A stretch of DNA of 64,000 bases, taken from contig NZ_QYYD01000010.1 of assembly GCF_003591005.1 (NCBI RefSeq), forward strand, positions 62,001-126,000. The letters are read 5' to 3'. Shown in pieces: positions 1 through 64,000 of the stretch; within the stretch, counting starts at the first letter, position 1; each line of letters opens with the position of its first letter. The position numbers and the translations under genes are program-made. Under the pieces are notes generated by a model. It had not been told where the DNA came from. It did not search any database and worked only from the letters and a program-made list of their open reading frames with translations. The DNA is from Rhodopseudomonas palustris (lineage in GTDB: Bacteria > Pseudomonadota > Alphaproteobacteria > Rhizobiales > Xanthobacteraceae).

Positions 1-1221
1 GCGGATGCCGCGGCCGAGGACTGCGGCGCTGGCGTCGGCATCCAGACCGTCGCCGTCGTCCTCGATGACAATGCAGAAGCCGCTCGCGTCACAGCTGCTG
101 CTGATCCGGACCCGGCTGCGGGCATGGCGGGTGGCGTTGTCGAGCAGATTACCCAGCACTTCGGCGAGATCGGTGCGCTCCAGCCGTACCGCCGTGTAGT
201 CGGGGACCTCCAGCTGGTAATCGATTTGCCCGCCCGCCGGCGTGCGCGACTGGATCGTCACCAGCGACCGCAGCAAGGGCGCCAGCTCGACCGGGGCGAC
301 GGCACCGCGGCGGATGTCGCCGCGCAGCCGGGCGCGCGCCAGTTCGCGGTCGACATGGCGGCTCATCGCGGTGCCGACCGCCTCGATGTCGCGCGCCAGC
401 CCCTCTTCACCCCGTTCACGCAGCCGGGCCGCATCGGCCGCCAGCGCTGCGAGCGGCGTTTTCAGGCCGTGGGCCAGATCGGCGGCGCGGTCGCGCGAGC
501 GATCGATTTCGCGCGCCTGCGCCTCCAGCAGCGCGTTGACCTCCTCGACCAGCGGCCGGACCTCGTCCGGCACCGCCTGCGGCAGCCGATCGCTGCGCCC
601 GGCGCGGATGTCGGCGATGCCCTGGCGCAGCGCCCGCAGCGGCCGCAACCCGAGCATCACCTGCACCGAGGTGGCGAGCGCCAGCACCACGCCGAGAATA
701 CCGAGCGCGACCACCAGGTCACGCGCGAAGGCGCGGCCGGCGGCGCTGACGCGTTCGAGATCGACCGCCACCATGGCGCGGATCGGCACCGGCTGACCGC
801 CGATGGTCACCACCACGCGGCGCTCGACGATCGACAACCTCCCGCCGGCGGGCCCGACAATGTCGTGGTGATGCACCTCGCCCGGTCCTGGCTGATCGAT
901 CGGCACCGTGAGCCGGTCGTCCCACAATGAGCGCGAGCGCAGCAGCCGTTCGCTGTCGTCGCCGACCTGCCAGTACAGCCCCGACAGCGGCTCGGAGAAC
1001 CGCGGATCCGTGGGCGGGCGCGCCAGCACCAGCCTGCCGTCGGGCTCGACTTCAAGGCCGGCGAGGATCTGCTTCAGCGAGACCTCGAGATCGTCGGCGA
1101 TCGTTCGGGTGACGTGGCGCTCGAACAGAATCGTCAGCGCGAGACCAGCGACGCTGAGCGCGATCAGGATGGCCGCGGCGCCGCCGGCGATCAGCCGCAG
1201 CCGCAGCGAGTGCCGCGTCAC
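1..1221 (-). CDS. Two-component sensor histidine kinase (PhoQ-like), C-terminus cut by window edge
   Basis: I translated this frame by hand. It starts with GTG at 1221, overlapping the TGA of the response-regulator gene, and stays open for 407 codons to the window edge. An N-terminal membrane segment is followed by a periplasmic region, a second hydrophobic segment near residues 160-180 and a HAMP-like linker. The phosphoacceptor box reads HGLKTPLAAL (near base 470), followed by an N-box with LLDNATRHA and a DDGDGLD nucleotide-binding motif. The final G2 part lies outside the window. It should autophosphorylate and pass phosphate to the adjacent OmpR-type regulator. The signal sensed is unknown; PhoQ-like relatives sense cations or envelope stress. 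Confidence 0.9.
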   Translation of the reverse strand, partial: MTRHSLRLRLIAGGAAAILIALSVAGLALTILFERHVTRTIADDLEVSLKQILAGLEVEPDGRLVLARPPTDPRFSEPLSGLYWQVGDDSERLLRSRSLWDDRLTVPIDQPGPGEVHHHDIVGPAGGRLSIVERRVVVTIGGQPVPIRAMVAVDLERVSAAGRAFARDLVVALGILGVVLALATSVQVMLGLRPLRALRQGIADIRAGRSDRLPQAVPDEVRPLVEEVNALLEAQAREIDRSRDRAADLAHGLKTPLAALAADAARLRERGEEGLARDIEAVGTAMSRHVDRELARARLRGDIRRGAVAPVELAPLLRSLVTIQSRTPAGGQIDYQLEVPDYTAVRLERTDLAEVLGNLLDNATRHARSRVRISSSCDASGFCIVIEDDGDGLDADASAAVLGRGIR

Positions 1222-1886
1222 GCGCCGTCTCCCGGGACGATGTAGCCGAAGCCGCGCCGCGTCTCGATCAATTCGGCGCCGAGCTTCTTGCGGACGCGGC
1301 CGACCAGAACCTCGATGGCGTTGGAATCGTGAGCATCGTCCTGGCCGTAGATGTTTTCGCTAAGCTCGAACTGCGACACCACGCGGCCGCGATGCAGGAT
1401 CAGATAGGAGGCGAGCCGATATTCCAGCGGCGACAGCGCCGCCGGGACGCCGCGCACGCTGACCTGCATCTGACGCTCGTCGAGCGAGACGTCGCCGACG
1501 CTGATCACCGAGGAGGCATGGCCGGCGGAGCGGCGCACGATCGAACGCAGCCGTGCCAGCAGTTCCTCCATCTGAAACGGTTTCGGCAGATAATCATCGG
1601 CGCCGGCGTCGATACCGTCGACCCGTTCCGCCCAGCTGCCGCGCGCCGTCAAAATCAGCACCGGGGTGCGCCGGCCGCCTTCGCGCCAGCGCTTCAGGAT
1701 CGTCAGGCCGTCCATCCGCGGCAGGCCGAGGTCGAGCACGATCGCCGCGTAGTCTTCGGTATCGCCGCGAAACCAGGCATCCTCGCCGTCGGCGACGCAT
1801 TCGACCACATAGCCGGCGGCACCGAGCCCGCGCGCGAGATCCGCGGCGATCCGGCGATCATCCTCGGCCACCAGCACCCGCATCAC
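1218..1886 (-). CDS. OmpR/PhoP-family response regulator
   Basis: The 222-residue protein has an N-terminal receiver domain: acidic pair EDD at 7-9, phosphoacceptor Asp51 in VLDLGLPRMDG, and a conserved Lys in LPKPF. A C-terminal winged-helix DNA-binding domain ends in RRGFGY, typical of OmpR-type regulators. I chose the ATG at 1886 because translation there begins MRVLVAEDD, the usual start of the fold; the open frame extends further upstream without support. It overlaps the PepSY gene by ATGA and the kinase by four bases, so the three genes form one operon. It probably controls envelope or metal-responsive genes, including its own operon. Confidence 0.93.
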   Translation of the reverse strand: MMRVLVAEDDRRIAADLARGLGAAGYVVECVADGEDAWFRGDTEDYAAIVLDLGLPRMDGLTILKRWREGGRRTPVLILTARGSWAERVDGIDAGADDYLPKPFQMEELLARLRSIVRRSAGHASSVISVGDVSLDERQMQVSVRGVPAALSPLEYRLASYLILHRGRVVSQFELSENIYGQDDAHDSNAIEVLVGRVRKKLGAELIETRRGFGYIVPGDGA

Positions 1887-2212
1887 TTTTCCCTGGTCTT
1901 GCGGATCTCGCCGCTCTGCGGATCGACATAGACCTCGAACAGCCGGCCGGCCTTGTCGATCACGATAAATTCGTACAGCCACTCGCCGTGGTGGCGCTCG
2001 ATCTCGACGCCGGTGATCTCGCCGGGCAGCTTGTCGCGGACGATGGTCAGCAATTCGGCGAGCGGACGGATCTCGCCGCGCTGCACCGCGAGCCGCGCCT
2101 CGTCATGGTCGCGGCGGCCGCTATGGTCGTGGGCGACGGCGGGCAGGCCGGCGAGCGCCAGCGTCGCCAGCATCAGCGCGATGATCGGCCGGCGTCGTCT
2201 CGCACTGGTCAA
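1883..2212 (-). CDS. PepSY-domain periplasmic protein
   Basis: This 109-residue protein has an Arg-rich N-terminus, a hydrophobic signal segment ending near AVAHDH, a His-rich stretch and then a PepSY-like domain (about residues 45-105) with VEIERHHGEWLYEF and VYVDPQSGEI. PepSY proteins are exported and often modulate peptidases or accompany two-component sensors. It is first in the operon with the response regulator and kinase, so a role in signal sensing is likely. The start used is TTG at 2212, preceded by GGGAG. An internal ATG at 2173 would shorten the signal peptide. The His-rich segment could bind metal, which is inference. Confidence 0.8.
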   Translation of the reverse strand: MTSARRRRPIIALMLATLALAGLPAVAHDHSGRRDHDEARLAVQRGEIRPLAELLTIVRDKLPGEITGVEIERHHGEWLYEFIVIDKAGRLFEVYVDPQSGEIRKTREK

Positions 2213-2330
2213 AGCCCGGTTCTCCCATGCCCCCGTTGACCGGCACCATCCGCGCCGGCGGCTGACGGCTCGCTGACATGGATCAATCCACTCGCGGGAT
2301 CAAACGGAGGCGCGCCTTCAGCAGATACGG

Positions 2331-2636
2331 CTAGCGGCGGCGGGACAACAATGGGCGCAGCAGCCCGGCCAGGAGGCCGGCGGCGATCAGCAGGCCGACG
2401 ATCGGGATCCACAGCAGGAACGCGCCGAGCAGGATCACCAAAACCACGGCGATCACCGCGCCGATGCCCATCGCCAGCATGAACATCTGCAGCGGGCTGA
2501 TCCGGCCGACGAAGATGCGCTCGCTGGTGGTCTGGTCGATGAAGATCCGCGTTCCCTTCGGGTCGTGGGACTCGCCGGGCGGAATGATCTCGGGTTCGAA
2601 GCGCGGCTTCTCGGGCCGCCTGGGCTGGTCGGTCAT
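2331..2636 (-). CDS. Small integral membrane protein, unknown function
   Basis: The 101-residue protein has a charged, Pro-rich N-terminal half (MTDQPRRPEKP) containing FIDQTTSERIFVGRIS. Two long hydrophobic stretches follow (about residues 50-95) with a short basic tail RPLLSRRR. The layout suggests a cytoplasmic N-terminus and a two-helix membrane hairpin. The start at 2636 has AAGGAT eight bases upstream; an ATG two codons earlier (2642) sits too close to that ribosome site. No function can be assigned. It stands alone between the two-component operon and mtnA. Confidence 0.75.
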   Translation of the reverse strand: MTDQPRRPEKPRFEPEIIPPGESHDPKGTRIFIDQTTSERIFVGRISPLQMFMLAMGIGAVIAVVLVILLGAFLLWIPIVGLLIAAGLLAGLLRPLLSRRR

Positions 2637-2828
2637 CGTCATATCCTTCGCCGGGAACGGGCCGGCGCATCGGGCCGAGCATAGCGACAACGGCGCCGCA
2701 GGCGAGCAGTTTCCCGCGTGACCTTCCGCCGCGCGGATGGCGACGACGGTGAAGGAGAGGACCCGATTGCGGCTTTGGCGCGGCGGCCCGCTTGGCGGGC
2801 TCATGGCCAAATATGCCGTCCTCTCCCC

Positions 2829-2906
2829 GTCATTGCGAGCGCAGCGAAGCAATCCAGAAACGCCGGGCACCACATCGCTGGATTGCTTCGCTGCGCTCGC
2901 AATGAC
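2829..2906. repeat. Palindromic intergenic repeat, CATTGCGAGC family, copy 1
   Basis: Arms 2829-2857 and 2878-2906 are perfect 29-bp inverted repeats, beginning GTCATTGCGAGC, around a 20-base spacer. Related copies lie at 4064-4128, 6386-6466 and 44311-44423. The element sits just downstream of mtnA. Transcribed, it would form a very stable hairpin. Confidence 0.95.
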
Positions 2907-2924
2907 GGCGTGGCACGGTGGTCG

Positions 2925-4040
2925 CTACGACGCCTGCCGCTCCCGCGCCACCCGTTCCGGGAACGCCGCCGCCAGCGAAGCGCGGTCCGGCTTGAGCACC
3001 CCGCGTTCGGTGATCAGGCCGGTGACGAGGCGGGACGGGGTGACGTCGAAGCCGTAATTGGCGACTTGCGAGCCCGGCGGCACGATCCGCACGGTTTCGA
3101 TCCGGCCGTCGGCCGTTCGGCCGGTCATGTCGGTGACCTCGGCGGCGTCGCGTTGTTCGATTGGGATTTCGCGCACGCCGTCATGGATGGTGAAGTCGAT
3201 CGTCGGGGACGGCAGCGCGACGTAGAACGGCACCTTGTTGTCGGCCGCCGCCAGCGCCTTCAGATAAGTCCCGATCTTGTTGCAGACGTCGCCGTCGGCG
3301 GTGACGCGGTCGGTGCCGACGATGCAGAGATCGACCATGCCGTGCTGCATCAGGTGGCCGCCGGTGTTGTCCGGGATCACGGTGTGGTCGACGCCGTGAT
3401 GGCCGAGCTCCCAGGCGGTGAGCGAGGCGCCCTGATTGCGCGGCCTTGTCTCGTCGGCATAGACGTGAATCGCAATGCCCTTGTCGAAGGCCTGATAGAT
3501 CGGCGCCGTCGCGGTGCCCCAGTCGACGGTGGCAAGCCAGCCGGCGTTGCAATGCGTCAGCACATTGACGCGCTCGCCCGGCTTTTTGGTGGCAGCGATC
3601 GCCTCGATCAGCTTCAGCCCGTTGGCGCCGATCGCCTGATTGATCGCGACGTCCTCGTCGGCGATCTCGGCGGCGCGCTGATACGCAGCCGCGACGCGCT
3701 CGGCCGGCTTCATTGGACGCAGCGCGTGGCGCATTTCGTCGAGCGCCCATTTCAGATTGATGGCGGTCGGGCGAGTCGCAATGAGCTTGTTGTAGGCGAG
3801 ACCCAGTGCCGCATCGGAGGCGTCCTCGCGCATCGCCAGCGCGATGCCGTAGGCCGCCGTCGCCCCGATCAGCGGCGCGCCGCGCACCAGCATCGAGCGG
3901 ATCGCATCCGCCGCCCGGTCGCAATTGGTCAGCTTGGCGATCACATACTCATGCGGCAACCGCCGCTGATCGATCGCCGCCACCGTCCAGCCATCCGGCT
4001 CGAGCCAGATGGAGCGGGTGTGAATGCCGTCGACTTTCAT
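2925..4040 (-). CDS. mtnA: S-methyl-5-thioribose-1-phosphate isomerase
   Basis: MtnA isomerises 5-methylthioribose-1-phosphate to methylthioribulose-1-phosphate in the salvage of methylthioadenosine. The 371-residue length is normal for the eIF2B-related family. Visible landmarks are RGAPLIGATAAYG (53-65), catalytic Cys164 in LTHCNAGWLAT, and catalytic Asp244 in CIVGTDRVTADGD. It lies downstream of mtnP on the same strand, separated by 92 bases that hold a palindromic repeat. MtnP makes its substrate, so the pair forms the first two steps of the pathway. No later salvage genes (mtnB, C, D, K) are in the window. Confidence 0.95.
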   Translation of the reverse strand: MKVDGIHTRSIWLEPDGWTVAAIDQRRLPHEYVIAKLTNCDRAADAIRSMLVRGAPLIGATAAYGIALAMREDASDAALGLAYNKLIATRPTAINLKWALDEMRHALRPMKPAERVAAAYQRAAEIADEDVAINQAIGANGLKLIEAIAATKKPGERVNVLTHCNAGWLATVDWGTATAPIYQAFDKGIAIHVYADETRPRNQGASLTAWELGHHGVDHTVIPDNTGGHLMQHGMVDLCIVGTDRVTADGDVCNKIGTYLKALAAADNKVPFYVALPSPTIDFTIHDGVREIPIEQRDAAEVTDMTGRTADGRIETVRIVPPGSQVANYGFDVTPSRLVTGLITERGVLKPDRASLAAAFPERVARERQAS

Positions 4041-4063
4041 GGTGCCTCGCTCACAGCGTTTCC

Positions 4064-4128
4064 GTCATTGCGAGCGCAGCGACGCGACGCGGCGTGGATT
4101 GCTTCGTCGCTACGCTCCTCGCAATGAC
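4064..4128. repeat. Palindromic intergenic repeat, CATTGCGAGC family, copy 2
   Basis: The outer arms GTCATTGCGAG (4064-4074) and CTCGCAATGAC (4118-4128) match perfectly; the inner part is imperfect. It fills most of the gap between mtnP and mtnA, so it would be transcribed if they form an operon. Confidence 0.85.
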
Positions 4129-4132
4129 GAGG

Positions 4133-5008
4133 TTACGCCTTCAAAATCCGCCCCGCCACCGCATCGAGTTTCTTGAGCAGTTCCGGATCGCGCGCATCGG
4201 GCTGAGTAATCAGCGCGGTGTCGAGGGCGCGGTCGGAGCCGATTGGGCAGGGTTCGTGCTCGCGCGGGAAGTCCCTCGCCAGGCGCGCCACCAGGTTCTT
4301 GGCCTTTTCGGCGTTCGAACTCAGCACGCGGATAATGTCCTGCACCGTCACCGCGTCGTGGTCGGGGTGCCAGCAGTCGAAATCCGTCACCATCGCGACG
4401 CTCGCGTAGCAGATCTCGGCCTCGCGGGCGAGCTTGGCCTCCGGCATGTTGGTCATGCCGATCACCGAATAGCCGAGCTGCTTGTAGGTGACGCTTTCGG
4501 CATAGCTGGAAAATTGCGGGCCTTCCATGCACAGATACGTGCCGCCGCGCGCCCAGGCGATGCCCTCCGCGTCGGCGGCCGCCGCCAGATGGATGCGCAG
4601 CCGCGGCGACACCGGATGCGCCATTGACACGTGGGCGACGCAGCCTTTGCCGAAGAACGAGCTCTCGCGCTTGTAGGTGCGATCGACGAACTGATCGACC
4701 AGCACGAAGGTGCCGGGCGGCAGCTCTTCCTTGAACGAGCCGCAGGCCGACAGCGAGATCAGGTCGGTGACGCCGGCGCGCTTCAGCACGTCGATATTGG
4801 CGCGATAATTGATGTCGGACGGCGACAGCCGGTGGCCCTTGTCGTGGCGCGGCATGAACACGATCGGCAGCCCGGCGATCGTGCCGCGCCGCACCGCGGA
4901 CGACGGCTCGCCCCATGGGCTCGCGATCTGCTCGTCGCGGACGTCTTCGAGCCCCGGTAGATCATAAATGCCGGAACCGCCGATGATGCCGAGAACCGCC
5001 TTGGTCAT
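4133..5008 (-). CDS. mtnP: S-methyl-5'-thioadenosine phosphorylase
   Basis: MtnP splits methylthioadenosine with phosphate into adenine and methylthioribose-1-phosphate, the substrate of MtnA next door. The 291-residue protein has the purine phosphorylase fold: GIIGGSGIYDL at 6-16, the phosphate-binding segment FMPRHDKGHR, NYRANIDVL, the SACGS motif, and the substrate-binding segment MEGPQFSSYAES. The ATG at 5008 follows a GGGAG ribosome site; the open frame upstream lacks conserved sequence. The two genes form a short methionine-salvage unit. Confidence 0.95.
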   Translation of the reverse strand: MTKAVLGIIGGSGIYDLPGLEDVRDEQIASPWGEPSSAVRRGTIAGLPIVFMPRHDKGHRLSPSDINYRANIDVLKRAGVTDLISLSACGSFKEELPPGTFVLVDQFVDRTYKRESSFFGKGCVAHVSMAHPVSPRLRIHLAAAADAEGIAWARGGTYLCMEGPQFSSYAESVTYKQLGYSVIGMTNMPEAKLAREAEICYASVAMVTDFDCWHPDHDAVTVQDIIRVLSSNAEKAKNLVARLARDFPREHEPCPIGSDRALDTALITQPDARDPELLKKLDAVAGRILKA

Positions 5009-5221
5009 GCTCTGTCTCCCGCTGCGCTGCACGCATGTCCCACGCGGCCTCCGCTCCGACAACCCCCTTGGCGGCTGTCTTCGCCCAACGTCGCATCTTG
5101 CCGGCTCGCTATGTCAGGCGCTGCCGGACGCGCGACGATTTTTCTTGTTCCCGAACGCCGCGCGGCTGCTAGGATCACCGCCAAGGCCGCGCAAAAGCGG
5201 CCACCGCGGGAGTGACATAAC

Positions 5222-6364
5222 GTGCAGCAGGGACGCGTCGTGTTCGGCGCCATGGAGGAAGTCGTCTACGGACAGCCGGCGGCGCAGGCAGTGGCCGCTC
5301 AGCTCGACCGGATCGGCGCGCAGCGCGCGCTGTTGATGGTCTCCGGCACCCTCAACCGGACCACCGATGAAATCGCCAAGGTGCGGGACGCGCTCGGCGG
5401 GCGCTGCGCCGCATTATTTGATGCGATGCCGGCGCATTCGCCGCGCAGCGCCATCATCGCCGCGACCGAGATGGCACGGGCGGCGGATGCCGACCTGATC
5501 GTCACGATCGGCGGCGGCTCGATCACCGACGGCGCCAAGGCGGTGCAAATATGCCTCGCCAACGACATTCGCACCGTGGCCGAGATGGACCGCGTCGCCA
5601 ACCGGCCGGCGCCGGTGGCGCCGACGGTGCGGCAGATCAGCGTGCCGACGACGATCTCGGGCGGCGAGTTCAGCGCCATGGCCGGCGTCACCAACGAGGC
5701 GACGCGGGTGAAGGAGAAGTTCGCGCATCCCTTGGTGATGCCACGGGCCGCGATCCTCGATCCGGCCATCACGGTGCACACCCCGGAATGGCTATTCCTC
5801 TCCACCGGAATCCGCGCGGTCGATCACTGCGTCGAGGCGATCTGCTCGGGCGAGGCGCATCCTTACGGCGACGCCCAGGCGCTGCACGGGCTGGCGATGC
5901 TGGCGGCGGGGCTGCCGCGGGTGAAGGCCGACCCGGCCGATCTCGACGCGCGGCTCGACTGCCAGATCGGCACCTGGCTGTCGATGGGCGCGCTGTCGTC
6001 GGGCGTGCCGATGGGCGCCAGCCACGGCATCGGCTACGTGCTCGGCGCCGCGTTCGACGTGCCACACGGCCACACCTCCTGCGTGATGCTGCCGGCGGTG
6101 ATGCGCTGGAACAAGGCCGTCAACCGCGACCGCCAGGCGCTGGTCGCCGCCGCGATGGGCCATCCGGGCAAGGACGCCGGCGACGTGCTGGACGCGCTGA
6201 TAAGGGTGCTCGGCATGCCGCGCTCGCTACGGGAGGTCGGCGTTTGTCCGGAGCATTTCGACAAGATTGCCGCGCAGGCCATGGGCACTCCGTGGGTCCC
6301 ACGCAACCCGCGCAAGATCGAGGGCCCGGCGCAGGTGCGGGAGATTTTGGAGTTGGCGGCATAG
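5222..6364 (+). CDS. Iron-containing alcohol dehydrogenase (maleylacetate-reductase-like)
   Basis: The 380-residue protein belongs to the group III (iron-type) alcohol dehydrogenases. It has an N-terminal NAD(P)-binding half with VTIGGGSITDGAKA and a C-terminal metal-binding half with AVDHCVEAICSGEAHP and SHGIGYVLGAAFDVPHGHTS, which supply the usual metal-ligand His residues. The short N-terminus and HG-x-GY-x-LG pattern resemble maleylacetate reductases, which act in ring cleavage, but the substrate cannot be fixed. The GTG start at 5222 follows GGGAG. It is divergent from mtnP and followed by a palindromic repeat and an acyl-CoA synthetase. Confidence 0.85.
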   Translation: MQQGRVVFGAMEEVVYGQPAAQAVAAQLDRIGAQRALLMVSGTLNRTTDEIAKVRDALGGRCAALFDAMPAHSPRSAIIAATEMARAADADLIVTIGGGSITDGAKAVQICLANDIRTVAEMDRVANRPAPVAPTVRQISVPTTISGGEFSAMAGVTNEATRVKEKFAHPLVMPRAAILDPAITVHTPEWLFLSTGIRAVDHCVEAICSGEAHPYGDAQALHGLAMLAAGLPRVKADPADLDARLDCQIGTWLSMGALSSGVPMGASHGIGYVLGAAFDVPHGHTSCVMLPAVMRWNKAVNRDRQALVAAAMGHPGKDAGDVLDALIRVLGMPRSLREVGVCPEHFDKIAAQAMGTPWVPRNPRKIEGPAQVREILELAA

Positions 6365-6385
6365 GGGCGACGCGTCAACGGCTCC

Positions 6386-6466
6386 GTCATTGCGAGCGTA
6401 GCGAAGCAATCCAGAAGCTCGGTGCACTGCGCTGGATTGCTTCGTCGCTTCGCTCCTCGCAATGAC
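6386..6466. repeat. Palindromic intergenic repeat, CATTGCGAGC family, copy 3
   Basis: The left arm (6386-6414, GTCATTGCGAGCGTAGCGAA start) and right arm (6432-6466) are inverted copies; the right arm carries a short insertion (TCGT). It lies between the alcohol dehydrogenase gene and the acyl-CoA synthetase gene. Confidence 0.9.
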
Positions 6467-6523
6467 GGGGGAGAGACCTGAACCAACAAAAACCAGAAGT
6501 CAGGCGCATCAGCGAGGAGCACG

Positions 6524-8074
6524 ATGTACACCGGCCAATTCGCAACAACCCACCCCGATCATCCCGCCTTCATCATGGCCTCGACCGGCGAGACCGTGAG
6601 CTATGCGGAGCTCGACGCCCGCAGTAATCGGCTGGCGCACCTCCTCTACAACCATGGCCTGCGGCGGCTCGATCACTATTCGATCTTCATGGAGAACAAC
6701 AACCGCTACCTCGAGGCCTGCGGCGCCGGCGAGCGCAGCGGCCATTACTACACCTGCGTCAATTCCTATCTGACGCCGGCCGAGCTCGCCTATATCCTGA
6801 CCAACAGCGAATCGCGCGCGCTGATCACTTCAAAAGCCAAGCTCGACGTCGCCCGCGAGGCGCTGAAAGAGTGCCCGAAAGTGACGCTGTGCATCGTGGT
6901 CGATGGCGACACCGAGAGCGAGCGCATCGTCGGCCTCGCCGAGGCTACCAAGGATCTGCCCGATACGCCGATCGCCGAAGAACATCTCGGCACCGCGATG
7001 TTGTACTCGTCAGGCACCACCGGCCGCCCGAAAGGCATTGTGCGGCCACTGCCGGAGCAGCCGCCGTCGCAGCCGCTACCGCTGTTCCACTTCCTCAACA
7101 CGCTGTGGAAGTATCGCAACGGCATGATCTATCTGTCGCCGGCGCCGCTGTATCACTCGGCACCGCAGGCCGCGGTTGGCCTCACCATCCGGGACGGCGG
7201 CACCGCGATCATCATGGAGCATTTCGATCCGGAGCAGTATCTGGCCTTAATCGAGAAGTACAAGGTGACGCACAGCCAGCTGGTGCCGACGATGTTCTCG
7301 CGAATGCTGAAGCTGCCGGAGGAGACGCGGAACAAATACGATCTGTCGTCGCTGGAAGTCGCGATCCACGCCGCCGCGCCGTGCCCGCCGCAGGTCAAGG
7401 AGCAGATGATCAAATGGTGGGGGCCGATCATCCATGAATATTACGGCGCCACCGAGGGCCTCGGCTTCACGGCCTGCAACAGCGAGGAATGGCTGGCGCA
7501 TCGCGGCACGGTCGGCAAGGTGATGATCGGCGACCTGCACATCCTCGACGACCGGATGCAGCCCTGCCCGAAAGGCACGCCGGGCCAGATCTGGTTCAAG
7601 ACCGCGACGCCGTTCGAATATTTCAATGACCCGGCCAAGACCAAGGAGACTCGTTCCGAAGACGGGAGCATGAGCACGGTCGGCGACGTCGGCTATGTCG
7701 ACGACGACGGCTATCTGCACCTCACCGACCGCGCCACCTTCATGATCATCTCCGGCGGCGTGAACATCTACCCGCAGGAATGCGAGAACCTGCTGATCAC
7801 CCACCCCAAGGTCGCCGATGCGGCGGTATTCGGTGTGCCGAACGAGGATTTGGGTGAGGAGGTCAAGGCGGTGATCCAGCCGATGCCGGGCGTCGACCCC
7901 GGTGCCGACCTCGCCCAGGAACTGATCGCGTTCTGCAACCAGTCGCTGTCGCGCCAGAAGGTCCCGCGCTCGATCGACTTCCTCGAGGAACTGCCGCGGC
8001 TCCCCACCGGCAAACTCTACAAGCGCCTGCTGCGGGATCAATATTGGGGCAAGAGCGGCTCAAGGATTGTGTAA
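6524..8074 (+). CDS. Acyl-CoA synthetase (AMP-forming, FadD-like)
   Basis: This 516-residue adenylate-forming enzyme should activate a carboxylic acid to its CoA thioester through an acyl-AMP. The P-loop-like motif LYSSGTTGRPKG is present. It is followed by APLYHSAPQ, the YYGATEG motif (near 306), a GDVGYVDDDGYLHLTDR hinge region and the C-terminal catalytic Lys in LPTGKLYKR. The ATG at 6524 follows GAGGAG. The overall pattern resembles medium- or long-chain fatty acyl-CoA ligases, but chain length and substrate are not readable. The alcohol dehydrogenase gene upstream may be coexpressed, though a repeat separates them. Confidence 0.9.
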   Translation: MYTGQFATTHPDHPAFIMASTGETVSYAELDARSNRLAHLLYNHGLRRLDHYSIFMENNNRYLEACGAGERSGHYYTCVNSYLTPAELAYILTNSESRALITSKAKLDVAREALKECPKVTLCIVVDGDTESERIVGLAEATKDLPDTPIAEEHLGTAMLYSSGTTGRPKGIVRPLPEQPPSQPLPLFHFLNTLWKYRNGMIYLSPAPLYHSAPQAAVGLTIRDGGTAIIMEHFDPEQYLALIEKYKVTHSQLVPTMFSRMLKLPEETRNKYDLSSLEVAIHAAAPCPPQVKEQMIKWWGPIIHEYYGATEGLGFTACNSEEWLAHRGTVGKVMIGDLHILDDRMQPCPKGTPGQIWFKTATPFEYFNDPAKTKETRSEDGSMSTVGDVGYVDDDGYLHLTDRATFMIISGGVNIYPQECENLLITHPKVADAAVFGVPNEDLGEEVKAVIQPMPGVDPGADLAQELIAFCNQSLSRQKVPRSIDFLEELPRLPTGKLYKRLLRDQYWGKSGSRIV

Positions 8075-8090
8075 GGCGCCCCGCGCACGA

Positions 8091-8126
8091 CGCGCTCCCT
8101 CTCCCGCTTGCGGGAGAGGGAGCGCG
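8091..8126. repeat. Perfect hairpin, CTCTCCCGC family
   Basis: Arms of 17 bases (8091-8107 and 8110-8126) pair perfectly around TT. It lies 16 bases after the acyl-CoA synthetase stop. There is no T run, so it is a repeat rather than a standard terminator. Related hairpins occur at 17248-17269, 49792-49815 and 57489-57512. Confidence 0.85.
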
Positions 8127-8214
8127 CTGCGGTTGGGGAGCGGCACTGCCTCATGGGCAGAATCGGCGGGAATGGGCTATAGAGCCTCATGGCTCCTCCT
8201 CCCTGCCCGCTTTC

Positions 8215-10071
8215 ATGATCCGCTCCGCCCCCCGCGAAACCGACGAGGACCTCGACGTCCGCATGCTGTCGACGCTGCAGCATGTGTTCGGGCTGCCCGG
8301 GTTCCGCGGCCAGCAGGAGGCGATCGTGCGGCATGTCGCCGATGGCGGCGATGCGCTGGTGCTGATGCCGACCGGGGGCGGCAAGTCGCTGTGCTATCAG
8401 TTGCCGGCGCTGCTGCGGGACGGCTGCGGCATCGTCGTGTCGCCGCTGATTGCGTTGATGCGCGATCAGGTCGCCGGGCTGCTCGAAGCCGGGGTGCGCG
8501 CCGCGGCGCTGAATTCGACGCTGTCTTATGACGAGGCCAACGCGATCGAGCAGCAGCTGCTCAAAGGCGAACTCGACCTCTTATACGTCGCGCCCGAGCG
8601 GCTGCTGACACCGCGTTGTCTGGCGCTGCTCGCCCGCGCGAAAATCGCGCTGTTCGCGATCGACGAGGCGCATTGCGTGTCGCAATGGGGCCACGACTTC
8701 CGGCCCGAATATGTCGGCCTGTCGGCGATCGCCGAGAAATTCCCGAGCGTGCCGCGGATCGCGCTGACCGCGACCGCCGACGCGCTGACCCGCCGCGAGA
8801 TCGCCGAGCGGCTGTCGCTGACCGACGCGCCGTGCTTCGTCTCCAGCTTCGACCGACCGAACATCCGCTATGAAATCGTCGACAAGCAGAACGCGCCGGC
8901 GCAGCTCAAGGCGTTCATCGACGACCGCCACCGCGGCCATTCCGGCGTGGTGTATTGCCTGTCGCGCGCCAAGGTCGAGGACGTGGCGGAGACGCTGCGC
9001 AAATCCGGGCTCAATGCGCTGCCCTATCACGCCGGCCTGCCGGCCGAGATCCGCGCCCGCAATCAGGACCGCTTCCTGAGCGAGGACGGCGTCGTCATCG
9101 TCGCCACCATTGCGTTCGGCATGGGCATCGACAAGCCGGATGTGCGGTTCGTCGCGCATCTCGATCTGCCCAAAAGTATCGAGGCCTATTATCAGGAGAC
9201 CGGCCGCGCCGGCCGTGATGGTAAGCCGTCCGAAGCCTGGATGGCCTACGGGCTCAGCGACATCGTGCAGCAGCGCCGCATGATCGACGAATCGACCGGC
9301 TCCGACGCGTTCAAGCGCGTCTCGATGGGCAAGCTCGACGCACTGGTCGGCCTGTGCGAATCCACCGGCTGCCGCCGCACGCGGCTGCTCGGCTATTTCG
9401 GCGAGACCGCGCAGCACGACAATTGCGGCAATTGCGATAACTGCCTGACGCCGCCCAAGGTGATCGACGGCACGGTGCCGGCGCAGAAGCTGTTGTCCTG
9501 CGCCTATCGCACCGGGCAGCGATTCGGCGCGCAGCACCTGATCGACGTGCTGCTCGGCCGGCTGACCGAGCGAGTCTCTCAGTTCGGACACGACAAGCTG
9601 TCGGTGTTCGGCATCGGCGGCGAATTCAACGAGAAGCAGTGGCGCGCGGTGATCCGGCAGCTGGTATCGCTCGGGCATCTGGCGCCGGACAGCGAGGCGT
9701 TCGGCGCGCTGAAATTCACCGAGAGTTCGCGCGCGGTGCTGAAGGGCGACGCGCAGGTGATGCTGCGCGAACAGGCCGCCGGCCGGCCGCCGCGCGCCAA
9801 GTCGCGCCGCGGCGACCTGGTCGGCGCGGCGCCGCGGGAGTCGAGCGGCGATCCCACGCTGTTCGCCGCTCTGAAAGCGTGGCGCTCGGAAGTGGCGAAG
9901 AGCCGCGGCGTGCCGGCCTATGTGGTGCTGCACGATGCGACGATGGACGGCATCGCCGCCACACGGCCACGCACGCTCGACGAACTGCGCGGCATCCCCG
10001 GGATCGGCGACAAGAAGCTGGAGATTTATGGCAGCGCGCTGCTGGCGGTGATCGGCGCCGCACAGTCATAA
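8215..10071 (+). CDS. recQ: ATP-dependent DNA helicase RecQ
   Basis: RecQ is a 3'-5' helicase acting in recombination and replication-fork repair. The 618-residue protein shows the helicase motifs in order: FRGQQEAIV (motif 0), MPTGGGKSLCYQ (Walker A, about 50), IDEAHCVSQWGHDFR (DEAH box plus aromatic loop), LTATAD, and QETGRAGRDG (motif VI). A zinc-binding Cys cluster follows (CESTGCRRTR ... CGNCDNC). Then come the RQC winged helix and a C-terminal HRDC domain with ATRPRTLDELRGIPGIGDKKLE. I chose ATG 8215 because upstream codons cross the palindromic repeat and are not family-like. Confidence 0.95.
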   Translation: MIRSAPRETDEDLDVRMLSTLQHVFGLPGFRGQQEAIVRHVADGGDALVLMPTGGGKSLCYQLPALLRDGCGIVVSPLIALMRDQVAGLLEAGVRAAALNSTLSYDEANAIEQQLLKGELDLLYVAPERLLTPRCLALLARAKIALFAIDEAHCVSQWGHDFRPEYVGLSAIAEKFPSVPRIALTATADALTRREIAERLSLTDAPCFVSSFDRPNIRYEIVDKQNAPAQLKAFIDDRHRGHSGVVYCLSRAKVEDVAETLRKSGLNALPYHAGLPAEIRARNQDRFLSEDGVVIVATIAFGMGIDKPDVRFVAHLDLPKSIEAYYQETGRAGRDGKPSEAWMAYGLSDIVQQRRMIDESTGSDAFKRVSMGKLDALVGLCESTGCRRTRLLGYFGETAQHDNCGNCDNCLTPPKVIDGTVPAQKLLSCAYRTGQRFGAQHLIDVLLGRLTERVSQFGHDKLSVFGIGGEFNEKQWRAVIRQLVSLGHLAPDSEAFGALKFTESSRAVLKGDAQVMLREQAAGRPPRAKSRRGDLVGAAPRESSGDPTLFAALKAWRSEVAKSRGVPAYVVLHDATMDGIAATRPRTLDELRGIPGIGDKKLEIYGSALLAVIGAAQS

Positions 10072-10136
10072 TTGACGCCTGCATATGGTCCGGATTCTGC
10101 ACGGCTGGCGACGACGCGCAGCAGGAGGTGCGGACC

Positions 10137-10364
10137 ATGCCGCTATACGGATTTCATTGTAGGAATTGCGACAAAGAGAGCGAGTTGCTGGTCGGGCTTT
10201 CCGACAAGCCGCGCTGCCCGCATTGCGGCGGCCGCAAGATGGAGCGGCTGCTGTCGCGCCCGGCCCCGCCCGGCAAAAGCAAAGGTCTGGTCCAGGCCGC
10301 CCGCGCGCGGGCCGCGCGCGAGGGCCACTTCTCCAATTACAGCCGCAAGGAGCGCGGCGGCTGA
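10137..10364 (+). CDS. FmdB-type zinc-ribbon protein
   Basis: The 75-residue protein has an N-terminal zinc ribbon with CRNC (8-11) and CPHCGG (near 27-32), the pattern of the FmdB / CxxC_CxxC_SSSS regulatory-protein family, followed by a basic, disordered tail. The ATG at 10137 has a strong GCAGGAGG ribosome site. It follows recQ by 65 bases and may be cotranscribed with it. The biochemical role of the family is poorly defined; a nucleic-acid or protein contact is likely. Confidence 0.85.
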   Translation: MPLYGFHCRNCDKESELLVGLSDKPRCPHCGGRKMERLLSRPAPPGKSKGLVQAARARAAREGHFSNYSRKERGG

Positions 10365-10385
10365 GCCGCGGATCGCTCGCCGAGC

Positions 10386-10676
10386 TCAGTAATCGCCGTA
10401 GCCTCCGGCCGGTGCGTAGCCGTAGGCATCGTACGGATTGTCATAGCCGCCGCCGCGCGCAAAGTAGCGGGGATTGGCGATGCAATTTCCGCCGGTGCCG
10501 CGTGCGCTGTAGCTGCAAGACGCAAAGCTCGGGTAGCTGCAATCGCCCGGATAACCCTGCAGCGCGCCCTGCTGGCAGTACGGATATTCGATGCTCGCGG
10601 CAGCGGGTTGGGCGGTCATCAATTGGGCCGCGCCGAGCGCGCCGACGGCGATGGCTGCAAGGGCCAGGTTTTTCAT
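10386..10676 (-). CDS. Secreted DUF3551-family protein (paralog A)
   Basis: This 96-residue protein has a clear signal peptide (MKNLALAAIAVG ... QPAAAS). A compact Cys-containing domain follows with the family signature EYPYCQQG, GYPGDCSYPSF, CSYSARGTGGNC and NPR, then a Gly/Tyr-rich tail. DUF3551 proteins are small exported proteins with six conserved Cys, abundant in Bradyrhizobium and Rhodopseudomonas; function is unknown. The ATG at 10676 follows AAAGGATG. A second copy lies at 48298-48591. It is convergent with the zinc-ribbon gene. Confidence 0.85.
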   Translation of the reverse strand: MKNLALAAIAVGALGAAQLMTAQPAAASIEYPYCQQGALQGYPGDCSYPSFASCSYSARGTGGNCIANPRYFARGGGYDNPYDAYGYAPAGGYGDY

Positions 10677-10833
10677 CGTGTCGCATCCTTTCGTCGTTGC
10701 ACATGTCATTCAATCGACATGCGAAGCCAACGACGTCGTGCGACGGATGGTTTCCGCAGCGGGATTCACGATGGTTTCATCGCCGCGGCGGTGCGGCGCA
10801 TCGTCCCGCGACAGACGGTGCGCGCGCGGCCGG

Positions 10834-11811
10834 CTACTCCACCTTGAGCCCGGCGAACTTCACCACCTTGCTCCATTTCGCGGTCTCGTCCGCGATCATG
10901 GCGTCGAACGCCGCGGGGGGGCCTATCAGCGGCGCGCCGCCGAGTTCGACCAGCCGCGCCTTGACGGCCGGATCGGCCAGTACCGCGTTGACCTCGCCGT
11001 TGAGCCTGGCGACGATCTCCGGCGGCGTCGCTTTCGGCGCTCCCATTCCGAACAGCGCGCTGGCCTCGTAGCCCGGCACGGTTTCGGCCAGCGTCGGCAC
11101 GTCTGGCAGCAGCGCCGAGCGCTCTGTCGTGGTCACCGCCAGCGCGCGCAGATTGCCGCCGCGGATGTGCTGGATGATCGACGGCATGTTGTCGAAGATC
11201 AGCTGCACCTGACCGCCGAGCATGTCGGTGATCGCCGGCGCCGCGCCGCGATACGGCACGTGCTGCATCTTCACCCCGGTCATCGCCATGAACATCTCGC
11301 CCGACAGATGCACCGAGGTGCCGTTGCCGGATGAGGCGAGATTGACCTTGCCGGGATTGGTTTTGACGTAGTCGATGAACTCGGCGACGGTCTTCGACGG
11401 CACCTGACTGTTGACCGTCATGACATTGGCGGTACGGTTGAAGGCAGCGACTCCGGCGATGTCGCGGACGAAGTCGAAGTTCAGCTTCGCATAGAGCGAG
11501 GCGTTGATGTAGTTGGCCGGATTGACCAGCAGGATCGTGTAGCCGTCCGCCGGCGCGTTCACCACCGCCTCGGTGCCGATATTGTTGCCGGCGCCCGGCT
11601 TGTTCTCGATGACGAATTGCTGGCCGAGCCGCTCCGACAGTTTAGCGCCGATCAGCCGCGCCAGGATGTCGGTGGCGCCGCCGGCCGGATAGCCGACGAC
11701 GAAGCGGACCGGACGGGTCGGATAGTCGAGCGCGAGGCTGCGGCGCGGCAGCAGCGTGCTCGCCGTGGCAGCCATCGCGATCGCCTGGATCGCGCTGCGG
11801 CGTGTGATCAT
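10834..11811 (-). CDS. Tripartite tricarboxylate transporter substrate-binding protein (TctC/Bug family)
   Basis: The 325-residue periplasmic protein has a twin-Arg-like signal (MITRRSAIQAIA) and the TctC/Bug fold: YPTRPVRFVVGYPAGGATDILAR near the mature N-terminus, VIENKPGAGNNIGTEAV, the HVPYRGAAPA motif and LSGEMFM. These proteins capture carboxylates or small aromatic acids for TctAB-type permeases. The ATG at 11811 follows GGGAG. No tctA or tctB is in the window, so it is an orphan component. It is divergent from an AMP-dependent CoA ligase, which suggests uptake and activation of the same acid. Confidence 0.9.
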   Translation of the reverse strand: MITRRSAIQAIAMAATASTLLPRRSLALDYPTRPVRFVVGYPAGGATDILARLIGAKLSERLGQQFVIENKPGAGNNIGTEAVVNAPADGYTILLVNPANYINASLYAKLNFDFVRDIAGVAAFNRTANVMTVNSQVPSKTVAEFIDYVKTNPGKVNLASSGNGTSVHLSGEMFMAMTGVKMQHVPYRGAAPAITDMLGGQVQLIFDNMPSIIQHIRGGNLRALAVTTTERSALLPDVPTLAETVPGYEASALFGMGAPKATPPEIVARLNGEVNAVLADPAVKARLVELGGAPLIGPPAAFDAMIADETAKWSKVVKFAGLKVE

Positions 11812-12126
11812 CGTTTGCTCCCTGTGCGGCCGCGTCGTGGCGCGCGGGCCGTATGCCGTGAGGCGAAACGAGTGTAGCAAGCTACCCATCGCGCTCAAGC
11901 TGCAGTGCGGCAGAGTTGCAAGCAGCCGCTGCGCTGCGTGCCACGCCCATGGCCCTGAGCGCAGCGTTGCGGCTCGCGCATTGGCCGTTGAGGCGGGCCG
12001 AATTGCGTGCCACCGCAGGCGATGGCACAAGGTGGCCGCAACCAACGAGATGCGCGCGCCGCGGGGCCGATGGCCGGAGCCGGAAAGCGCGCCAACGCGC
12101 CGAGCGCGCAGCAAGGGAGAGAAGCA
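11812..12126. other. Divergent intergenic region, no gene seen
   Basis: These 315 bases separate the TctC-type gene from the CoA ligase gene and must contain both promoters. I see only the two ribosome sites at the ends. No clear sigma-70 boxes or operators stand out, and the open frames crossing it are shadows. Confidence 0.6.
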
Positions 12127-13713
12127 ATGCCGCATCCGATCGAAGCGCCCGGCGTGGTGGGTCCGTTCGCCGGCCTCGACGTGCCCTGGCTGCTGCGGCT
12201 GCACGCGCAAACGCGCCGCGATCATCCGTTCATCATCTGGGCGCCGTTCGACGCGCCGGCGCGAAGCTGGAGCTACGGCGAATTCCACGACCGCGTCGGC
12301 GCGCTCGCCGCCGGTCTCGCGGCGCGCGGCGTCAAGCCCGGCGACGCGGTGCTGATCCATCTCGATAACTGCGCGGAATTTCTGCTGAGCTGGTTCGCCT
12401 GTGTCGAACTCGGCGCGCTCGCGGTGACCACCAACACCCGCTCGGCCGCCGCCGAGATCGAGTACTTCGCCGATCATTGCGGCGCCGTCGCCTGCATCAC
12501 CCAGCCGGCCTACGCCGACCTCGTTTCGGCCAATTGCAGGAAACTGCGCTGGATCGCGGTGATCTCGCACGACCCGGGCTCGCCGCTACCGGCGCAGCCG
12601 GTCGCCAAGGCGGAATCGTTCGACAGCCTGTTCGGCGACAGCGCTGACCGGCCGCGCCGTGCCACCGATCCCTCCGCGCCGTGCAGCGTGCAATATACCT
12701 CGGGCACGACATCGCGACCCAAGGCGGTGCTGTGGACCCACGCCAACGCGCTGTGGGGCGCCAAGATCAATGCTGCACACCAGACGCTGCGCGGCGATGA
12801 CGTGCACCTCGCCTATCTGCCGCTGTTCCATACCAATGCGCTGGCCTATTCGATGCTGGCCAGCCTGTGGGTCGGGGGCACCTGCGTGGTGCAGCCGCGG
12901 TTCTCGTCGAGCCGGTTCTGGAAGGTCGCGCTCGAGCATCGCTGCACCTGGAATTCCAACATCGCGTTTTGCCTGAAGGCGCTGATGGAGCAGGAGACGC
13001 CGAACAACCACAGCTTCCGGCTGTGGGGCACGGCGGTGGCGGAGCCGCCTCCGTTCAAGAGCTTCGGCATCAAGATCATCGGCTGGTGGGGCATGACCGA
13101 AACCATCACCCACGGCATCATCGCCGAGGCCGATCAGCCCAACACCCCGATGGCGATCGGCCGCGCCGCGCCGGAATACAGCTTGCGCATCGTCGGCGAC
13201 GACGGCGCGCCGACCCAGGTCGGCGACACCGGCAATTTGCTGATCAAGGGCGTGCCCGGCCTGTCGCTGTTCAAGGAATATCTCCACAACGAGCAGGCGA
13301 CCCGCGACAGCTTCGACGAGCACGGTTACTTCATCACCGGCGATCGCGTGACGCTGCTCGAGCACGGCGCCATCAAGTTCGGCGACCGCGCCAAGGACAT
13401 GCTCAAGGTCGGCGGCGAGAACGTCGCGGCGTCTGAGATCGAGCAGGTGGTGATCACCGTGCCGGGCGTGCGCGAGGCCGCGGTGGTGGCCAAGAAGCAC
13501 CCGATGCTCGACGAGGTTCCCGTCGTGTTTGTGATCCCGCAAGGCGGCGTCGCCGCAGCCGCGCCGGATTTCGCCGACCGCATCGCCGCCGCCTGCGCCG
13601 CTTCACTCGCCGATTTCAAGCGTCCGCGTGAAGTCCGCCTGGTCGACGACATGCCGCGCTCGACGCTGGAGAAGGTGGCGAAGGCGGAATTGCGCAAGAT
13701 GCTGGCGGAATGA
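12127..13713 (+). CDS. AMP-dependent acyl-CoA ligase
   Basis: The 528-residue adenylate-forming enzyme carries SVQYTSGTTSRPKAVLWTH (phosphate-binding loop), LPLFHTNALAYSM, the WWGMTETITHG adenine-binding motif, DEHGYFITGDRVTLLEHG, RAKDMLKVGGENVAASEIE and the C-terminal PRSTLEKVAKAEL with the catalytic Lys. It would activate a carboxylate to its CoA ester; the family includes crotonobetaine/carnitine and aryl-acid CoA ligases, so the substrate is open. ATG 12127 follows AAGGGAGAG. It is divergent from the TctC-type binding protein, which may feed it substrate. Confidence 0.88.
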   Translation: MPHPIEAPGVVGPFAGLDVPWLLRLHAQTRRDHPFIIWAPFDAPARSWSYGEFHDRVGALAAGLAARGVKPGDAVLIHLDNCAEFLLSWFACVELGALAVTTNTRSAAAEIEYFADHCGAVACITQPAYADLVSANCRKLRWIAVISHDPGSPLPAQPVAKAESFDSLFGDSADRPRRATDPSAPCSVQYTSGTTSRPKAVLWTHANALWGAKINAAHQTLRGDDVHLAYLPLFHTNALAYSMLASLWVGGTCVVQPRFSSSRFWKVALEHRCTWNSNIAFCLKALMEQETPNNHSFRLWGTAVAEPPPFKSFGIKIIGWWGMTETITHGIIAEADQPNTPMAIGRAAPEYSLRIVGDDGAPTQVGDTGNLLIKGVPGLSLFKEYLHNEQATRDSFDEHGYFITGDRVTLLEHGAIKFGDRAKDMLKVGGENVAASEIEQVVITVPGVREAAVVAKKHPMLDEVPVVFVIPQGGVAAAAPDFADRIAAACAASLADFKRPREVRLVDDMPRSTLEKVAKAELRKMLAE

Positions 13714-13736
13714 GCGAGCCGTCGCGGTTATTCTGT

Positions 13737-13833
13737 CGTAGGATGGGTTAGGCGCCCTTGCGCCGTAACCCATCATCTCGCGCGCGATGCCTCGCGGTGA
13801 TGGGTTACGCGCTGCGCGCTAACCCATCCTACG
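13737..13833. repeat. Nested inverted repeat, CGTAGGATGGGTTA type
   Basis: Outer arms CGTAGGATGGGTTA (13737-13750) and its complement (13820-13833) match perfectly. A second inverted pair GTAACCCATCA / TGATGGGTTAC lies inside. It sits between the convergent CoA ligase and HD-GYP genes. Confidence 0.9.
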
Positions 13834-13854
13834 GGCCTACGAACTACGCTTGAG

Positions 13855-14961
13855 CTAACCGCCGAGCGCCACCGGGCGGAACGCTTGCAGCAGGCGCTGG
13901 TCGATCTTGTCGCCCATGGATTCCATCGCCGAAAATGCCGGCAGCGGCATCAGCGGGACGTGGTTCTTGCGCTGCGCCACCAGCGACGTGAAGATGTCGA
14001 CGATGGTGGTGATGCGGACGATATCGCTGATCTGATCGCCGTGCAGCGCGTCCGGATAGCCGGAGCCGTCGAGCAGCTCGTGATGATGCAGCACAACGTC
14101 GAGCGTTTCGCGCGGAAACGTGCCTTCGCCGGCGAGCGCCTCGTAGCCGAGCCTCGGATGCTCGCGATATTTGCGCAGCCGCTCGCCGGCGAGGTCGTCG
14201 ACATGGTCGAGCAGCGTAACGTCGATGAACGCCTTGCCGACGTCGAATAGCAGCGCGGCGCGGGTGAGCCGGCGCTGATCCTCCTCGCGCATGCCGAGAT
14301 GCTGCGCGAACGCCACCGCATAGCCGGTCGCGAACAGTGCCAGCCGGTAGCTCTCATTGTGATGACGACCGACAGCCGTCAGCCATTCGCGCAGCGAGCC
14401 GCGCTTGATCGCCTTCAGGATCGGCGCCTCGGCCTGCAGCACGTCGTCGTAAGTCAGCGGCCGGCCGGCCGGCAGCCGCTCGAACATCTTGACCAGCACG
14501 CCATGCGCGGCAGCGACGCCCCTGGTCATTGCCTCGGACCGTCCGGTCGCGGTGGTCTCCGACGCATCCGGAAATGCCGCCCGAATCCGCGCCAGCAGGT
14601 CGCGGGGATCGAACGGACGCGCGATGGTATCGGTCGCGCCGAGTGCCCAGGCCTGCATCGAGCCGTGATGCAGTTCGTCGGCGAGGACGAACAGCCGCGG
14701 AACCGCCTGGTAACCGCTGCCGAGCAGCTTACGCCGCACCGCCTGCACGCTTTCGGGCGAGCGCAGATTGATATCGATGACGATGCCGGACAGATCCTGC
14801 GCCGGCGCGTCGGGAAGCTGCACCGTGGGAATGATCTGCACGTCGGCAACGCCGGTGAGGATCCGTGCCAGATCAGCGCTTAGATCGCGACGATCGGAGG
14901 CGAGCAGCAACCGCAGTCGCGGCTCGATCTTTGGCGCGGTTTGCCGGGCTACAGCATTCAT
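13855..14961 (-). CDS. Response regulator with degenerate HD-GYP domain
   Basis: The 368-residue protein has a receiver-like domain (about 15-130) with a putative phosphoacceptor Asp63 in VIDINL; the usual KPF is RPF. An HD-GYP-type output domain covers about 190-350. HD-GYP enzymes hydrolyse cyclic di-GMP, but here the HD of the metal site is Phe239-Asp240 (FDVGK instead of HDIGK). The motifs REHPRLGYEAL, HHHELLDGSGYP (292-302) and a conserved Asp (322) are kept. Loss of the metal-ligand His suggests weak or no catalysis, perhaps a binding or scaffold role. It is monocistronic as far as seen. Confidence 0.85.
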   Translation of the reverse strand: MNAVARQTAPKIEPRLRLLLASDRRDLSADLARILTGVADVQIIPTVQLPDAPAQDLSGIVIDINLRSPESVQAVRRKLLGSGYQAVPRLFVLADELHHGSMQAWALGATDTIARPFDPRDLLARIRAAFPDASETTATGRSEAMTRGVAAAHGVLVKMFERLPAGRPLTYDDVLQAEAPILKAIKRGSLREWLTAVGRHHNESYRLALFATGYAVAFAQHLGMREEDQRRLTRAALLFDVGKAFIDVTLLDHVDDLAGERLRKYREHPRLGYEALAGEGTFPRETLDVVLHHHELLDGSGYPDALHGDQISDIVRITTIVDIFTSLVAQRKNHVPLMPLPAFSAMESMGDKIDQRLLQAFRPVALGG

Positions 14962-15154
14962 GAATCACCAGCCGAGAGGGTAAGCACGTCAGACCCACAG
15001 CCCTAGCGGGAATTCGGTTCCCACTGCTTAATGGGCATTCTTAATGACCAATGTATTTTTCGCGCCGGTTTGAGCTGGATTTTCAGAAAACTCCGAGCTT
15101 GCTCTCGGCATTGCACTGCGAAAGGTCTATGCTAGCCGAGATAGGGGGACGGCG

Positions 15155-15574
15155 ATGCCACATAGCGTACACAACGGCCGCGATGGCGATCACCTGCCGC
15201 AACCGCAGCGACCGGCCGCTTGGGTGAAGCTTGCGTCTGCCGGCTTGGTATTTGGGGCTGCGCTGAGTGGGGTCATCGGGACGCCGGCATTGGCGCAACA
15301 GCTGGCGCCGGTGATCGTGGCGCCGCCGTTCACCGCGACACTGTCCAACACCACGCCGCTGGCGTTCGGCATGGACGCGGTCACGGCGACGCGCGCGCTC
15401 GGCACGCCGCTCAACTACATCAGCGGCCGTCCGGGAGACGAGATCTTCCTGGCGATCCGGACGGCGGGCGGCAGTGGATTCTTCGATCGCCGCGACAGGC
15501 TGTATCTGCAATTCCGCCATGGTCGCCTGACCGGCTGGAAAGGCGACTGGGGCCGCAACTGGATGTGGCAGTAG
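15155..15574 (+). CDS. Hypothetical exported protein, possible BamE/OmlA-like fold
   Basis: The 139-residue protein has a hydrophobic signal segment (about 22-47, ending PALAQQ). A small domain follows with TLSNTTPLAFGMDAVTATRALGTPL and DRLYLQFRHGRLTGWKGDW. The pattern GM..A..ALG.P followed by a strand-rich end with L.F..G.L is reminiscent of SmpA/OmlA/BamE-type domains, but the match is weak. No lipobox is present. The ATG at 15155 is preceded by GGGGGAC. It lies between the HD-GYP gene and a hydrolase gene, transcribed with the latter. Confidence 0.7.
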   Translation: MPHSVHNGRDGDHLPQPQRPAAWVKLASAGLVFGAALSGVIGTPALAQQLAPVIVAPPFTATLSNTTPLAFGMDAVTATRALGTPLNYISGRPGDEIFLAIRTAGGSGFFDRRDRLYLQFRHGRLTGWKGDWGRNWMWQ

Positions 15575-15634
15575 CCGCATTCGCCCCTCACCTTCACGTA
15601 TCTGATCTTATCACCACCAACACAGGGGTTGCTC

Positions 15635-16306
15635 GTGGGACACGACATCACGCTGACGGCTGACGACGGATTTCAACTCGGCGCCTATCGCGCCGAACCC
15701 GCCGGAGCCGCTGCCGCTTCGGTGGTGGTGATCCAGGAGATCTTCGGCGTCAATCAGCACATCCGGGCGGTCTGCGACCGCTTCGCCGCGCAGGGCTACC
15801 GGGCGATCGCGCCGGCGATCTTCGATCGCATCGAGCGCAATTTCCAGAGCGGCTATTCGCCCGAGGAAATCGCAACGGCTCGCAAGTTCGTCGCCAACCC
15901 GGATTGGGACGCGATGCTGCGCGACACCAAGGCGGCGATCGACTCCGTGAAAGGCGAAGGCCCGGTCGGCATCATCGGCTATTGTCTCGGCGGCAGCGTC
16001 GCCTATCTGGCGGCGGCGCGGCTCGAGGGACTAAGCGCCGCGATCGGCTATTACGGCGGCGCGATCGTGCGTTTCGCCGACGAGGCGCCGAAGGTGCCGA
16101 CCCAGCTGCATTTCGGCGAGAAGGATTCCGGCATTCCTCTGACCGACGTCGAGATCATCCGCAGCAAGCGGCCGGAAGTCGACATCCACGTCTATCTCGA
16201 AGCCCAGCACGGCTTCAGTTGCGACGAGCGCGCCAGCTTCGACAAGCAAAGCTCCGACCGCGCCTGGCAGCGCAGCCAGGATTTCTTCGGGACGTATTTG
16301 AAGTAG
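15635..16306 (+). CDS. Dienelactone hydrolase family protein
   Basis: This 223-residue alpha/beta hydrolase has the dienelactone hydrolase triad: Cys117 in GYCLGG, Asp164 in GEKDSGI and His192 in AQHGFSCD. The early motif VVVIQEIFGVNQHIR contributes the conserved Glu that holds the nucleophile. Such enzymes open lactone rings in chlorocatechol breakdown, but many family members act on other esters. The GTG at 15635, six bases after AGGGG, is the best start; a TTG two codons upstream is possible. The gene follows the exported-protein gene by about 60 bases. Confidence 0.9.
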   Translation: MGHDITLTADDGFQLGAYRAEPAGAAAASVVVIQEIFGVNQHIRAVCDRFAAQGYRAIAPAIFDRIERNFQSGYSPEEIATARKFVANPDWDAMLRDTKAAIDSVKGEGPVGIIGYCLGGSVAYLAAARLEGLSAAIGYYGGAIVRFADEAPKVPTQLHFGEKDSGIPLTDVEIIRSKRPEVDIHVYLEAQHGFSCDERASFDKQSSDRAWQRSQDFFGTYLK

Positions 16307-16354
16307 CACGTAGTAAGACAGACCGTGCCGGGCAGCGCATCGTCACAATCAGCT

Positions 16355-16441
16355 GTCATGCGCGGGCTTGACCCGCGCATCCATCACCGCGCAGCGGCTT
16401 TCTGTTTTGAGATGGATCGCCGGGTCATGCCTGGCGATGGC
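16355..16441. repeat. Palindromic repeat, GTCATGCSCGGGCTTG family, gene-free copy
   Basis: The left unit 16355-16385 (GTCATGCGCGGGCTTGACCC start, then GCGCATCCATC) is itself a palindrome. A diverged inverted unit occupies about 16411-16441. The sequence is closely related to the arms around the GIY-YIG gene at 23345-23709. Confidence 0.8.
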
Positions 16442-16479
16442 CACAGGGGATGGGGCTGTGCGGTTACTAAGCGAAGGCC

Positions 16480-17148
16480 CTAAAACCAGCGTTCGCCGAC
16501 CAGCACGGTGTCGCCGGGGCTGAGCGGTGTGGCGAGTGGGACCTGGGCGCGGACCAGCGCGCCGTTTTCCGGATGGGTCAGAATCGCGCCGTCGCGCTTG
16601 GCGCGCGGCGTGAAGCCGCCGGCGATCGCGATCGCGCTCTCCACCGTCATGTTCGGCACGTAAGGATATTGGCCCGGCGCCAGCACCTCGCCGAGAATGA
16701 AGAACGGCCGATAGCTCTCAATCTCGACCGCCACCGAGGGCTCGCGAATAAATCCGTTGCGCAACCGTGCGGTGATCGCGGCGGCAAGGCCGGCCGGGGT
16801 GCGGCCGCGCGCCGGTACGCTGCCGATCAACGGCATGGTGATCGAGCCGGACGCGTCGATCGCGTAGGTATTGGTGAGCCCTTCCTGGCCGTAGACGACG
16901 ACGCGCAAGCGGTCGCCGGCGTCGAGCCGATATTCCGGCTGTGGCCCCGGGCCGCCCGGCGCATAGGCGATCGGCCCGGCGCCGACCGGCCCCGGTGCGA
17001 CCGGGGCGCCGTAGGCGAGGCTGTCGAGCGTATTGCCGGGCTGAACCGCCACCGGACCCTGCCGCCGCATACAGCCGCCGAGCGCGAGCGCGGCCGTCAC
17101 GGCAATGATCGACAATCGAAACGCACGGTCCACACGCACTGGAGCCAT
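16480..17148 (-). CDS. Polysaccharide export outer-membrane lipoprotein (Wza-like)
   Basis: The 222-residue protein has a lipoprotein signal ending ALALGGC (Cys26), then a polysaccharide-biosynthesis/export domain with YRLDAGDRLRVVVYGQEGLTN, GSITMPLIGSVPARG and a SLBB-type segment PFFILGEVLAPGQYPYV. Wza-like proteins form the outer-membrane channel for exported polysaccharide. It is shorter than E. coli Wza (379) and lacks its C-terminal helix. ATG 17148 follows GGAGAGGG. No glycosyltransferase or Wzc-like kinase gene is adjacent. Confidence 0.88.
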   Translation of the reverse strand: MAPVRVDRAFRLSIIAVTAALALGGCMRRQGPVAVQPGNTLDSLAYGAPVAPGPVGAGPIAYAPGGPGPQPEYRLDAGDRLRVVVYGQEGLTNTYAIDASGSITMPLIGSVPARGRTPAGLAAAITARLRNGFIREPSVAVEIESYRPFFILGEVLAPGQYPYVPNMTVESAIAIAGGFTPRAKRDGAILTHPENGALVRAQVPLATPLSPGDTVLVGERWF

Positions 17149-17247
17149 TCCCTCTCCACGAGATGACTCCGTTTATGCCCCGTTAGGGTTAACAAACTCT
17201 TGGCAGCTCGTCGTGACCTTCGGCGGCTCCCCCGCCGCTGGGCGCCT

Positions 17248-17269
17248 CCTCTCCCGCGTGCGGGAGAGG
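17248..17269. repeat. Hairpin, CTCTCCCGC family
   Basis: Arms CCTCTCCCGC (17248-17257) and GCGGGAGAGG (17260-17269), followed by GATGGGGTGAGGG. It lies between msrA and the Wza-like gene, upstream of the latter. Confidence 0.75.
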
Positions 17270-17321
17270 GATGGGGTGAGGGCGCCCCAGGCAATGAGTC
17301 AGCAAGCGGATAGCAGTGCCA

Positions 17322-17978
17322 TCAGGCGTGCACGCCCACGCCGACCGGGCAGGACACGCCGGTGCCGCCGAGGCCGCAATAGCCACCGGGGTTCTTGGCG
17401 AGATATTGCTGATGATAGTCCTCGGCGAAGTAGAATTCGCCGGCCGGCGCCAGTTCGGTGGTGATCGGGCCGAACCGCTTGGCGCCGAGCGCCTGCTGAT
17501 ACGCCTCGCGCGAAGCCCTGGCGGCGCGCGCCTGCTCGTCGCCGAAGGTGTAGATCGCCGAGCGATATTGCGAGCCGACGTCGTTGCCCTGACGCATGCC
17601 CTGGGTCGGATCGTGGCTCTCCCAGAACGTCTTCAGCAACGCTTCGTAAGAAATCTTGGCCGGATCGAACACCACCAGCACAGCCTCGGTGTGGCCGGTC
17701 CCGCCGGAACAGACCTCCTCATAGGTCGGGTTCGGCGTAAAGCCGCCCGCATAACCGACCGCGGTGGTGTAAACGCCGTCGCCGAGTTCCCAGAACTTGC
17801 GTTCGGCGCCCCAGAAGCAGCCGAGCCCGAACACCGCCTGCTGCAGCCCCTCGGGATAGGGCGGCTGGATCGGATGGCCGTTGACGAAATGGCTGCGCGC
17901 CGTGGGGATCGGCGTGGCGCGGCCCGGCAGCGCTTCGCTGGCGCTGGGCATCGTGGTCGACTTGCGCATGAAGAACAT
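17322..17978 (-). CDS. msrA: Peptide methionine (S)-S-oxide reductase
   Basis: MsrA reduces methionine-S-sulfoxide in proteins using thioredoxin. The 218-residue protein has the catalytic motif GLGCFWGAE with Cys54, [22 protein letters not shown] and AEDYHQQYL. Resolving Cys lie in the tail [16 protein letters not shown]. The N-terminal extension of about 45 residues before the core is common in alphaproteobacterial MsrA. ATG 17978 follows CCGGGAGGTG. It appears monocistronic. Confidence 0.96.
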
Positions 17979-18121
17979 GGACACCTCCCGGCGCCGCGCA
18001 GTGATCGCGCCGAACGCCAATTGCTCAATGGAGCACCGGCCATTGGCTATCGCGGGGGCGACCGGTTCTCAACTAGACAGCAATATAGGTATCGTGGCGC
18101 CGATCGTCAGGTTTCGGACCG

Positions 18122-18436
18122 TCAGTCGCGGGCATAGCCGATCAGCGGCTTGCGCGGGCGGAACAGCAGCATCAGCAGCAAGCCGAAAATTCCCAGCACC
18201 GCGAAGGTAGGCTGCGCCAGCAGCAGCCGTACACCATCCCAGGCTGCCGGCGCCGACTGCTCGACCCATAGCCGGAAGGCGTGCTGGCTGGACTGGTGGA
18301 CGTCGTTCCAGAACTCGCCGAGCCGGGTCAGCTGCAGCGTGCTGTCGGCGACCGAGCGCGCGCCATCATAGACCAGGAAGACGAACCCGCCGGTCAGCAG
18401 CAACAACCCGATCAATCGAAAGAACCCGCGGATCAT
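18122..18436 (-). CDS. Small membrane protein, unknown function
   Basis: The 104-residue protein has two membrane segments: about residues 5-25 (FFRLIGLLLLTGGFVFLVYDG) and about 78-94 (TFAVLGIFGLLLMLLFRP), separated by a 50-residue soluble loop with SVADSTLQLTRLGEFW and followed by a basic tail. Both ends are probably cytoplasmic. No catalytic motif is visible and no function can be assigned. It is divergent from rpsT. Confidence 0.75.
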   Translation of the reverse strand: MIRGFFRLIGLLLLTGGFVFLVYDGARSVADSTLQLTRLGEFWNDVHQSSQHAFRLWVEQSAPAAWDGVRLLLAQPTFAVLGIFGLLLMLLFRPRKPLIGYARD

Positions 18437-18593
18437 CGTCCACCCCGATGGAATTCACCGCCCCCGCGCCGCATCTACCGGGCGGACACGCAAAACACAA
18501 CCTCGCCAGCGCCTTATACAAGGCCTCCGGCGGTCAAATCCGGCGCGCCCGGCCGCCCCGGACGCAAAGCCGCAAAACCGCCAGCCGTGACCG

Positions 18594-18622
18594 TTGACGC
18601 TTGCAGGCGGTGGCTTTATAAG
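18594..18622 (+). promoter_or_regulatory. Predicted sigma-70 promoter of rpsT
   Basis: TTGACG (18594-18599) and TATAAG (18617-18622) are spaced 17 bases apart, close to consensus. Transcription would start near 18629, giving a leader of about 180 bases before rpsT. No gene is visible in the rest of 18437-18807. Confidence 0.75.
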
Positions 18623-18807
18623 GCCCGCAATGGCGGTGGGGATCTCCCCGGCCGCCGATCGTCTTTGAAGCAGCACGACGTTTCGGTCGACGGGCTTCGG
18701 GGACAATCTTCAGGACATCCGGAACACACGGCGAGGCTCCGTTCAGCGGCGGCTCCGCCATCAGCCCGGCCCTCCGCAGCGGAGGCCGCTGCAGGATTTG
18801 AGAGAAC

Positions 18808-19074
18808 ATGGCCAATACGTCTTCCGCGAAGAAAGCGACTCGCAAGATTGCCCGGCGCACCGCGGTCAACAAGTCGCGCCGCACCCAGATGCGCGGCACC
18901 ATCCGGACCGTCGAGGAAGCGATCGCCAGCGGCGACCGCGAGGCCGCGCTGAAGGCGATGGCGACTGCCGAGCCGGCGCTGATGCGCGCCGCCCAGCGCA
19001 ACATCGTCCATCGCAACACCGCGAGCCGGAAGGTCTCGCGCCTCGCGCATCGGATCGCACAGCTCGGGAAGTAA
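18808..19074 (+). CDS. rpsT: 30S ribosomal protein S20
   Basis: The 88-residue basic, helical protein matches S20 throughout: [58 protein letters not shown]20 binds 16S rRNA early in 30S assembly. It has a strong upstream promoter and a downstream terminator, so it is a single-gene unit. Its location upstream of dnaA is usual in Rhizobiales. Confidence 0.98.
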
Positions 19075-19100
19075 TTCCCTTACTCGAAACGTGACTCGAA

Positions 19101-19125
19101 TGCCCGGCTTGGCCGGGCATTTTTT
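19101..19125 (+). terminator. Rho-independent terminator of rpsT
   Basis: TGCCCGGC (19101-19108) pairs perfectly with GCCGGGCA (19112-19119) around a three-base loop and is followed by six T. It lies 27 bases after the rpsT stop codon. Confidence 0.92.
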
Positions 19126-20488
19126 ATGTCGCCAAGACCTTCAAGCGGCCATGGCTTTTGTGCCGTCATGAGGCGCCTCCTGTGTCTGGCGTAGTCACTG
19201 GTTTTATGCCCGGTTGAGCCGGGATTTTTTGTGCTCGGCCTCGCCGACGTCACCCGCATCGTGCCGGGCGAGAGAAGACGCGCACTGTCATCAATGCCTC
19301 TGCTGCAACCGACATGTCGGGCGCAGTGAAGGCTGCGCACTAATCATTTCGATCCGCGCTGTTCAGCGCGCGCGTACGTCATCGCGCCGATCGCGATGTC
19401 ACTGCGGTTGCTCGTCGCAAATGCACCACGCGGTCATTGACAGCACGATAACAGCGCGCGTCACACAACCCGTGGGCTGTTACAGCAATGTCAGAAACCG
19501 CTGCGGCACAGCGGCAAGTTGAACCACACATGACCGCAAAGCAACACGCCGCCGGCGCTCCTCGGAACTTTACGCAGCGCAATATGCGTGTCGGCTACCC
19601 TGCTCCGGCGCTCACAAAAATGCACGACTCGCGAGAGACTTAAAGGCAAAGCGAAGAGGAGCACTTTGAAAACGCCACGGCCCGAGCGCCAAAGGTAAAG
19701 GATTCATGAAATTCTTTTGGCCGTGAGATCGATTTGTCACGCTCGTTCCGGGCGTCGAATCTATGCACAGATTCAAAATCTTGCTGCACGGCCTGTTAGT
19801 CGCATCGGATTTGCGCGACGCTCCTGCCGCCTTCCGCGCCACGACTGACGAATCAATTCCGTTGCGGCCTTCGGGAGGTCGTGTATTTCTTAGATCGCTC
19901 GCGGCGCCCACGGCTCTTCAGATCAGCGCGATTTGAGAACCAAGGGCGGGCATGCACATCGGCGGCGGTATGCGTGTTTGCGGCGTTTTTCAAATGACAG
20001 CCGGGTTGTCACTCATAGCAATATGAGACCGGCGAAGCTGTGCCTGACAGCGTGCGAGACGTTCGCTTGCGGACGTGTTGCATGAACGATGGCTGGCGAC
20101 GTCGACGACCCCGCCGAAGGGAAAGCGCGCAGCGGCTTGGATGCAGATTTGACTCGACGACATCTTGCCGCGCGCAAGCGCGTCAGGAAGGGGGAGGTTT
20201 CATGAGCAACGGATTCACCGGTTCATTTCTCTACGCCGAGGGCTCGGCCTGTCATTGTCAAACCAACATCCCGACATTCACCAGTCGCTGTCGCGTTCGA
20301 ACTCCGGGGTCTCCGTCGAGTCTGCGCTGACCTGAAGCAATCTCGTTCATCGGATCCGGCCTGACGTCGGCACGTTGCCGAATAGCTGAGCTGTGTCCCT
20401 ACTTTGCTTCGCGACGCCGCGGCGCGGCGTGAGCCGTCATGCTTTCGCCCGCCGCGTCGACCATCACTCAATCTGAAAAGCTGCTGAA
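19126..20488. other. Long gene-poor region upstream of dnaA (possible origin or regulatory region)
   Basis: About 1.36 kb with no convincing gene except a possible 42-codon frame at 20202-20330. A second hairpin followed by six T (about 19208-19229) lies early in it. The middle (about 19600-20030) is richer in A/T than its neighbours. Four ATGCAC hexamers occur on the plus strand at 19421, 19620, 19763 and 19952; the one at 19761-19769 (CTATGCACA) is the nearest match to a DnaA box TTATNCACA. A 9-base direct repeat TATGCGTGT occurs at 19583 and 19969. The evidence is too weak to call oriC, but the region should hold the dnaA promoter. Confidence 0.5.
20202..20330 (+). CDS. Possible small leader ORF upstream of dnaA
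   Basis: A 42-codon frame begins ATGAGCAACGG, preceded by AGGAAGGGGGAGGTTTC, one of the strongest ribosome sites in the window, and ends 158 bases before dnaA. The peptide (MSNGFTGSFLYAEGSACHC ... ) has no recognisable motif and no signal peptide. It could be a leader peptide controlling dnaA, a small protein, or chance. The only evidence is the ribosome site and position. Confidence 0.35.
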   Translation: MSNGFTGSFLYAEGSACHCQTNIPTFTSRCRVRTPGSPSSLR

Positions 20489-21913
20489 ATGTCGAATATG
20501 GAACATGATCGCTGGTCTCGCGTCAAAGGCCGCCTGCGCACGAGCGTCGGCGAAGACGTGTATTCAAGCTGGTTCGCCCGCATGGACCTCGAGGCCATTC
20601 AGCAAGAGAGCGTGCACCTGTCGGTGCCGACGCGTTTCCTGAAGAGCTGGATCCAGACGCACTACTCCGACAAGGTGCTGACCTGCTGGCAGGCCGAAGT
20701 GCCGGAAGTGAACCGCATCGAAGTGACGGTGCGCTCGCCGATGCGCGCCGCGAGCCCGGCCGTCAAGGACGCGGCGCCGGCCGAGCACCGCCGCGACGAA
20801 CAGCGTCCTGCGCCTGAACTACGCACGACCGCGGCAACCACGCCGGCCGCCTCCAATCACGACGCGCTCGGCGGTTCGCCGCTCGATCCGCGCCTGACGT
20901 TTTCCAGCTTCGTGGTCGGCCGCTCCAACACGCTGGCGCATGCCGCCGCCAAGCAGGTGGCCGAAGGCCGCCGCGGCGATCCGGTGATGTTCAATCCGCT
21001 GTACATCCATTCCGGCGTCGGCCTCGGCAAGACGCATCTGCTGCAGGCCGTGACCTGGGCCGGCAATGCCGGCACCGAGCGCAAGGTGCTGTATCTCACC
21101 GCCGAGAAATTCATGTACGGCTTCGTCGCCGCACTGAAGACGCAGACCTCGCTGGCCTTCAAGGAAGCGCTGCGCGGCATCGACGTGCTGGTGATCGACG
21201 ATCTGCAATTCCTGCAGGGCAAGACCACGCAGGCGGAGTTCTGCCACACGCTGAACGCGCTGATCGACGCCGGCCGTCAGGTCGTGGTCGCAGCCGATCG
21301 TCCGCCGTCGGATCTGGAAAGCCTCGACGAGCGGGTGCGATCGCGGCTCGCCGGCGGCCTCGTCGTCGAGATGGCGACGCTCGGCGAAGATCTTCGCCTC
21401 GGTATCTTGAAGTCGCGGGTGGTCGCGGCGCGTGCGCATCACGCCAGCTTCGACGTGCCGCAGCCGGTGCTGGAATATCTGGCGCGCAGCATCACGCATA
21501 ACGGCCGCGATCTGGAAGGCGCCATCAACCGCCTGCTGGCGCATTCCAAGCTCAACGCCCAGCCGGTGACGCTGGAGATGGCCGAACACGAAGTGCGCGA
21601 CCTCATTCGCCCGTGCGAACCGAAGCGGATCAAGATCGAGGACATCCAGCGCGTCGTCGCGCGGCAGTACAATGTCAGCCGCTCCGACCTGCTGTCGTCG
21701 CGCCGCACCGCCAATGTGGTGCGCCCGCGCCAGGTCGCGATGTATCTGGCCAAGACGCTGACGCTGCGTTCGCTGCCGGAGATCGGCCGCCGCTTCGGTG
21801 GCCGTGACCACACCACCGTGCTGCACGCCGTGCGCAAGATCGAAGGACTGGTCTCCAAGGACACCACGCTGTCCGACGAGGTGGAGTCGCTGAAGCGCCA
21901 GCTGCAGGAATAG
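20489..21913 (+). CDS. dnaA: Chromosomal replication initiator protein DnaA
   Basis: DnaA binds origin boxes and melts the origin with ATP. The 474-residue protein shows all four regions. Domain I (1-75) has [11 protein letters not shown] variable Ala/Pro linker follows. The AAA+ domain has [13 protein letters not shown] (Walker A), [13 protein letters not shown] (Walker B) and the [11 protein letters not shown] sensor region. The C-terminal DNA-binding domain has the signature [18 protein letters not shown]. It heads the dnaA-dnaN-recF-gyrB order found in many bacteria. Confidence 0.98.
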
Positions 21914-22168
21914 GCAGCACCAACCCGCCCTGCGGGCCGCCGCGACAGGCCGGCCGCCGCAGGCGGAAAATCGGGGAAAATTCCGACGCCTGCCGCCGTC
22001 GCACCCTTGCGTCGGCCGGGCTAACACGCCACCTTGCGGTCCCCCTGCGGGATCGGGCGACATCCCGCAGGGTTCTCGTGCCGTGGCGCCGTTTCCGGCT
22101 GCCCGGCTCCTCCATACCTCCGGGGACTCCATCGCGACGATGCGGGTACGGATCAGGCGGGTTGTGTC

Positions 22169-23287
22169 ATGAAGGTCACGGTCGAACGCGCGCAATTGTT
22201 GAAGTCGCTGGGGCACGTTCACCGCGTGGTCGAGCGCCGCAACACCATTCCGATTCTCGGCAACGTGCTGGTGCGCGCCGAAAGCAACCAGCTCGCCCTC
22301 AAGGCGACCGACCTCGACCTCGAAATCACCGAGACGCTGCCGGCCGAAACCGCCACCGCGGGCTCGACCACCGTGCCGGCGCACATGTTCTACGACATCG
22401 TCCGCAAGCTGCCGGACGGTTCGCAGATCGTGCTGGAGACCGACGGCGACCGGTCGGTGCTGGCGATCCGCGCCGGCCGTTCGCGCTTCACGCTGCAGAC
22501 CCTGCCGGAGAGCGACTTCCCGGATCTTGCCGCTGGCGAGATGAGCCACTCGTTTGCGGTGCCCGCCTCCGACGTCAAGCGACTGATCGATCGCACCCAG
22601 TTCGCGATCTCGACCGAGGAAACCCGCTACTACCTGAACGGCATCTATCTGCACACTGCCGGCTCGGACAAGGACGCCAAGCTGCGCGCGGTCGCGACCG
22701 ATGGCCATCGCCTCGCTCAGATCGATCTGGCGCAGCCCGCGGGCGCTGCCGGCATGCCCGGCGTGATCGTGCCGCGCAAGACGGTCGGTGAAGTGCAGCG
22801 ACTGATCGAAGATAACGACGCCGAGATCCGCCTCGAACTCTCCGCCGGCAAGATCCGCTTCACCATTGGCAATGTCGTGCTGACTTCGAAGCTGATCGAC
22901 GGCACCTTCCCGGACTACGGCCGGGTCATTCCGCAGAACAACGACAAGGAACTGATCGTCGACAAGAAGGATTTCGAGCAGGCTGTCGATCGCGTCTCGA
23001 CAATTTCCAGCGAACGCGGCCGTGCCGTGAAGCTGGCGCTGTCGGCTGGTCGCCTGGTGCTGTCGGTGACCAATCCGGATTCCGGCAGTGCGACCGAAGA
23101 GCTCGAAGTCGAGTACGCCTCCGACCCGCTGGATATCGGCTTCAACTCCCGCTATCTGCTCGACATCGCCGCCCAGATCGAAGGCGAAGTCGCCGTCCTG
23201 CGCCTCGCCGACCCCGGCTCGCCAACGCTGATCCAGGACCGCGACGCCAAGACCGCGCTGTACGTGCTGATGCCGATGCGGGTGTGA
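22169..23287 (+). CDS. dnaN: DNA polymerase III beta subunit (sliding clamp)
   Basis: The 372-residue clamp matches DnaN along its length: MKVTVERAQLLKSLGHVHRVVERRNTIPILGNVL, FAISTEETRYYLNGIYLH, AVATDGHRLA and the C-terminal YVLMPMRV. Two subunits form a ring that tethers polymerase III to DNA and recruits other enzymes. ATG 22169 gives the family's normal N-terminus. It lies 255 bases after dnaA. Confidence 0.98.
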   Translation: MKVTVERAQLLKSLGHVHRVVERRNTIPILGNVLVRAESNQLALKATDLDLEITETLPAETATAGSTTVPAHMFYDIVRKLPDGSQIVLETDGDRSVLAIRAGRSRFTLQTLPESDFPDLAAGEMSHSFAVPASDVKRLIDRTQFAISTEETRYYLNGIYLHTAGSDKDAKLRAVATDGHRLAQIDLAQPAGAAGMPGVIVPRKTVGEVQRLIEDNDAEIRLELSAGKIRFTIGNVVLTSKLIDGTFPDYGRVIPQNNDKELIVDKKDFEQAVDRVSTISSERGRAVKLALSAGRLVLSVTNPDSGSATEELEVEYASDPLDIGFNSRYLLDIAAQIEGEVAVLRLADPGSPTLIQDRDAKTALYVLMPMRV

Positions 23288-23344
23288 TACGAGCCACTTC
23301 AACAGCACCATCGTCATCGCCCGGCTTGACCGCCGACAAAGATC

Positions 23345-23709
23345 GTCATTGCCGGGCTTGACCCGGCAATCCATCCTCTTCGGATGACCTACTGGGTATA
23401 CATCCTCGCCAGTCACCCAGGTGGAACGCTGTATGTCGGCGTGACCAACGACCTCGTGCGACGCATCTATGAGCATCGCGAGGGGCTCGCGGAAAGCTTC
23501 ACCAAGCGCTATCACATCAAAACTCTGGTCTACTTCGAAGCACACGACACGATCGCTGTCGCTCTCCAGCGCGAGAAAAACATCAAGCACTGGTCACGCG
23601 AGTGGAAGATCGATCTCATCGTCGCCGGCAATCCGGAGTGGCGAGATCTCTATGACGAAATTGTCCGCTGACGCGGACGATGGATTGCCGGGTCAAGCCC
23701 GGCAATGAC
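23345..23709. mobile_element. Candidate REP-like element: perfect 31-bp inverted repeats flanking a GIY-YIG gene
   Basis: Arms 23345-23375 (GTCATTGCCGGGCTTGACCC start, ending AATCCATC) and 23679-23709 are perfect 31-bp inverted copies. Each arm also contains its own inner palindrome (TTGCCGGG / CCCGGCAA). The 303 bases between them hold only the GIY-YIG frame. A partial extra copy precedes it near 23313-23334. Gene-free relatives occur at 16355-16441, 36276-36362 and 60343-60431. It interrupts the dnaN-recF spacing. Mobility is inference. Confidence 0.65.
23384..23671 (+). CDS. GIY-YIG domain nuclease-like protein
   Basis: This 95-residue protein is a single GIY-YIG domain of the YhbQ/UPF0213 kind: VYIL (5-8), YVGVTNDLVRRIYEH (17-31, with the conserved Arg), NIKHW and the C-terminal NPEWRDLY with the conserved Glu and Asn. 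GIY-YIG domains cut DNA in repair enzymes and mobile introns; stand-alone small members are poorly characterised. It sits exactly inside the 31-bp inverted repeats, nine bases from the left arm and seven from the right, so gene and repeats look like one unit. Confidence 0.88.
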   Translation: MTYWVYILASHPGGTLYVGVTNDLVRRIYEHREGLAESFTKRYHIKTLVYFEAHDTIAVALQREKNIKHWSREWKIDLIVAGNPEWRDLYDEIVR

Positions 23710-23736
23710 AGCTTCGGAACACGAACGTCCCTGCCG

Positions 23737-27544
<3,808 letters not shown>

Positions 27545-27656
27545 GCGAACGACCGACGCGTCCGAAGTACCGACAGGGCGAAATCAGCCGACATCTTCCG
27601 ATCGGGTCGGGCATCGCTTATAATGCCCACTTGCCCGGTTGTCCGGAGATCCGAGC

Positions 27657-27899
27657 ATGGTCGATATCACGGTGCATCTCGACGACGAGCTGTTTGATAA
27701 GGCGGCGCGTGTCGCTCGTCTCGACAGCGTCAGCGTCCAGCAATTGGTCGAGACCGCGGTCAAACGGCATCTCGACTACGTCGAAACCCTCAACGACGTT
27801 GCCAGGACGGCGCCGCTAACGCTGACCGATTACGACCTCGTGCGCGACCCTGACGAGGGCGATGCGGAGTTCGCGGCGAGACGCTCGCTGTTCGAGTGA
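27657..27899 (+). CDS. Putative ribbon-helix-helix-type antitoxin
   Basis: The 80-residue protein begins with a beta strand and helices typical of ribbon-helix-helix proteins (VDITVHLDDELFDKAARVA, VSVQQLVETAVKRHLDYV). An acidic C-terminal segment ends DEGDAEFAARRSLFE, as in antitoxins whose tail blocks the toxin. It precedes the PemK/MazF-like gene by nine bases. RHH antitoxins bind their own promoter, so the 112 bases after gyrB are the likely operator. The identification rests mainly on fold pattern and pairing. Confidence 0.72.
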   Translation: MVDITVHLDDELFDKAARVARLDSVSVQQLVETAVKRHLDYVETLNDVARTAPLTLTDYDLVRDPDEGDAEFAARRSLFE

Positions 27900-27908
27900 G
27901 CTCCTCCG

Positions 27909-28379
27909 ATGGCTTCGCCGTTTCGTCGTGGCGATATGGTGTGGAGCTACTTCCCGTTCGCCGAAGCGCCTGACATTCCCGCGGCGGTTCGCCATGCGGG
28001 CGTCATCGTGGGCGTGTTCACGCCGAACGAAGCTGCACGCCTGGCAGGGCGGCACCTGCCGGCATATGGCGCGGCGGTCGCCGTCTACACATCATCTCAA
28101 GTCCAGAAGTTCGGCGACCAGCTGCCGATCGGCGTCATCCGTGTTGATTTGGACCGCGCCCGCCAGAACAACAACGCGAAGGCGTTCTTCATCGACACGC
28201 GTGTTCGCGCCTACCTGCCGCTGCACAAGGCATTCTTCCCGGACATTGATGCGCCAAATCACGGCGTCATCGCATCGATCGATGCCGGACTGTTCAAACG
28301 CGTGGTGGAGCAATTCGCCCGCGTCAACGCACGGGCGCCGGAGCAGATCGTCACGCTCGGCCCGCTCCGGCCGCGCTGA
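27909..28379 (+). CDS. Putative PemK/MazF-type toxin
   Basis: The 156-residue protein starts FRRGDMVWSYFPFAE and continues RHAGVIVGV, matching the N-terminal barrel of PemK/MazF toxins (GD-V-W-x-FP plus R-x-x-VIV). It then has VYTSSQVQKF and the VRVDLDRA region. Such toxins cleave mRNA. It is longer than typical MazF (about 110 residues), with an extra C-terminal region containing FFIDTRVRAYLPLHKAFFP. It follows the antitoxin gene closely and is convergent with hppD, only seven bases away. Confidence 0.72.
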   Translation: MASPFRRGDMVWSYFPFAEAPDIPAAVRHAGVIVGVFTPNEAARLAGRHLPAYGAAVAVYTSSQVQKFGDQLPIGVIRVDLDRARQNNNAKAFFIDTRVRAYLPLHKAFFPDIDAPNHGVIASIDAGLFKRVVEQFARVNARAPEQIVTLGPLRPR

Positions 28380-28386
28380 GCAGGCG

Positions 28387-29505
<1,119 letters not shown>

Positions 29506-29560
29506 CGGTCGCTCCTCCATGTTTGAGCCGGTATTATTATCGGGAGTGGGCGCAAGAGGC

Positions 29561-29626
29561 GTGCATATGGCCGCCGTCAGCGGTAGTTTGCGCACGATCC
29601 GTGCATCAAACAGGGATTTTGTGCAT
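29561..29626. promoter_or_regulatory. Candidate Lrp operator: three phased GTGCAT motifs
   Basis: GTGCAT occurs at 29561, 29601 and 29621 in the 119-base hppD/lrp intergenic region, with spacings of 40 and 20 bases, roughly whole helical turns. The last copy overlaps the Lrp start codon. Phased sites suit Lrp-family octamers and autoregulation. This is inferred from pattern only. Confidence 0.4.
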
Positions 29627-30104
29627 GATGTCCATCGACGCCTTCGATCTGAAGATCCTCAGCGCGCTGCAGGACGATGGCCGGCTGACCAATCAGGAGC
29701 TGGCCGACCGGGTGCAGCTGTCGCCGTCTCAATGCTCGCGGCGGCGGATGCGGCTGGAGCAGGACGCCGTCATCACCGGCTATCGGGCCGAACTTGCCGC
29801 TGACGCGCTCGGCTTCGGCGTGGTGGCTTTCATCCAGATCACGCTGGCGACGCATTCGCCCGGCAATGCCGACAAGTTTCGCGCTTTGGTCCGCCGTATC
29901 GACGAGGTGCAGGAGGCCTATTCGCTGACCGGTGATGCCGACTACGTCATCAAGGCCGTGCTACGCGACCTCAAGGGGCTGTCCGACCTCGTCAACAACG
30001 TGCTGATGCCGCACCCAAGCGTCGCGCATGTGCGCTCCTCGATCGTGCTCGACCGGCTCAAGGAAAGCTCGCGGCTACCGCTGAAGCAGCTCGCCGCGGG
30101 CTGA
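29625..30104 (+). CDS. Lrp/AsnC-family transcriptional regulator, divergent from hppD
   Basis: The 159-residue protein has an N-terminal helix-turn-helix (DLKILSALQDDGRLTNQELADRVQLSPSQCSRR). A C-terminal RAM effector-binding domain follows, with VVAFIQITLATHSPGNADKF, EVQEAYSLTGDADYVIKAV and HVRSSIVLDRLKESSRLPL. ATG 29625 follows AGGGA by eight bases; ATG 29628 is the alternative. Its divergent position next to hppD suggests it controls tyrosine catabolism, sensing an aromatic amino acid or its keto acid (inference). Confidence 0.92.
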   Translation: MMSIDAFDLKILSALQDDGRLTNQELADRVQLSPSQCSRRRMRLEQDAVITGYRAELAADALGFGVVAFIQITLATHSPGNADKFRALVRRIDEVQEAYSLTGDADYVIKAVLRDLKGLSDLVNNVLMPHPSVAHVRSSIVLDRLKESSRLPLKQLAAG

Positions 30105-30116
30105 ATTGCAGCTGCG

Positions 30117-30809
30117 CTATTTCACCGCCTGTTTGCCGCGCCGATACACCGCCTCGAGCCCCGCCGCCATGAAGGTGACGAAGCGCTCGCGCACCGCGGC
30201 GAAATCGTCCGACGAACACAGGCCTCCGGACAGCCGGTCGATCCGGCCGGTGCGCGACATGATCAGCGAGTAGGCGCCCGAGGTGAACTGGAAGCTCCAG
30301 AACAAATCCTCCGGCCGGGCGTCCGGCAGCGCCTTGTGCAGCAGCCCGATCATGCGCAGCACCACCGGATCGAGGTGGATGTCCATCTGCTCGACGCCGT
30401 AGCCCGGCGCGTTGTTGACCTGGGCGAAGATCCGGCCGAACGCCCGCCAGCCGGCCTCGTCGTCGATATGCACCTGAAAGGCGCCTTCGTAATAGGCGCG
30501 CAGCACGCCCTCGATGGTCGGATGCTCGCCGACCTCGGCCTCATAGGCGTCGAGCGCCGCGGTGCGCGCCGCTACCGCGCCGGCCATACGGCGCTCGAAC
30601 ACGGCGTCGAACAGCGCCTGCTTGCCGTCGAAGTAATAATGGATCAGCGCCGGGTGGATCCCCATGCGGTCAGCGACGTCCTTGATGGTCACGCCGAAAT
30701 AGCCGAGCTGCGCGAACAGCGCCTCGCTGGTGTCGAGGATGGTCTTGAGGGTCGCGGCGCGCTGCTCGGCGCGGCTGCGTCGTCCTTCGGTCTTCGGCGC
30801 TGCGGGCAT
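30117..30809 (-). CDS. TetR-family transcriptional regulator
   Basis: The 230-residue protein has a basic N-terminus and a TetR helix-turn-helix (ATLKTILDTSEALFAQLGYFGVTIKDVADRMGIHPALIHYYFDGKQALFDAVF, about residues 19-70, spanning the typical pattern). An all-helical ligand-binding domain follows. It is divergent from the branched-chain-type binding protein and the paoABC-like genes, so it probably represses that transporter or oxidase. A palindrome ATTTAGTGCTAAAT lies between them. The ligand is unknown. Confidence 0.92.
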   Translation of the reverse strand: MPAAPKTEGRRSRAEQRAATLKTILDTSEALFAQLGYFGVTIKDVADRMGIHPALIHYYFDGKQALFDAVFERRMAGAVAARTAALDAYEAEVGEHPTIEGVLRAYYEGAFQVHIDDEAGWRAFGRIFAQVNNAPGYGVEQMDIHLDPVVLRMIGLLHKALPDARPEDLFWSFQFTSGAYSLIMSRTGRIDRLSGGLCSSDDFAAVRERFVTFMAAGLEAVYRRGKQAVK

Positions 30810-30887
30810 TTGGTGGTCCTAAGGGCGGTCGCCACGACGATGCGGTCGGGCCCGGCCTGCGGTCAAGGCGATCTCGCAAGAATTTTC

Positions 30888-30901
30888 ATTTAGTGCTAAA
30901 T
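30888..30901. promoter_or_regulatory. Candidate TetR operator palindrome
   Basis: ATTTAGTGCTAAAT is a perfect 6+2+6 palindrome in the gap between the divergent TetR gene and the binding-protein gene. The flanks (TTC on the left, AATGAA on the right) extend it imperfectly. TetR dimers bind such sites. No experiment supports it here. Confidence 0.45.
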
Positions 30902-30990
30902 TAATGAACTTGACGCTCGGCTTTCGGCGGGAGAAGCTGTGGTCAAACAAAGACAGCCGGTCCCCACCGACCGGTCAGGGAGGACCGTCC

Positions 30991-32217
30991 ATGTCGTTGC
31001 CGAGAACGACGGCTGCCGCCGTCGCGCTGCTGCTGGGTGCTGCGCTGATGCAGCCCGCGCTCGCCGAAAAGAAATACGATCCGGGCGCGACCGACACCGA
31101 GATCAAGGTCGGCCAGACCATGCCGATGAGCGGCCCTGCGTCGGCCTTCGGCAACATCGCCAAGGTCGAGGCCGCCTATATCCGGATGATCAACGAGCAG
31201 GGCGGCGTCAACGGCCGCAAGATCAACCTGATCCAATACGACGACGCCTATTCGCCGCCCAAGACCGTCGAGCAGGTCCGCAAACTCGTCGAAAGCGACG
31301 AGGTGCTCACCACCTTCCAGATCATCGGCACGCCGCCGAACGCCGCGGTGCAGAAGTATCTCAACGCCAAAAAGGTGCCGCAACTGCTCGCCGGCAGCGG
31401 CGCGACGCGCTTCACCGACCCGAAGAACTATCCGTGGACGATCAGCGCCAATCCGAGCTACCAGTCCGAAGCGCACATCTACGCCAGATACATCCTGGCC
31501 AATCACCCGAACGCCAAGATCGCCATCCTGTATCAGAACGACGACCTCGGCAAAGACTACGTCAAGGGCTTGAAGGAAGGGCTCGGCGCCAAGGCGGCCG
31601 GCATGATCGTGGCGGAGGCGTCCTACGAACTTTCCGACCCGACCGTCGACTCGCAGATGGTGACGCTGAAGGCCTCGGGCGCCGATTTGTTCTACAACAT
31701 GTCGACGCCGAAATTCGCCGCGCAGTCGATCCGCAAGGCCGCCGAGCTCGGCTGGAAGCCGGTGCACATTCTTGAGGTCAACGCCACCGCGGTCGGCCAG
31801 GTGCTAATCCCTGCGGGCGCCGAGAACGCCAAGGACATCATCTCGGTCAACTACGGCAAGGATCCGCTCGATCCGCAATGGGCGAATGACGAAGGCATGA
31901 AGCGCTACAAGGCGTTCATGGCCAAATGGGCGCCGAACGAGGACGCCAACAGCGGCTACGCCACCTATGGCTATTCAACCGCTGCGATGCTGGTGCACAT
32001 TCTGCAGCGCTGCGGCGACGAATTGACGCGTGCGAATATCATGAAGCAGGCGACCTCGATCACCAGCTACGTGCCGGATCTGGCGCTGCCCGGCATGTCG
32101 GTGACCACCACGGCGGATGACTGGCGCATCAACAAGCAGTTTCAGATGATGAAATTCGACGGTCAGCGCTGGGTCCTGTTCGGCGAGATCCTGACCGACG
32201 ACTACAAGGCGGATTGA
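30991..32217 (+). CDS. Branched-chain amino acid-type ABC transporter substrate-binding protein
   Basis: The 408-residue exported protein has a signal peptide (MSLPRTTAAAVALLLG ... ALAEKK). A type I periplasmic-binding fold follows: GATDTEIKVGQTMPMSGPAS, GGVNGRKINLIQYDDAYSPPKTVEQVR, VQKYLNAKKVPQLLAGSGA and GYSTAAMLVHIL. LivJ-like proteins of this type in Rhodopseudomonas bind many compounds, including aromatic acids. The ATG at 30991 follows a strong GGGAGG. No permease or ATPase genes are adjacent. It is paralogous to the protein at 58849-60054. Confidence 0.92.
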   Translation: MSLPRTTAAAVALLLGAALMQPALAEKKYDPGATDTEIKVGQTMPMSGPASAFGNIAKVEAAYIRMINEQGGVNGRKINLIQYDDAYSPPKTVEQVRKLVESDEVLTTFQIIGTPPNAAVQKYLNAKKVPQLLAGSGATRFTDPKNYPWTISANPSYQSEAHIYARYILANHPNAKIAILYQNDDLGKDYVKGLKEGLGAKAAGMIVAEASYELSDPTVDSQMVTLKASGADLFYNMSTPKFAAQSIRKAAELGWKPVHILEVNATAVGQVLIPAGAENAKDIISVNYGKDPLDPQWANDEGMKRYKAFMAKWAPNEDANSGYATYGYSTAAMLVHILQRCGDELTRANIMKQATSITSYVPDLALPGMSVTTTADDWRINKQFQMMKFDGQRWVLFGEILTDDYKAD

Positions 32218-32379
32218 TTGCCACGCGAAGGTCGGGCCTCCGCCACAGGCAAACGCCAAGGCGGAGGCTTAAGCCCGATGAGTTGATCGCGGCTCATCGT
32301 TTGATCCGGCCACGCTCGGAAACATCCGCGCTGAACGGCGTTCTGCACCGGCACGTTGTCTCCGACGAACGGACCGGTC

Positions 32380-33039
32380 ATGGTGGAACTCAGCGACTTT
32401 GAACTCTCACGACGGAACCTGTTGCTGGGTTCTGCCGCGACCATTGCGCTCGGCGTAAAGCCCCGCGCCGCCGCCGCCCAAACATTGTCGGCACGCGCGG
32501 TGGCGCCCGCGACCGAACCTGCGCCGTCGACCGCCAAGGTGTCGTTCACCGTCAACGGCGCCGCGCGCGATCTCGAACTCGATACCCGCACCACGCTGCT
32601 CGACGCGCTGCGCGAGCATCTGCATCTCACCGGTTCGAAGAAAGGCTGCGATCAGGGCCAGTGCGGCGCCTGCACGGTGATCGTGGGCGGCCGCCGCATC
32701 GCCTCGTGCCTGTCGCTGGCGGTGATGCACGAGGGTGATGAGATCACCACCATCGAAGGCCTCGGCACGCCCGACAAGCTGCATCCGATGCAGGCCGCCT
32801 TCGTCAAGCACGACGGCTATCAGTGCGGCTATTGCACGCCGGGGCAGATCTGCTCGGCGGTCGCGGTGCTGGACGAAGTCAAGGCCGGCATCCCGAGCCA
32901 TGTCACCGCCGATCTGATGGCCAAGCCCGAACTCACCAACGCCGAACTGCGCGAACGCATGAGCGGCAACATCTGCCGCTGCGGCGCCTATTCCAACATC
33001 GCCGAAGCGATCACCGAAGTCGCAGGGAGGCCGGCATGA
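32380..33039 (+). CDS. paoA: Periplasmic aldehyde oxidoreductase-type 2Fe-2S subunit
   Basis: The 219-residue subunit begins with a twin-arginine signal ([16 protein letters not shown]), so the complex is exported folded to the periplasm. It carries two 2Fe-2S clusters: a plant-ferredoxin-type site ([14 protein letters not shown] ... SCLSL) and a helical site ([12 protein letters not shown] ... [12 protein letters not shown]). Both match the small subunit of xanthine-oxidase-family enzymes, closest to PaoA (YagT). It overlaps paoB by ATGA. The start 32380 fits the signal peptide. Confidence 0.92.
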
Positions 33040-33986
33040 AGCCGTTTACTTACGAACGCGCCAAGTCGCCGGCCGAAGCCGCCGCAGCCGCGGCGCGGAC
33101 GCCCAACGCCAAATTCGTCGCCGGGGGCACCAATCTGCTCGACCTGATGAAATTGCAGATCGAAGCGCCGCAGCACCTGATCGACGTCAACAACATCGGT
33201 CTCGACAAGATCGAGGAAACCCCGGACGGCGGCCTGCGCGTCGGCGCGCTGGTCCGCAACACCGATCTCGCCGCCGATCAGCGCGTGCGCCGCGACTACG
33301 CGGTGCTGTCGCGGGCGCTGCTCGCCGGCGCCAACTGCCAGCTGCGCAACCAGGCCACCACCGCCGGCAATCTGCTGCAGCGGACGCGCTGTCCTTATTT
33401 CTACGACACCAACCAGCCGTGCAACAAGCGCAGCCCCGGCAGCGGCTGCGGTGCATTGCAGGGTTACAATCGGCAACTCGCCGTCGTCGGCGCCAGCGAC
33501 GCCTGCATCGCGACGCATCCGAGCGACATGGCAGTGGCGATGCGCGTGCTCGACGCGACGGTCGAAACCGTGAGCGGCGACGGCGCGACTCGCAGCATTC
33601 CGATCGCAGACTTTCATCGCCTGCCCGGCGACCGGCCGCAGGACGACACCACGCTGCGCGCCGCCGAACTGATCACGGCGGTGACGTTGCCGAAGCCGGC
33701 CGGCGGCACGCATCTGTATCGCAAGGTGCGCGACCGCGCGTCGTTCGCCTTCGCGCTGATTTCCGTTGCGGCGATCGTACAGCGCGACGGCAGCGGCCGC
33801 GTCGCGCTCGGCGGTGTCGCCCACAAGCCGTGGCGGAATGAGGCCGCCGAGGCCGAGATGCCGCGCGGCGCGCAGGCCGTCACGCGCAAGCTCCTCGCCG
33901 AGGCCCGCACCACCGAACAGAACGCCTTCAAGCTACCGCTGGTCGAGCGAACGCTCGGCTCCGTGCTGGCCGAAGCGAAAGGCTGA
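33036..33986 (+). CDS. paoB: Aldehyde oxidoreductase-type FAD-binding subunit
   Basis: The 316-residue medium subunit has the FAD motif [14 protein letters not shown] (about 28-41) and [17 protein letters not shown]. The Cys-rich loop [22 protein letters not shown] is the hallmark of PaoB-type subunits, which hold an extra 4Fe-4S cluster. A later Cys ([12 protein letters not shown]) completes the likely ligand set. It passes electrons between the Mo site and acceptors via FAD. It is translationally coupled to paoA and followed four bases later by paoC. Confidence 0.92.
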
Positions 33987-33990
33987 TCCG

Positions 33991-36252
33991 ATGAAATTCG
34001 ACGCTCCCGCAACGACCAACCCGATCGACCGTCTCAAGGTGGTCGGCCAGCCGGTCGACCGCATCGATGGCCCGCTGAAGACCACCGGCACCGCGCGCTA
34101 TGCCTATGAGCGCCACGACGTCGCACCGAATGCGGCTTACGGTTACATCGTCGGCGCCGGCATCTCCAAGGGCCGCATCGCCAGCATCGATCTGGCCGCC
34201 GCCAAGGCAGCGCCGGGCGTGTTGGCGATCGTGACCGCCGACAACGCCGGCAAGCTCGACAAGGGCGGCAAGAACACCGCCAAGCTGCTCGCCGGCCCCG
34301 AGGTGCAGCATTATCACCAGGCCGTCGCCGTGGTGGTCGCCGAGACGTTCGAACAGGCGCGCGCCGCGGCGCAACTGGTGCGGGTCAACTATCAGAGCGA
34401 GCGCGGCGCGTTCGATCTGGCGGCCGAGCGCGGCAATGCCAAGCCCGCCAAGGTGATGTCGGATCCCGGCGATTCCGCGGTCGGTGATTTCAACGCGGCG
34501 TTCGCGGCCGCGCCGGTGAAGCTCGACGAGACCTACAGCACCGCCGACGAATCCCACGCGATGATGGAGCCGCATGCCTCGACGGCGATGTGGGACGGCG
34601 ACAAGCTGACGGTGTGGACGTCGAACCAGATGATCGCCTGGGGCGTCGGCGATCTCGCCAAGACGCTGGGCATCCCGAAGGAGAACGTGCGGCTGGTGTC
34701 GCCCTTCATCGGCGGCGGCTTCGGCGGCAAACTCTTCTTGCGGGCCGATGCCGTATTGGCGGCACTTGGCTCGAAAGCGGCAGGACGGCCGGTCAAGCTG
34801 ACGATGCAGCGCGCGCTGGTGTTCAACAACACCACGCATCGCCCCGCCACGATCCAGCGCATTCGCATCGGCGCCGGTCGCGACGGCAAGATCACCGCGA
34901 TCGGCCACGAGAGCTGGTCGGGCGATCTGCCCGACGGCAAGCCCGAAGGCGCGATCAGCCAGACCCGGCTGCTCTATGCGGGCGCCAACCGCATGACCGC
35001 GACGCGGCTCGCGGTGCTCGACCTGCCGGAGGGCAATGCGATGCGGGCGCCTGGGGAAGCGCCCGGCATGATGGCGCTGGAAATCGCCATGGACGAGATC
35101 GCCGAGAAGCTCAAGCTCGATCCGGTCGAATTCCGCATTCGCAACGACACGCAGACCGTTCCCGACGTCGCAGAAGCGGCGTCCGCCGATTCGCAGAACA
35201 CCAAGGGCGACGCCAAGAGCACCACACCGAATCGACCGTTTTCTCAGCGGCAGCTGATCGAATGCATGCGCATCGGCGCCGAGAAATTCGGGTGGGACAA
35301 GCGCAATCCGCAGCCGGCCTCGGTGCGCGACGGCCGCTTTCTGGTCGGCATGGGTGTCGCGGCGGCGTTCCGCAACAATCAGCTGACCAAGTCGGCCGCG
35401 CGCGTCCGGCTCGAGCAGAATGGCACGCTGGTGGTTGAGACCGATATGACCGACATCGGCACCGGCAGCTACACCATCATCGGCCAGACCGCCGCCGAGA
35501 TGATGGGCGTGCCGCTGCAGAAGGTGTCGGTGCGGCTCGGTGATTCGCGCTTTCCGGTTTCGGCAGGCTCCGGCGGCCAGTGGGGTGGTAATAACTCCAC
35601 CGCAGGCGTCTACGCCGCCTGCGTCAAGCTGCGCGAAGCGATCGCCACCAAGCTCGGCTTCAATTCGGCCGAGGCTGAATTCGAGGACGGCGAGGTGCAC
35701 GCCGGCAATCGCCGGGTCTCGCTTGCCGATGCCGTCCGCGACGGGGCACTCGAAGCCGAAGATGGCATCGAGTATGGCGATCTGCAAAAAAAGGCCCAGC
35801 AGTCGACCTTCGGCGCCCACTTCGTCGAGGTCGGCGTCGACGCCGCCACAGCGGAGATCCGTGTGCGGCGGATGCTCGCGGTGTGTGCCGCCGGGCGCAT
35901 CCTCAACCCGAAGACGGCGCGCAGCCAGGTGATCGGCGCAATGACCATGGGCGTCGGGGCCGCGCTGATGGAGGAGTTGGTGGTCGACAAGAAGGTCGGC
36001 TTCTTCGTCAACCACGACCTCGCCGGCTACGAAGTCCCAGTGCATGCCGACATCCCGCATCAGGACATGATGTTCCTCGACGAGACCGATCCGATGTCGT
36101 CGCCGATGAAAGCCAAGGGCGTCGCCGAACTCGGCATCTGCGGCGTCGCTGCGGCCATCGCCAACGCGGTCTACAACGCCACCGGCGTCCGCGTGCGCGA
36201 TTACCCGGTGACACTCGACAAGCTGATCGACAAGATGCCGCCGGTGGGGTGA
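33991..36252 (+). CDS. paoC: Aldehyde oxidoreductase-type molybdenum-binding subunit
   Basis: The 753-residue large subunit of the xanthine-oxidase family binds molybdenum cytosine dinucleotide and oxidises its substrate by hydroxylation. Motifs include VSPFIGGGFGGKLF, MRAPGEAPGMMALE, TDIGTGSYTIIGQTAAEMMG and the catalytic Glu713 in KGVAELGICG. The set and order match E. coli paoABC, which detoxifies aromatic aldehydes. Substrate here is unproven. The maturation chaperone gene paoD, next in E. coli, is absent; downstream lies a palindromic repeat. Confidence 0.92.
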   Translation: MKFDAPATTNPIDRLKVVGQPVDRIDGPLKTTGTARYAYERHDVAPNAAYGYIVGAGISKGRIASIDLAAAKAAPGVLAIVTADNAGKLDKGGKNTAKLLAGPEVQHYHQAVAVVVAETFEQARAAAQLVRVNYQSERGAFDLAAERGNAKPAKVMSDPGDSAVGDFNAAFAAAPVKLDETYSTADESHAMMEPHASTAMWDGDKLTVWTSNQMIAWGVGDLAKTLGIPKENVRLVSPFIGGGFGGKLFLRADAVLAALGSKAAGRPVKLTMQRALVFNNTTHRPATIQRIRIGAGRDGKITAIGHESWSGDLPDGKPEGAISQTRLLYAGANRMTATRLAVLDLPEGNAMRAPGEAPGMMALEIAMDEIAEKLKLDPVEFRIRNDTQTVPDVAEAASADSQNTKGDAKSTTPNRPFSQRQLIECMRIGAEKFGWDKRNPQPASVRDGRFLVGMGVAAAFRNNQLTKSAARVRLEQNGTLVVETDMTDIGTGSYTIIGQTAAEMMGVPLQKVSVRLGDSRFPVSAGSGGQWGGNNSTAGVYAACVKLREAIATKLGFNSAEAEFEDGEVHAGNRRVSLADAVRDGALEAEDGIEYGDLQKKAQQSTFGAHFVEVGVDAATAEIRVRRMLAVCAAGRILNPKTARSQVIGAMTMGVGAALMEELVVDKKVGFFVNHDLAGYEVPVHADIPHQDMMFLDETDPMSSPMKAKGVAELGICGVAAAIANAVYNATGVRVRDYPVTLDKLIDKMPPVG

Positions 36253-36275
36253 TCTTCAACTGATAACAAACCGCC

Positions 36276-36362
36276 GTCATGCCCGCGCTTGTCGCGGGCA
36301 TCCACGCCTTGCTGACGAGTGACGAGAAAGGCGTGGATGGCCGGGACGAGCCCGGCCATGAC
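36276..36362. repeat. Palindromic repeat, GTCATGSCCG family, gene-free copy
   Basis: Units 36276-36310 (GTCATGCCCGCGCTTGTCGC start) and 36328-36362 are diverged inverted copies sharing ATCCACGCCTT / AAGGCGTGGAT at the inner ends. It lies between the convergent paoC and histidine kinase genes. Confidence 0.88.
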
Positions 36363-36400
36363 GATCTCAATGGTCCGGGACTAATCGATCGCGAGAAGCG

Positions 36401-37855
36401 CTAACCCCGCGGCACGGAGATCCGGCACACTACTCCGCTCGGACGGAATTCCAGCTTTGCACCGCCGCTGCCGAGGCTGCGGGAGATCAGCGTCTGGCCG
36501 AAGCCGGACGTGGTCGGCGGTGTCACCAGCGGTCCGTCCTGCTCCTGCCATTCGATGCTGAGCGCATCGTTGTCGCTCGCTTCGAGACGCCGCACGGAGA
36601 TCTTGCCGCCGGGCACCGACAGCGCACCGTACTTGACCGCGTTGGTGACCAGCTCATGGAATACCAACCCGAGCGACACGGCAATTTTGGCGTCCACCGC
36701 GATGTCGAGGCCTTCGGTGATAATCCGCCCGCTCGACAGCGACGCGAACGGCTCGAGCTCGGCCCCGAGGACATCCTTGATCTGCAGATTCTCCCAGGAC
36801 GAGTTCGACAGCAGCGTATGCGTCGCGGCCAGCGCCTGCAGTCGGCCGGAGAACGATTTCTGAAAATCCTCGATGGTGCGCTCGTGCGCCGCGGTGCGGG
36901 CGCAGATCGCCAGCACCATCGCCAGCGTGTTCTTGACGCGATGATCGAGCTCGCCCATCAGCAGCGCCTGGCGGCGCTCGGCGGCCTTGCGATGCGACAG
37001 GTCGACCAGCGTGACGACGCAGCCCTGCATTCGCTCGCCCGACACCACCAGCGGCGCGGCGCTGATCATCACGTCGGTGATCGCCGCCGACGGCGCGCGC
37101 ACGGCGGCTTCGAGGCCTTGCACCGGCATGCCGCTGATCGCCATGGTGACGATGTCGGCGCCGCTCATCAGTTCGGTGGCTTCCGCGAAGGTGAGGTCGA
37201 TCGCCTCGCCGAAGGTGCGGCCGATCGGCGACGCTGCGCAGATCCGCATCGCGGCGCCGTTGAGGTGGGTAACGCGGCCGCCGCGATCGCACACGATCAC
37301 CGCCTCGTTGGCGGACGCCAGAATCGCGCGGGCCAGCCGCTCCGACTCCCGCGCCGCGGCGGCCTCCTCACGCTCACTGATATCCGTGAAGGTGATCGCG
37401 GTACCGCGCACGACGCCGATATCCAGCGGAGCGCCGGTGAGCAGCAGGCTGCGGGCGCCGGCTTCGGCGCGCAAATTGATCTCGGCCGACTCGCGCCGCT
37501 GCACCGCTTGCGCCAGGAGACGGCGAAACTTCGCCTGGTTGACGGAGTCGAGCAGATCGATCAGCACCGGCCCGGTGAGCGAATCCGACGGCTGGCCGAG
37601 CAGCTTACACAGCGCGGCGTTGGCGTAGAGCAGCTGGCCCTCCGCGTCGAAGGCAGCGGCGCCGACGTCCATCGTCTCCATGAAGGTGCGATACGACTGG
37701 CTGCTGCCTTCGAGTGTGAACACCTGCTCGCTGTCGCCACCTGACACGACGACGGCGTCGATCTCGCCCTCGCGGATCGCCCGCAGGGTCGCTTCGGCCT
37801 CTTCGAGCCGCGCCTCGAGCTCGGCACGGCTGAGCTCGGCGGCGGACTCGGTCAT
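36401..37855 (-). CDS. PAS-domain HWE-family histidine kinase (kai-linked)
   Basis: The 484-residue soluble kinase has an N-terminal coiled segment with LRAIREGEIDAVVV, two PAS domains (about 50-165 and 170-290), the phosphoacceptor His305 in GELDHRVKNTL, an N-box FHELVTNAVKYG (399-410) and the Trp436-x-Glu438 motif that defines HWE kinases. It lacks membrane segments. It follows kaiB with one base between stop and start, in the order kaiC-kaiB-kinase, so it may sense or relay the Kai state or light/redox through its PAS domains (inference). No response regulator gene is adjacent. Confidence 0.92.
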   Translation of the reverse strand: MTESAAELSRAELEARLEEAEATLRAIREGEIDAVVVSGGDSEQVFTLEGSSQSYRTFMETMDVGAAAFDAEGQLLYANAALCKLLGQPSDSLTGPVLIDLLDSVNQAKFRRLLAQAVQRRESAEINLRAEAGARSLLLTGAPLDIGVVRGTAITFTDISEREEAAAARESERLARAILASANEAVIVCDRGGRVTHLNGAAMRICAASPIGRTFGEAIDLTFAEATELMSGADIVTMAISGMPVQGLEAAVRAPSAAITDVMISAAPLVVSGERMQGCVVTLVDLSHRKAAERRQALLMGELDHRVKNTLAMVLAICARTAAHERTIEDFQKSFSGRLQALAATHTLLSNSSWENLQIKDVLGAELEPFASLSSGRIITEGLDIAVDAKIAVSLGLVFHELVTNAVKYGALSVPGGKISVRRLEASDNDALSIEWQEQDGPLVTPPTTSGFGQTLISRSLGSGGAKLEFRPSGVVCRISVPRG

Positions 37856-37856
37856 G

Positions 37857-38135
37857 TCAGGAGCCTTCGACCGACAGATGCACCAGCACCTTCGGCGTGT
37901 CGGACAGATCGCCGATGATCTTGCGGATCGGCACCGGCAATTCCTTCACCAGGGTCGGGATCGCCACGATGCCGTGCTCGCGCGCCAACTGCGGATTCTT
38001 CTTCAGATCGATGACTTCGACCTTGTACTTGCCGGCGAGGTGCTCGGCGCAGATTTTCTCCAGATTGCGGATCGCAGCCAGCGATTTCGGCGTTTCGCCG
38101 GCGACATACAAAACGAGCTTGATCGGATCCGCCAT
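37857..38135 (-). CDS. kaiB: Circadian clock protein KaiB
   Basis: KaiB is a thioredoxin-like, fold-switching protein that binds the CI ring of KaiC. The 92-residue sequence follows cyanobacterial KaiB closely: [62 protein letters not shown] and KVLVHL. It is slightly shorter than cyanobacterial KaiB (about 102) at the acidic C-terminus. It lies between kaiC, nine bases upstream, and the HWE kinase. No kaiA is in the window, as expected outside cyanobacteria. Confidence 0.97.
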
Positions 38136-38144
38136 CCCAACTTC

Positions 38145-39836
38145 CTACTTCCTGTCCGGCTCGGCGCCGCGCAGCCTGCGCGCCAGCGCCATCGCCTCGA
38201 TGTCGATCTCGCTCTGCTTCAGATAGGCGTCCTCGGCGTCGGTCATCCGCTGCAATTCGGATTCGTCGGCGGCGAGTTCGGCCTGCAACGCCTCGATCTG
38301 CGCCTGCGCGCGGCGGCGGCGGTGCACGATCTGGTCCTGCATCCGCGCGACCTCGCTGCGGCGATCGGCTTCCGCCCGCCGGACCCGCGCTTCTTCGGCG
38401 CGGCGCGCGGACCCGGTCAGGGCGCCGCCGTCGCCGAGATACGGCTCGAGCAGCTGGATGCCGTTATTCGACATCACGAATTCGCGGACCTGGTTGGAGT
38501 GCGACGTGCCGCGCGCTTTCAGCAGATAGAGTTCGCGATTGAATTCGCCGTTCGACTCGCGATTAAGCAGCAGGATCCAGGCGTCCATCAGCGACGACAG
38601 CCCGGCGTCGGTCTCGGCGTCCTGGGCGTGCGCGATATGGGTGAACACCCCGGTGATGCCGTGCGACTTCAGATAGTCGACGATGCGCAGCAGCATCGCC
38701 TGCACTTCGCCGAGTTCGCCGGAGCCGAGAAACGCAGAGATCGGATCGAGCACGACCACGCTCGGCTGAAACCGCGCGATCTCGCGCAGCATCACAGCGA
38801 GATGCATTTCCAGGCTGTAGAAGGTCGGGCGCGCGGCGATGTAGCGCAGCTGTCCGCTGCCGATCCAGCGGCCGAGGTCGGTGCCGATCGACTTCATGTT
38901 GCGCACGGTCTGCGCTTGCGATTCCTCGAACGACAGGTACAGCGCCTTTTCGCCGCGGCGGCAGGCGGCGTCCGCCATCATGCCGGACAGCGAGCTCTTG
39001 CCCGATCCGGCCACGCCGGTGATCAGCACGCTGCTGCCGCGGTAGAAGCCGCCGCCGGCCATCATGTCGTCGAGATCGGCGACGCCGGTCGAGATCCGCT
39101 CGTCGTAGACCTTGTGGTTGAGGCCGAGCGACGACACCGGCAGCACGCTGAAGCCGTCCTCGTCGATCAGGAACGGGTATTCGTTGGTGCCGTGTGCGGT
39201 GCCTCGATACTTGACGATGCGCAGCCGGCGGGTCGAAATCTGGTTGTCGACGCGGTGGTCGAGCAGGATCACGCAGTCGGAGACGTATTCCTCCAGCCCC
39301 TGGCGGGTCAGCGTGCCGTCGCCGCGCTCGCCGGTGATGACGGCGGTCAGCCCCTTCTGCTTCAGCCAGTCGAACAGCCGGCGGATTTCGGCGCGCAGCA
39401 CGGCCGGATTCTGAAACGCCGAGAACAGGCTCTCGATGGTGTCGAGCACGATGCGCTTGGCGCCGATCTGATCGACCGCGAACTCGAGCCGCAGAAACAG
39501 CGCTTCGAGATCGTAGTCGCCGACTTCGGCGACTTCGGTCGGATCGATCGCGATGTGCTCGATCAGAATGCGCTCCTGATCGATCAGCCCCTGCAGATCG
39601 AAACCGAGCGACTGCACGTTGTCGATGATGTCGACCGGCCGCTCCTCGAACGTGACGAACACGCCGGTCTCGCCGGAGTGACGTGCGCCGTTGATCAGGA
39701 AGGTCGACGCAAACAGCGTCTTGCCGCAGCCGGCAGAGCCGCAGACCAGACTCGGCCGTCCCGACGGCAAGCCGCCCAGCGTGAGATCGTCGAAACCTTC
39801 TATGCCAGTACGGGACTTGGCGATGCCTTCGGTCAT
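38145..39836 (-). CDS. kaiC: Circadian clock ATPase/autokinase KaiC
   Basis: The 563-residue protein has two RecA-like halves. CI has Walker A GSAGCGKT (33-40) and catalytic Glu64-65 (TFEERP). CII has GVAGSGKS (274-281) and Glu304-305 (SFEESQ). The autophosphorylation loop reads TDAGLSSLMD, so Ser414 and Ser415 stand at the Ser431/Thr432 sites of Synechococcus KaiC. After the CII core, residues about 478-550 form a long charged coiled coil, as in purple-bacterial KaiC of the Rhodobacter type, which can drive dodecamer formation. KaiC of R. palustris is reported to act as a KaiA-free timer. It heads the kaiC-kaiB-kinase operon. Confidence 0.97.
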   Translation of the reverse strand: MTEGIAKSRTGIEGFDDLTLGGLPSGRPSLVCGSAGCGKTLFASTFLINGARHSGETGVFVTFEERPVDIIDNVQSLGFDLQGLIDQERILIEHIAIDPTEVAEVGDYDLEALFLRLEFAVDQIGAKRIVLDTIESLFSAFQNPAVLRAEIRRLFDWLKQKGLTAVITGERGDGTLTRQGLEEYVSDCVILLDHRVDNQISTRRLRIVKYRGTAHGTNEYPFLIDEDGFSVLPVSSLGLNHKVYDERISTGVADLDDMMAGGGFYRGSSVLITGVAGSGKSSLSGMMADAACRRGEKALYLSFEESQAQTVRNMKSIGTDLGRWIGSGQLRYIAARPTFYSLEMHLAVMLREIARFQPSVVVLDPISAFLGSGELGEVQAMLLRIVDYLKSHGITGVFTHIAHAQDAETDAGLSSLMDAWILLLNRESNGEFNRELYLLKARGTSHSNQVREFVMSNNGIQLLEPYLGDGGALTGSARRAEEARVRRAEADRRSEVARMQDQIVHRRRRAQAQIEALQAELAADESELQRMTDAEDAYLKQSEIDIEAMALARRLRGAEPDRK

Positions 39837-39839
39837 TTG

Positions 39840-39866
39840 AACTCGGAATTGCGCCTCTTCCGAGTT
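39840..39866 (-). promoter_or_regulatory. Perfect inverted repeat in the kaiC leader
   Basis: AACTCGGAA and TTCCGAGTT (9-base arms, 9-base spacer) end three bases before the kaiC ATG. On the mRNA the spacer holds GAGG, the only good ribosome-site candidate. That makes it either a hairpin controlling translation or a dimeric operator. Confidence 0.6.
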
Positions 39867-40155
39867 TGTATTTGAACCGGAACCGGCTGCCTAGGGGGCG
39901 CTTGTGAAAATGAAATGCACGCTCCCAGGAACTTTCAACAATGGTCGAATTTTACCGACGCAGTCGGAGGAAGACGGCTTCGTCCGCACGTAAAATCACC
40001 AATATTGGATCAATTGATCTAATAGTCGTTCGATAAGCAGCTTGGATGGAGATAGTATTCACTTCCACCCCGCCAGGACGCATCGACCTGGTATTCCTAC
40101 GCGACAAAAAGCCGACAATGGCGCTTTCGTTTTCGACCCGGTTGGCCGCCGTCGG
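39867..40155. other. Intergenic region upstream of kaiC, no gene seen
   Basis: It separates kaiC from an Lrp-family gene transcribed in the same direction. It is A/T-richer than average. It contains the perfect 12-base palindrome GATCAATTGATC (40008-40019), a possible operator in the kaiC promoter region. I could not identify clear promoter boxes. Confidence 0.5.
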
Positions 40156-40665
40156 CTAAGCGGCATTGAGGGGAGGCACCGGCAGCGCGGTGACCGATTT
40201 GATCTTCTCCATGGCGAACCGCGAAGTGACGTTCTTCAGCGCCACCGTACTGATCAGCCGCTTGTAGAACACGTCGTACGCCCGCATGTCCGCGACCACG
40301 ACGCGCAGCATGTAGTCGACGTCGCCAGCCATCCGATAGAACTCGATGACTTCGGGCATCGCCGCGACGGCGTCGGCGAACGTCTTCAGCCATGCCTCCG
40401 AATGGTCGCCGCTTTCGATCGACACGAACACCGACAGGCCGAGCCCGATCTTGTCCTGATCGACCAGCGCGACCCGGCGGGTGATCACCCCATCGGCCTC
40501 CAGCCGTTGAATCCGCTTCCAGCACGGTGTCGACGACAGACCGACGCGGTCGCCGATCTCAGCCACCGATAGCGACGCATCCTGCTGCAGGACGGTCAGA
40601 ATCTTGCGGTCAATCGCATCGAGACGACGACTGGTCTCGGCAACGGGAGCTTCAACATCAGACAT
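40156..40665 (-). CDS. Lrp/AsnC-family transcriptional regulator
   Basis: The 169-residue protein has the Lrp helix-turn-helix (LDAIDRKILTVLQQDASLSVAEIGDRVGLSSTPCWKRIQRLE) and a RAM domain with GLSVFVSIESGDHSEAWLKTF, MAGDVDYMLRVVVADMRAYD and RFAMEKIKS. The sequence is closer to classical Lrp than the copy at 29625. ATG 40665 is used; a GTG at 40695 in frame is possible. It is upstream of the kai operon on the same strand, 319 bases away. Its target is unknown; leucine-responsive relatives control amino-acid metabolism. Confidence 0.92.
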   Translation of the reverse strand: MSDVEAPVAETSRRLDAIDRKILTVLQQDASLSVAEIGDRVGLSSTPCWKRIQRLEADGVITRRVALVDQDKIGLGLSVFVSIESGDHSEAWLKTFADAVAAMPEVIEFYRMAGDVDYMLRVVVADMRAYDVFYKRLISTVALKNVTSRFAMEKIKSVTALPVPPLNAA

Positions 40666-40788
40666 GATAGAACATTCTTCCAAATTAAATGACACATTGC
40701 ATCATACGTGGAAGAATTTTTCACGCAAGCAGATGTTCGCTCGCAGCGACCATGCGGCTGCGTTCGCCCTTGGACGCCCTCAGCCTGC

Positions 40789-41013
40789 TCATGCCACCCC
40801 GAGTTTGAGGCTGCGGCCCGGGCGGAGGCCCTCGAACAGGCGCAGGGCGGCCTTGTGAGCGTCGCCGGCCGAGCGGAAGTCCTGGCCCTCGAGCGCGGTG
40901 AAATCGTCGGTCGCAGCGTGGAAGCGAAAGCCGCGGCCGTCGCGAACGACGATGCCGGCGGCGCGCGAATGAATTTCGATGATGTAAGCGGTAGACGCGA
41001 TGGCTTGGGACAT
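40789..41013 (-). CDS. Hypothetical small protein
   Basis: The 74-residue protein (MSQAIASTAYIIEIHSRAA ... GRSLKLGVA) has an alternating strand-like N-terminus with GIVVRDGRGFRFHAATDDF and a helical middle (AGDAHKAALRLFEG). No signal peptide, metal motif or known family is evident, and the ribosome site is weak. The composition is protein-like and the gap has no competing gene. No function can be given. Confidence 0.55.
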   Translation of the reverse strand: MSQAIASTAYIIEIHSRAAGIVVRDGRGFRFHAATDDFTALEGQDFRSAGDAHKAALRLFEGLRPGRSLKLGVA

Positions 41014-41213
41014 GGCGGCGCCTGACTCGAAGCTGACGATTCGCGAAGCGCGATCGCCGGCCTGATAGCCGACGTCTGCGTCAGTCCAATGAATGGCGAC
41101 GGTTTGAATGCGGGGACTTCCGCGCCTGAATGGTGAGGTCCATCATTGGGGCACCCTCACCCCGATCTGCTGCCGTAAGCGTCGGGACGCGATGGTCCTC
41201 AGGTCGCAGAGAA

Positions 41214-41289
41214 TGGTGCCCAGGGGCGGGATCGAACCACCGACACTGCGATTTTCAGTCGCATGCTCTACCAACTGAGCTACCTGGGC
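41214..41289 (-). tRNA. tRNA-Phe (GAA)
   Basis: The 76-base gene starts GCCCAGGTAGCTCAG and ends CCTGGGC-A-CCA with CCA encoded. The anticodon stem TGCGA/TCGCA encloses CTGAAAA, giving anticodon GAA. The T arm has GGTTCGATCC. It lies downstream of maf-yacG. Confidence 0.97.
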
Positions 41290-41321
41290 GTTCCGCCCGG
41301 GCGATGCCGGGGGAGCGCCGG

Positions 41322-41350
41322 TTTATAGTCAGCCAATCCGGCGCTGTCCA
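41322..41350 (-). promoter_or_regulatory. Predicted sigma-70 promoter of tRNA-Phe
   Basis: On the minus strand TGGACA (41345-41350) and TATAAA (41322-41327) are spaced exactly 17 bases. Transcription would start about 25 bases before the mature tRNA. Confidence 0.7.
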
Positions 41351-41432
41351 CCCGTCCGCAACATCCGCGTGACAGGAAAATCGGGGATTGTTGGGTGGCG
41401 CGACAAGGCGCAGCGGACCGAAATCCGCCGGC

Positions 41433-41621
41433 TCAATCGTCGTCGTCGTCCGCGGGCGCGGCTGGGATGGCATAGGAGCCGGACAGCCAGCGGTTGAGAT
41501 CGACGTCGCGGCAACGCTCGCTGCAGAACGGGTGCGATTCCGGCGTCGCCGGCTTGCCGCAGATCGGGCAGCTTTTCGCCTTGGCCGGCCGAGTGGCCTT
41601 CGCGGGGGTCTCAGGAGGCAT
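41433..41621 (-). CDS. yacG: DNA gyrase inhibitor YacG (zinc-binding)
   Basis: The 62-residue protein has the YacG zinc site Cys18-x2-Cys21 ... Cys33-x3-Cys37 ([23 protein letters not shown]), followed by GSYAIP and an acidic tail of Asp residues. YacG binds GyrB and blocks DNA binding by gyrase in E. coli. It overlaps the end of maf by 11 bases, so the two are cotranscribed. The pairing with maf and tRNA-Phe is common in alphaproteobacteria. Confidence 0.93.
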
Positions 41622-42234
41622 TGAGCCAGCCGTGACGGATCGGGAAGCCTTCGCCGCCGAGCAGGTTCACCGTCTCGTACAGCGGCAGCCCGACGATGTT
41701 GGTGTAGGAGCCGACGATCTTGACCACGAAGCTGCCGGCGATGCCCTGCACCGCATAACCGCCGGCCTTGCCGCGCCATTCGCCGGAGGCGACATAGCCG
41801 TCGATGTCCTCCTCGGACAGCCGCTTGAACCGCACCTTGCTCTCGACCAGCCGCTGCCGGAAACCGCCCTTCGGCGTGACCAGGCAGATCGCCGAATAGA
41901 CCCGGTGGTTGCGGCCGCTGAGCAGCCGCAGGCACTGCGACGCCTCGTCGACCAGTTCGGCCTTGGGCAGGATGCGGCGGCCGACGGCGACGACTGTATC
42001 GGCGGTCAGCACGAAGGCACCGCGCAGATCGTCGTCGAGCTGCACCGACTTCAGCGCCGCCTCGGCCTTGGCGCGGGCCAGCCGCGTGGCACAGGCGCGC
42101 GGCAGCTCGCCCCTGGTGGGCGTCTCGTCGACATCGGCCGGCCTGAGCGCGTCGGGCTCGATGCCGGCCTGATTCAGCAGAGCGAGCCGGCGCGGCGAAG
42201 CGGACGCGAGAACGAGTTTGGGACGGCCGAGCAT
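41611..42234 (-). CDS. maf: Maf-family nucleotide pyrophosphatase
   Basis: Maf proteins hydrolyse non-canonical or excess nucleoside triphosphates to monophosphates. The 207-residue protein has [14 protein letters not shown] near the start, [18 protein letters not shown] with the catalytic Asp, [20 protein letters not shown] and GLPLYE. The C-terminal end overlaps yacG. The gene usually upstream in this arrangement, infA, is not here; an ATPase gene occupies that place. Confidence 0.94.
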
Positions 42235-42335
42235 GCGGAACTTCGATTCGGGCGGGTGGCGGGAAGGAGCCGGAACCTATCGGAAGGCGAATGCGGGGAC
42301 AACCGCCTGCGGCACAGATCCGCGAGCAAGAAGCC

Positions 42336-43493
<1,158 letters not shown>

Positions 43494-43832
43494 GGGTTGG
43501 CCCGGGCGTGGAGGATGTGGATGGGATAGCAGATCAGGGCCGCGAGCCAAACGCGGGATGGTTGGAGATGGCCCGCCGACGCTCGGAGAGCTTCTCGCCA
43601 CACACTCTGCACCTACAACAGGTCGTCCCCGCGAAGGCGGGGACCCATGACCCCTGAGCTCTCGAATGAAGCTAGGAAGCTGCTGCACAGCTTCAATGGA
43701 GATGCTGCGGAGTATGGATCCCCGCCTTCGCGGGGATGACGTGTTGATACAACATTCTGAAACCGCTCACGCAGCGAGACTGGGCTGCTGCCACGCGCGC
43801 TTTAGCCGCGTGCAGCCCAGCGCAAATCCACC
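43494..43832. other. Intergenic region made largely of repeats, no gene
   Basis: The gap between the phosphatase and ATPase genes holds the inverted repeat at 43622-43740. No frame resembling infA or any other protein is present. Confidence 0.7.
43622..43740. repeat. Inverted repeat, CCCCGCGAAGGCGGGG type
   Basis: Arms 43622-43647 and 43715-43740 share TCCCCGCGAAGGCGGGGA and flanks with two mismatches over 26 bases. Each arm contains its own inner hairpin. This repeat type is widespread in Proteobacteria. Confidence 0.85.
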
Positions 43833-44288
43833 CTATTCATTCCCCCCGGAATGCCGCCCGAACCGCTTGTAGATGCGCTGCATCAGGGTGTCGGCGACGT
43901 CCTGATAGGCGGCGATGCGCTGGTCGCGGGTGCCTTCGGTGCCGGTGGGATCGTAGGTCGGCCAGTATTCGACGTCGATGGCATGGGTGCGGGTCAGCTC
44001 CAGCGCCTTGTGGTGAGCCTCGGGCGACAGCGTGATGATCAGGTCGAAGTTCAGCCCTTCGTAATCCTCGAGCTCTTCGAACGTCGTCGGCTTGTGTTTG
44101 GAGATGTCGAGGCCGCGGTCGGCCATGGCGGCGACGGCAAACGGATCGAGCTCCTGGGTCTTCACCCCGACCGATCGGATGTACATCGTGCGCGGCGCGA
44201 TGCTGCGCAGCAGGCCCTCGGCCATCGGCGAACGCACGCTGTTCATGCCGCAGGCGAACAACACCGCTTGCGGCATACGTCCTGCCAT
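43833..44288 (-). CDS. Low-molecular-weight protein tyrosine phosphatase family protein
   Basis: The 151-residue protein has the P-loop Cys13-x5-Arg19 (FACGMNSVRSPMAEGLL), IRSVGVKTQELDPFAVAAMADRG, and a late YWPTYDPTGTEG with the general-acid Asp. It could dephosphorylate tyrosines or act as an arsenate reductase; the two families share this fold. It follows UPF0262 and hisD in an order typical of alphaproteobacteria. ATG 44288 is used; an internal ATG at 44276 is also possible. Confidence 0.9.
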   Translation of the reverse strand: MAGRMPQAVLFACGMNSVRSPMAEGLLRSIAPRTMYIRSVGVKTQELDPFAVAAMADRGLDISKHKPTTFEELEDYEGLNFDLIITLSPEAHHKALELTRTHAIDVEYWPTYDPTGTEGTRDQRIAAYQDVADTLMQRIYKRFGRHSGGNE

Positions 44289-44310
44289 CCGGTCAGGCTC
44301 GCATCACGAC

Positions 44311-44423
44311 GTCATTGCGAAGAGGAATGCGACGAAGCCATCCAGCGCCATGCACGGAGCTGGATGGCTTCGCGCAGCCTGTCATCGGGCGGCGCTGTGC
44401 GCCGACACGTTGGCTCGCAATGA
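44311..44423. repeat. Palindromic intergenic repeat, CATTGCGAGC family, diverged copy
   Basis: Starts GTCATTGCGAAGAGG (44311) and ends CTCGCAATGAG (44413-44423). Internal inverted segments GAAGCCATCCAGC / GCTGGATGGCTTC are conserved; it also contains an extra insertion. It lies between UPF0262 and the phosphatase gene. Confidence 0.75.
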
Positions 44424-44450
44424 GGGAAGGGTACGGTCGGCACTTTCGCC

Positions 44451-44942
44451 TCACCCCTTCCAATGCAGCACCGAAATCAGCGTGAACAGCCGGCGTGCGG
44501 TTTCGAAGTCGATGCGGACCTTGCCGGCGAGGCGTTCCTGCAGGGTGCGCGAGCCTTCGTCGTGAATGCCGCGGCGACCCATGTCGATGGCTTCGATCTT
44601 GTCGGGCGTCGCGGTGCGGATCGCCTGATAATAACTGTCGCAGATCATGAAGTAGTCCTTCACGATGCGCCTGAACGGCGACAGCGACAGCAGATGGGTG
44701 ATCACCGGCGTGCCGTCCTCGCGCCTGATATCGAACATCAGCCGGTTGCCGGTGATGCCGATATGCAGCGTGAACGGACCTTCCGTGCCGTTCTCCGGCG
44801 CGAACAGATTCTTCTCGACCAGATCGTAGATCGCGATCGCGCGCTCGTGCTCGATGTCCGGACCGGACCGCCCGATCGATTCCTCGTCGAGCGTCACCGC
44901 GACGATGCGATTGTTGGAATCGTCTGGTTCGGGACTACTCAT
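44451..44942 (-). CDS. UPF0262 family protein
   Basis: The 163-residue protein has the conserved UPF0262 segments [41 protein letters not shown]-like [39 protein letters not shown] and [12 protein letters not shown]. The family is found in alphaproteobacteria next to hisD; no activity is known. It overlaps hisD by ATGA, so translation is coupled. ATG 44942 is the natural start; a longer upstream frame is a hisD shadow. Confidence 0.93.
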
Positions 44943-46234
44943 CGCCGGTTCAGACGCAGTCCCACCGAGCGCGCATGCGCGTCCAGCCCCTCGGCGTCGC
45001 CGAGCGTCATCGCCGCGGGCCCCAGCGCCGCGAGCTGCTCCGGCCCGCATTTCAGGATCGAGGTGCGCTTCATGAAGTCGAGCACGCCGAGCCCGGACGA
45101 GAACCGCGCCGAGCGCGCGGTCGGCAGCACGTGGTTGGAGCCGCCGACATAGTCGCCGATCGCTTCCGGCGTATGCGCGCCGAGGAAGATCGCTCCGGCG
45201 TTGCGGATCTTCGCCGCGAAGGCTTCGGGGTCGGCGGTGATGATCTCGAGATGCTCGGCGGCGATGGCGTCCGCCAGCGGTGCCGCTTCCTCGAGCGTGC
45301 CGACCTTGATGATCGCGCCGAACTCGCTCCACGACGCGCGCGCAATCTTCTCGCGCGGCAGCGTGGTGAGCTGCGCCTCGACGGCGCGCTCGACCTGCGC
45401 GGCCAATTCCGCATCGTCGGTGATCAGGATCGACTGCGCGTTGGCGTCGTGCTCAGCCTGCGCCAAGAGATCCGCGGCGATCCAGTCCGGGTTGCCGGTC
45501 TGATCGGCCACCACCACGACTTCGGAGGGGCCGGCGATCATGTCGATGCCGACGCGGCCGAACACCAGGCGCTTGGCGGCCGCCACATAGGCGTTGCCGG
45601 GGCCGACGATCTTCGACACCGGCGCGATCGTCGCGGTGCCGTAGGCCAGGGCCGCCACCGCCTGCGCGCCGCCGACGCGGTAGATCTCGGTGACGCCGCC
45701 GAGCGACGCCGCCGCCAGCACCAGCGGATTGAGCTTGCCGTCCGGCGACGGCACCACCATCACCACGCGTTCGACGCCCGCAACCTTGGCGGGGATGGCG
45801 TTCATCAGCACCGAGGATGGATAGGCCGCGGTGCCGCCCGGCACATACAGGCCGACCGCCTCGACGGCACTCCAGCGCCAGCCCAGCTCGACACCGAGCG
45901 CGTCGGTGAAGCGGTCGTCCTTCGGCAGTTGCCGGCGATGAAAGAATTCAATGCGGTCGCGCGCGAATTTCAGCGCGTCGATGGTAGCCGGATCGCAGGC
46001 CTTCACGGCCGCTTCGACCTCGGCGGCGGTGACGCGCAGACCGTCGGTGGTGAGCGTCAGCCGGTCGAACTTGGCGGTCGCTTCCAGCAGCGCCGCGTCG
46101 CCGCGCGCCGCGACGTCGTCGACGATCGCCCGCGTGGCGGCTTCGATGTCCGCCGCAACCTCCCGCTTCATGGCGAGGAAGGTCTTGAACTGCGAGGCGA
46201 AATCAGTGCTGGCGCTATCGAGACGAATGGGCAT
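44939..46234 (-). CDS. hisD: Histidinol dehydrogenase
   Basis: HisD carries out the last two oxidations of histidine synthesis, histidinol to histidine. The 431-residue protein shows [48 protein letters not shown] and [14 protein letters not shown]. Zinc ligands and catalytic residues lie in DLLAQAEHD and AEHLEI, with GSNHVLPT and [12 protein letters not shown] near the end. ATG 46234 (MPIRLDSAS) is chosen over two upstream starts. The pairing with UPF0262 is typical. Confidence 0.96.
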
Positions 46235-46363
46235 TTGAAAGGCTTCCGAAGGCATCTCGGCCCGAGCGGGCCTGATGCTCAATGGCGCGGCGCCTTACCG
46301 CCGTCAACCCTTATGCCGGACGGCTTTGGCTGCGGTAGCCGGACCGGGCGAGCGGCGCTGGCG

Positions 46364-46819
46364 TCAGCCGAGGCCGCCGAGATCCTCGGGTGCCTGGCGG
46401 TCGGCGTCCCCGGTGCCGAGATGGTCGGGGCCGAGATCGGTCAGCGCGCATTCCAGGCACTCGACATCGAGCCGTAGCATGCCGCCGCGTACGAACATCA
46501 GCACGACGCTGCCGCCCGGCGGCTCTGCCGGGTAGAATTCGATGCCGATCAGTTCCAGCGCCGTGTCGGGCGCTTCGATATCGATGTTGCGCGACTTGCA
46601 GGCGAGCACGCGGTCGAACCGCAGCGCCGCGATCAGCCGGCCCGGCACCGGCTCGCCGGACAGCGTCTGCTCCCAGTCCAGCCGGTGCAGTCCTACCACG
46701 AGCCGTTTTTCCGCCTGACGCCAGACGATGTCGCCGGTCTCGACCCGCGCGTCCTGAACATGGGCGGAGATCACCGCGAGGTCGTCGGGGTCGAGTGCGA
46801 TCAGTTTCAACTCACCCAA
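46364..46819 (-). CDS. DUF2948 family protein
   Basis: The 151-residue protein begins LKLIALDPDDLAVISAHVQDA and continues RFDRVLACKSRNID and LELIGIEFYPAEPPGGSVVLMFVRGGMLRLDVECLECALTDLG (listed in part), matching DUF2948, an alphaproteobacterial family usually located between murA and hisD. No activity is known. The start is TTG 46819 after GAGGGGG. It follows murA by 20 bases and is probably cotranscribed. Confidence 0.9.
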   Translation of the reverse strand: MGELKLIALDPDDLAVISAHVQDARVETGDIVWRQAEKRLVVGLHRLDWEQTLSGEPVPGRLIAALRFDRVLACKSRNIDIEAPDTALELIGIEFYPAEPPGGSVVLMFVRGGMLRLDVECLECALTDLGPDHLGTGDADRQAPEDLGGLG

Positions 46820-46839
46820 GGCAACCCCCTCAGCCGCGC

Positions 46840-48129
<1,290 letters not shown>

Positions 48130-48297
48130 GCCGATTCCCGCTGTTGAGCCGTGATCATATACGGCACAACCGCCGTGCGTGGCAAAAGCGTGGAATTTGC
48201 GGCTATTTCATGGGTTTATGGGAACCCAGGCTGGCGAGTGGCCACTGCATCGCGTGATTCGGCGCCGCCCCTCACCGTGCCGGCGGCGCCGCGGGTT

Positions 48298-48591
48298 TTA
48301 CCAGCGGGTGTCGCCGTAGGTCCGATAATCGCGGTGGCGCGGTTCACGGAAAGCGGCGCGCGGGTTGAGGATGCAATCGGCCAGACGGCCCGATGCTGAC
48401 GCGCGACATTGCCGGTAGGACGCGTAGTTGCAGTCGCCCGGATAGCCATACCCCGGCGAGGTCAGGCAATACGGATAGTCTCGTGCCTGGGCGGGCGTGC
48501 CGGCAGCCAGGCTCGCCCCGGCAACGGCGGTCACCGCCGCAAAGGCGGCCAACATGCGGCGCGACATCGAATGGCTCAAAACTTGTTTCAT
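48298..48591 (-). CDS. Secreted DUF3551-family protein (paralog B)
   Basis: The 97-residue protein has a signal peptide (SRRMLAAFAAVTAVAGASLAAG ... AQA) and the DUF3551 core DYPYCLTS, GYGYPGDCNYASYRQC, RASASGRLADC and NPRAAF. The pattern matches the copy at 10386-10676 in all Cys positions of the core but has a different tail. ATG 48591 follows GGAG. Exported, probably disulphide-bonded, function unknown. Confidence 0.87.
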   Translation of the reverse strand: MKQVLSHSMSRRMLAAFAAVTAVAGASLAAGTPAQARDYPYCLTSPGYGYPGDCNYASYRQCRASASGRLADCILNPRAAFREPRHRDYRTYGDTRW

Positions 48592-48813
48592 GGGTGTCTC
48601 CGTCGTGATGCCGAAACAACCGGTTGTGGCAGCCGTCGTTCCTGTCACAAGCACGTAGGCTCTTCCTACGCCGTTTGTGTTCCGATGCAAATGCGTCGCC
48701 TCAGGCTCCCGACATCGCGAGGAACGCTACGCCATTGTGGTCGTTTTCCATCCAGTGCAACCGCACGATGCAGACGACGAACTCGCATTTCAATTGATAT
48801 ATAAGGAGGTTCT

Positions 48814-49101
48814 ATGAGCTCCCGAATGACCAAGATCGCCGGCGCCGCCGCTGCCGCTTTGCTCGCCACCACGATCGCCGCTGCGGCGCAGGGCCAAACC
48901 GACACCCGCGGTAACGCAATGGGCTCGCAGAATGTCGGCAACGGCAGCATGCAGCGCGGCACCATGGCGCCGGCCCCCGGCACCACGACAGGCGCGGCCG
49001 GCAGCATGAACGGCGCCAACCACCCGACGCCGTCGTCCACTCAGGGCGATGTCGGCCCGGGCGGCAACAACAACGGCACCCGCACCGGTCCGGCGCGCTA
49101 A
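48814..49101 (+). CDS. Small secreted Gly/Asn/Thr-rich protein
   Basis: The 95-residue protein has a signal peptide (MSSRMTKIAGAAAAALLATTIAAAAQG) followed by a low-complexity chain rich in Gly, Asn, Thr, Ser and Pro (GNAMGSQNVGNGSM, PTPSSTQGDVGPGGNNNG). The ribosome site AAGGAGG is ideal, after an A/T-rich stretch ATATATAAGG, and a strong terminator follows. It may be a stress or envelope protein of disordered type; no family is recognised. Confidence 0.8.
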   Translation: MSSRMTKIAGAAAAALLATTIAAAAQGQTDTRGNAMGSQNVGNGSMQRGTMAPAPGTTTGAAGSMNGANHPTPSSTQGDVGPGGNNNGTRTGPAR

Positions 49102-49121
49102 CGATCAGCCGACGGAGCGAC

Positions 49122-49152
49122 AAAGGCCTCGGCACCGCCGAGGCCTTTTTTT
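49122..49152 (+). terminator. Strong, partly bidirectional terminator
   Basis: AAAGGCCTCGGC (49122-49133) pairs perfectly with GCCGAGGCCTTT (49137-49148), and seven T end the plus-strand side. It separates the convergent secreted-protein and membrane-protein genes. Confidence 0.92.
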
Positions 49153-49159
49153 GCGCGAG

Positions 49160-49663
49160 CTATGCGCGCGCGTAGCTCGGCGCGGGATGATAGCGCCGCA
49201 ACGCTGCGATGATCATCACCACGAAGAACAGCAGCGTGACGCCTTGCGCGGCCAGGAACGGCGGCTCGTTCTGGTTCGGCGCGAGGTCGCGCAGCACGGT
49301 GACCTTCTGAAACAGCTGCACCACCAGCACGAACACGTTGAGATACAGCGACAGCAGCGCGGTCACGACGTAGGCCGGCCGCCACCATCCCGCGAGTCGG
49401 CCGACATACAGCGCCACCACTGCGGCGGCGAGCAGCACCAGCGAGATGATGCCGACGATATGCGACGGCAGCAGCTGGAAAAACGGAAACAGGAAGCCGG
49501 TCGCGCTGGTCAGAATCGTGGTGACGAGAAACAACGCCGTCCAGCCCGGCAGTGGCTTCGAGCTCAGCAGGCCGATCATGGCAATCAGTCCCGCCGCGAT
49601 CCCGATCAGGCTGATCACCACATGGATCAGCGTGAAAGTCGTCATATCCAATCCGAGAACCAT
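49160..49663 (-). CDS. Multi-pass membrane protein, unknown function
   Basis: The 167-residue protein has four or five hydrophobic helices (about 10-32, 45-62, 70-90, 100-120 and 145-160). Between them is a short loop with QKVTVLRDLAPNQNEPP. It begins MVLGLDMTTFTLIH; ATG 49663 lies seven bases after AGGAG and is preferred to a start five codons upstream. No transport or catalytic motif is visible. It ends just beside the terminator at 49122-49152. Confidence 0.78.
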   Translation of the reverse strand: MVLGLDMTTFTLIHVVISLIGIAAGLIAMIGLLSSKPLPGWTALFLVTTILTSATGFLFPFFQLLPSHIVGIISLVLLAAAVVALYVGRLAGWWRPAYVVTALLSLYLNVFVLVVQLFQKVTVLRDLAPNQNEPPFLAAQGVTLLFFVVMIIAALRRYHPAPSYARA

Positions 49664-49791
49664 CGTGCGCTCCTGCATCCGTCAATGGCCATCATATGAT
49701 GGACATCATGCAGAAGGATCCGGCGCCTGTCACGCCGGAATGATCAGCACCGCGTGCTTATCGCGCAGCCGCCAGCCGCAGCGTACGCGCT

Positions 49792-49815
49792 CCCTCTCCC
49801 GCTTGCGGGAGAGGG
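49792..49815. repeat. Hairpin, CTCTCCCGC family
   Basis: Arms CCCTCTCCCGC (49792-49802) and GCGGGAGAGGG (49805-49815) followed by CTGGGGTGAGGG. The rest of 49664-49987 shows no gene. Confidence 0.75.
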
Positions 49816-49987
49816 CTGGGGTGAGGGCGACGCGGGCACAGTGCCACGTGTGAGGCGACGCGAGCCCAGTGCCTGGGGCCCCCACCCCCGCCCCCCCGCA
49901 AGGGGGAGGGGAGACAGCGCCCAATGCTTGCGGCCGAAATCTTCTGGGGCTGTGTTACTTCCGGCAGCAGCCTGTGAGGCAAGTCAC

Positions 49988-51688
49988 TCAGTTCAGCGAA
50001 TCCGCCAGGTAGCCGTGCAGCGCCGCGACCACCTGGGCGCCCTCGCCGATCGCGCCGCCGACGCGCTTGACCGAGCCGGAGCGCACGTCGCCGACCGCGA
50101 AAACGCCTGCAACCGAGGTCTCCAGCAGTGCGGTCGGCCGCTGATTGGTGGCGCCGTCGCCCGGGACGCCGGTGACAACGAAGCCGCCGCGGTCGAGATT
50201 GACGCCGCAGCCGTCGAGCCAACCGGTCGCAGGATCGGCCCCGACGAACAGGAACAGATTGCGCACCTCCATTGGCCAGGTTTCGCCCGACAGACGGCTG
50301 CGCAGCGTGACGCGTTCGAGGCCGGCGTCCGGCTCGCCGCCGAGTTCGACCACCTCGGTGTTGAAAACCAGCTCGATATTCGGCGTCGATTCAATCCGCT
50401 CGATCAGATAGCGCGACATGCTGGCGGCGAGCCCGCCGCCGCGGATCACCATGTGAACGCGCGCCGCATGGGTGGACAGATACACCGCCGCCTGCCCGGC
50501 GCTGTTGCCGCCGCCGACCAGGATGACCTCCTGCTCCTTGCACAGCCGCGCCTCGATCGGCGACGCCCAGTAGTACACGCCGCGGCCGTCGAACGCCGCC
50601 AGATTGGCAATCTCCGGCCGGCGATAGCGCGCGCCGCTGGCGACCACGATCGCCCGCGCGCGCAGCGCTTCGCTGTCGTCGAGCTCCAGCGCGAAGGTGC
50701 CGTCGCCGCGGCTGCAGTCGAGCGCCTTGACCTCGATCGGGATCATCACGTCGGCGCCGAATTTCTGCGCCTGGTTGAAGGCGCGCGCCGTCAGCGCGTG
50801 GCCGGAGATGCCGGTCGGAAAGCCCAGATAATTTTCGATCCGCGCGCTGGCGCCGGCCTGGCCGCCGAATGCGCGCTGATCGCACACCGCGACCGACAGC
50901 CCCTCTGACGCCGCATACACCGCGGTCGCGAGCCCCGCGGGCCCGGCGCCGACGATAGCGACGTCGTAAACCTTGCCGGGCTCGATCTGGCCGATCATGC
51001 CGACCGCGCGGGCCAGCTCGGCCTCGCGCGGATTGCGCAGCACGGTGCCGTCCGGCGTCACCACCAACGGCAGATCTCCAGGCGACGGCGAGTAGCGCGC
51101 CACCAGATCGCCGGCGTCGCGATCGGTCGCGGGGTCGAGCAGATGATGCGGCAGGCCGTTGCGGGTGAGGAAGCCCATCAGCCGTACCACGTCCGACGAG
51201 TTCGGCGAGCCGATCAGCACCGGGCCGCCGACGCCGCCCTGCAGCAGATTGACCCGGCGCAGGATCAGCGCCCGCATGATCCGCTCGCCGAGGTCGGCCT
51301 CGGCGACCATCAGGGCGCGCAGCCGCTCCGGCGGCACCAGCAGGCATTCGACGTCGCCCTCGGCGCAGCCGTCGACCAGAGACACGCGGCCCGACAGCTG
51401 GCTGATCTCGCCGAGAAACTGGCCCGGGCCCTGCTCGGCCACCGGCGTGACGCGGCCCAGCCCGTCGCGCTGGGTGACGGCGACATTGCCGGACAGCAGC
51501 ACGAACATGCCGGGCCCGAGCTTGCCGGTTTCAAACAACAGCTCGTGCTCGGCGTAGCGCCGGATCTCGCCGAACCGCCGGATCCGCGCGATCTCGGCCG
51601 GCGTCAGCACCGGGAAGGTCTGGTCGTGCCGATCGCTGCGATTGCCTGCCGCCGCTGCGCTCGTCCGCTCCGTCTCATCAATGCTCAT
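49988..51688 (-). CDS. Fusion: cNMP-binding, glutaredoxin-like and thioredoxin-reductase-like flavoprotein
   Basis: The 566-residue protein has three modules. Residues about 30-145 form a cyclic-nucleotide-binding domain (FLGEISQLSG, 91-100). About 153-215 resemble a glutaredoxin-like fold without its Cys pair (VLIGSPNSSDVVRLMGFL). Residues 240-566 form a thioredoxin-reductase-like flavoprotein with FAD motif GAGPAG (247-252) and NADPH motif GGGNSA (392-397). Where thioredoxin reductase has CxxC, it has YYWAS (372-376). So it cannot reduce thioredoxin in the usual way; its acceptor is unknown. It may be a cNMP-gated NAD(P)H oxidoreductase (inference). It appears monocistronic. Confidence 0.88.
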   Translation of the reverse strand: MSIDETERTSAAAAGNRSDRHDQTFPVLTPAEIARIRRFGEIRRYAEHELLFETGKLGPGMFVLLSGNVAVTQRDGLGRVTPVAEQGPGQFLGEISQLSGRVSLVDGCAEGDVECLLVPPERLRALMVAEADLGERIMRALILRRVNLLQGGVGGPVLIGSPNSSDVVRLMGFLTRNGLPHHLLDPATDRDAGDLVARYSPSPGDLPLVVTPDGTVLRNPREAELARAVGMIGQIEPGKVYDVAIVGAGPAGLATAVYAASEGLSVAVCDQRAFGGQAGASARIENYLGFPTGISGHALTARAFNQAQKFGADVMIPIEVKALDCSRGDGTFALELDDSEALRARAIVVASGARYRRPEIANLAAFDGRGVYYWASPIEARLCKEQEVILVGGGNSAGQAAVYLSTHAARVHMVIRGGGLAASMSRYLIERIESTPNIELVFNTEVVELGGEPDAGLERVTLRSRLSGETWPMEVRNLFLFVGADPATGWLDGCGVNLDRGGFVVTGVPGDGATNQRPTALLETSVAGVFAVGDVRSGSVKRVGGAIGEGAQVVAALHGYLADSLN

Positions 51689-51996
51689 CGGCGCGTTCCT
51701 CCGACGTTCGGCGCAGCTCCCTCTGGGAGGTCATCGGCGGCAACGCGCCGGCTGTCTTGAACGTTTGCGCTGTCATCATCCTCGCGAGCCCCGGCCAGGC
51801 CAGCCCGGCCGCGCGCCTGCAATTTGCGCCGTTTCAGATTGTCGCGCAGCGCATCGCGCAGCCGCGCCTGCCGGCCGGTCGGATCCTTGAGGGGCGGCTC
51901 TCCCGTCACGGCGCGACCCCGCTTACGGCGATGGTCGCGGTTGTCAGAGCTCGCGGCTTGGTCTGCATTGCGGGTCCGGAGTGGGTGGAGAGTCGT
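51689..51996. other. Divergent intergenic region, no gene seen
   Basis: These 308 bases between the flavoprotein fusion and the SnoaL-like gene must contain both promoters. Only a GGAG ribosome site for the right-hand gene is clear. Open frames that cross it lack coding character. Confidence 0.6.
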
Positions 51997-52449
51997 ATGT
52001 CCGACGACACTTATGCGTTGGCGGCTACATCGCAACACAGCATCGCCGCCTGGCTTGGAGCGCTGCCGGCCGGCGATAGCGCCGCCCTGAAGGCACTGCT
52101 GGCCGAAGATGTTACCTTCCATTCGCCGGCCGTACAATCGCCCATCCGGGGCCGCGAGGCTACCCTGCTGGTGATGCTCACCGTAGCCGAGGTGCTGCAG
52201 AGCATCTGTTATCGGCGGACCTTCGTCTGCGGCCCGTATGAAGCCGCGCTCGAGTTCAACGCCGAGATCGGCCAGTTGCAGCTCAAGGGCATCGACCTGA
52301 TGCGGTTCGATGCCGACGGCCGGATTTGCGAATTCGAGGTGATGATGCGGCCGCTGCGCGCGCTGTCCGCCGTCGCCGAAGCGGTTGGCAACCGCGTTGC
52401 CCCCAAGATGCTCGAACTCAAGCTCAAGGCCGGCCCAGGCGGCGGTTAA
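51997..52449 (+). CDS. SnoaL/NTF2-like fold protein
   Basis: The 150-residue protein has the layout of a nuclear-transport-factor-2-like (SnoaL) domain. An N-terminal helix has SIAAWLGALPAGDSAALKALLAEDVTFHSPAV, followed by RGREATLLVMLTVAEVL, and then strands ending RFDADGRICEFEVMMRPLRAL. Such folds bind small hydrophobic ligands or act as isomerases and cyclases. No catalytic Asp-His pair typical of steroid isomerases can be fixed. ATG 51997 follows GGAG. It precedes tRNA-Thr by about 250 bases. Confidence 0.75.
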   Translation: MSDDTYALAATSQHSIAAWLGALPAGDSAALKALLAEDVTFHSPAVQSPIRGREATLLVMLTVAEVLQSICYRRTFVCGPYEAALEFNAEIGQLQLKGIDLMRFDADGRICEFEVMMRPLRALSAVAEAVGNRVAPKMLELKLKAGPGGG

Positions 52450-52695
52450 CAGGCCGAGCGGAAATTGCGCCTCCAAGCGCTCCAGGTCTTGGGGCCTGAT
52501 CTGTTGGCAGCACCCAGCCCCAGACTGCCCCCGCAGCTCGTTGTCACTCTGACAAGACGTCCACTGCTGAAGTTTCGCGCCGTTCCGGTTTTTTCCCCGG
52601 GCAGGGCGCGACCCGCTTGCGCCGGGCCAAGCCCTGTGGCAAGGATCGCCGCGCCGCACGGGAAGCCTTCGAGGCTGATTCCCGCGCTGGCCCAT

Positions 52696-52770
<75 letters not shown>

Positions 52771-52834
52771 TTTCAGCTAGCATCTCCAGCGACTTAAGGC
52801 ATAGCAGCGGGACGCCGCCGCGCGGCCCGCGCCG

Positions 52835-53734
52835 TCAACTCGTGGCCGCTCGGCGGAATTCGCCCGGGGAGACGCCGACCTGGCGGCGGAAGGCGCGGGT
52901 GAAGGTGGCTTGCGACGAGAACCGGCAGACGAAGGCGATCTCCGCCAGGCTGGTGTCGGTGGCTTTCAGCAGGCTGACCGCGTGGTCGAGCCGGCGCGCG
53001 CTGATGAAGCGATGCGGCGGCGCGCCGGTGGCTTCGCGGAACGCGCGGGCGAAGTGATGCTTGCTCAGGCAGGCGACGTCGGACAATTTCGCCAGCGTCA
53101 GATCGGTCTCGAGATGGTCGTGGATGTAGTCGAGCACGCGCCGCAGCCGCGCTTGATCGAGGCGGGCGCCGGCGGTCTGCTGATCGAGGCCCGGCCTGCT
53201 GTCGGTCGAATAGCTGCTGATCAGATGCGCCACCAGCGTCTGGGTCAGGCATTCGATCAACAGCTTGCCGCCGCTGGTCTCCTCGCTCAGCTCGCGATGG
53301 ATGCGTAGACAGAGCTGGCGGACCAGTTCGTCGTCGACGTTGGCCAGATAGGCGAGGTTGGCGGGCGACGGCGTTCGTGAGCTGAGCTCGGCGAAGCCTT
53401 CGAACTGCGTCCGGTCGAGAAACACGTGCAGGATGCTGGCCAGCGGCGAAGTGATCCGGATCGACTCTTCGCGCACGCCGATCGGGCAGAACCACAGCGT
53501 CCCGGTCCACACCGCCGTATCCTGAAACTGCCCGGCGGCGCGGCGCTCGACCCGTCCGGGCGATGTCGCCATCGCCAAGGTGATTTCCATCTGATCGGGG
53601 ATGGGCGCGGGGACGTCGCAGGCCGGATGATTGCGCAGCTGGGCCGCCGCCCCGGTCCAGTCCCGGCCGCTGGAGGTCAGCAGCAGCTCGGCGGTGGGAA
53701 ATTTGCGATCCCCGAAGACCTGCAAGGCCGTCAT
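52835..53734 (-). CDS. AraC-family transcriptional regulator
   Basis: The 299-residue protein has an N-terminal sensing part and a C-terminal AraC double helix-turn-helix (about 200-299). The latter contains RVLDYIHDHLETDLTLAKLSDVACLSKHHFARAFRE (in part), GAPPHRFISARRLDHAVSLL and SQATFTRAFRRQVGVSPGEFRR. ATG 53734 lies seven bases after GGAG; an in-frame TTG at 53785 is less likely. It is divergent from the soluble histidine kinase gene. The ligand and target are unknown. Confidence 0.9.
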   Translation of the reverse strand: MTALQVFGDRKFPTAELLLTSSGRDWTGAAAQLRNHPACDVPAPIPDQMEITLAMATSPGRVERRAAGQFQDTAVWTGTLWFCPIGVREESIRITSPLASILHVFLDRTQFEGFAELSSRTPSPANLAYLANVDDELVRQLCLRIHRELSEETSGGKLLIECLTQTLVAHLISSYSTDSRPGLDQQTAGARLDQARLRRVLDYIHDHLETDLTLAKLSDVACLSKHHFARAFREATGAPPHRFISARRLDHAVSLLKATDTSLAEIAFVCRFSSQATFTRAFRRQVGVSPGEFRRAATS

Positions 53735-53911
53735 GTCGATGCTCCGGCGTCCGCTGCCGCGCTGCAGCGAAAAGCTGTGCGACAATGTAGCCTAGGCGGT
53801 ATCTAGATCAAGGATGTCAATTTCGGTGAACACAATGCGTGTTTCGGCAAAGACCGCGCCCTGCCCGGCGGCCTAGGCTCAGCGTACCCCTGGCACCCTG
53901 AGGCAATCACC

Positions 53912-55594
53912 GTGGCCACTCAGCAGAGCCAATCCGATCGCAGTCAGGCAGCGCCGCCGCTGGCGGCCCTGCGTCGCCACCGAGACCCGCAGGCGGGCGC
54001 CGAGGCGATGCGGCGGATCGGCTGGTGTGAGGATCTGCTCGCCGCGGCCCGAAACGCTGCATCCAGCTCCGCGATTACCCGTCCGACGGGCGACTGCAGC
54101 GCCTCGATCGTGCAGCCGCTGATGTCGGGACGACAGCTTCCCGATCTGCGCGCCGCATTGGCGGCACGACCAGCCGCCGAAACTGCAGGGTCGCCCGGCG
54201 ACATCGAGCGGATTGCGGCGGCCCAATTGGCCCTGATCGATACGCTGCTGTCCGGCACCGACCAGACGGCCGCGATGCTGACGGATCCGGGCGCATCGGC
54301 GGCGACGCATTTTTGGCTGCATTACTACGCGGGCATGGCGGCGTTCCTGTTCGATCAGGACGGCGACGCCGCCGACCATCTGGAAACCGCGCGCCGGCTC
54401 GACCGCGACGGCAAGTTCGCCGAACTTGCGGCGTCCGATCTGGACCGGGCGAATTTCTGCTACTTTCTGGTGCTGGCTTATTCCCGCTCGACCGCGCGCG
54501 GATCGCTGCCGCCGCGCGGCGCGGCCCACATCCGGTCGGCGCGGGATCGGTTCGAGGCTTCGGCCAAGCTCGATCCCGTAAATTTCCGCAGCAAGCACCT
54601 GCTGCTCGAGGCCGAAGCGGCCCGGCTGCTCGGAGATACGCTGCGCGCGCAGAGCCTGTACGAACGCGCCGCCGGGGCCGCCGCGCAGGCCGGCATGCCG
54701 CACGAGAGCGCGCTCGCCCACGAGCTCGCCGGCGACGCCTACCTGGAAGCCGGTTTGCCGACGCCGGCGCTCGGTTGCTTCCAGGCCGCGGTGCTGAGCT
54801 ATCGGGCGTGGGGCGCGGCCGGCAAGGCGGCCATGCTGGAGCGCCGCGTGTCGTCGCAGATCGCCGGCGCCGCCGACGCGGCGACGATCTCGTCCGAGGC
54901 GCCTCCGGCATCGAATGCCGGCAACTTCGCCGCCGCGATCGTGCACGAGATCAATCAGCCGCTGGCCGGGATCATCACCCATGCCGACGCCAGCCTGCGC
55001 TGGCTCGAACGAGACCAGCCGGATGTCGCCGAGGCGCGGGCCGGTCTGCTCAACATCCGCGAGGCGGCGCGGCGGGCCGCCGCGATTATCCGCTCGCTGC
55101 GCGCTCTGGTGAAGCACAAGCGCGCGACGCTGCTCCCGGTCGCGCTCGACGAGGTCGTGCAGGACACGCTACGGCTGGTCGCGGACGATCTCTGCAGCCA
55201 TCGGATTCAGGTCGTCACGCACCTTTGCACGAACGCCACGGTCCGCGCCGACCGCGTGCAGCTGCAGCAGGTGGTGCTCAATCTGATCACCAACGCCATC
55301 CACGCCATGGCCGGCACCGACGTAGCCAGGCGCCAGCTGGTGATTCAAAGCGCACTCGCTGGGGACGGCTGGGTGCGGCTCTGCGTCGAGGATCGCGGCT
55401 GCGGCATCCCCGACGCCGTGCAGGCCCGCATCTTCGAGCCGTTCTTCACCACCAAACAAGCCGGCATGGGCGTCGGGCTGGCGATCTGCCGTTCGATCGC
55501 CGAAGCGCATGGCGGATCGATCGAGGTCTGGTCCACGCTCGGCAAGGGTACGACGTTCGAGATGCGTCTTCCGCTTGCATACCCGGCCGATTAG
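53912..55594 (+). CDS. Soluble histidine kinase with TPR-like N-terminal region
   Basis: The 560-residue protein has no membrane segment. Residues about 130-320 are helical repeats resembling TPRs (THFWLHYYAGMAAFLFDQDGDAADHLETARRL in part, SALAHELAGDAYLEAGLPTPALGCFQAA). The kinase core has His345 in AAIVHEINQPLAGI, N-box NLITNAIHAM, EDRGCGIPD and GVGLAICRSIAEAHGG. That core and the helical region are typical of the C-terminal end of very large multi-domain kinases with serine/threonine-kinase and AAA-like modules, so this looks like a shortened relative. It starts with GTG after GAGG. Confidence 0.87.
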   Translation: MATQQSQSDRSQAAPPLAALRRHRDPQAGAEAMRRIGWCEDLLAAARNAASSSAITRPTGDCSASIVQPLMSGRQLPDLRAALAARPAAETAGSPGDIERIAAAQLALIDTLLSGTDQTAAMLTDPGASAATHFWLHYYAGMAAFLFDQDGDAADHLETARRLDRDGKFAELAASDLDRANFCYFLVLAYSRSTARGSLPPRGAAHIRSARDRFEASAKLDPVNFRSKHLLLEAEAARLLGDTLRAQSLYERAAGAAAQAGMPHESALAHELAGDAYLEAGLPTPALGCFQAAVLSYRAWGAAGKAAMLERRVSSQIAGAADAATISSEAPPASNAGNFAAAIVHEINQPLAGIITHADASLRWLERDQPDVAEARAGLLNIREAARRAAAIIRSLRALVKHKRATLLPVALDEVVQDTLRLVADDLCSHRIQVVTHLCTNATVRADRVQLQQVVLNLITNAIHAMAGTDVARRQLVIQSALAGDGWVRLCVEDRGCGIPDAVQARIFEPFFTTKQAGMGVGLAICRSIAEAHGGSIEVWSTLGKGTTFEMRLPLAYPAD

Positions 55595-55729
55595 CCGAAC
55601 AGTGGAGCAACCCTGCGCTGGCGCCTGACGATTCCGTCGCCACGTAACATCTTGGTATAACTCGCGACGCCTTGCCGCATCGCACATCTTGCCGCCCCGA
55701 GCGGATGAAGACTTACCAAGGAACGCTGC

Positions 55730-57451
55730 ATGGCCCGCAAGGTCGCCGACCTGATCACTGATATCCTGCACGCGACCGGCGTGCGCCGCATCTACGGCGT
55801 CGTCGGCGACAGCCTCAACGGGCTGACCGACTCGCTGCGGCATCAGCCGATCGATTGGGTGCATGTCCGCCATGAGGAAGTCGCGGCCTTCGCGGCCGGC
55901 GCCGAGGCGGCACTGACCGGTGAGCTCGCGGTCTGCGCCGGCTCGTGCGGTCCCGGCAATCTGCATCTGATCAACGGCCTGTATGACTGCCACCGCACCC
56001 GCGTGCCGGTGCTGGCGATCGCCGCGCAGATTCCCTCGGCAGAGATCGGCCGCAATTACTTCCAGGAGACCAAGCCGGAAGAGCTTTTCCGCGGCTGCAG
56101 TGATTTCTGTGAGCTGGTGTCGCATCCCTCGCAACTCCCCGGCGTGCTCGAAGCCGCGATCCGCAGCGCGATCGGCCGGCGCAGCGTCTCGGTGATCGTG
56201 ATCCCGGGCGACGTCGCGCTGCAGGATTTCGAGGCGCCGTTCTCGGCGCCCGCCGCACTGGCGATCCGAGCGCCCGTCACGACTCCAGCTGCGGCGGATA
56301 TCGAAGCGCTCGCCGCGCTGCTCAATGCCGGCAAGCGCGTCACGCTGTTCTGCGGGCGCGGATGCCAGGGCGCGCATGCCGAACTGCTGCAGCTCGCCGG
56401 CGCGCTCAAGGCGCCGATCGTCCATGCGCTCGGCGGCAAGGAGCACGTCGAATACGACAATCCGTTCGATGTCGGCCTCACCGGCATGCTCGGCTTCTCG
56501 TCCGGCTACCGGGCGATGAAGGAATGCGACACGCTGCTGATGCTCGGTACCGACTTTCCGTATCGGCAGTTCTATCCGACCGAGGCTAAGATCGCGCAGG
56601 TCGATCTGCGGGCGCAGAATCTCGGCCACCGCACCAAGCTCGATCTGGCGATCGTCGGCGACGTCCGCGCCACCATCGCGGCACTGCTGCCGCGGCTCGA
56701 GAAGAAGAGCGACGACGCCTTCCTGACCAAGAGCCTCGCCAACTACAAATCGGCCCGCGAGGGGCTCGACGATCTCGCCACCGGCACGCCCGGCAAACCG
56801 ATCCATCCGCAATATCTCACCAAGCTGCTCAGCGAACACGCGGCCGACGATGCGGTATTCAGCTTCGACGTCGGCACCCCGACGGTGTGGGCGGCGCGCT
56901 ATCTCAAGGTCAACGGCAAGCGCCGCCTGCTCGGCTCGCTGTCGCACGGCTCGATGGCCAACGCGCTGCCGCAGGCGATCGGCGCGCAATCCGCGTTCCC
57001 AGAGCGGCAGGTGATCAGCCTGTCGGGCGACGGCGGCTTCGCCATGCTGATGGGCGACTTCCTCACCCTCAATCAGCAGAAGCTGCCGGTGAAGGTGGTG
57101 GTCTACAACAACGGCTCGCTCGGCTTCGTGGCGCTGGAGATGAAGGGCGCCGGCTTCCTCGAAACCGGCACCGACCTCGTCAATCCCGACTTCGCCGCGA
57201 TGGCGCGCGGCGCCGGCGTGCACGCCATCCGCGTCGAGGATCCCGGCGAGCTGGAAGCCGCGATCCGCGACGTGCTGGCCCATCCTGGCCCGGCGCTGCT
57301 CGACGTCGTCGTCGCTAGCCAGGAACTGGCGCTGCCGCCGACAATCGAGCGATCGCAGGTCAAAGGCTTCGGCCTGTGGGCGCTGCAGGCAGTCATGAGC
57401 GGCCGCGGCGACGAACTGATCGACCTGGCGAAGACCAACTGGCTGCGGTGA
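55730..57451 (+). CDS. poxB: Thiamine-diphosphate-dependent pyruvate dehydrogenase/oxidase (PoxB-like)
   Basis: The 573-residue protein is a POX-type ThDP and FAD enzyme. It has the N-terminal [15 protein letters not shown] and catalytic Glu in [16 protein letters not shown], a middle FAD-binding region ([21 protein letters not shown]) and a ThDP motif [18 protein letters not shown]. The order and length match E. coli PoxB (572), which oxidises pyruvate to acetate and CO2 with ubiquinone. The short C-terminal membrane-anchoring tail is not obvious. It lies after the kinase gene with 135 bases between. Confidence 0.9.
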
Positions 57452-57488
57452 TCATCGCGCCCGGCCGCCCGCGTCGCCCTCACCCCAG

Positions 57489-57512
57489 CCCTCTCCCGCA
57501 AGCGGGAGAGGG
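57489..57512. repeat. Hairpin, CTCTCCCGC family
   Basis: Arms CCCTCTCCCGC (57489-57499) and GCGGGAGAGGG (57502-57512) preceded by CCCTCACCCCAG; inverted orientation relative to the other copies. It lies between the convergent poxB and CoA-transferase genes. Confidence 0.78.
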
Positions 57513-57550
57513 AGCGCGCTGTGCTGGCCCGGCGGGCTAGGGATGAACTC

Positions 57551-58744
57551 TCACATCTGTGCGACTGCCCCGGTTGCGACGAGCGTCTCGACCTCCGCAT
57601 CGCTGAAGCCCGCCTCCATTAACACGTCGCGCGAGTGCTCGCCGAGTCTCGGCGGCACGCGGTGCAGGTTGGGCGGGGCTTCGGAGAATTTGGTGGCGGG
57701 GCGGGCTTGGCGGATTTTGCCTTCGGTCGGGTGATCGATGTCGACGAAGAAATCGACCGCCTTGAGGTGCTCCTGCTCGGTGATTTCGTCGATGCGGGCG
57801 AAGGCGGTGTGCGGGACGTCGAGACGGAGCAGCAACTCCTGCCACTGCGCCGTGGTGCGGCTCGCCGCGATCTCGTTCATCGCCGCGTAGATGCGGTCGA
57901 TATTCTCGGCACGCGCTACCGGATCGCGTACTTGCAATTCGTCGGTGAGCTCGGGCCGGCCGACCGCCTCGAAGAACGCGCACCAATTGTCGCCGGAGTA
58001 CGGCAGCATGGTGATCCAGCCGTCCTTGGTGCGCACCGGCTTGCGCTCCTTCATCCGCTTGTAGCCCGACGGGCCGATCGGCGGATCGAACGCGTAGCCG
58101 CCCAGCATCTCGATGCTGTTGAAGCCAGCGACCGTCTCCAGCATCGGCACTTCGACCAGCTGGCCCTTGCCGCTGCGCTCGCGGGCGAACAAAGCCGCCG
58201 ACACCGCGCCGGCCAGCGCCTGGCCGCAGATCTTGTCGCCGACCAGGCTCGGCACGAATTGCGGCTCTTCATCCGAGCCGATCGACGAAGCGAGGCCGGA
58301 GGCCGCCTGGATGATCTCGTCGAAGGCCGGCCGCTTGGCCCACGGCCCTTCCTGGCCGAAGCCGGTGGCGGCAGCGTAGATCAGCTTGGGATTGAGCGCG
58401 CGGCAGTCGTCGTAGCCGAAGCCGAGCCGCGCCATCGCGGCGGGGCGCACATTGGTCAGTAGCACGTCGGCGGTCGGGATCAGCCGCTGCAGCGTCGCCT
58501 TGCCGTCCGGATGCTTGAGGTCGAGCGCCAGGCTGCGCTTGTTGCGGTTCACCGCCATGAACTGCCCGCTCATGCCGCGATTGCGGAACGCGCCGGTGTA
58601 GCGCCACATGTCACCGGCCAGCGACTCCACCTTGATCACGTCGGCGCCCCAGTCGCCCAGGATCGCCGCCGCATAGGGGCCGAACAACACGCTGGTGAGG
58701 TCGAGAATACGGATGCCGGCAAGCGGCCCGGTCGGTTCGGTCAT
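57551..58744 (-). CDS. CaiB/BaiF-family CoA-transferase
   Basis: The 397-residue class III CoA-transferase has GIRILDLTSVLFGPYAAAILGDWGADVIKVE (in part), MAVNRNKRSLALDLKHPDG, LTNVRPAAMARLGFGYDDCRALNPKLIYAAATGFGQEGPWA (in part) and GYKRMKERKPVRTKDGW. It transfers CoA between carboxylic acids, often in carnitine, bile acid or aromatic metabolism. ATG 58744 is used. The branched-chain-type binding protein gene lies just upstream on the same strand, which suggests it processes the imported compound. Confidence 0.92.
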   Translation of the reverse strand: MTEPTGPLAGIRILDLTSVLFGPYAAAILGDWGADVIKVESLAGDMWRYTGAFRNRGMSGQFMAVNRNKRSLALDLKHPDGKATLQRLIPTADVLLTNVRPAAMARLGFGYDDCRALNPKLIYAAATGFGQEGPWAKRPAFDEIIQAASGLASSIGSDEEPQFVPSLVGDKICGQALAGAVSAALFARERSGKGQLVEVPMLETVAGFNSIEMLGGYAFDPPIGPSGYKRMKERKPVRTKDGWITMLPYSGDNWCAFFEAVGRPELTDELQVRDPVARAENIDRIYAAMNEIAASRTTAQWQELLLRLDVPHTAFARIDEITEQEHLKAVDFFVDIDHPTEGKIRQARPATKFSEAPPNLHRVPPRLGEHSRDVLMEAGFSDAEVETLVATGAVAQM

Positions 58745-58848
58745 GGACTCACGATGAGGTTGCAGGACAATCATCGGCGGCGCGTGCGCGACACCAGTCG
58801 GCGGGGCAGCAGCGAGCACGCGCCCGCTGCTCTTCGCGCACCGTGCGA

Positions 58849-60054
58849 CTACTCGTTCAGCACGTCGCCGAACAGCTCCCACGAGGTGCCGTTGAAGCGC
58901 GCCATTTGCAGTTGCCGGATCGGCGTGCGCTGATCGGCCGACATTTCCAGCTTGATACCGGGCAGCAGCAGCGGCAGCTCGATGGCGTTCAGGGACTCAG
59001 CCTGCTTGATCAGATTGGCGCGGGTGAGATCGTCGCCGGCGCGCTGCAGCACCAGTTCCATCATCTGTGCCATGGTGTAGCCGGTGGCGTTGAAGATGTC
59101 GGCCGGATCGGCGCCGGCATTGTAGGTCTTCATCCAGTCGCGCCATTGCTGCACGCCGGGGTCGTTGGCCCAGCGCGGATCGCCGGGGTCCTTGAGGAAA
59201 GCGCCGGTGACGATGCCGACCGCATTGTCGAGGCCGGCCGGCTTCAGCACCGAGCCGACCGAATTCGACACCGCGGGCAGGATGATCTGCGGCTTCCAGC
59301 CGAGCTCGGCCGCCTTCTTGATCGCCTGCGCGGCGAATTTCGGCGTGCATTCGTTGAACAACACGTCGGCGCCGGCGGCCTTGAACTTGACGATCTGCGA
59401 GTCGATCGTCGGGTCCGTGCTCTCGTACACCGCCTCCGACACGATCTGATCGACGTGCTCGCCGAGCCCTTCCTTGAAGCCCGCAAGATAATCGCGGCCG
59501 GCATCCTCGTTGGGCGTGATCACCGCGATCTTGGCGTCCGGCTTGGTGGCGAGGATCCACTTCGCGTAGATCTTGCCTTCGGTCTTGTAGGTCGGCTGCG
59601 AGCCGGTGGTCCACGGAAAATGCTTGGGATCGTTCCAGCGGCTGGCGCCGCTCGACGGGAACAGTTGCGGGATCTTCTTGATGTTGAGATATTTCTGCAC
59701 CGCGATGTTCGGCGCGGTGCCGAGGATCGAGAACATCGCCAGCACCTCGTCGCTCTCGGCGAGCCGGCGCACCTGCTCGACCGTCTTGGACGGCGAATAG
59801 GCGTCATCGAGGCTGAGCAGCTCGACCTTGCGGCCATTGATGCCGCCTTTGTCGTTGAGCATCTTGAAGTAAGCGGCCTCGGCGCGGCCGATCGCCGAAT
59901 AGGCCGAGGCCGGCCCGGAATACGGCATGGTCTGGCCGAGCTTGATGGTGCTGTCGGTGGCGCCGGGGTCGTAGCTGCCGGCGGCCTGCGCCGCGCCGCT
60001 GCCGGCCGCAAGCAACACGGCGACGCCGGCGAGCATCCGCTGCAAATAGGTCAT
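58849..60054 (-). CDS. Branched-chain amino acid-type ABC transporter substrate-binding protein
   Basis: The 401-residue exported protein has a signal peptide (MTYLQRMLAGVAVLLAAGSGAAQAAG), then YDPGATDSTIKLGQTMPYSGPAS, GGINGRKVELLSLDDAYSPSKTVEQVR and AVQKYLNIKKIPQLFPSSGAS. It is clearly paralogous to the protein at 30991-32217. No LivHMGF-type permease or ATPase genes lie in the window. It is upstream of the CoA-transferase. Ligand unknown; relatives in R. palustris bind aromatic acids and lignin monomers. Confidence 0.92.
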   Translation of the reverse strand: MTYLQRMLAGVAVLLAAGSGAAQAAGSYDPGATDSTIKLGQTMPYSGPASAYSAIGRAEAAYFKMLNDKGGINGRKVELLSLDDAYSPSKTVEQVRRLAESDEVLAMFSILGTAPNIAVQKYLNIKKIPQLFPSSGASRWNDPKHFPWTTGSQPTYKTEGKIYAKWILATKPDAKIAVITPNEDAGRDYLAGFKEGLGEHVDQIVSEAVYESTDPTIDSQIVKFKAAGADVLFNECTPKFAAQAIKKAAELGWKPQIILPAVSNSVGSVLKPAGLDNAVGIVTGAFLKDPGDPRWANDPGVQQWRDWMKTYNAGADPADIFNATGYTMAQMMELVLQRAGDDLTRANLIKQAESLNAIELPLLLPGIKLEMSADQRTPIRQLQMARFNGTSWELFGDVLNE

Positions 60055-60467
60055 GTCTCCTCCTGGTCCGCTCGGCACCGTCTGCGCGATGCTTGCGGTT
60101 CACTCCCTCGCAGCCGTGCGGCTGCGATCAGCGCGGCCCAGCCTATTCGGCCGAGACGCACGCTTGATTATCGGCGAGCCGGGCGGCTCACGCGCTACGC
60201 CAACCATACATGCTGGCCCGCCGATGAGACGTGCGCTCAGCCGCGCATCCGCATGTGATTTTTGCAGGGTTGGAGTTGGGCTGGGCACGAGGGACCGAGC
60301 AGCGCGCACGGCACTCGCGGAAGGAAGATTGCCCCTCGACGCGTCATGGCCGGGCTTGTCCCGGCCATCCACGCCTTGCTGCGCATCAAGGCCTCAAAGG
60401 CGTGGATGCCCGGGACAAGCCCGGGCATGACGGAGTCAGCAATTTGTAGAGGGACGCAGCGCCCCGC
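60055..60467. other. Intergenic region with repeat, no gene seen
   Basis: These 413 bases between the binding protein and cynS contain the palindromic element at 60343-60431. The rest holds the start-side leader of the binding-protein gene; no coding sequence is supported. Confidence 0.6.
60343..60431. repeat. Palindromic repeat, GTCATGSCCG family, gene-free copy
   Basis: The left unit (GTCATGGCCGGGCTTGTCCC start, then ATCCACGCCTT) and the right unit (AAGGCGTGGATGCCCGGGACA start) form an inverted pair, matching 36276-36362 closely. It lies downstream of cynS. Confidence 0.88.
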
Positions 60468-60956
60468 TCACTCCTCCTTGAAGCCGTACTCCTGGTTATT
60501 ACCAGTCGCGCCGTAGTATTTGAACGGCAGGAACTTGCCCGACATCGTGATCTTGACGCGGTCGCCCTTCGGGTTCGGCAGGCGGTCCATCACCATGTCG
60601 AAGTCGATCGCCGACATGATGCCGTCGCCGAACTCTTCCTCGATCAGCGCCTTCCAGGCCGGGCCGTTGATCATCACCAGTTCGTAGAAGCGATAGATCA
60701 AGGGATCGGTCGGCGGCATCGTGACGTTTTCGCCGCGCATCGGGACCTCGTTGAGCATGGCGATCTCAACTTTGGAGAGGCCGAACAATTCGCCGGCGGC
60801 GGCGGCCTGCGGCTTGGTCAGCTTCATGTTGCCGAGGATCGCGCCGACCACCAGCACCTCGGAATGGCCGCCGATCTTTTCGCAGATGTGTTTCCAGCTC
60901 CAACCGTTCTCGCGCTTGAGGTCGAGCCGCTTTTCGGTGAGTTGCGCACGCTTCAT
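60468..60956 (-). CDS. cynS: Cyanate hydratase (cyanase)
   Basis: Cyanase converts cyanate and bicarbonate to ammonia and CO2, giving nitrogen and removing a toxic ion. The 162-residue protein matches the family across its length: an N-terminal helical domain (LTEKRLDLKRENGWSW, LGNMKLTKPQA) and a C-terminal active-site domain. The catalytic triad of E. coli CynS (Arg96, Glu99, Ser122) corresponds to Arg89 and Glu92 in YRFYELV and Ser115 in IMSAIDF. It ends the cynA-cynB-cynD-cynS order, 44 bases after cynD. Confidence 0.97.
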   Translation of the reverse strand: MKRAQLTEKRLDLKRENGWSWKHICEKIGGHSEVLVVGAILGNMKLTKPQAAAAGELFGLSKVEIAMLNEVPMRGENVTMPPTDPLIYRFYELVMINGPAWKALIEEEFGDGIMSAIDFDMVMDRLPNPKGDRVKITMSGKFLPFKYYGATGNNQEYGFKEE

Positions 60957-61000
60957 GGTCGGGTCTCCTTGGCAGAAAGCGATGGTCGAGGGGGATGGAT

Positions 61001-61915
61001 TCAGCGGACGCGGAGCTGCGCCGCGCCCGGAACGGCGACGCCGCTTGGCTGCGGCACCAGCGCCGGCTCGGCGAGACCGGGCCGCACCAGCGGCACGTTG
61101 CGCGGATCGTGCTGCGGGTTCTCGGCCGCGAAGGTCTTGCTGCGTGTCACCAGGAAATCGATGATGTGGTTGCGCAGCGCGTAGTAATAAGGGTGGCGGT
61201 GCAGATCGATGCGGGCGCGATCCTTCGGCAACGGGTTCTCGACGATCTCGGCCACCACGGCGCCGGGGCCGTTGGTCATGAGATAGATTTTATCGGCGAG
61301 GTACATCGCCTCGTCGACGTCGTGGGTGATCATGAAGGTGGTCTGCCCGGTCTCCAGACAGATCCGGCGGACCTCATCCTGCAGCGAGCCTCGGGTCAGC
61401 GCATCGAGCGCCGAGAACGGCTCGTCCATCAGCATGATTTTCGGCGTGATACTCAGCGCGCGTGCGATGCCGACGCGCTGTTTCATGCCGCCCGACAGCT
61501 CCGACGGCCGCTTGTGCTCGGAGCCGGTCAGACCGACGAGATCGATGAACTGCTGGGCGTGGGCGCGGACCTTGGCCTTGTCCCACTTGCGCCATTTCGA
61601 ACTCACCGCGTAAGCGACGTTGCCCATCACGGTGCGCCACGGCAGCAGCGCGTGGCTCTGGAAGATCACCGCGCGGTCGAGGCTGGTGCCCTCGATCGCC
61701 TGTCCGTCGACAATCACCGCCCCCTCGCTCGGCTGATCAAGGCCCGCGAGAATGTTGAGCACAGTCGTCTTGCCGCAGCCCGAGTGACCGATCACGCAAC
61801 CGAACTCACCGCGCGGCAACGACAGCCACAAATCCTCGAAGACCGTCGTCTGCCCCCCGCCCGCAGCCGGATAGCGCTTGGCAATGCCCTCGATCGAAAT
61901 GAATTTGTCGATCAT
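61001..61915 (-). CDS. cynD: Cyanate/nitrate-type ABC transporter ATPase
   Basis: The 304-residue ATPase has Walker A GHSGCGKTT, Q-loop VIFQSHALLPWRTV, signature LSGGMKQRVGIARAL, Walker B KIMLMDEPFSALD and the His switch ITHDVDEAMYLAD. It resembles the NrtD/SsuB/TauB-type ATPases that energise import of nitrate, cyanate or related ions. A C-terminal extension of about 45 residues is Pro-rich. The start at 61915 gives MIDKFISIEGIAKRYP; it is five bases after cynB. Confidence 0.92.
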   Translation of the reverse strand: MIDKFISIEGIAKRYPAAGGGQTTVFEDLWLSLPRGEFGCVIGHSGCGKTTVLNILAGLDQPSEGAVIVDGQAIEGTSLDRAVIFQSHALLPWRTVMGNVAYAVSSKWRKWDKAKVRAHAQQFIDLVGLTGSEHKRPSELSGGMKQRVGIARALSITPKIMLMDEPFSALDALTRGSLQDEVRRICLETGQTTFMITHDVDEAMYLADKIYLMTNGPGAVVAEIVENPLPKDRARIDLHRHPYYYALRNHIIDFLVTRSKTFAAENPQHDPRNVPLVRPGLAEPALVPQPSGVAVPGAAQLRVR

Positions 61916-61920
61916 CGCGC

Positions 61921-62760
61921 TCACTCCGGAAACGTCACGAGCCGAGTGAACCGCGCCAGGATCTGGTCGAGCACCATCCCGACCACCCCGATCGACAGGA
62001 TCGCGATAATCACATTCACGATCGATAACTTGTTCCACTCGTTCCATACGAAGTAACCGATGCCGGTGCCGCCGACGAGCATCTCGGCTGCGACGATGAC
62101 GAGCCACGCGATGCCGATCGAAATACGCATGCCGGTGAGGATCGTTGGCGCTGCGGCCGGCAGGATCACCGTGAAGGCGCGGCGCACGGTGCCAACTTCG
62201 AGCGTGCGGGCGACGTTGACCCATTCCTTGCGCACCGAGGCGACGCCGAACACGGTGTTGAGCAGCATCGGCCAGATCGAACAGATGAAAATCACGAAGA
62301 TCGCCGACAGCCCGGAGTCCTTGATGGTGTAGAGCGCCAGCGGCATCCAGGCGAGCGGCGAGATCGGCTTCAGCACCTGGATGAACGGATCGAGCGCCTT
62401 GCTCATCAGCGGCGACATGCCGATCAGGAAGCCGAGCGGGATCGCCACCACGACGGCCAGCAAGTAACCAGCCATCACCCGCGCGATCGAATAGCCGAGC
62501 TGAATGCCGAGCCCCTTGTCATTGGGACCGTTGTCGTAAAACGGTTGGCGCAGGTGCTCCCACAGCTTGGCCCCGACATCGAGCGGGCCAGGCATCGCCG
62601 ATTTGCCCTGCGTGGCGGTGAGTCCCATCAGCTTGGCGTATTCGGGATTCATCGCCGCCGTGGAGCCGGTGCTGCGCGTCGCCAGATGCCAGGCGCCGAT
62701 AAAGCTGAGAAACAGCAAGATCGACACCAGCGCGGCGCGCAGCGTGAGAGACTTGGCCAT
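61921..62760 (-). CDS. cynB: Cyanate/nitrate-type ABC transporter permease
   Basis: The 279-residue inner-membrane protein has about six transmembrane helices and the permease EAA-like loop in RTLEVGTVRRAFTVILPAAAPTILTG. Further landmarks are LKPISPLAWMPLALY and GGTGIGYFVWNEWNKL. The pattern matches NrtB/CmpB permeases. It lies three bases after cynA and five before cynD, so all are translated from one message. Confidence 0.92.
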   Translation of the reverse strand: MAKSLTLRAALVSILLFLSFIGAWHLATRSTGSTAAMNPEYAKLMGLTATQGKSAMPGPLDVGAKLWEHLRQPFYDNGPNDKGLGIQLGYSIARVMAGYLLAVVVAIPLGFLIGMSPLMSKALDPFIQVLKPISPLAWMPLALYTIKDSGLSAIFVIFICSIWPMLLNTVFGVASVRKEWVNVARTLEVGTVRRAFTVILPAAAPTILTGMRISIGIAWLVIVAAEMLVGGTGIGYFVWNEWNKLSIVNVIIAILSIGVVGMVLDQILARFTRLVTFPE

Positions 62761-62763
62761 TGC

Positions 62764-64000
62764 TCAGGACGCCTTCTTGATCTTGACGCTGGCCAAGTAA
62801 TCGTCCGGCTTCTCCGGATCGAAGCTCTTGCCCATCACGGTGAACGACTTGTACGCCGTGGCCGGCGGCGTGAGCCCCATCTCCTTCATCACCTTGGCGG
62901 TGTCGGTGGCGAGATAGACCTGCTCGGCGACCGCCTTGTAGTCGACGTCACCCTTGATCTGACCCCAGCGCTTCATCTGTGTCATGATCCACACCGCGAA
63001 CGACTGCCACGGGAACGGATCGAAATCGACCCGCTTCGGATCATTCTTGATCTCGCCGAGGCCGTCCGCATAGATGCCGGTCAGCACCTGCTCGACCACC
63101 GTGACCGGCGCGTTGAGATAGTTGGCCGGCGCGATCGCCTCGGCGATCGATTTGCGATTCTCGGCCTTCGACGCATAGGCGGTGGCATCGACGATGGCGC
63201 GGGTCAGCGCCGCGAACGAATTCGGCGCCGTGGTGATGAACTCGCGGCTCGCAGCGAAGCTGCAGCACGGATGCCCGTCCCAGATTTCCTTGGACAGGAT
63301 GTGCATGAAGCCGACGCCGTCATAGATGGCGCGCTGGCAGATGTTGTCGGGCGCCAGGAAGCCGTCGATATTGTCGGCGCGCAGATTGGCGACCATCTCG
63401 GGCGGCGGCACCGAGCGGATCTGGACGTCCTGATCCGGATCGAGGCCGTGCTCGGCCAAGTAATAGCGCAGCAGATAATTGTGCATTGAATAGTCGAACG
63501 GCACCGCGAGTTTCATGCCCTTCCACAGCTTCGGATCGCGCTTGTCCTTGTGCTTGGTGGCGAGCGTGATGCCCTGACCGTTGATGTTCTCGATCGCCGG
63601 CACGGTGAACGGCACGGCGCTGGCGCCGAGCCCGAGCGTGATCGCGATCGGCATCGGCGCCAGCATGTGAGCGGCGTCGTATTCCTTGTTCATCGTCTTG
63701 TCGCGCACGACCGCCCAGCCGGCGGTCTTCACGACTTCGACGTTGAGGCCGTGCTTGGCGTAGAAGCCCATCGGCGCGCCCATGATGATCGGCGTCGCGC
63801 AGGTGATCGGGATGAAGCCGACCTTGAGGTCCTTCTTCTCCAGCGGGCCGCCCTGCGCAAACAGGTCGGTCGCGGTCGCCAGCGGGAAGAACTGCGAAAT
63901 CGCCGCCAGCGCGGTGCCCGCCCCGACCGCCTTCAGGAAGGCGCGGCGCGAGGCGTCCTGCGGAAACATCGCGCGCATCACCGCGGAAGCGACGACGCCT
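62764..64000 (-). CDS. cynA: Cyanate/nitrate-type ABC transporter substrate-binding protein, 5' end outside window
   Basis: The visible 412 codons include a twin-arginine signal (SRRAFLKAVGAGTALAAISQF) and an NrtA/CmpA-type domain (KVGFIPITCATPIIMGAPMGFYAKHG in part, KEYDAAHML, APDNICQRAIYDGVGF). The frame stays open to the right edge (GVVASAVMRAMFPQDAS). Longer family members have a Cys/His-rich N-terminal extension before this point, so the true start probably lies beyond the window. An internal start (GTG 63981 or ATG 63978) is the alternative. It heads the cyn operon. Confidence 0.88.
   Translation of the reverse strand, partial: GVVASAVMRAMFPQDASRRAFLKAVGAGTALAAISQFFPLATATDLFAQGGPLEKKDLKVGFIPITCATPIIMGAPMGFYAKHGLNVEVVKTAGWAVVRDKTMNKEYDAAHMLAPMPIAITLGLGASAVPFTVPAIENINGQGITLATKHKDKRDPKLWKGMKLAVPFDYSMHNYLLRYYLAEHGLDPDQDVQIRSVPPPEMVANLRADNIDGFLAPDNICQRAIYDGVGFMHILSKEIWDGHPCCSFAASREFITTAPNSFAALTRAIVDATAYASKAENRKSIAEAIAPANYLNAPVTVVEQVLTGIYADGLGEIKNDPKRVDFDPFPWQSFAVWIMTQMKRWGQIKGDVDYKAVAEQVYLATDTAKVMKEMGLTPPATAYKSFTVMGKSFDPEKPDDYLASVKIKKAS

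Follow-up and report, generated by a model that had tools for sequence, protein, structure and literature searches.

Why should a small nuclease gene lie in the spacer between dnaN and recF, tightly enclosed by two palindromes? The gene, a GIY-YIG ORF of 95 aa, was found in the dnaN-recF spacer of the window (the entire 64-kb stretch of DNA that was analyzed). The arms on its two sides (GTCATTGCCGGGCTTGACCCGGCAATCCATC) are exact reverse complements over 31 bases, as claimed in the preliminary description, and an extended alignment of the two covers 34 nt at 97%. Each arm also forms, as had been proposed, a REP-like hairpin of its own, with a 9-bp stem (ATTGCCGGG/CCCGGCAAT) and the loop CTTGA. 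Nine spare bases upstream of the gene and seven downstream had been counted; the downstream gap is indeed seven, while the upstream gap measures 8 bases. Gene-free relatives of the arm, which had also been announced, were located in the window as two pairs and a single copy, differing from the arm by 5-7 mismatches (Table 1). The same mismatch limit gave no match in 20 single-base shuffles of the window.

Table 1. Palindromic repeats and the GIY-YIG gene in the 64-kb window.
Feature	Position	Strand	Remarks
Left arm, CGTC-type REP	23345..23375	+	tag CGTC 23344-23347; stem 23348-23356/23362-23370; loop CTTGA; tail CCATC toward gene
GIY-YIG nuclease gene, 95 aa	23384..23671	+	Pfam PF01541, E 5.8e-15
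Right arm, exact inverted copy of left arm	23679..23709	-	outer tag TGTC
Degenerate REP-like copy directly 5' of left arm, same orientation	23310..23331	+	direct repeat, 91% over 22 nt
Gene-less head-to-head REP pair	16356..16440	16356-16385 +, 16411-16440 -	arm-similarity search of window
Gene-less head-to-head REP pair	60344..60430	60344-60373 +, 60401-60430 -	arm-similarity search of window
Single REP	36332..36361	-	arm-similarity search of window

According to the available text of Di Nocera 2013 (PMC3733652), CGTC-tagged REPs are recognized by a CGTC (or TGTC/CCTC) tag, a stem of 8-9 bp starting with A and T, a loop of 4-5 nt and a CCA-like tail. Their reported range extends over every alphaproteobacterial order and several phyla; dRS3 of Neisseria and RPE-4/RPE-6 of Rickettsia are among them. 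The arms share the tag (CGTC on the left, TGTC on the right), the stem (9 bp, beginning with A and T), the loop (5 nt, CTTGA) and the tail (CCATC). A stem-neutral REP pattern has 196 exact matches in the host genome, and the reversed pattern has none. Among the 100 of these 196 places that were listed, all five REP pairs within 250 bp are oriented head to head, with the tags pointing outward. A high-copy interspersed repeat, often in head-to-head pairs, is a trait of the CGTC-REP superfamily, and it is seen in the host. The same text reports no dedicated transposase for these repeats and leaves the question of their mobilizer open, and CGTC-REPs as published there are without an enzyme; a nuclease gene as their partner is the addition made here.

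To define matched arms, the best inverted match between the 120 bp upstream and the 120 bp downstream of a gene was used as the arm score, with a threshold of 16. From the GTDB family of the host 93 genes were collected, 91 of them distinct, which gave 90 loci with full flanks; neighboring ORFs of at least 150 aa (n=406) served as the control. Matched arms were found at 60/90 family loci (score of at least 20 in 51/90), but around just 2/406 neighboring ORFs, and the framing is therefore not a product of chance. In the 60 armed loci the median distance between arm and gene is 14 bp on the upstream side and 6 bp on the downstream side, both gaps being at most 30 bp in 47 of them. Perfect hairpins with a stem of at least 9 occurred on both sides in 51 family loci, on one side in 29 and on neither side in 10, compared to 1, 62 and 311, respectively, of 374 control ORFs. 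A wide scan of the genomes of 84,980 species, limited to the best 80 loci (79 with testable flanks), gave a score of at least 16 in 44/79 loci versus 3/369 control ORFs. The loci below the threshold number 30/90 in the family and 35/79 in the wide scan. Arms around other GIY-YIG copies, on which the preliminary description had staked its interpretation, are therefore common; the original observation is confirmed and is larger than stated.

The armed loci of the wide scan are mostly alphaproteobacterial, with others in beta- and gammaproteobacteria and on contigs labelled Omnitrophus, LCP-89, Deltaproteobacteria, Calditrichaeota and Arenibacter, several of which are metagenome assemblies. The nearest named locus among the best 80 comes from a Rhodopseudomonas palustris MAG (93% identity; L170). 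Plasmids also carry such units: 8 of the 13 loci examined, out of 35 records in a plasmid collection, score at least 16. By comparison, this inverted-repeat score was reached by 2/11 negative-control GIY-YIG genes from outside the subfamily, so that this control was not entirely clean, and the URI-like genes (four of these 11, plus L033 of the host genome) do not exceed 10. The host genome has six PF01541 matches, three of them in the subfamily under study. All three subfamily copies have self-matching arms, built from three different palindromes, while two other PF01541 genes, L033 and L034 (the latter also scoring at most 10), have no matched arms; the UvrC-like L036, whose 3' end is outside the locus, was left out.

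The correspondence of arms and enzymes was examined in 53 elements from 19 genomes with at least two copies. The median score of an enzyme's own arms was 23, compared to 8 for cross pairings between copies of the same genome. A score of at least 16 was reached by 40/53 own pairings versus 29% of the cross pairings, the own pairing exceeded every same-genome cross pairing in 34/53 elements, and none of 1000 within-genome permutations reached the observed mean. When left and right arms were shuffled across all family loci, 36% of the pairs still reached 16, owing to the similarity of arms throughout the family, which the within-genome test addresses only in part. In 40 of the 90 elements the arms could be parsed and had equal geometry. 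The left and right arms differed at 38 stem pairs in 22 of these 40 elements, and 36/38 were two-sided changes that keep the pairing, a proportion biased upward by the parser, which accepts at most one unpaired position. The mean difference between 8-nt tails in the 40 elements was 1.3 for the two tails of one element and 3.8 for tails of different elements. When mapped on a tree of 88 protein copies, the tail classes required 22 changes, compared to 49.7 after shuffling (0/200 as low); classes CCAT, CCAC and CCCG were each clustered on the tree (0/500), while CCAG was not (47/500). The best pair of copies within a genome is 47-76% identical in 17/19 genomes, and 82% and 91% identical in the other two, and recent gene duplicates are rare.

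In one genome, two divergently placed GIY-YIG units (L080 and L097; G127:C1:1478497-1480008) lie approximately 1 kb apart, with differing stems and near-identical tails.

The best explanation, and in our judgment a probable one, is mobilization by the GIY-YIG enzyme; the system would resemble RAYT/REPIN, with an Slx1/UPF0213-like nuclease at its core. Within the CGTC-tagged REP family the arm-gene-arm unit would be the form that carries the gene, and the 95-aa nuclease an enzyme dedicated to its own palindrome, with single REPs and head-to-head REP pairs as gene-less derivatives, as REPINs are for RAYTs. In the proposed scheme (i) an arm would become single-stranded or be extruded as a hairpin, e.g. 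during replication, (ii) the nuclease would recognize the stem, loop and tail and introduce a nick at the outer CGTC tag or close to it, and (iii) host repair would copy or paste the freed unit elsewhere or reseal the donor. Since GIY-YIG enzymes cut by hydrolysis, pasting would need the help of the host. The donor would be left with nothing, with a composite palindrome (collapse between the arms) or with a shortened gene-less pair (internal deletion). As an outcome, relatives differ in their units and pairs, arms outlast decaying genes, and gene-less pairs retain their head-to-head orientation. The association of enzyme and repeat was observed at several levels: the unit exists and recurs, its arms correspond to its enzyme, gene and REPs occur together, genes have decayed between persisting arms, and in one genome a whole unit was duplicated. 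Binding, cutting and enzyme-driven movement are what we infer from it. The idea that this one gene is self-mobilizing may be wrong: the repeats may move more than the gene, because the copies within a genome are mostly diverged, as reported for RAYTs.

The site polymorphism expected by the preliminary description was found at dnaN-recF, where 15 of 16 genomes of the genus could be typed. The unit is intact in two (G000, G198), four have kept both arms but lost the gene through an internal deletion (G190, G156, G028, G202), and nine hold other sequence: a different REP pair (4), a DUF559 gene in long palindromic arms (3) or a gene-less pair of the DUF559 type (2). An intact unit occupies the same position in a genome of another genus (G050). 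The precise empty site that had been anticipated did not materialize: among the genus relatives no scar-free site with a duplicated target was found, owing to the variability of the spacer. At the site of a second unit of the host genome, the unit is present in 3 of the 16 genomes compared; one REP stands there in 3 others, nothing but a short spacer in 4, and some other sequence in the remaining 6. In Sphingobium plasmids the gene lies between fnrL and a regulator in 7/11 records and is absent from the other four. Three of the seven filled records and all four gene-less records were compared. Two of the latter contain a single composite palindrome, a fusion of CGTCACCCCGGG and TCAAGCCCGGGGTGACG or a mutated version, whose sequence corresponds to the outer half of each arm; the other two have no REP. 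No clear target-site duplication was seen at the sites compared (dnaN-recF, the second own-genome unit and the Sphingobium plasmids), the flanks of which are variable, and a search for empty sites of the units on a Rhizobium CIAT894 plasmid and Novosphingobium pNL2 returned no informative relative.

A duplicated unit was found on different contigs of one genome (L290 and L298; 88.6% over 376 nt). According to BLAST, the shared stretch extends 4 bases beyond the left tag and 1 base beyond the right one (approximately 15 further in a gapped alignment), and the flanks have no other similarity within ∼1.4 kb on each side. This duplication provides the cleanest unit boundaries, and the Sphingobium plasmids the cleanest gene-less allele.

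The internally deleted alleles bear on the main rival explanation, homing, since they keep the gene ends inside the arms and thus derive from a full unit. Under homing, the nuclease gene would invade existing head-to-head REP pairs: the enzyme would cut gene-less pairs, repair would copy the gene in, and the arms would be the target and not the ends of a mobile unit. The arms do have the orientation of gene-less pairs (5/5 in the host genome within 250 bp, among 100 of 196 places listed), and GIY-YIG homing endonucleases exist according to the available text of PMC1564403. Those enzymes, such as I-TevI, share the catalytic domain and a selfish behavior with the present system, but they lie in an intron or intein or carry a NUMOD DNA-binding domain, whereas the gene described here encodes a single domain of 95 aa in an intergenic spacer, with no intron or NUMOD and a palindromic frame. 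At the second own-genome locus none of the relatives has a plain head-to-head pair, while three have one REP, and the arm tails belong to enzyme clades. Homing is for these reasons an unlikely account of the unit.

Two-tag composite palindromes (GTCATNNCCGGG-N5-CCCGGNNATGAC), resembling collapsed REP pairs, were observed in 86/198 family genomes (control 0), with five places in the host; the halves are mismatched in 25 of the 75 listed, as unlike arms would lead one to expect. Excision may have left these palindromes as scars, although replication slippage would give the same product. The dnaN-recF spacer itself (23288-23738 of the window, and its relatives) is a hot spot: small palindromic elements of at least three different kinds occupy it in the 16 genomes of a single genus.

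A Pfam scan of the 95-aa protein returned only the GIY-YIG domain (PF01541, E 5.8e-15). The catalytic residues of GIY-YIG enzymes are Tyr, Arg and Glu. Across 45 diverse homologues Y6, Y17, G19, R27, H31, E64 and N83 are invariant, and Y6, Y17, R27 and E64 thus place the protein in the GIY-YIG superfamily. The AlphaFold model has a pLDDT of 90.4, and the best PDB matches, by profile and by fold, are UPF0213 proteins (1zg2, 1ywl) followed by Slx1, so that in both fold and sequence the protein is nearest to the UPF0213/Slx1 group. The single-domain GIY-YIG fold is common to this protein and to UPF0213/bacterial Slx1-like proteins. In the available text of Dunin-Horkawicz 2006 (PMC1564403), standalone bacterial GIY-YIG proteins are grouped with Slx1, a structure-specific nuclease for branched DNA. 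The Slx1 group is described there as lacking a C-terminal Asn, whereas N83 is invariant in the 45 homologues, with no equivalence of the two positions implied; that description, as far as the text is available, includes no association with repeats, which is present around the gene studied here. An NCBIfam search assigned the protein to no family. A role as a defense gene was rejected, the protein having no match in PADLOC, and a phage gene was set aside (one weak PHROG match, function unknown).

The dN/dS of the gene is 0.03 against one relative, for which dS is close to saturation, and 0.07 against another; for L290 versus L298 it is 0.11. These values indicate strong purifying selection. Such constraint, like the similarity in fold to Slx1, a nuclease of branched DNA (PMC1564403, available text), would suit a host-domesticated nuclease that resolves or trims REP cruciforms, with its own gene kept near REPs for regulation and the REPs spread by other means. 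This explanation, quite improbable in our assessment, leaves unaccounted for the presence of one enzyme clade per arm class, the presence/absence pattern at orthologous sites and the duplication of a whole unit.

Mobilization by the GIY-YIG enzyme was also considered in relation to the REP load of 198 family genomes, 142 with a close GIY-YIG homologue and 56 without. The median number of REPs is 26.5 in genomes with the gene and 6 in those without it (p 1e-9; within-genus permutation p 0.0005), and in 15/18 genera with both states the REP median is higher with the gene. The exceptions are 11 gene-less genomes with at least 20 REPs and 7 gene-bearing genomes with at most 2. Arms and REPs of the same genome are in agreement as to loop type (A or T): of 37 typed loci 35 were used, and the median A fraction is 0.44 for the 17 A-type loci versus 0.15 for the 18 T-type loci (one-sided p 0.002; the loci are not fully independent). 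That the REPs are instead moved by a RAYT (Y1 transposase), with the GIY-YIG gene as a passenger, is very improbable. The host has two weak Y1_Tnp matches, but Y1_Tnp is present in 46/198 genomes, the REP medians with and without this control family (24.5 vs 14.5) do not differ significantly (p 0.06), and no RAYT gene flanked by CGTC repeats was found by Di Nocera 2013, according to the available text (PMC3733652). Chance or composition, i.e. REPs that are abundant between genes (196 in the host) and happen to flank a small gene, is hardly credible and is ruled out as an artefact by the control ORFs (2/406 and 3/369 for matched arms, 1/374 for two-sided hairpins).

REP-associated tyrosine transposases (RAYTs) were reportedly described by Nunvar in 2010. 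The comparison with them made in the preliminary description holds in its logic: a small enzyme gene, its own palindrome and gene-less repeats, with a different enzyme family. In RAYT/REPIN systems (PMC3116915, PMC8266576; available text of both) a small enzyme gene also stands beside its own palindromic repeat, gene-less repeats are many and often form inverted pairs, enzyme and repeat co-diversify, and copies within a genome are distinct. The partial excision footprints of REPINs, which do not cover the whole REPIN in the available text of Bertels and Rainey 2011 (PMC3116915), can be likened to the composite palindromes described above, as possible excision scars. The RAYT enzyme, however, is of the HUH/Y1 type, whereas the Pfam scan gave GIY-YIG here, and RAYT-flanking REPs are tagged GTAG, whereas the arms carry CGTC/TGTC. 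Cleavage of single-stranded REP, a further trait of RAYTs, is a prediction for the present enzyme. The system is a variant of the RAYT/REP system in logic, but is no RAYT by enzyme and tag.

Searches of an open-access library found no paper that connects GIY-YIG proteins to REPs; preprints and most papers behind subscriptions were outside their scope, so priority is not proved. A term search of the text of the 2025 RepRanger paper (PMC12306157) found no mention of GIY-YIG, RAYT or transposase. The GIY-YIG enzyme is a strong candidate for the spreader of a large repeat family without a known enzyme. With a cognate single-domain nuclease in tight correspondence with its arms, the question of CGTC-REP mobilization becomes directly testable. 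If the explanation is true, the very common small GIY-YIG genes would acquire a function, and the enzyme-repeat partnership would extend beyond HUH enzymes.

Other nuclease genes were also observed beside palindromes. In three genomes (G201, G089, G199) the dnaN-recF spacer contains an endonuclease-like DUF559 gene (PF04480, E 5.8e-36; L310, L312:987-1472, L313) framed by 28-nt perfect inverted palindromic arms (ACCCTCTCCCCTTGTGGGAGAGGGTGGC), and a gene-less pair of this type is present in L322 and L323; to judge by these loci, DUF559 is another nuclease family that has palindromes of its own. Seven of the 11 negative-control genes form a second subfamily of GIY-YIG genes (YILRCADGSFYVG type; L354-L358, L360, L362), which stands beside a different palindromic repeat (TCATCCTGAGG...CTCGAAGGATGA) in 7/7 loci, on both sides in 5/7. 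It is possible, if still somewhat doubtful, that single-domain nucleases of several unrelated folds each own and spread a palindromic repeat family: GIY-YIG subfamily A with CGTC-REPs, the second GIY-YIG subfamily with TCATCCTGAGG/CTCGAAGGATGA, and DUF559 (PF04480) with CCCTCTCCC/GGGAGAGGG. They would then form a new class of minimal mobile element, with a hydrolytic structure-selective nuclease in place of a transposase, and the enzyme that the CGTC-REPs, dRS3 and RPE among them, have lacked so far would be found.

Finally, Neisseria gonorrhoeae (NZ_CP119142.1; L161) has a homologue of the GIY-YIG gene with a dRS3-like palindrome 2 bases downstream; the homologue seems to start with a codon other than ATG, and the feature table used has no annotation at its position.
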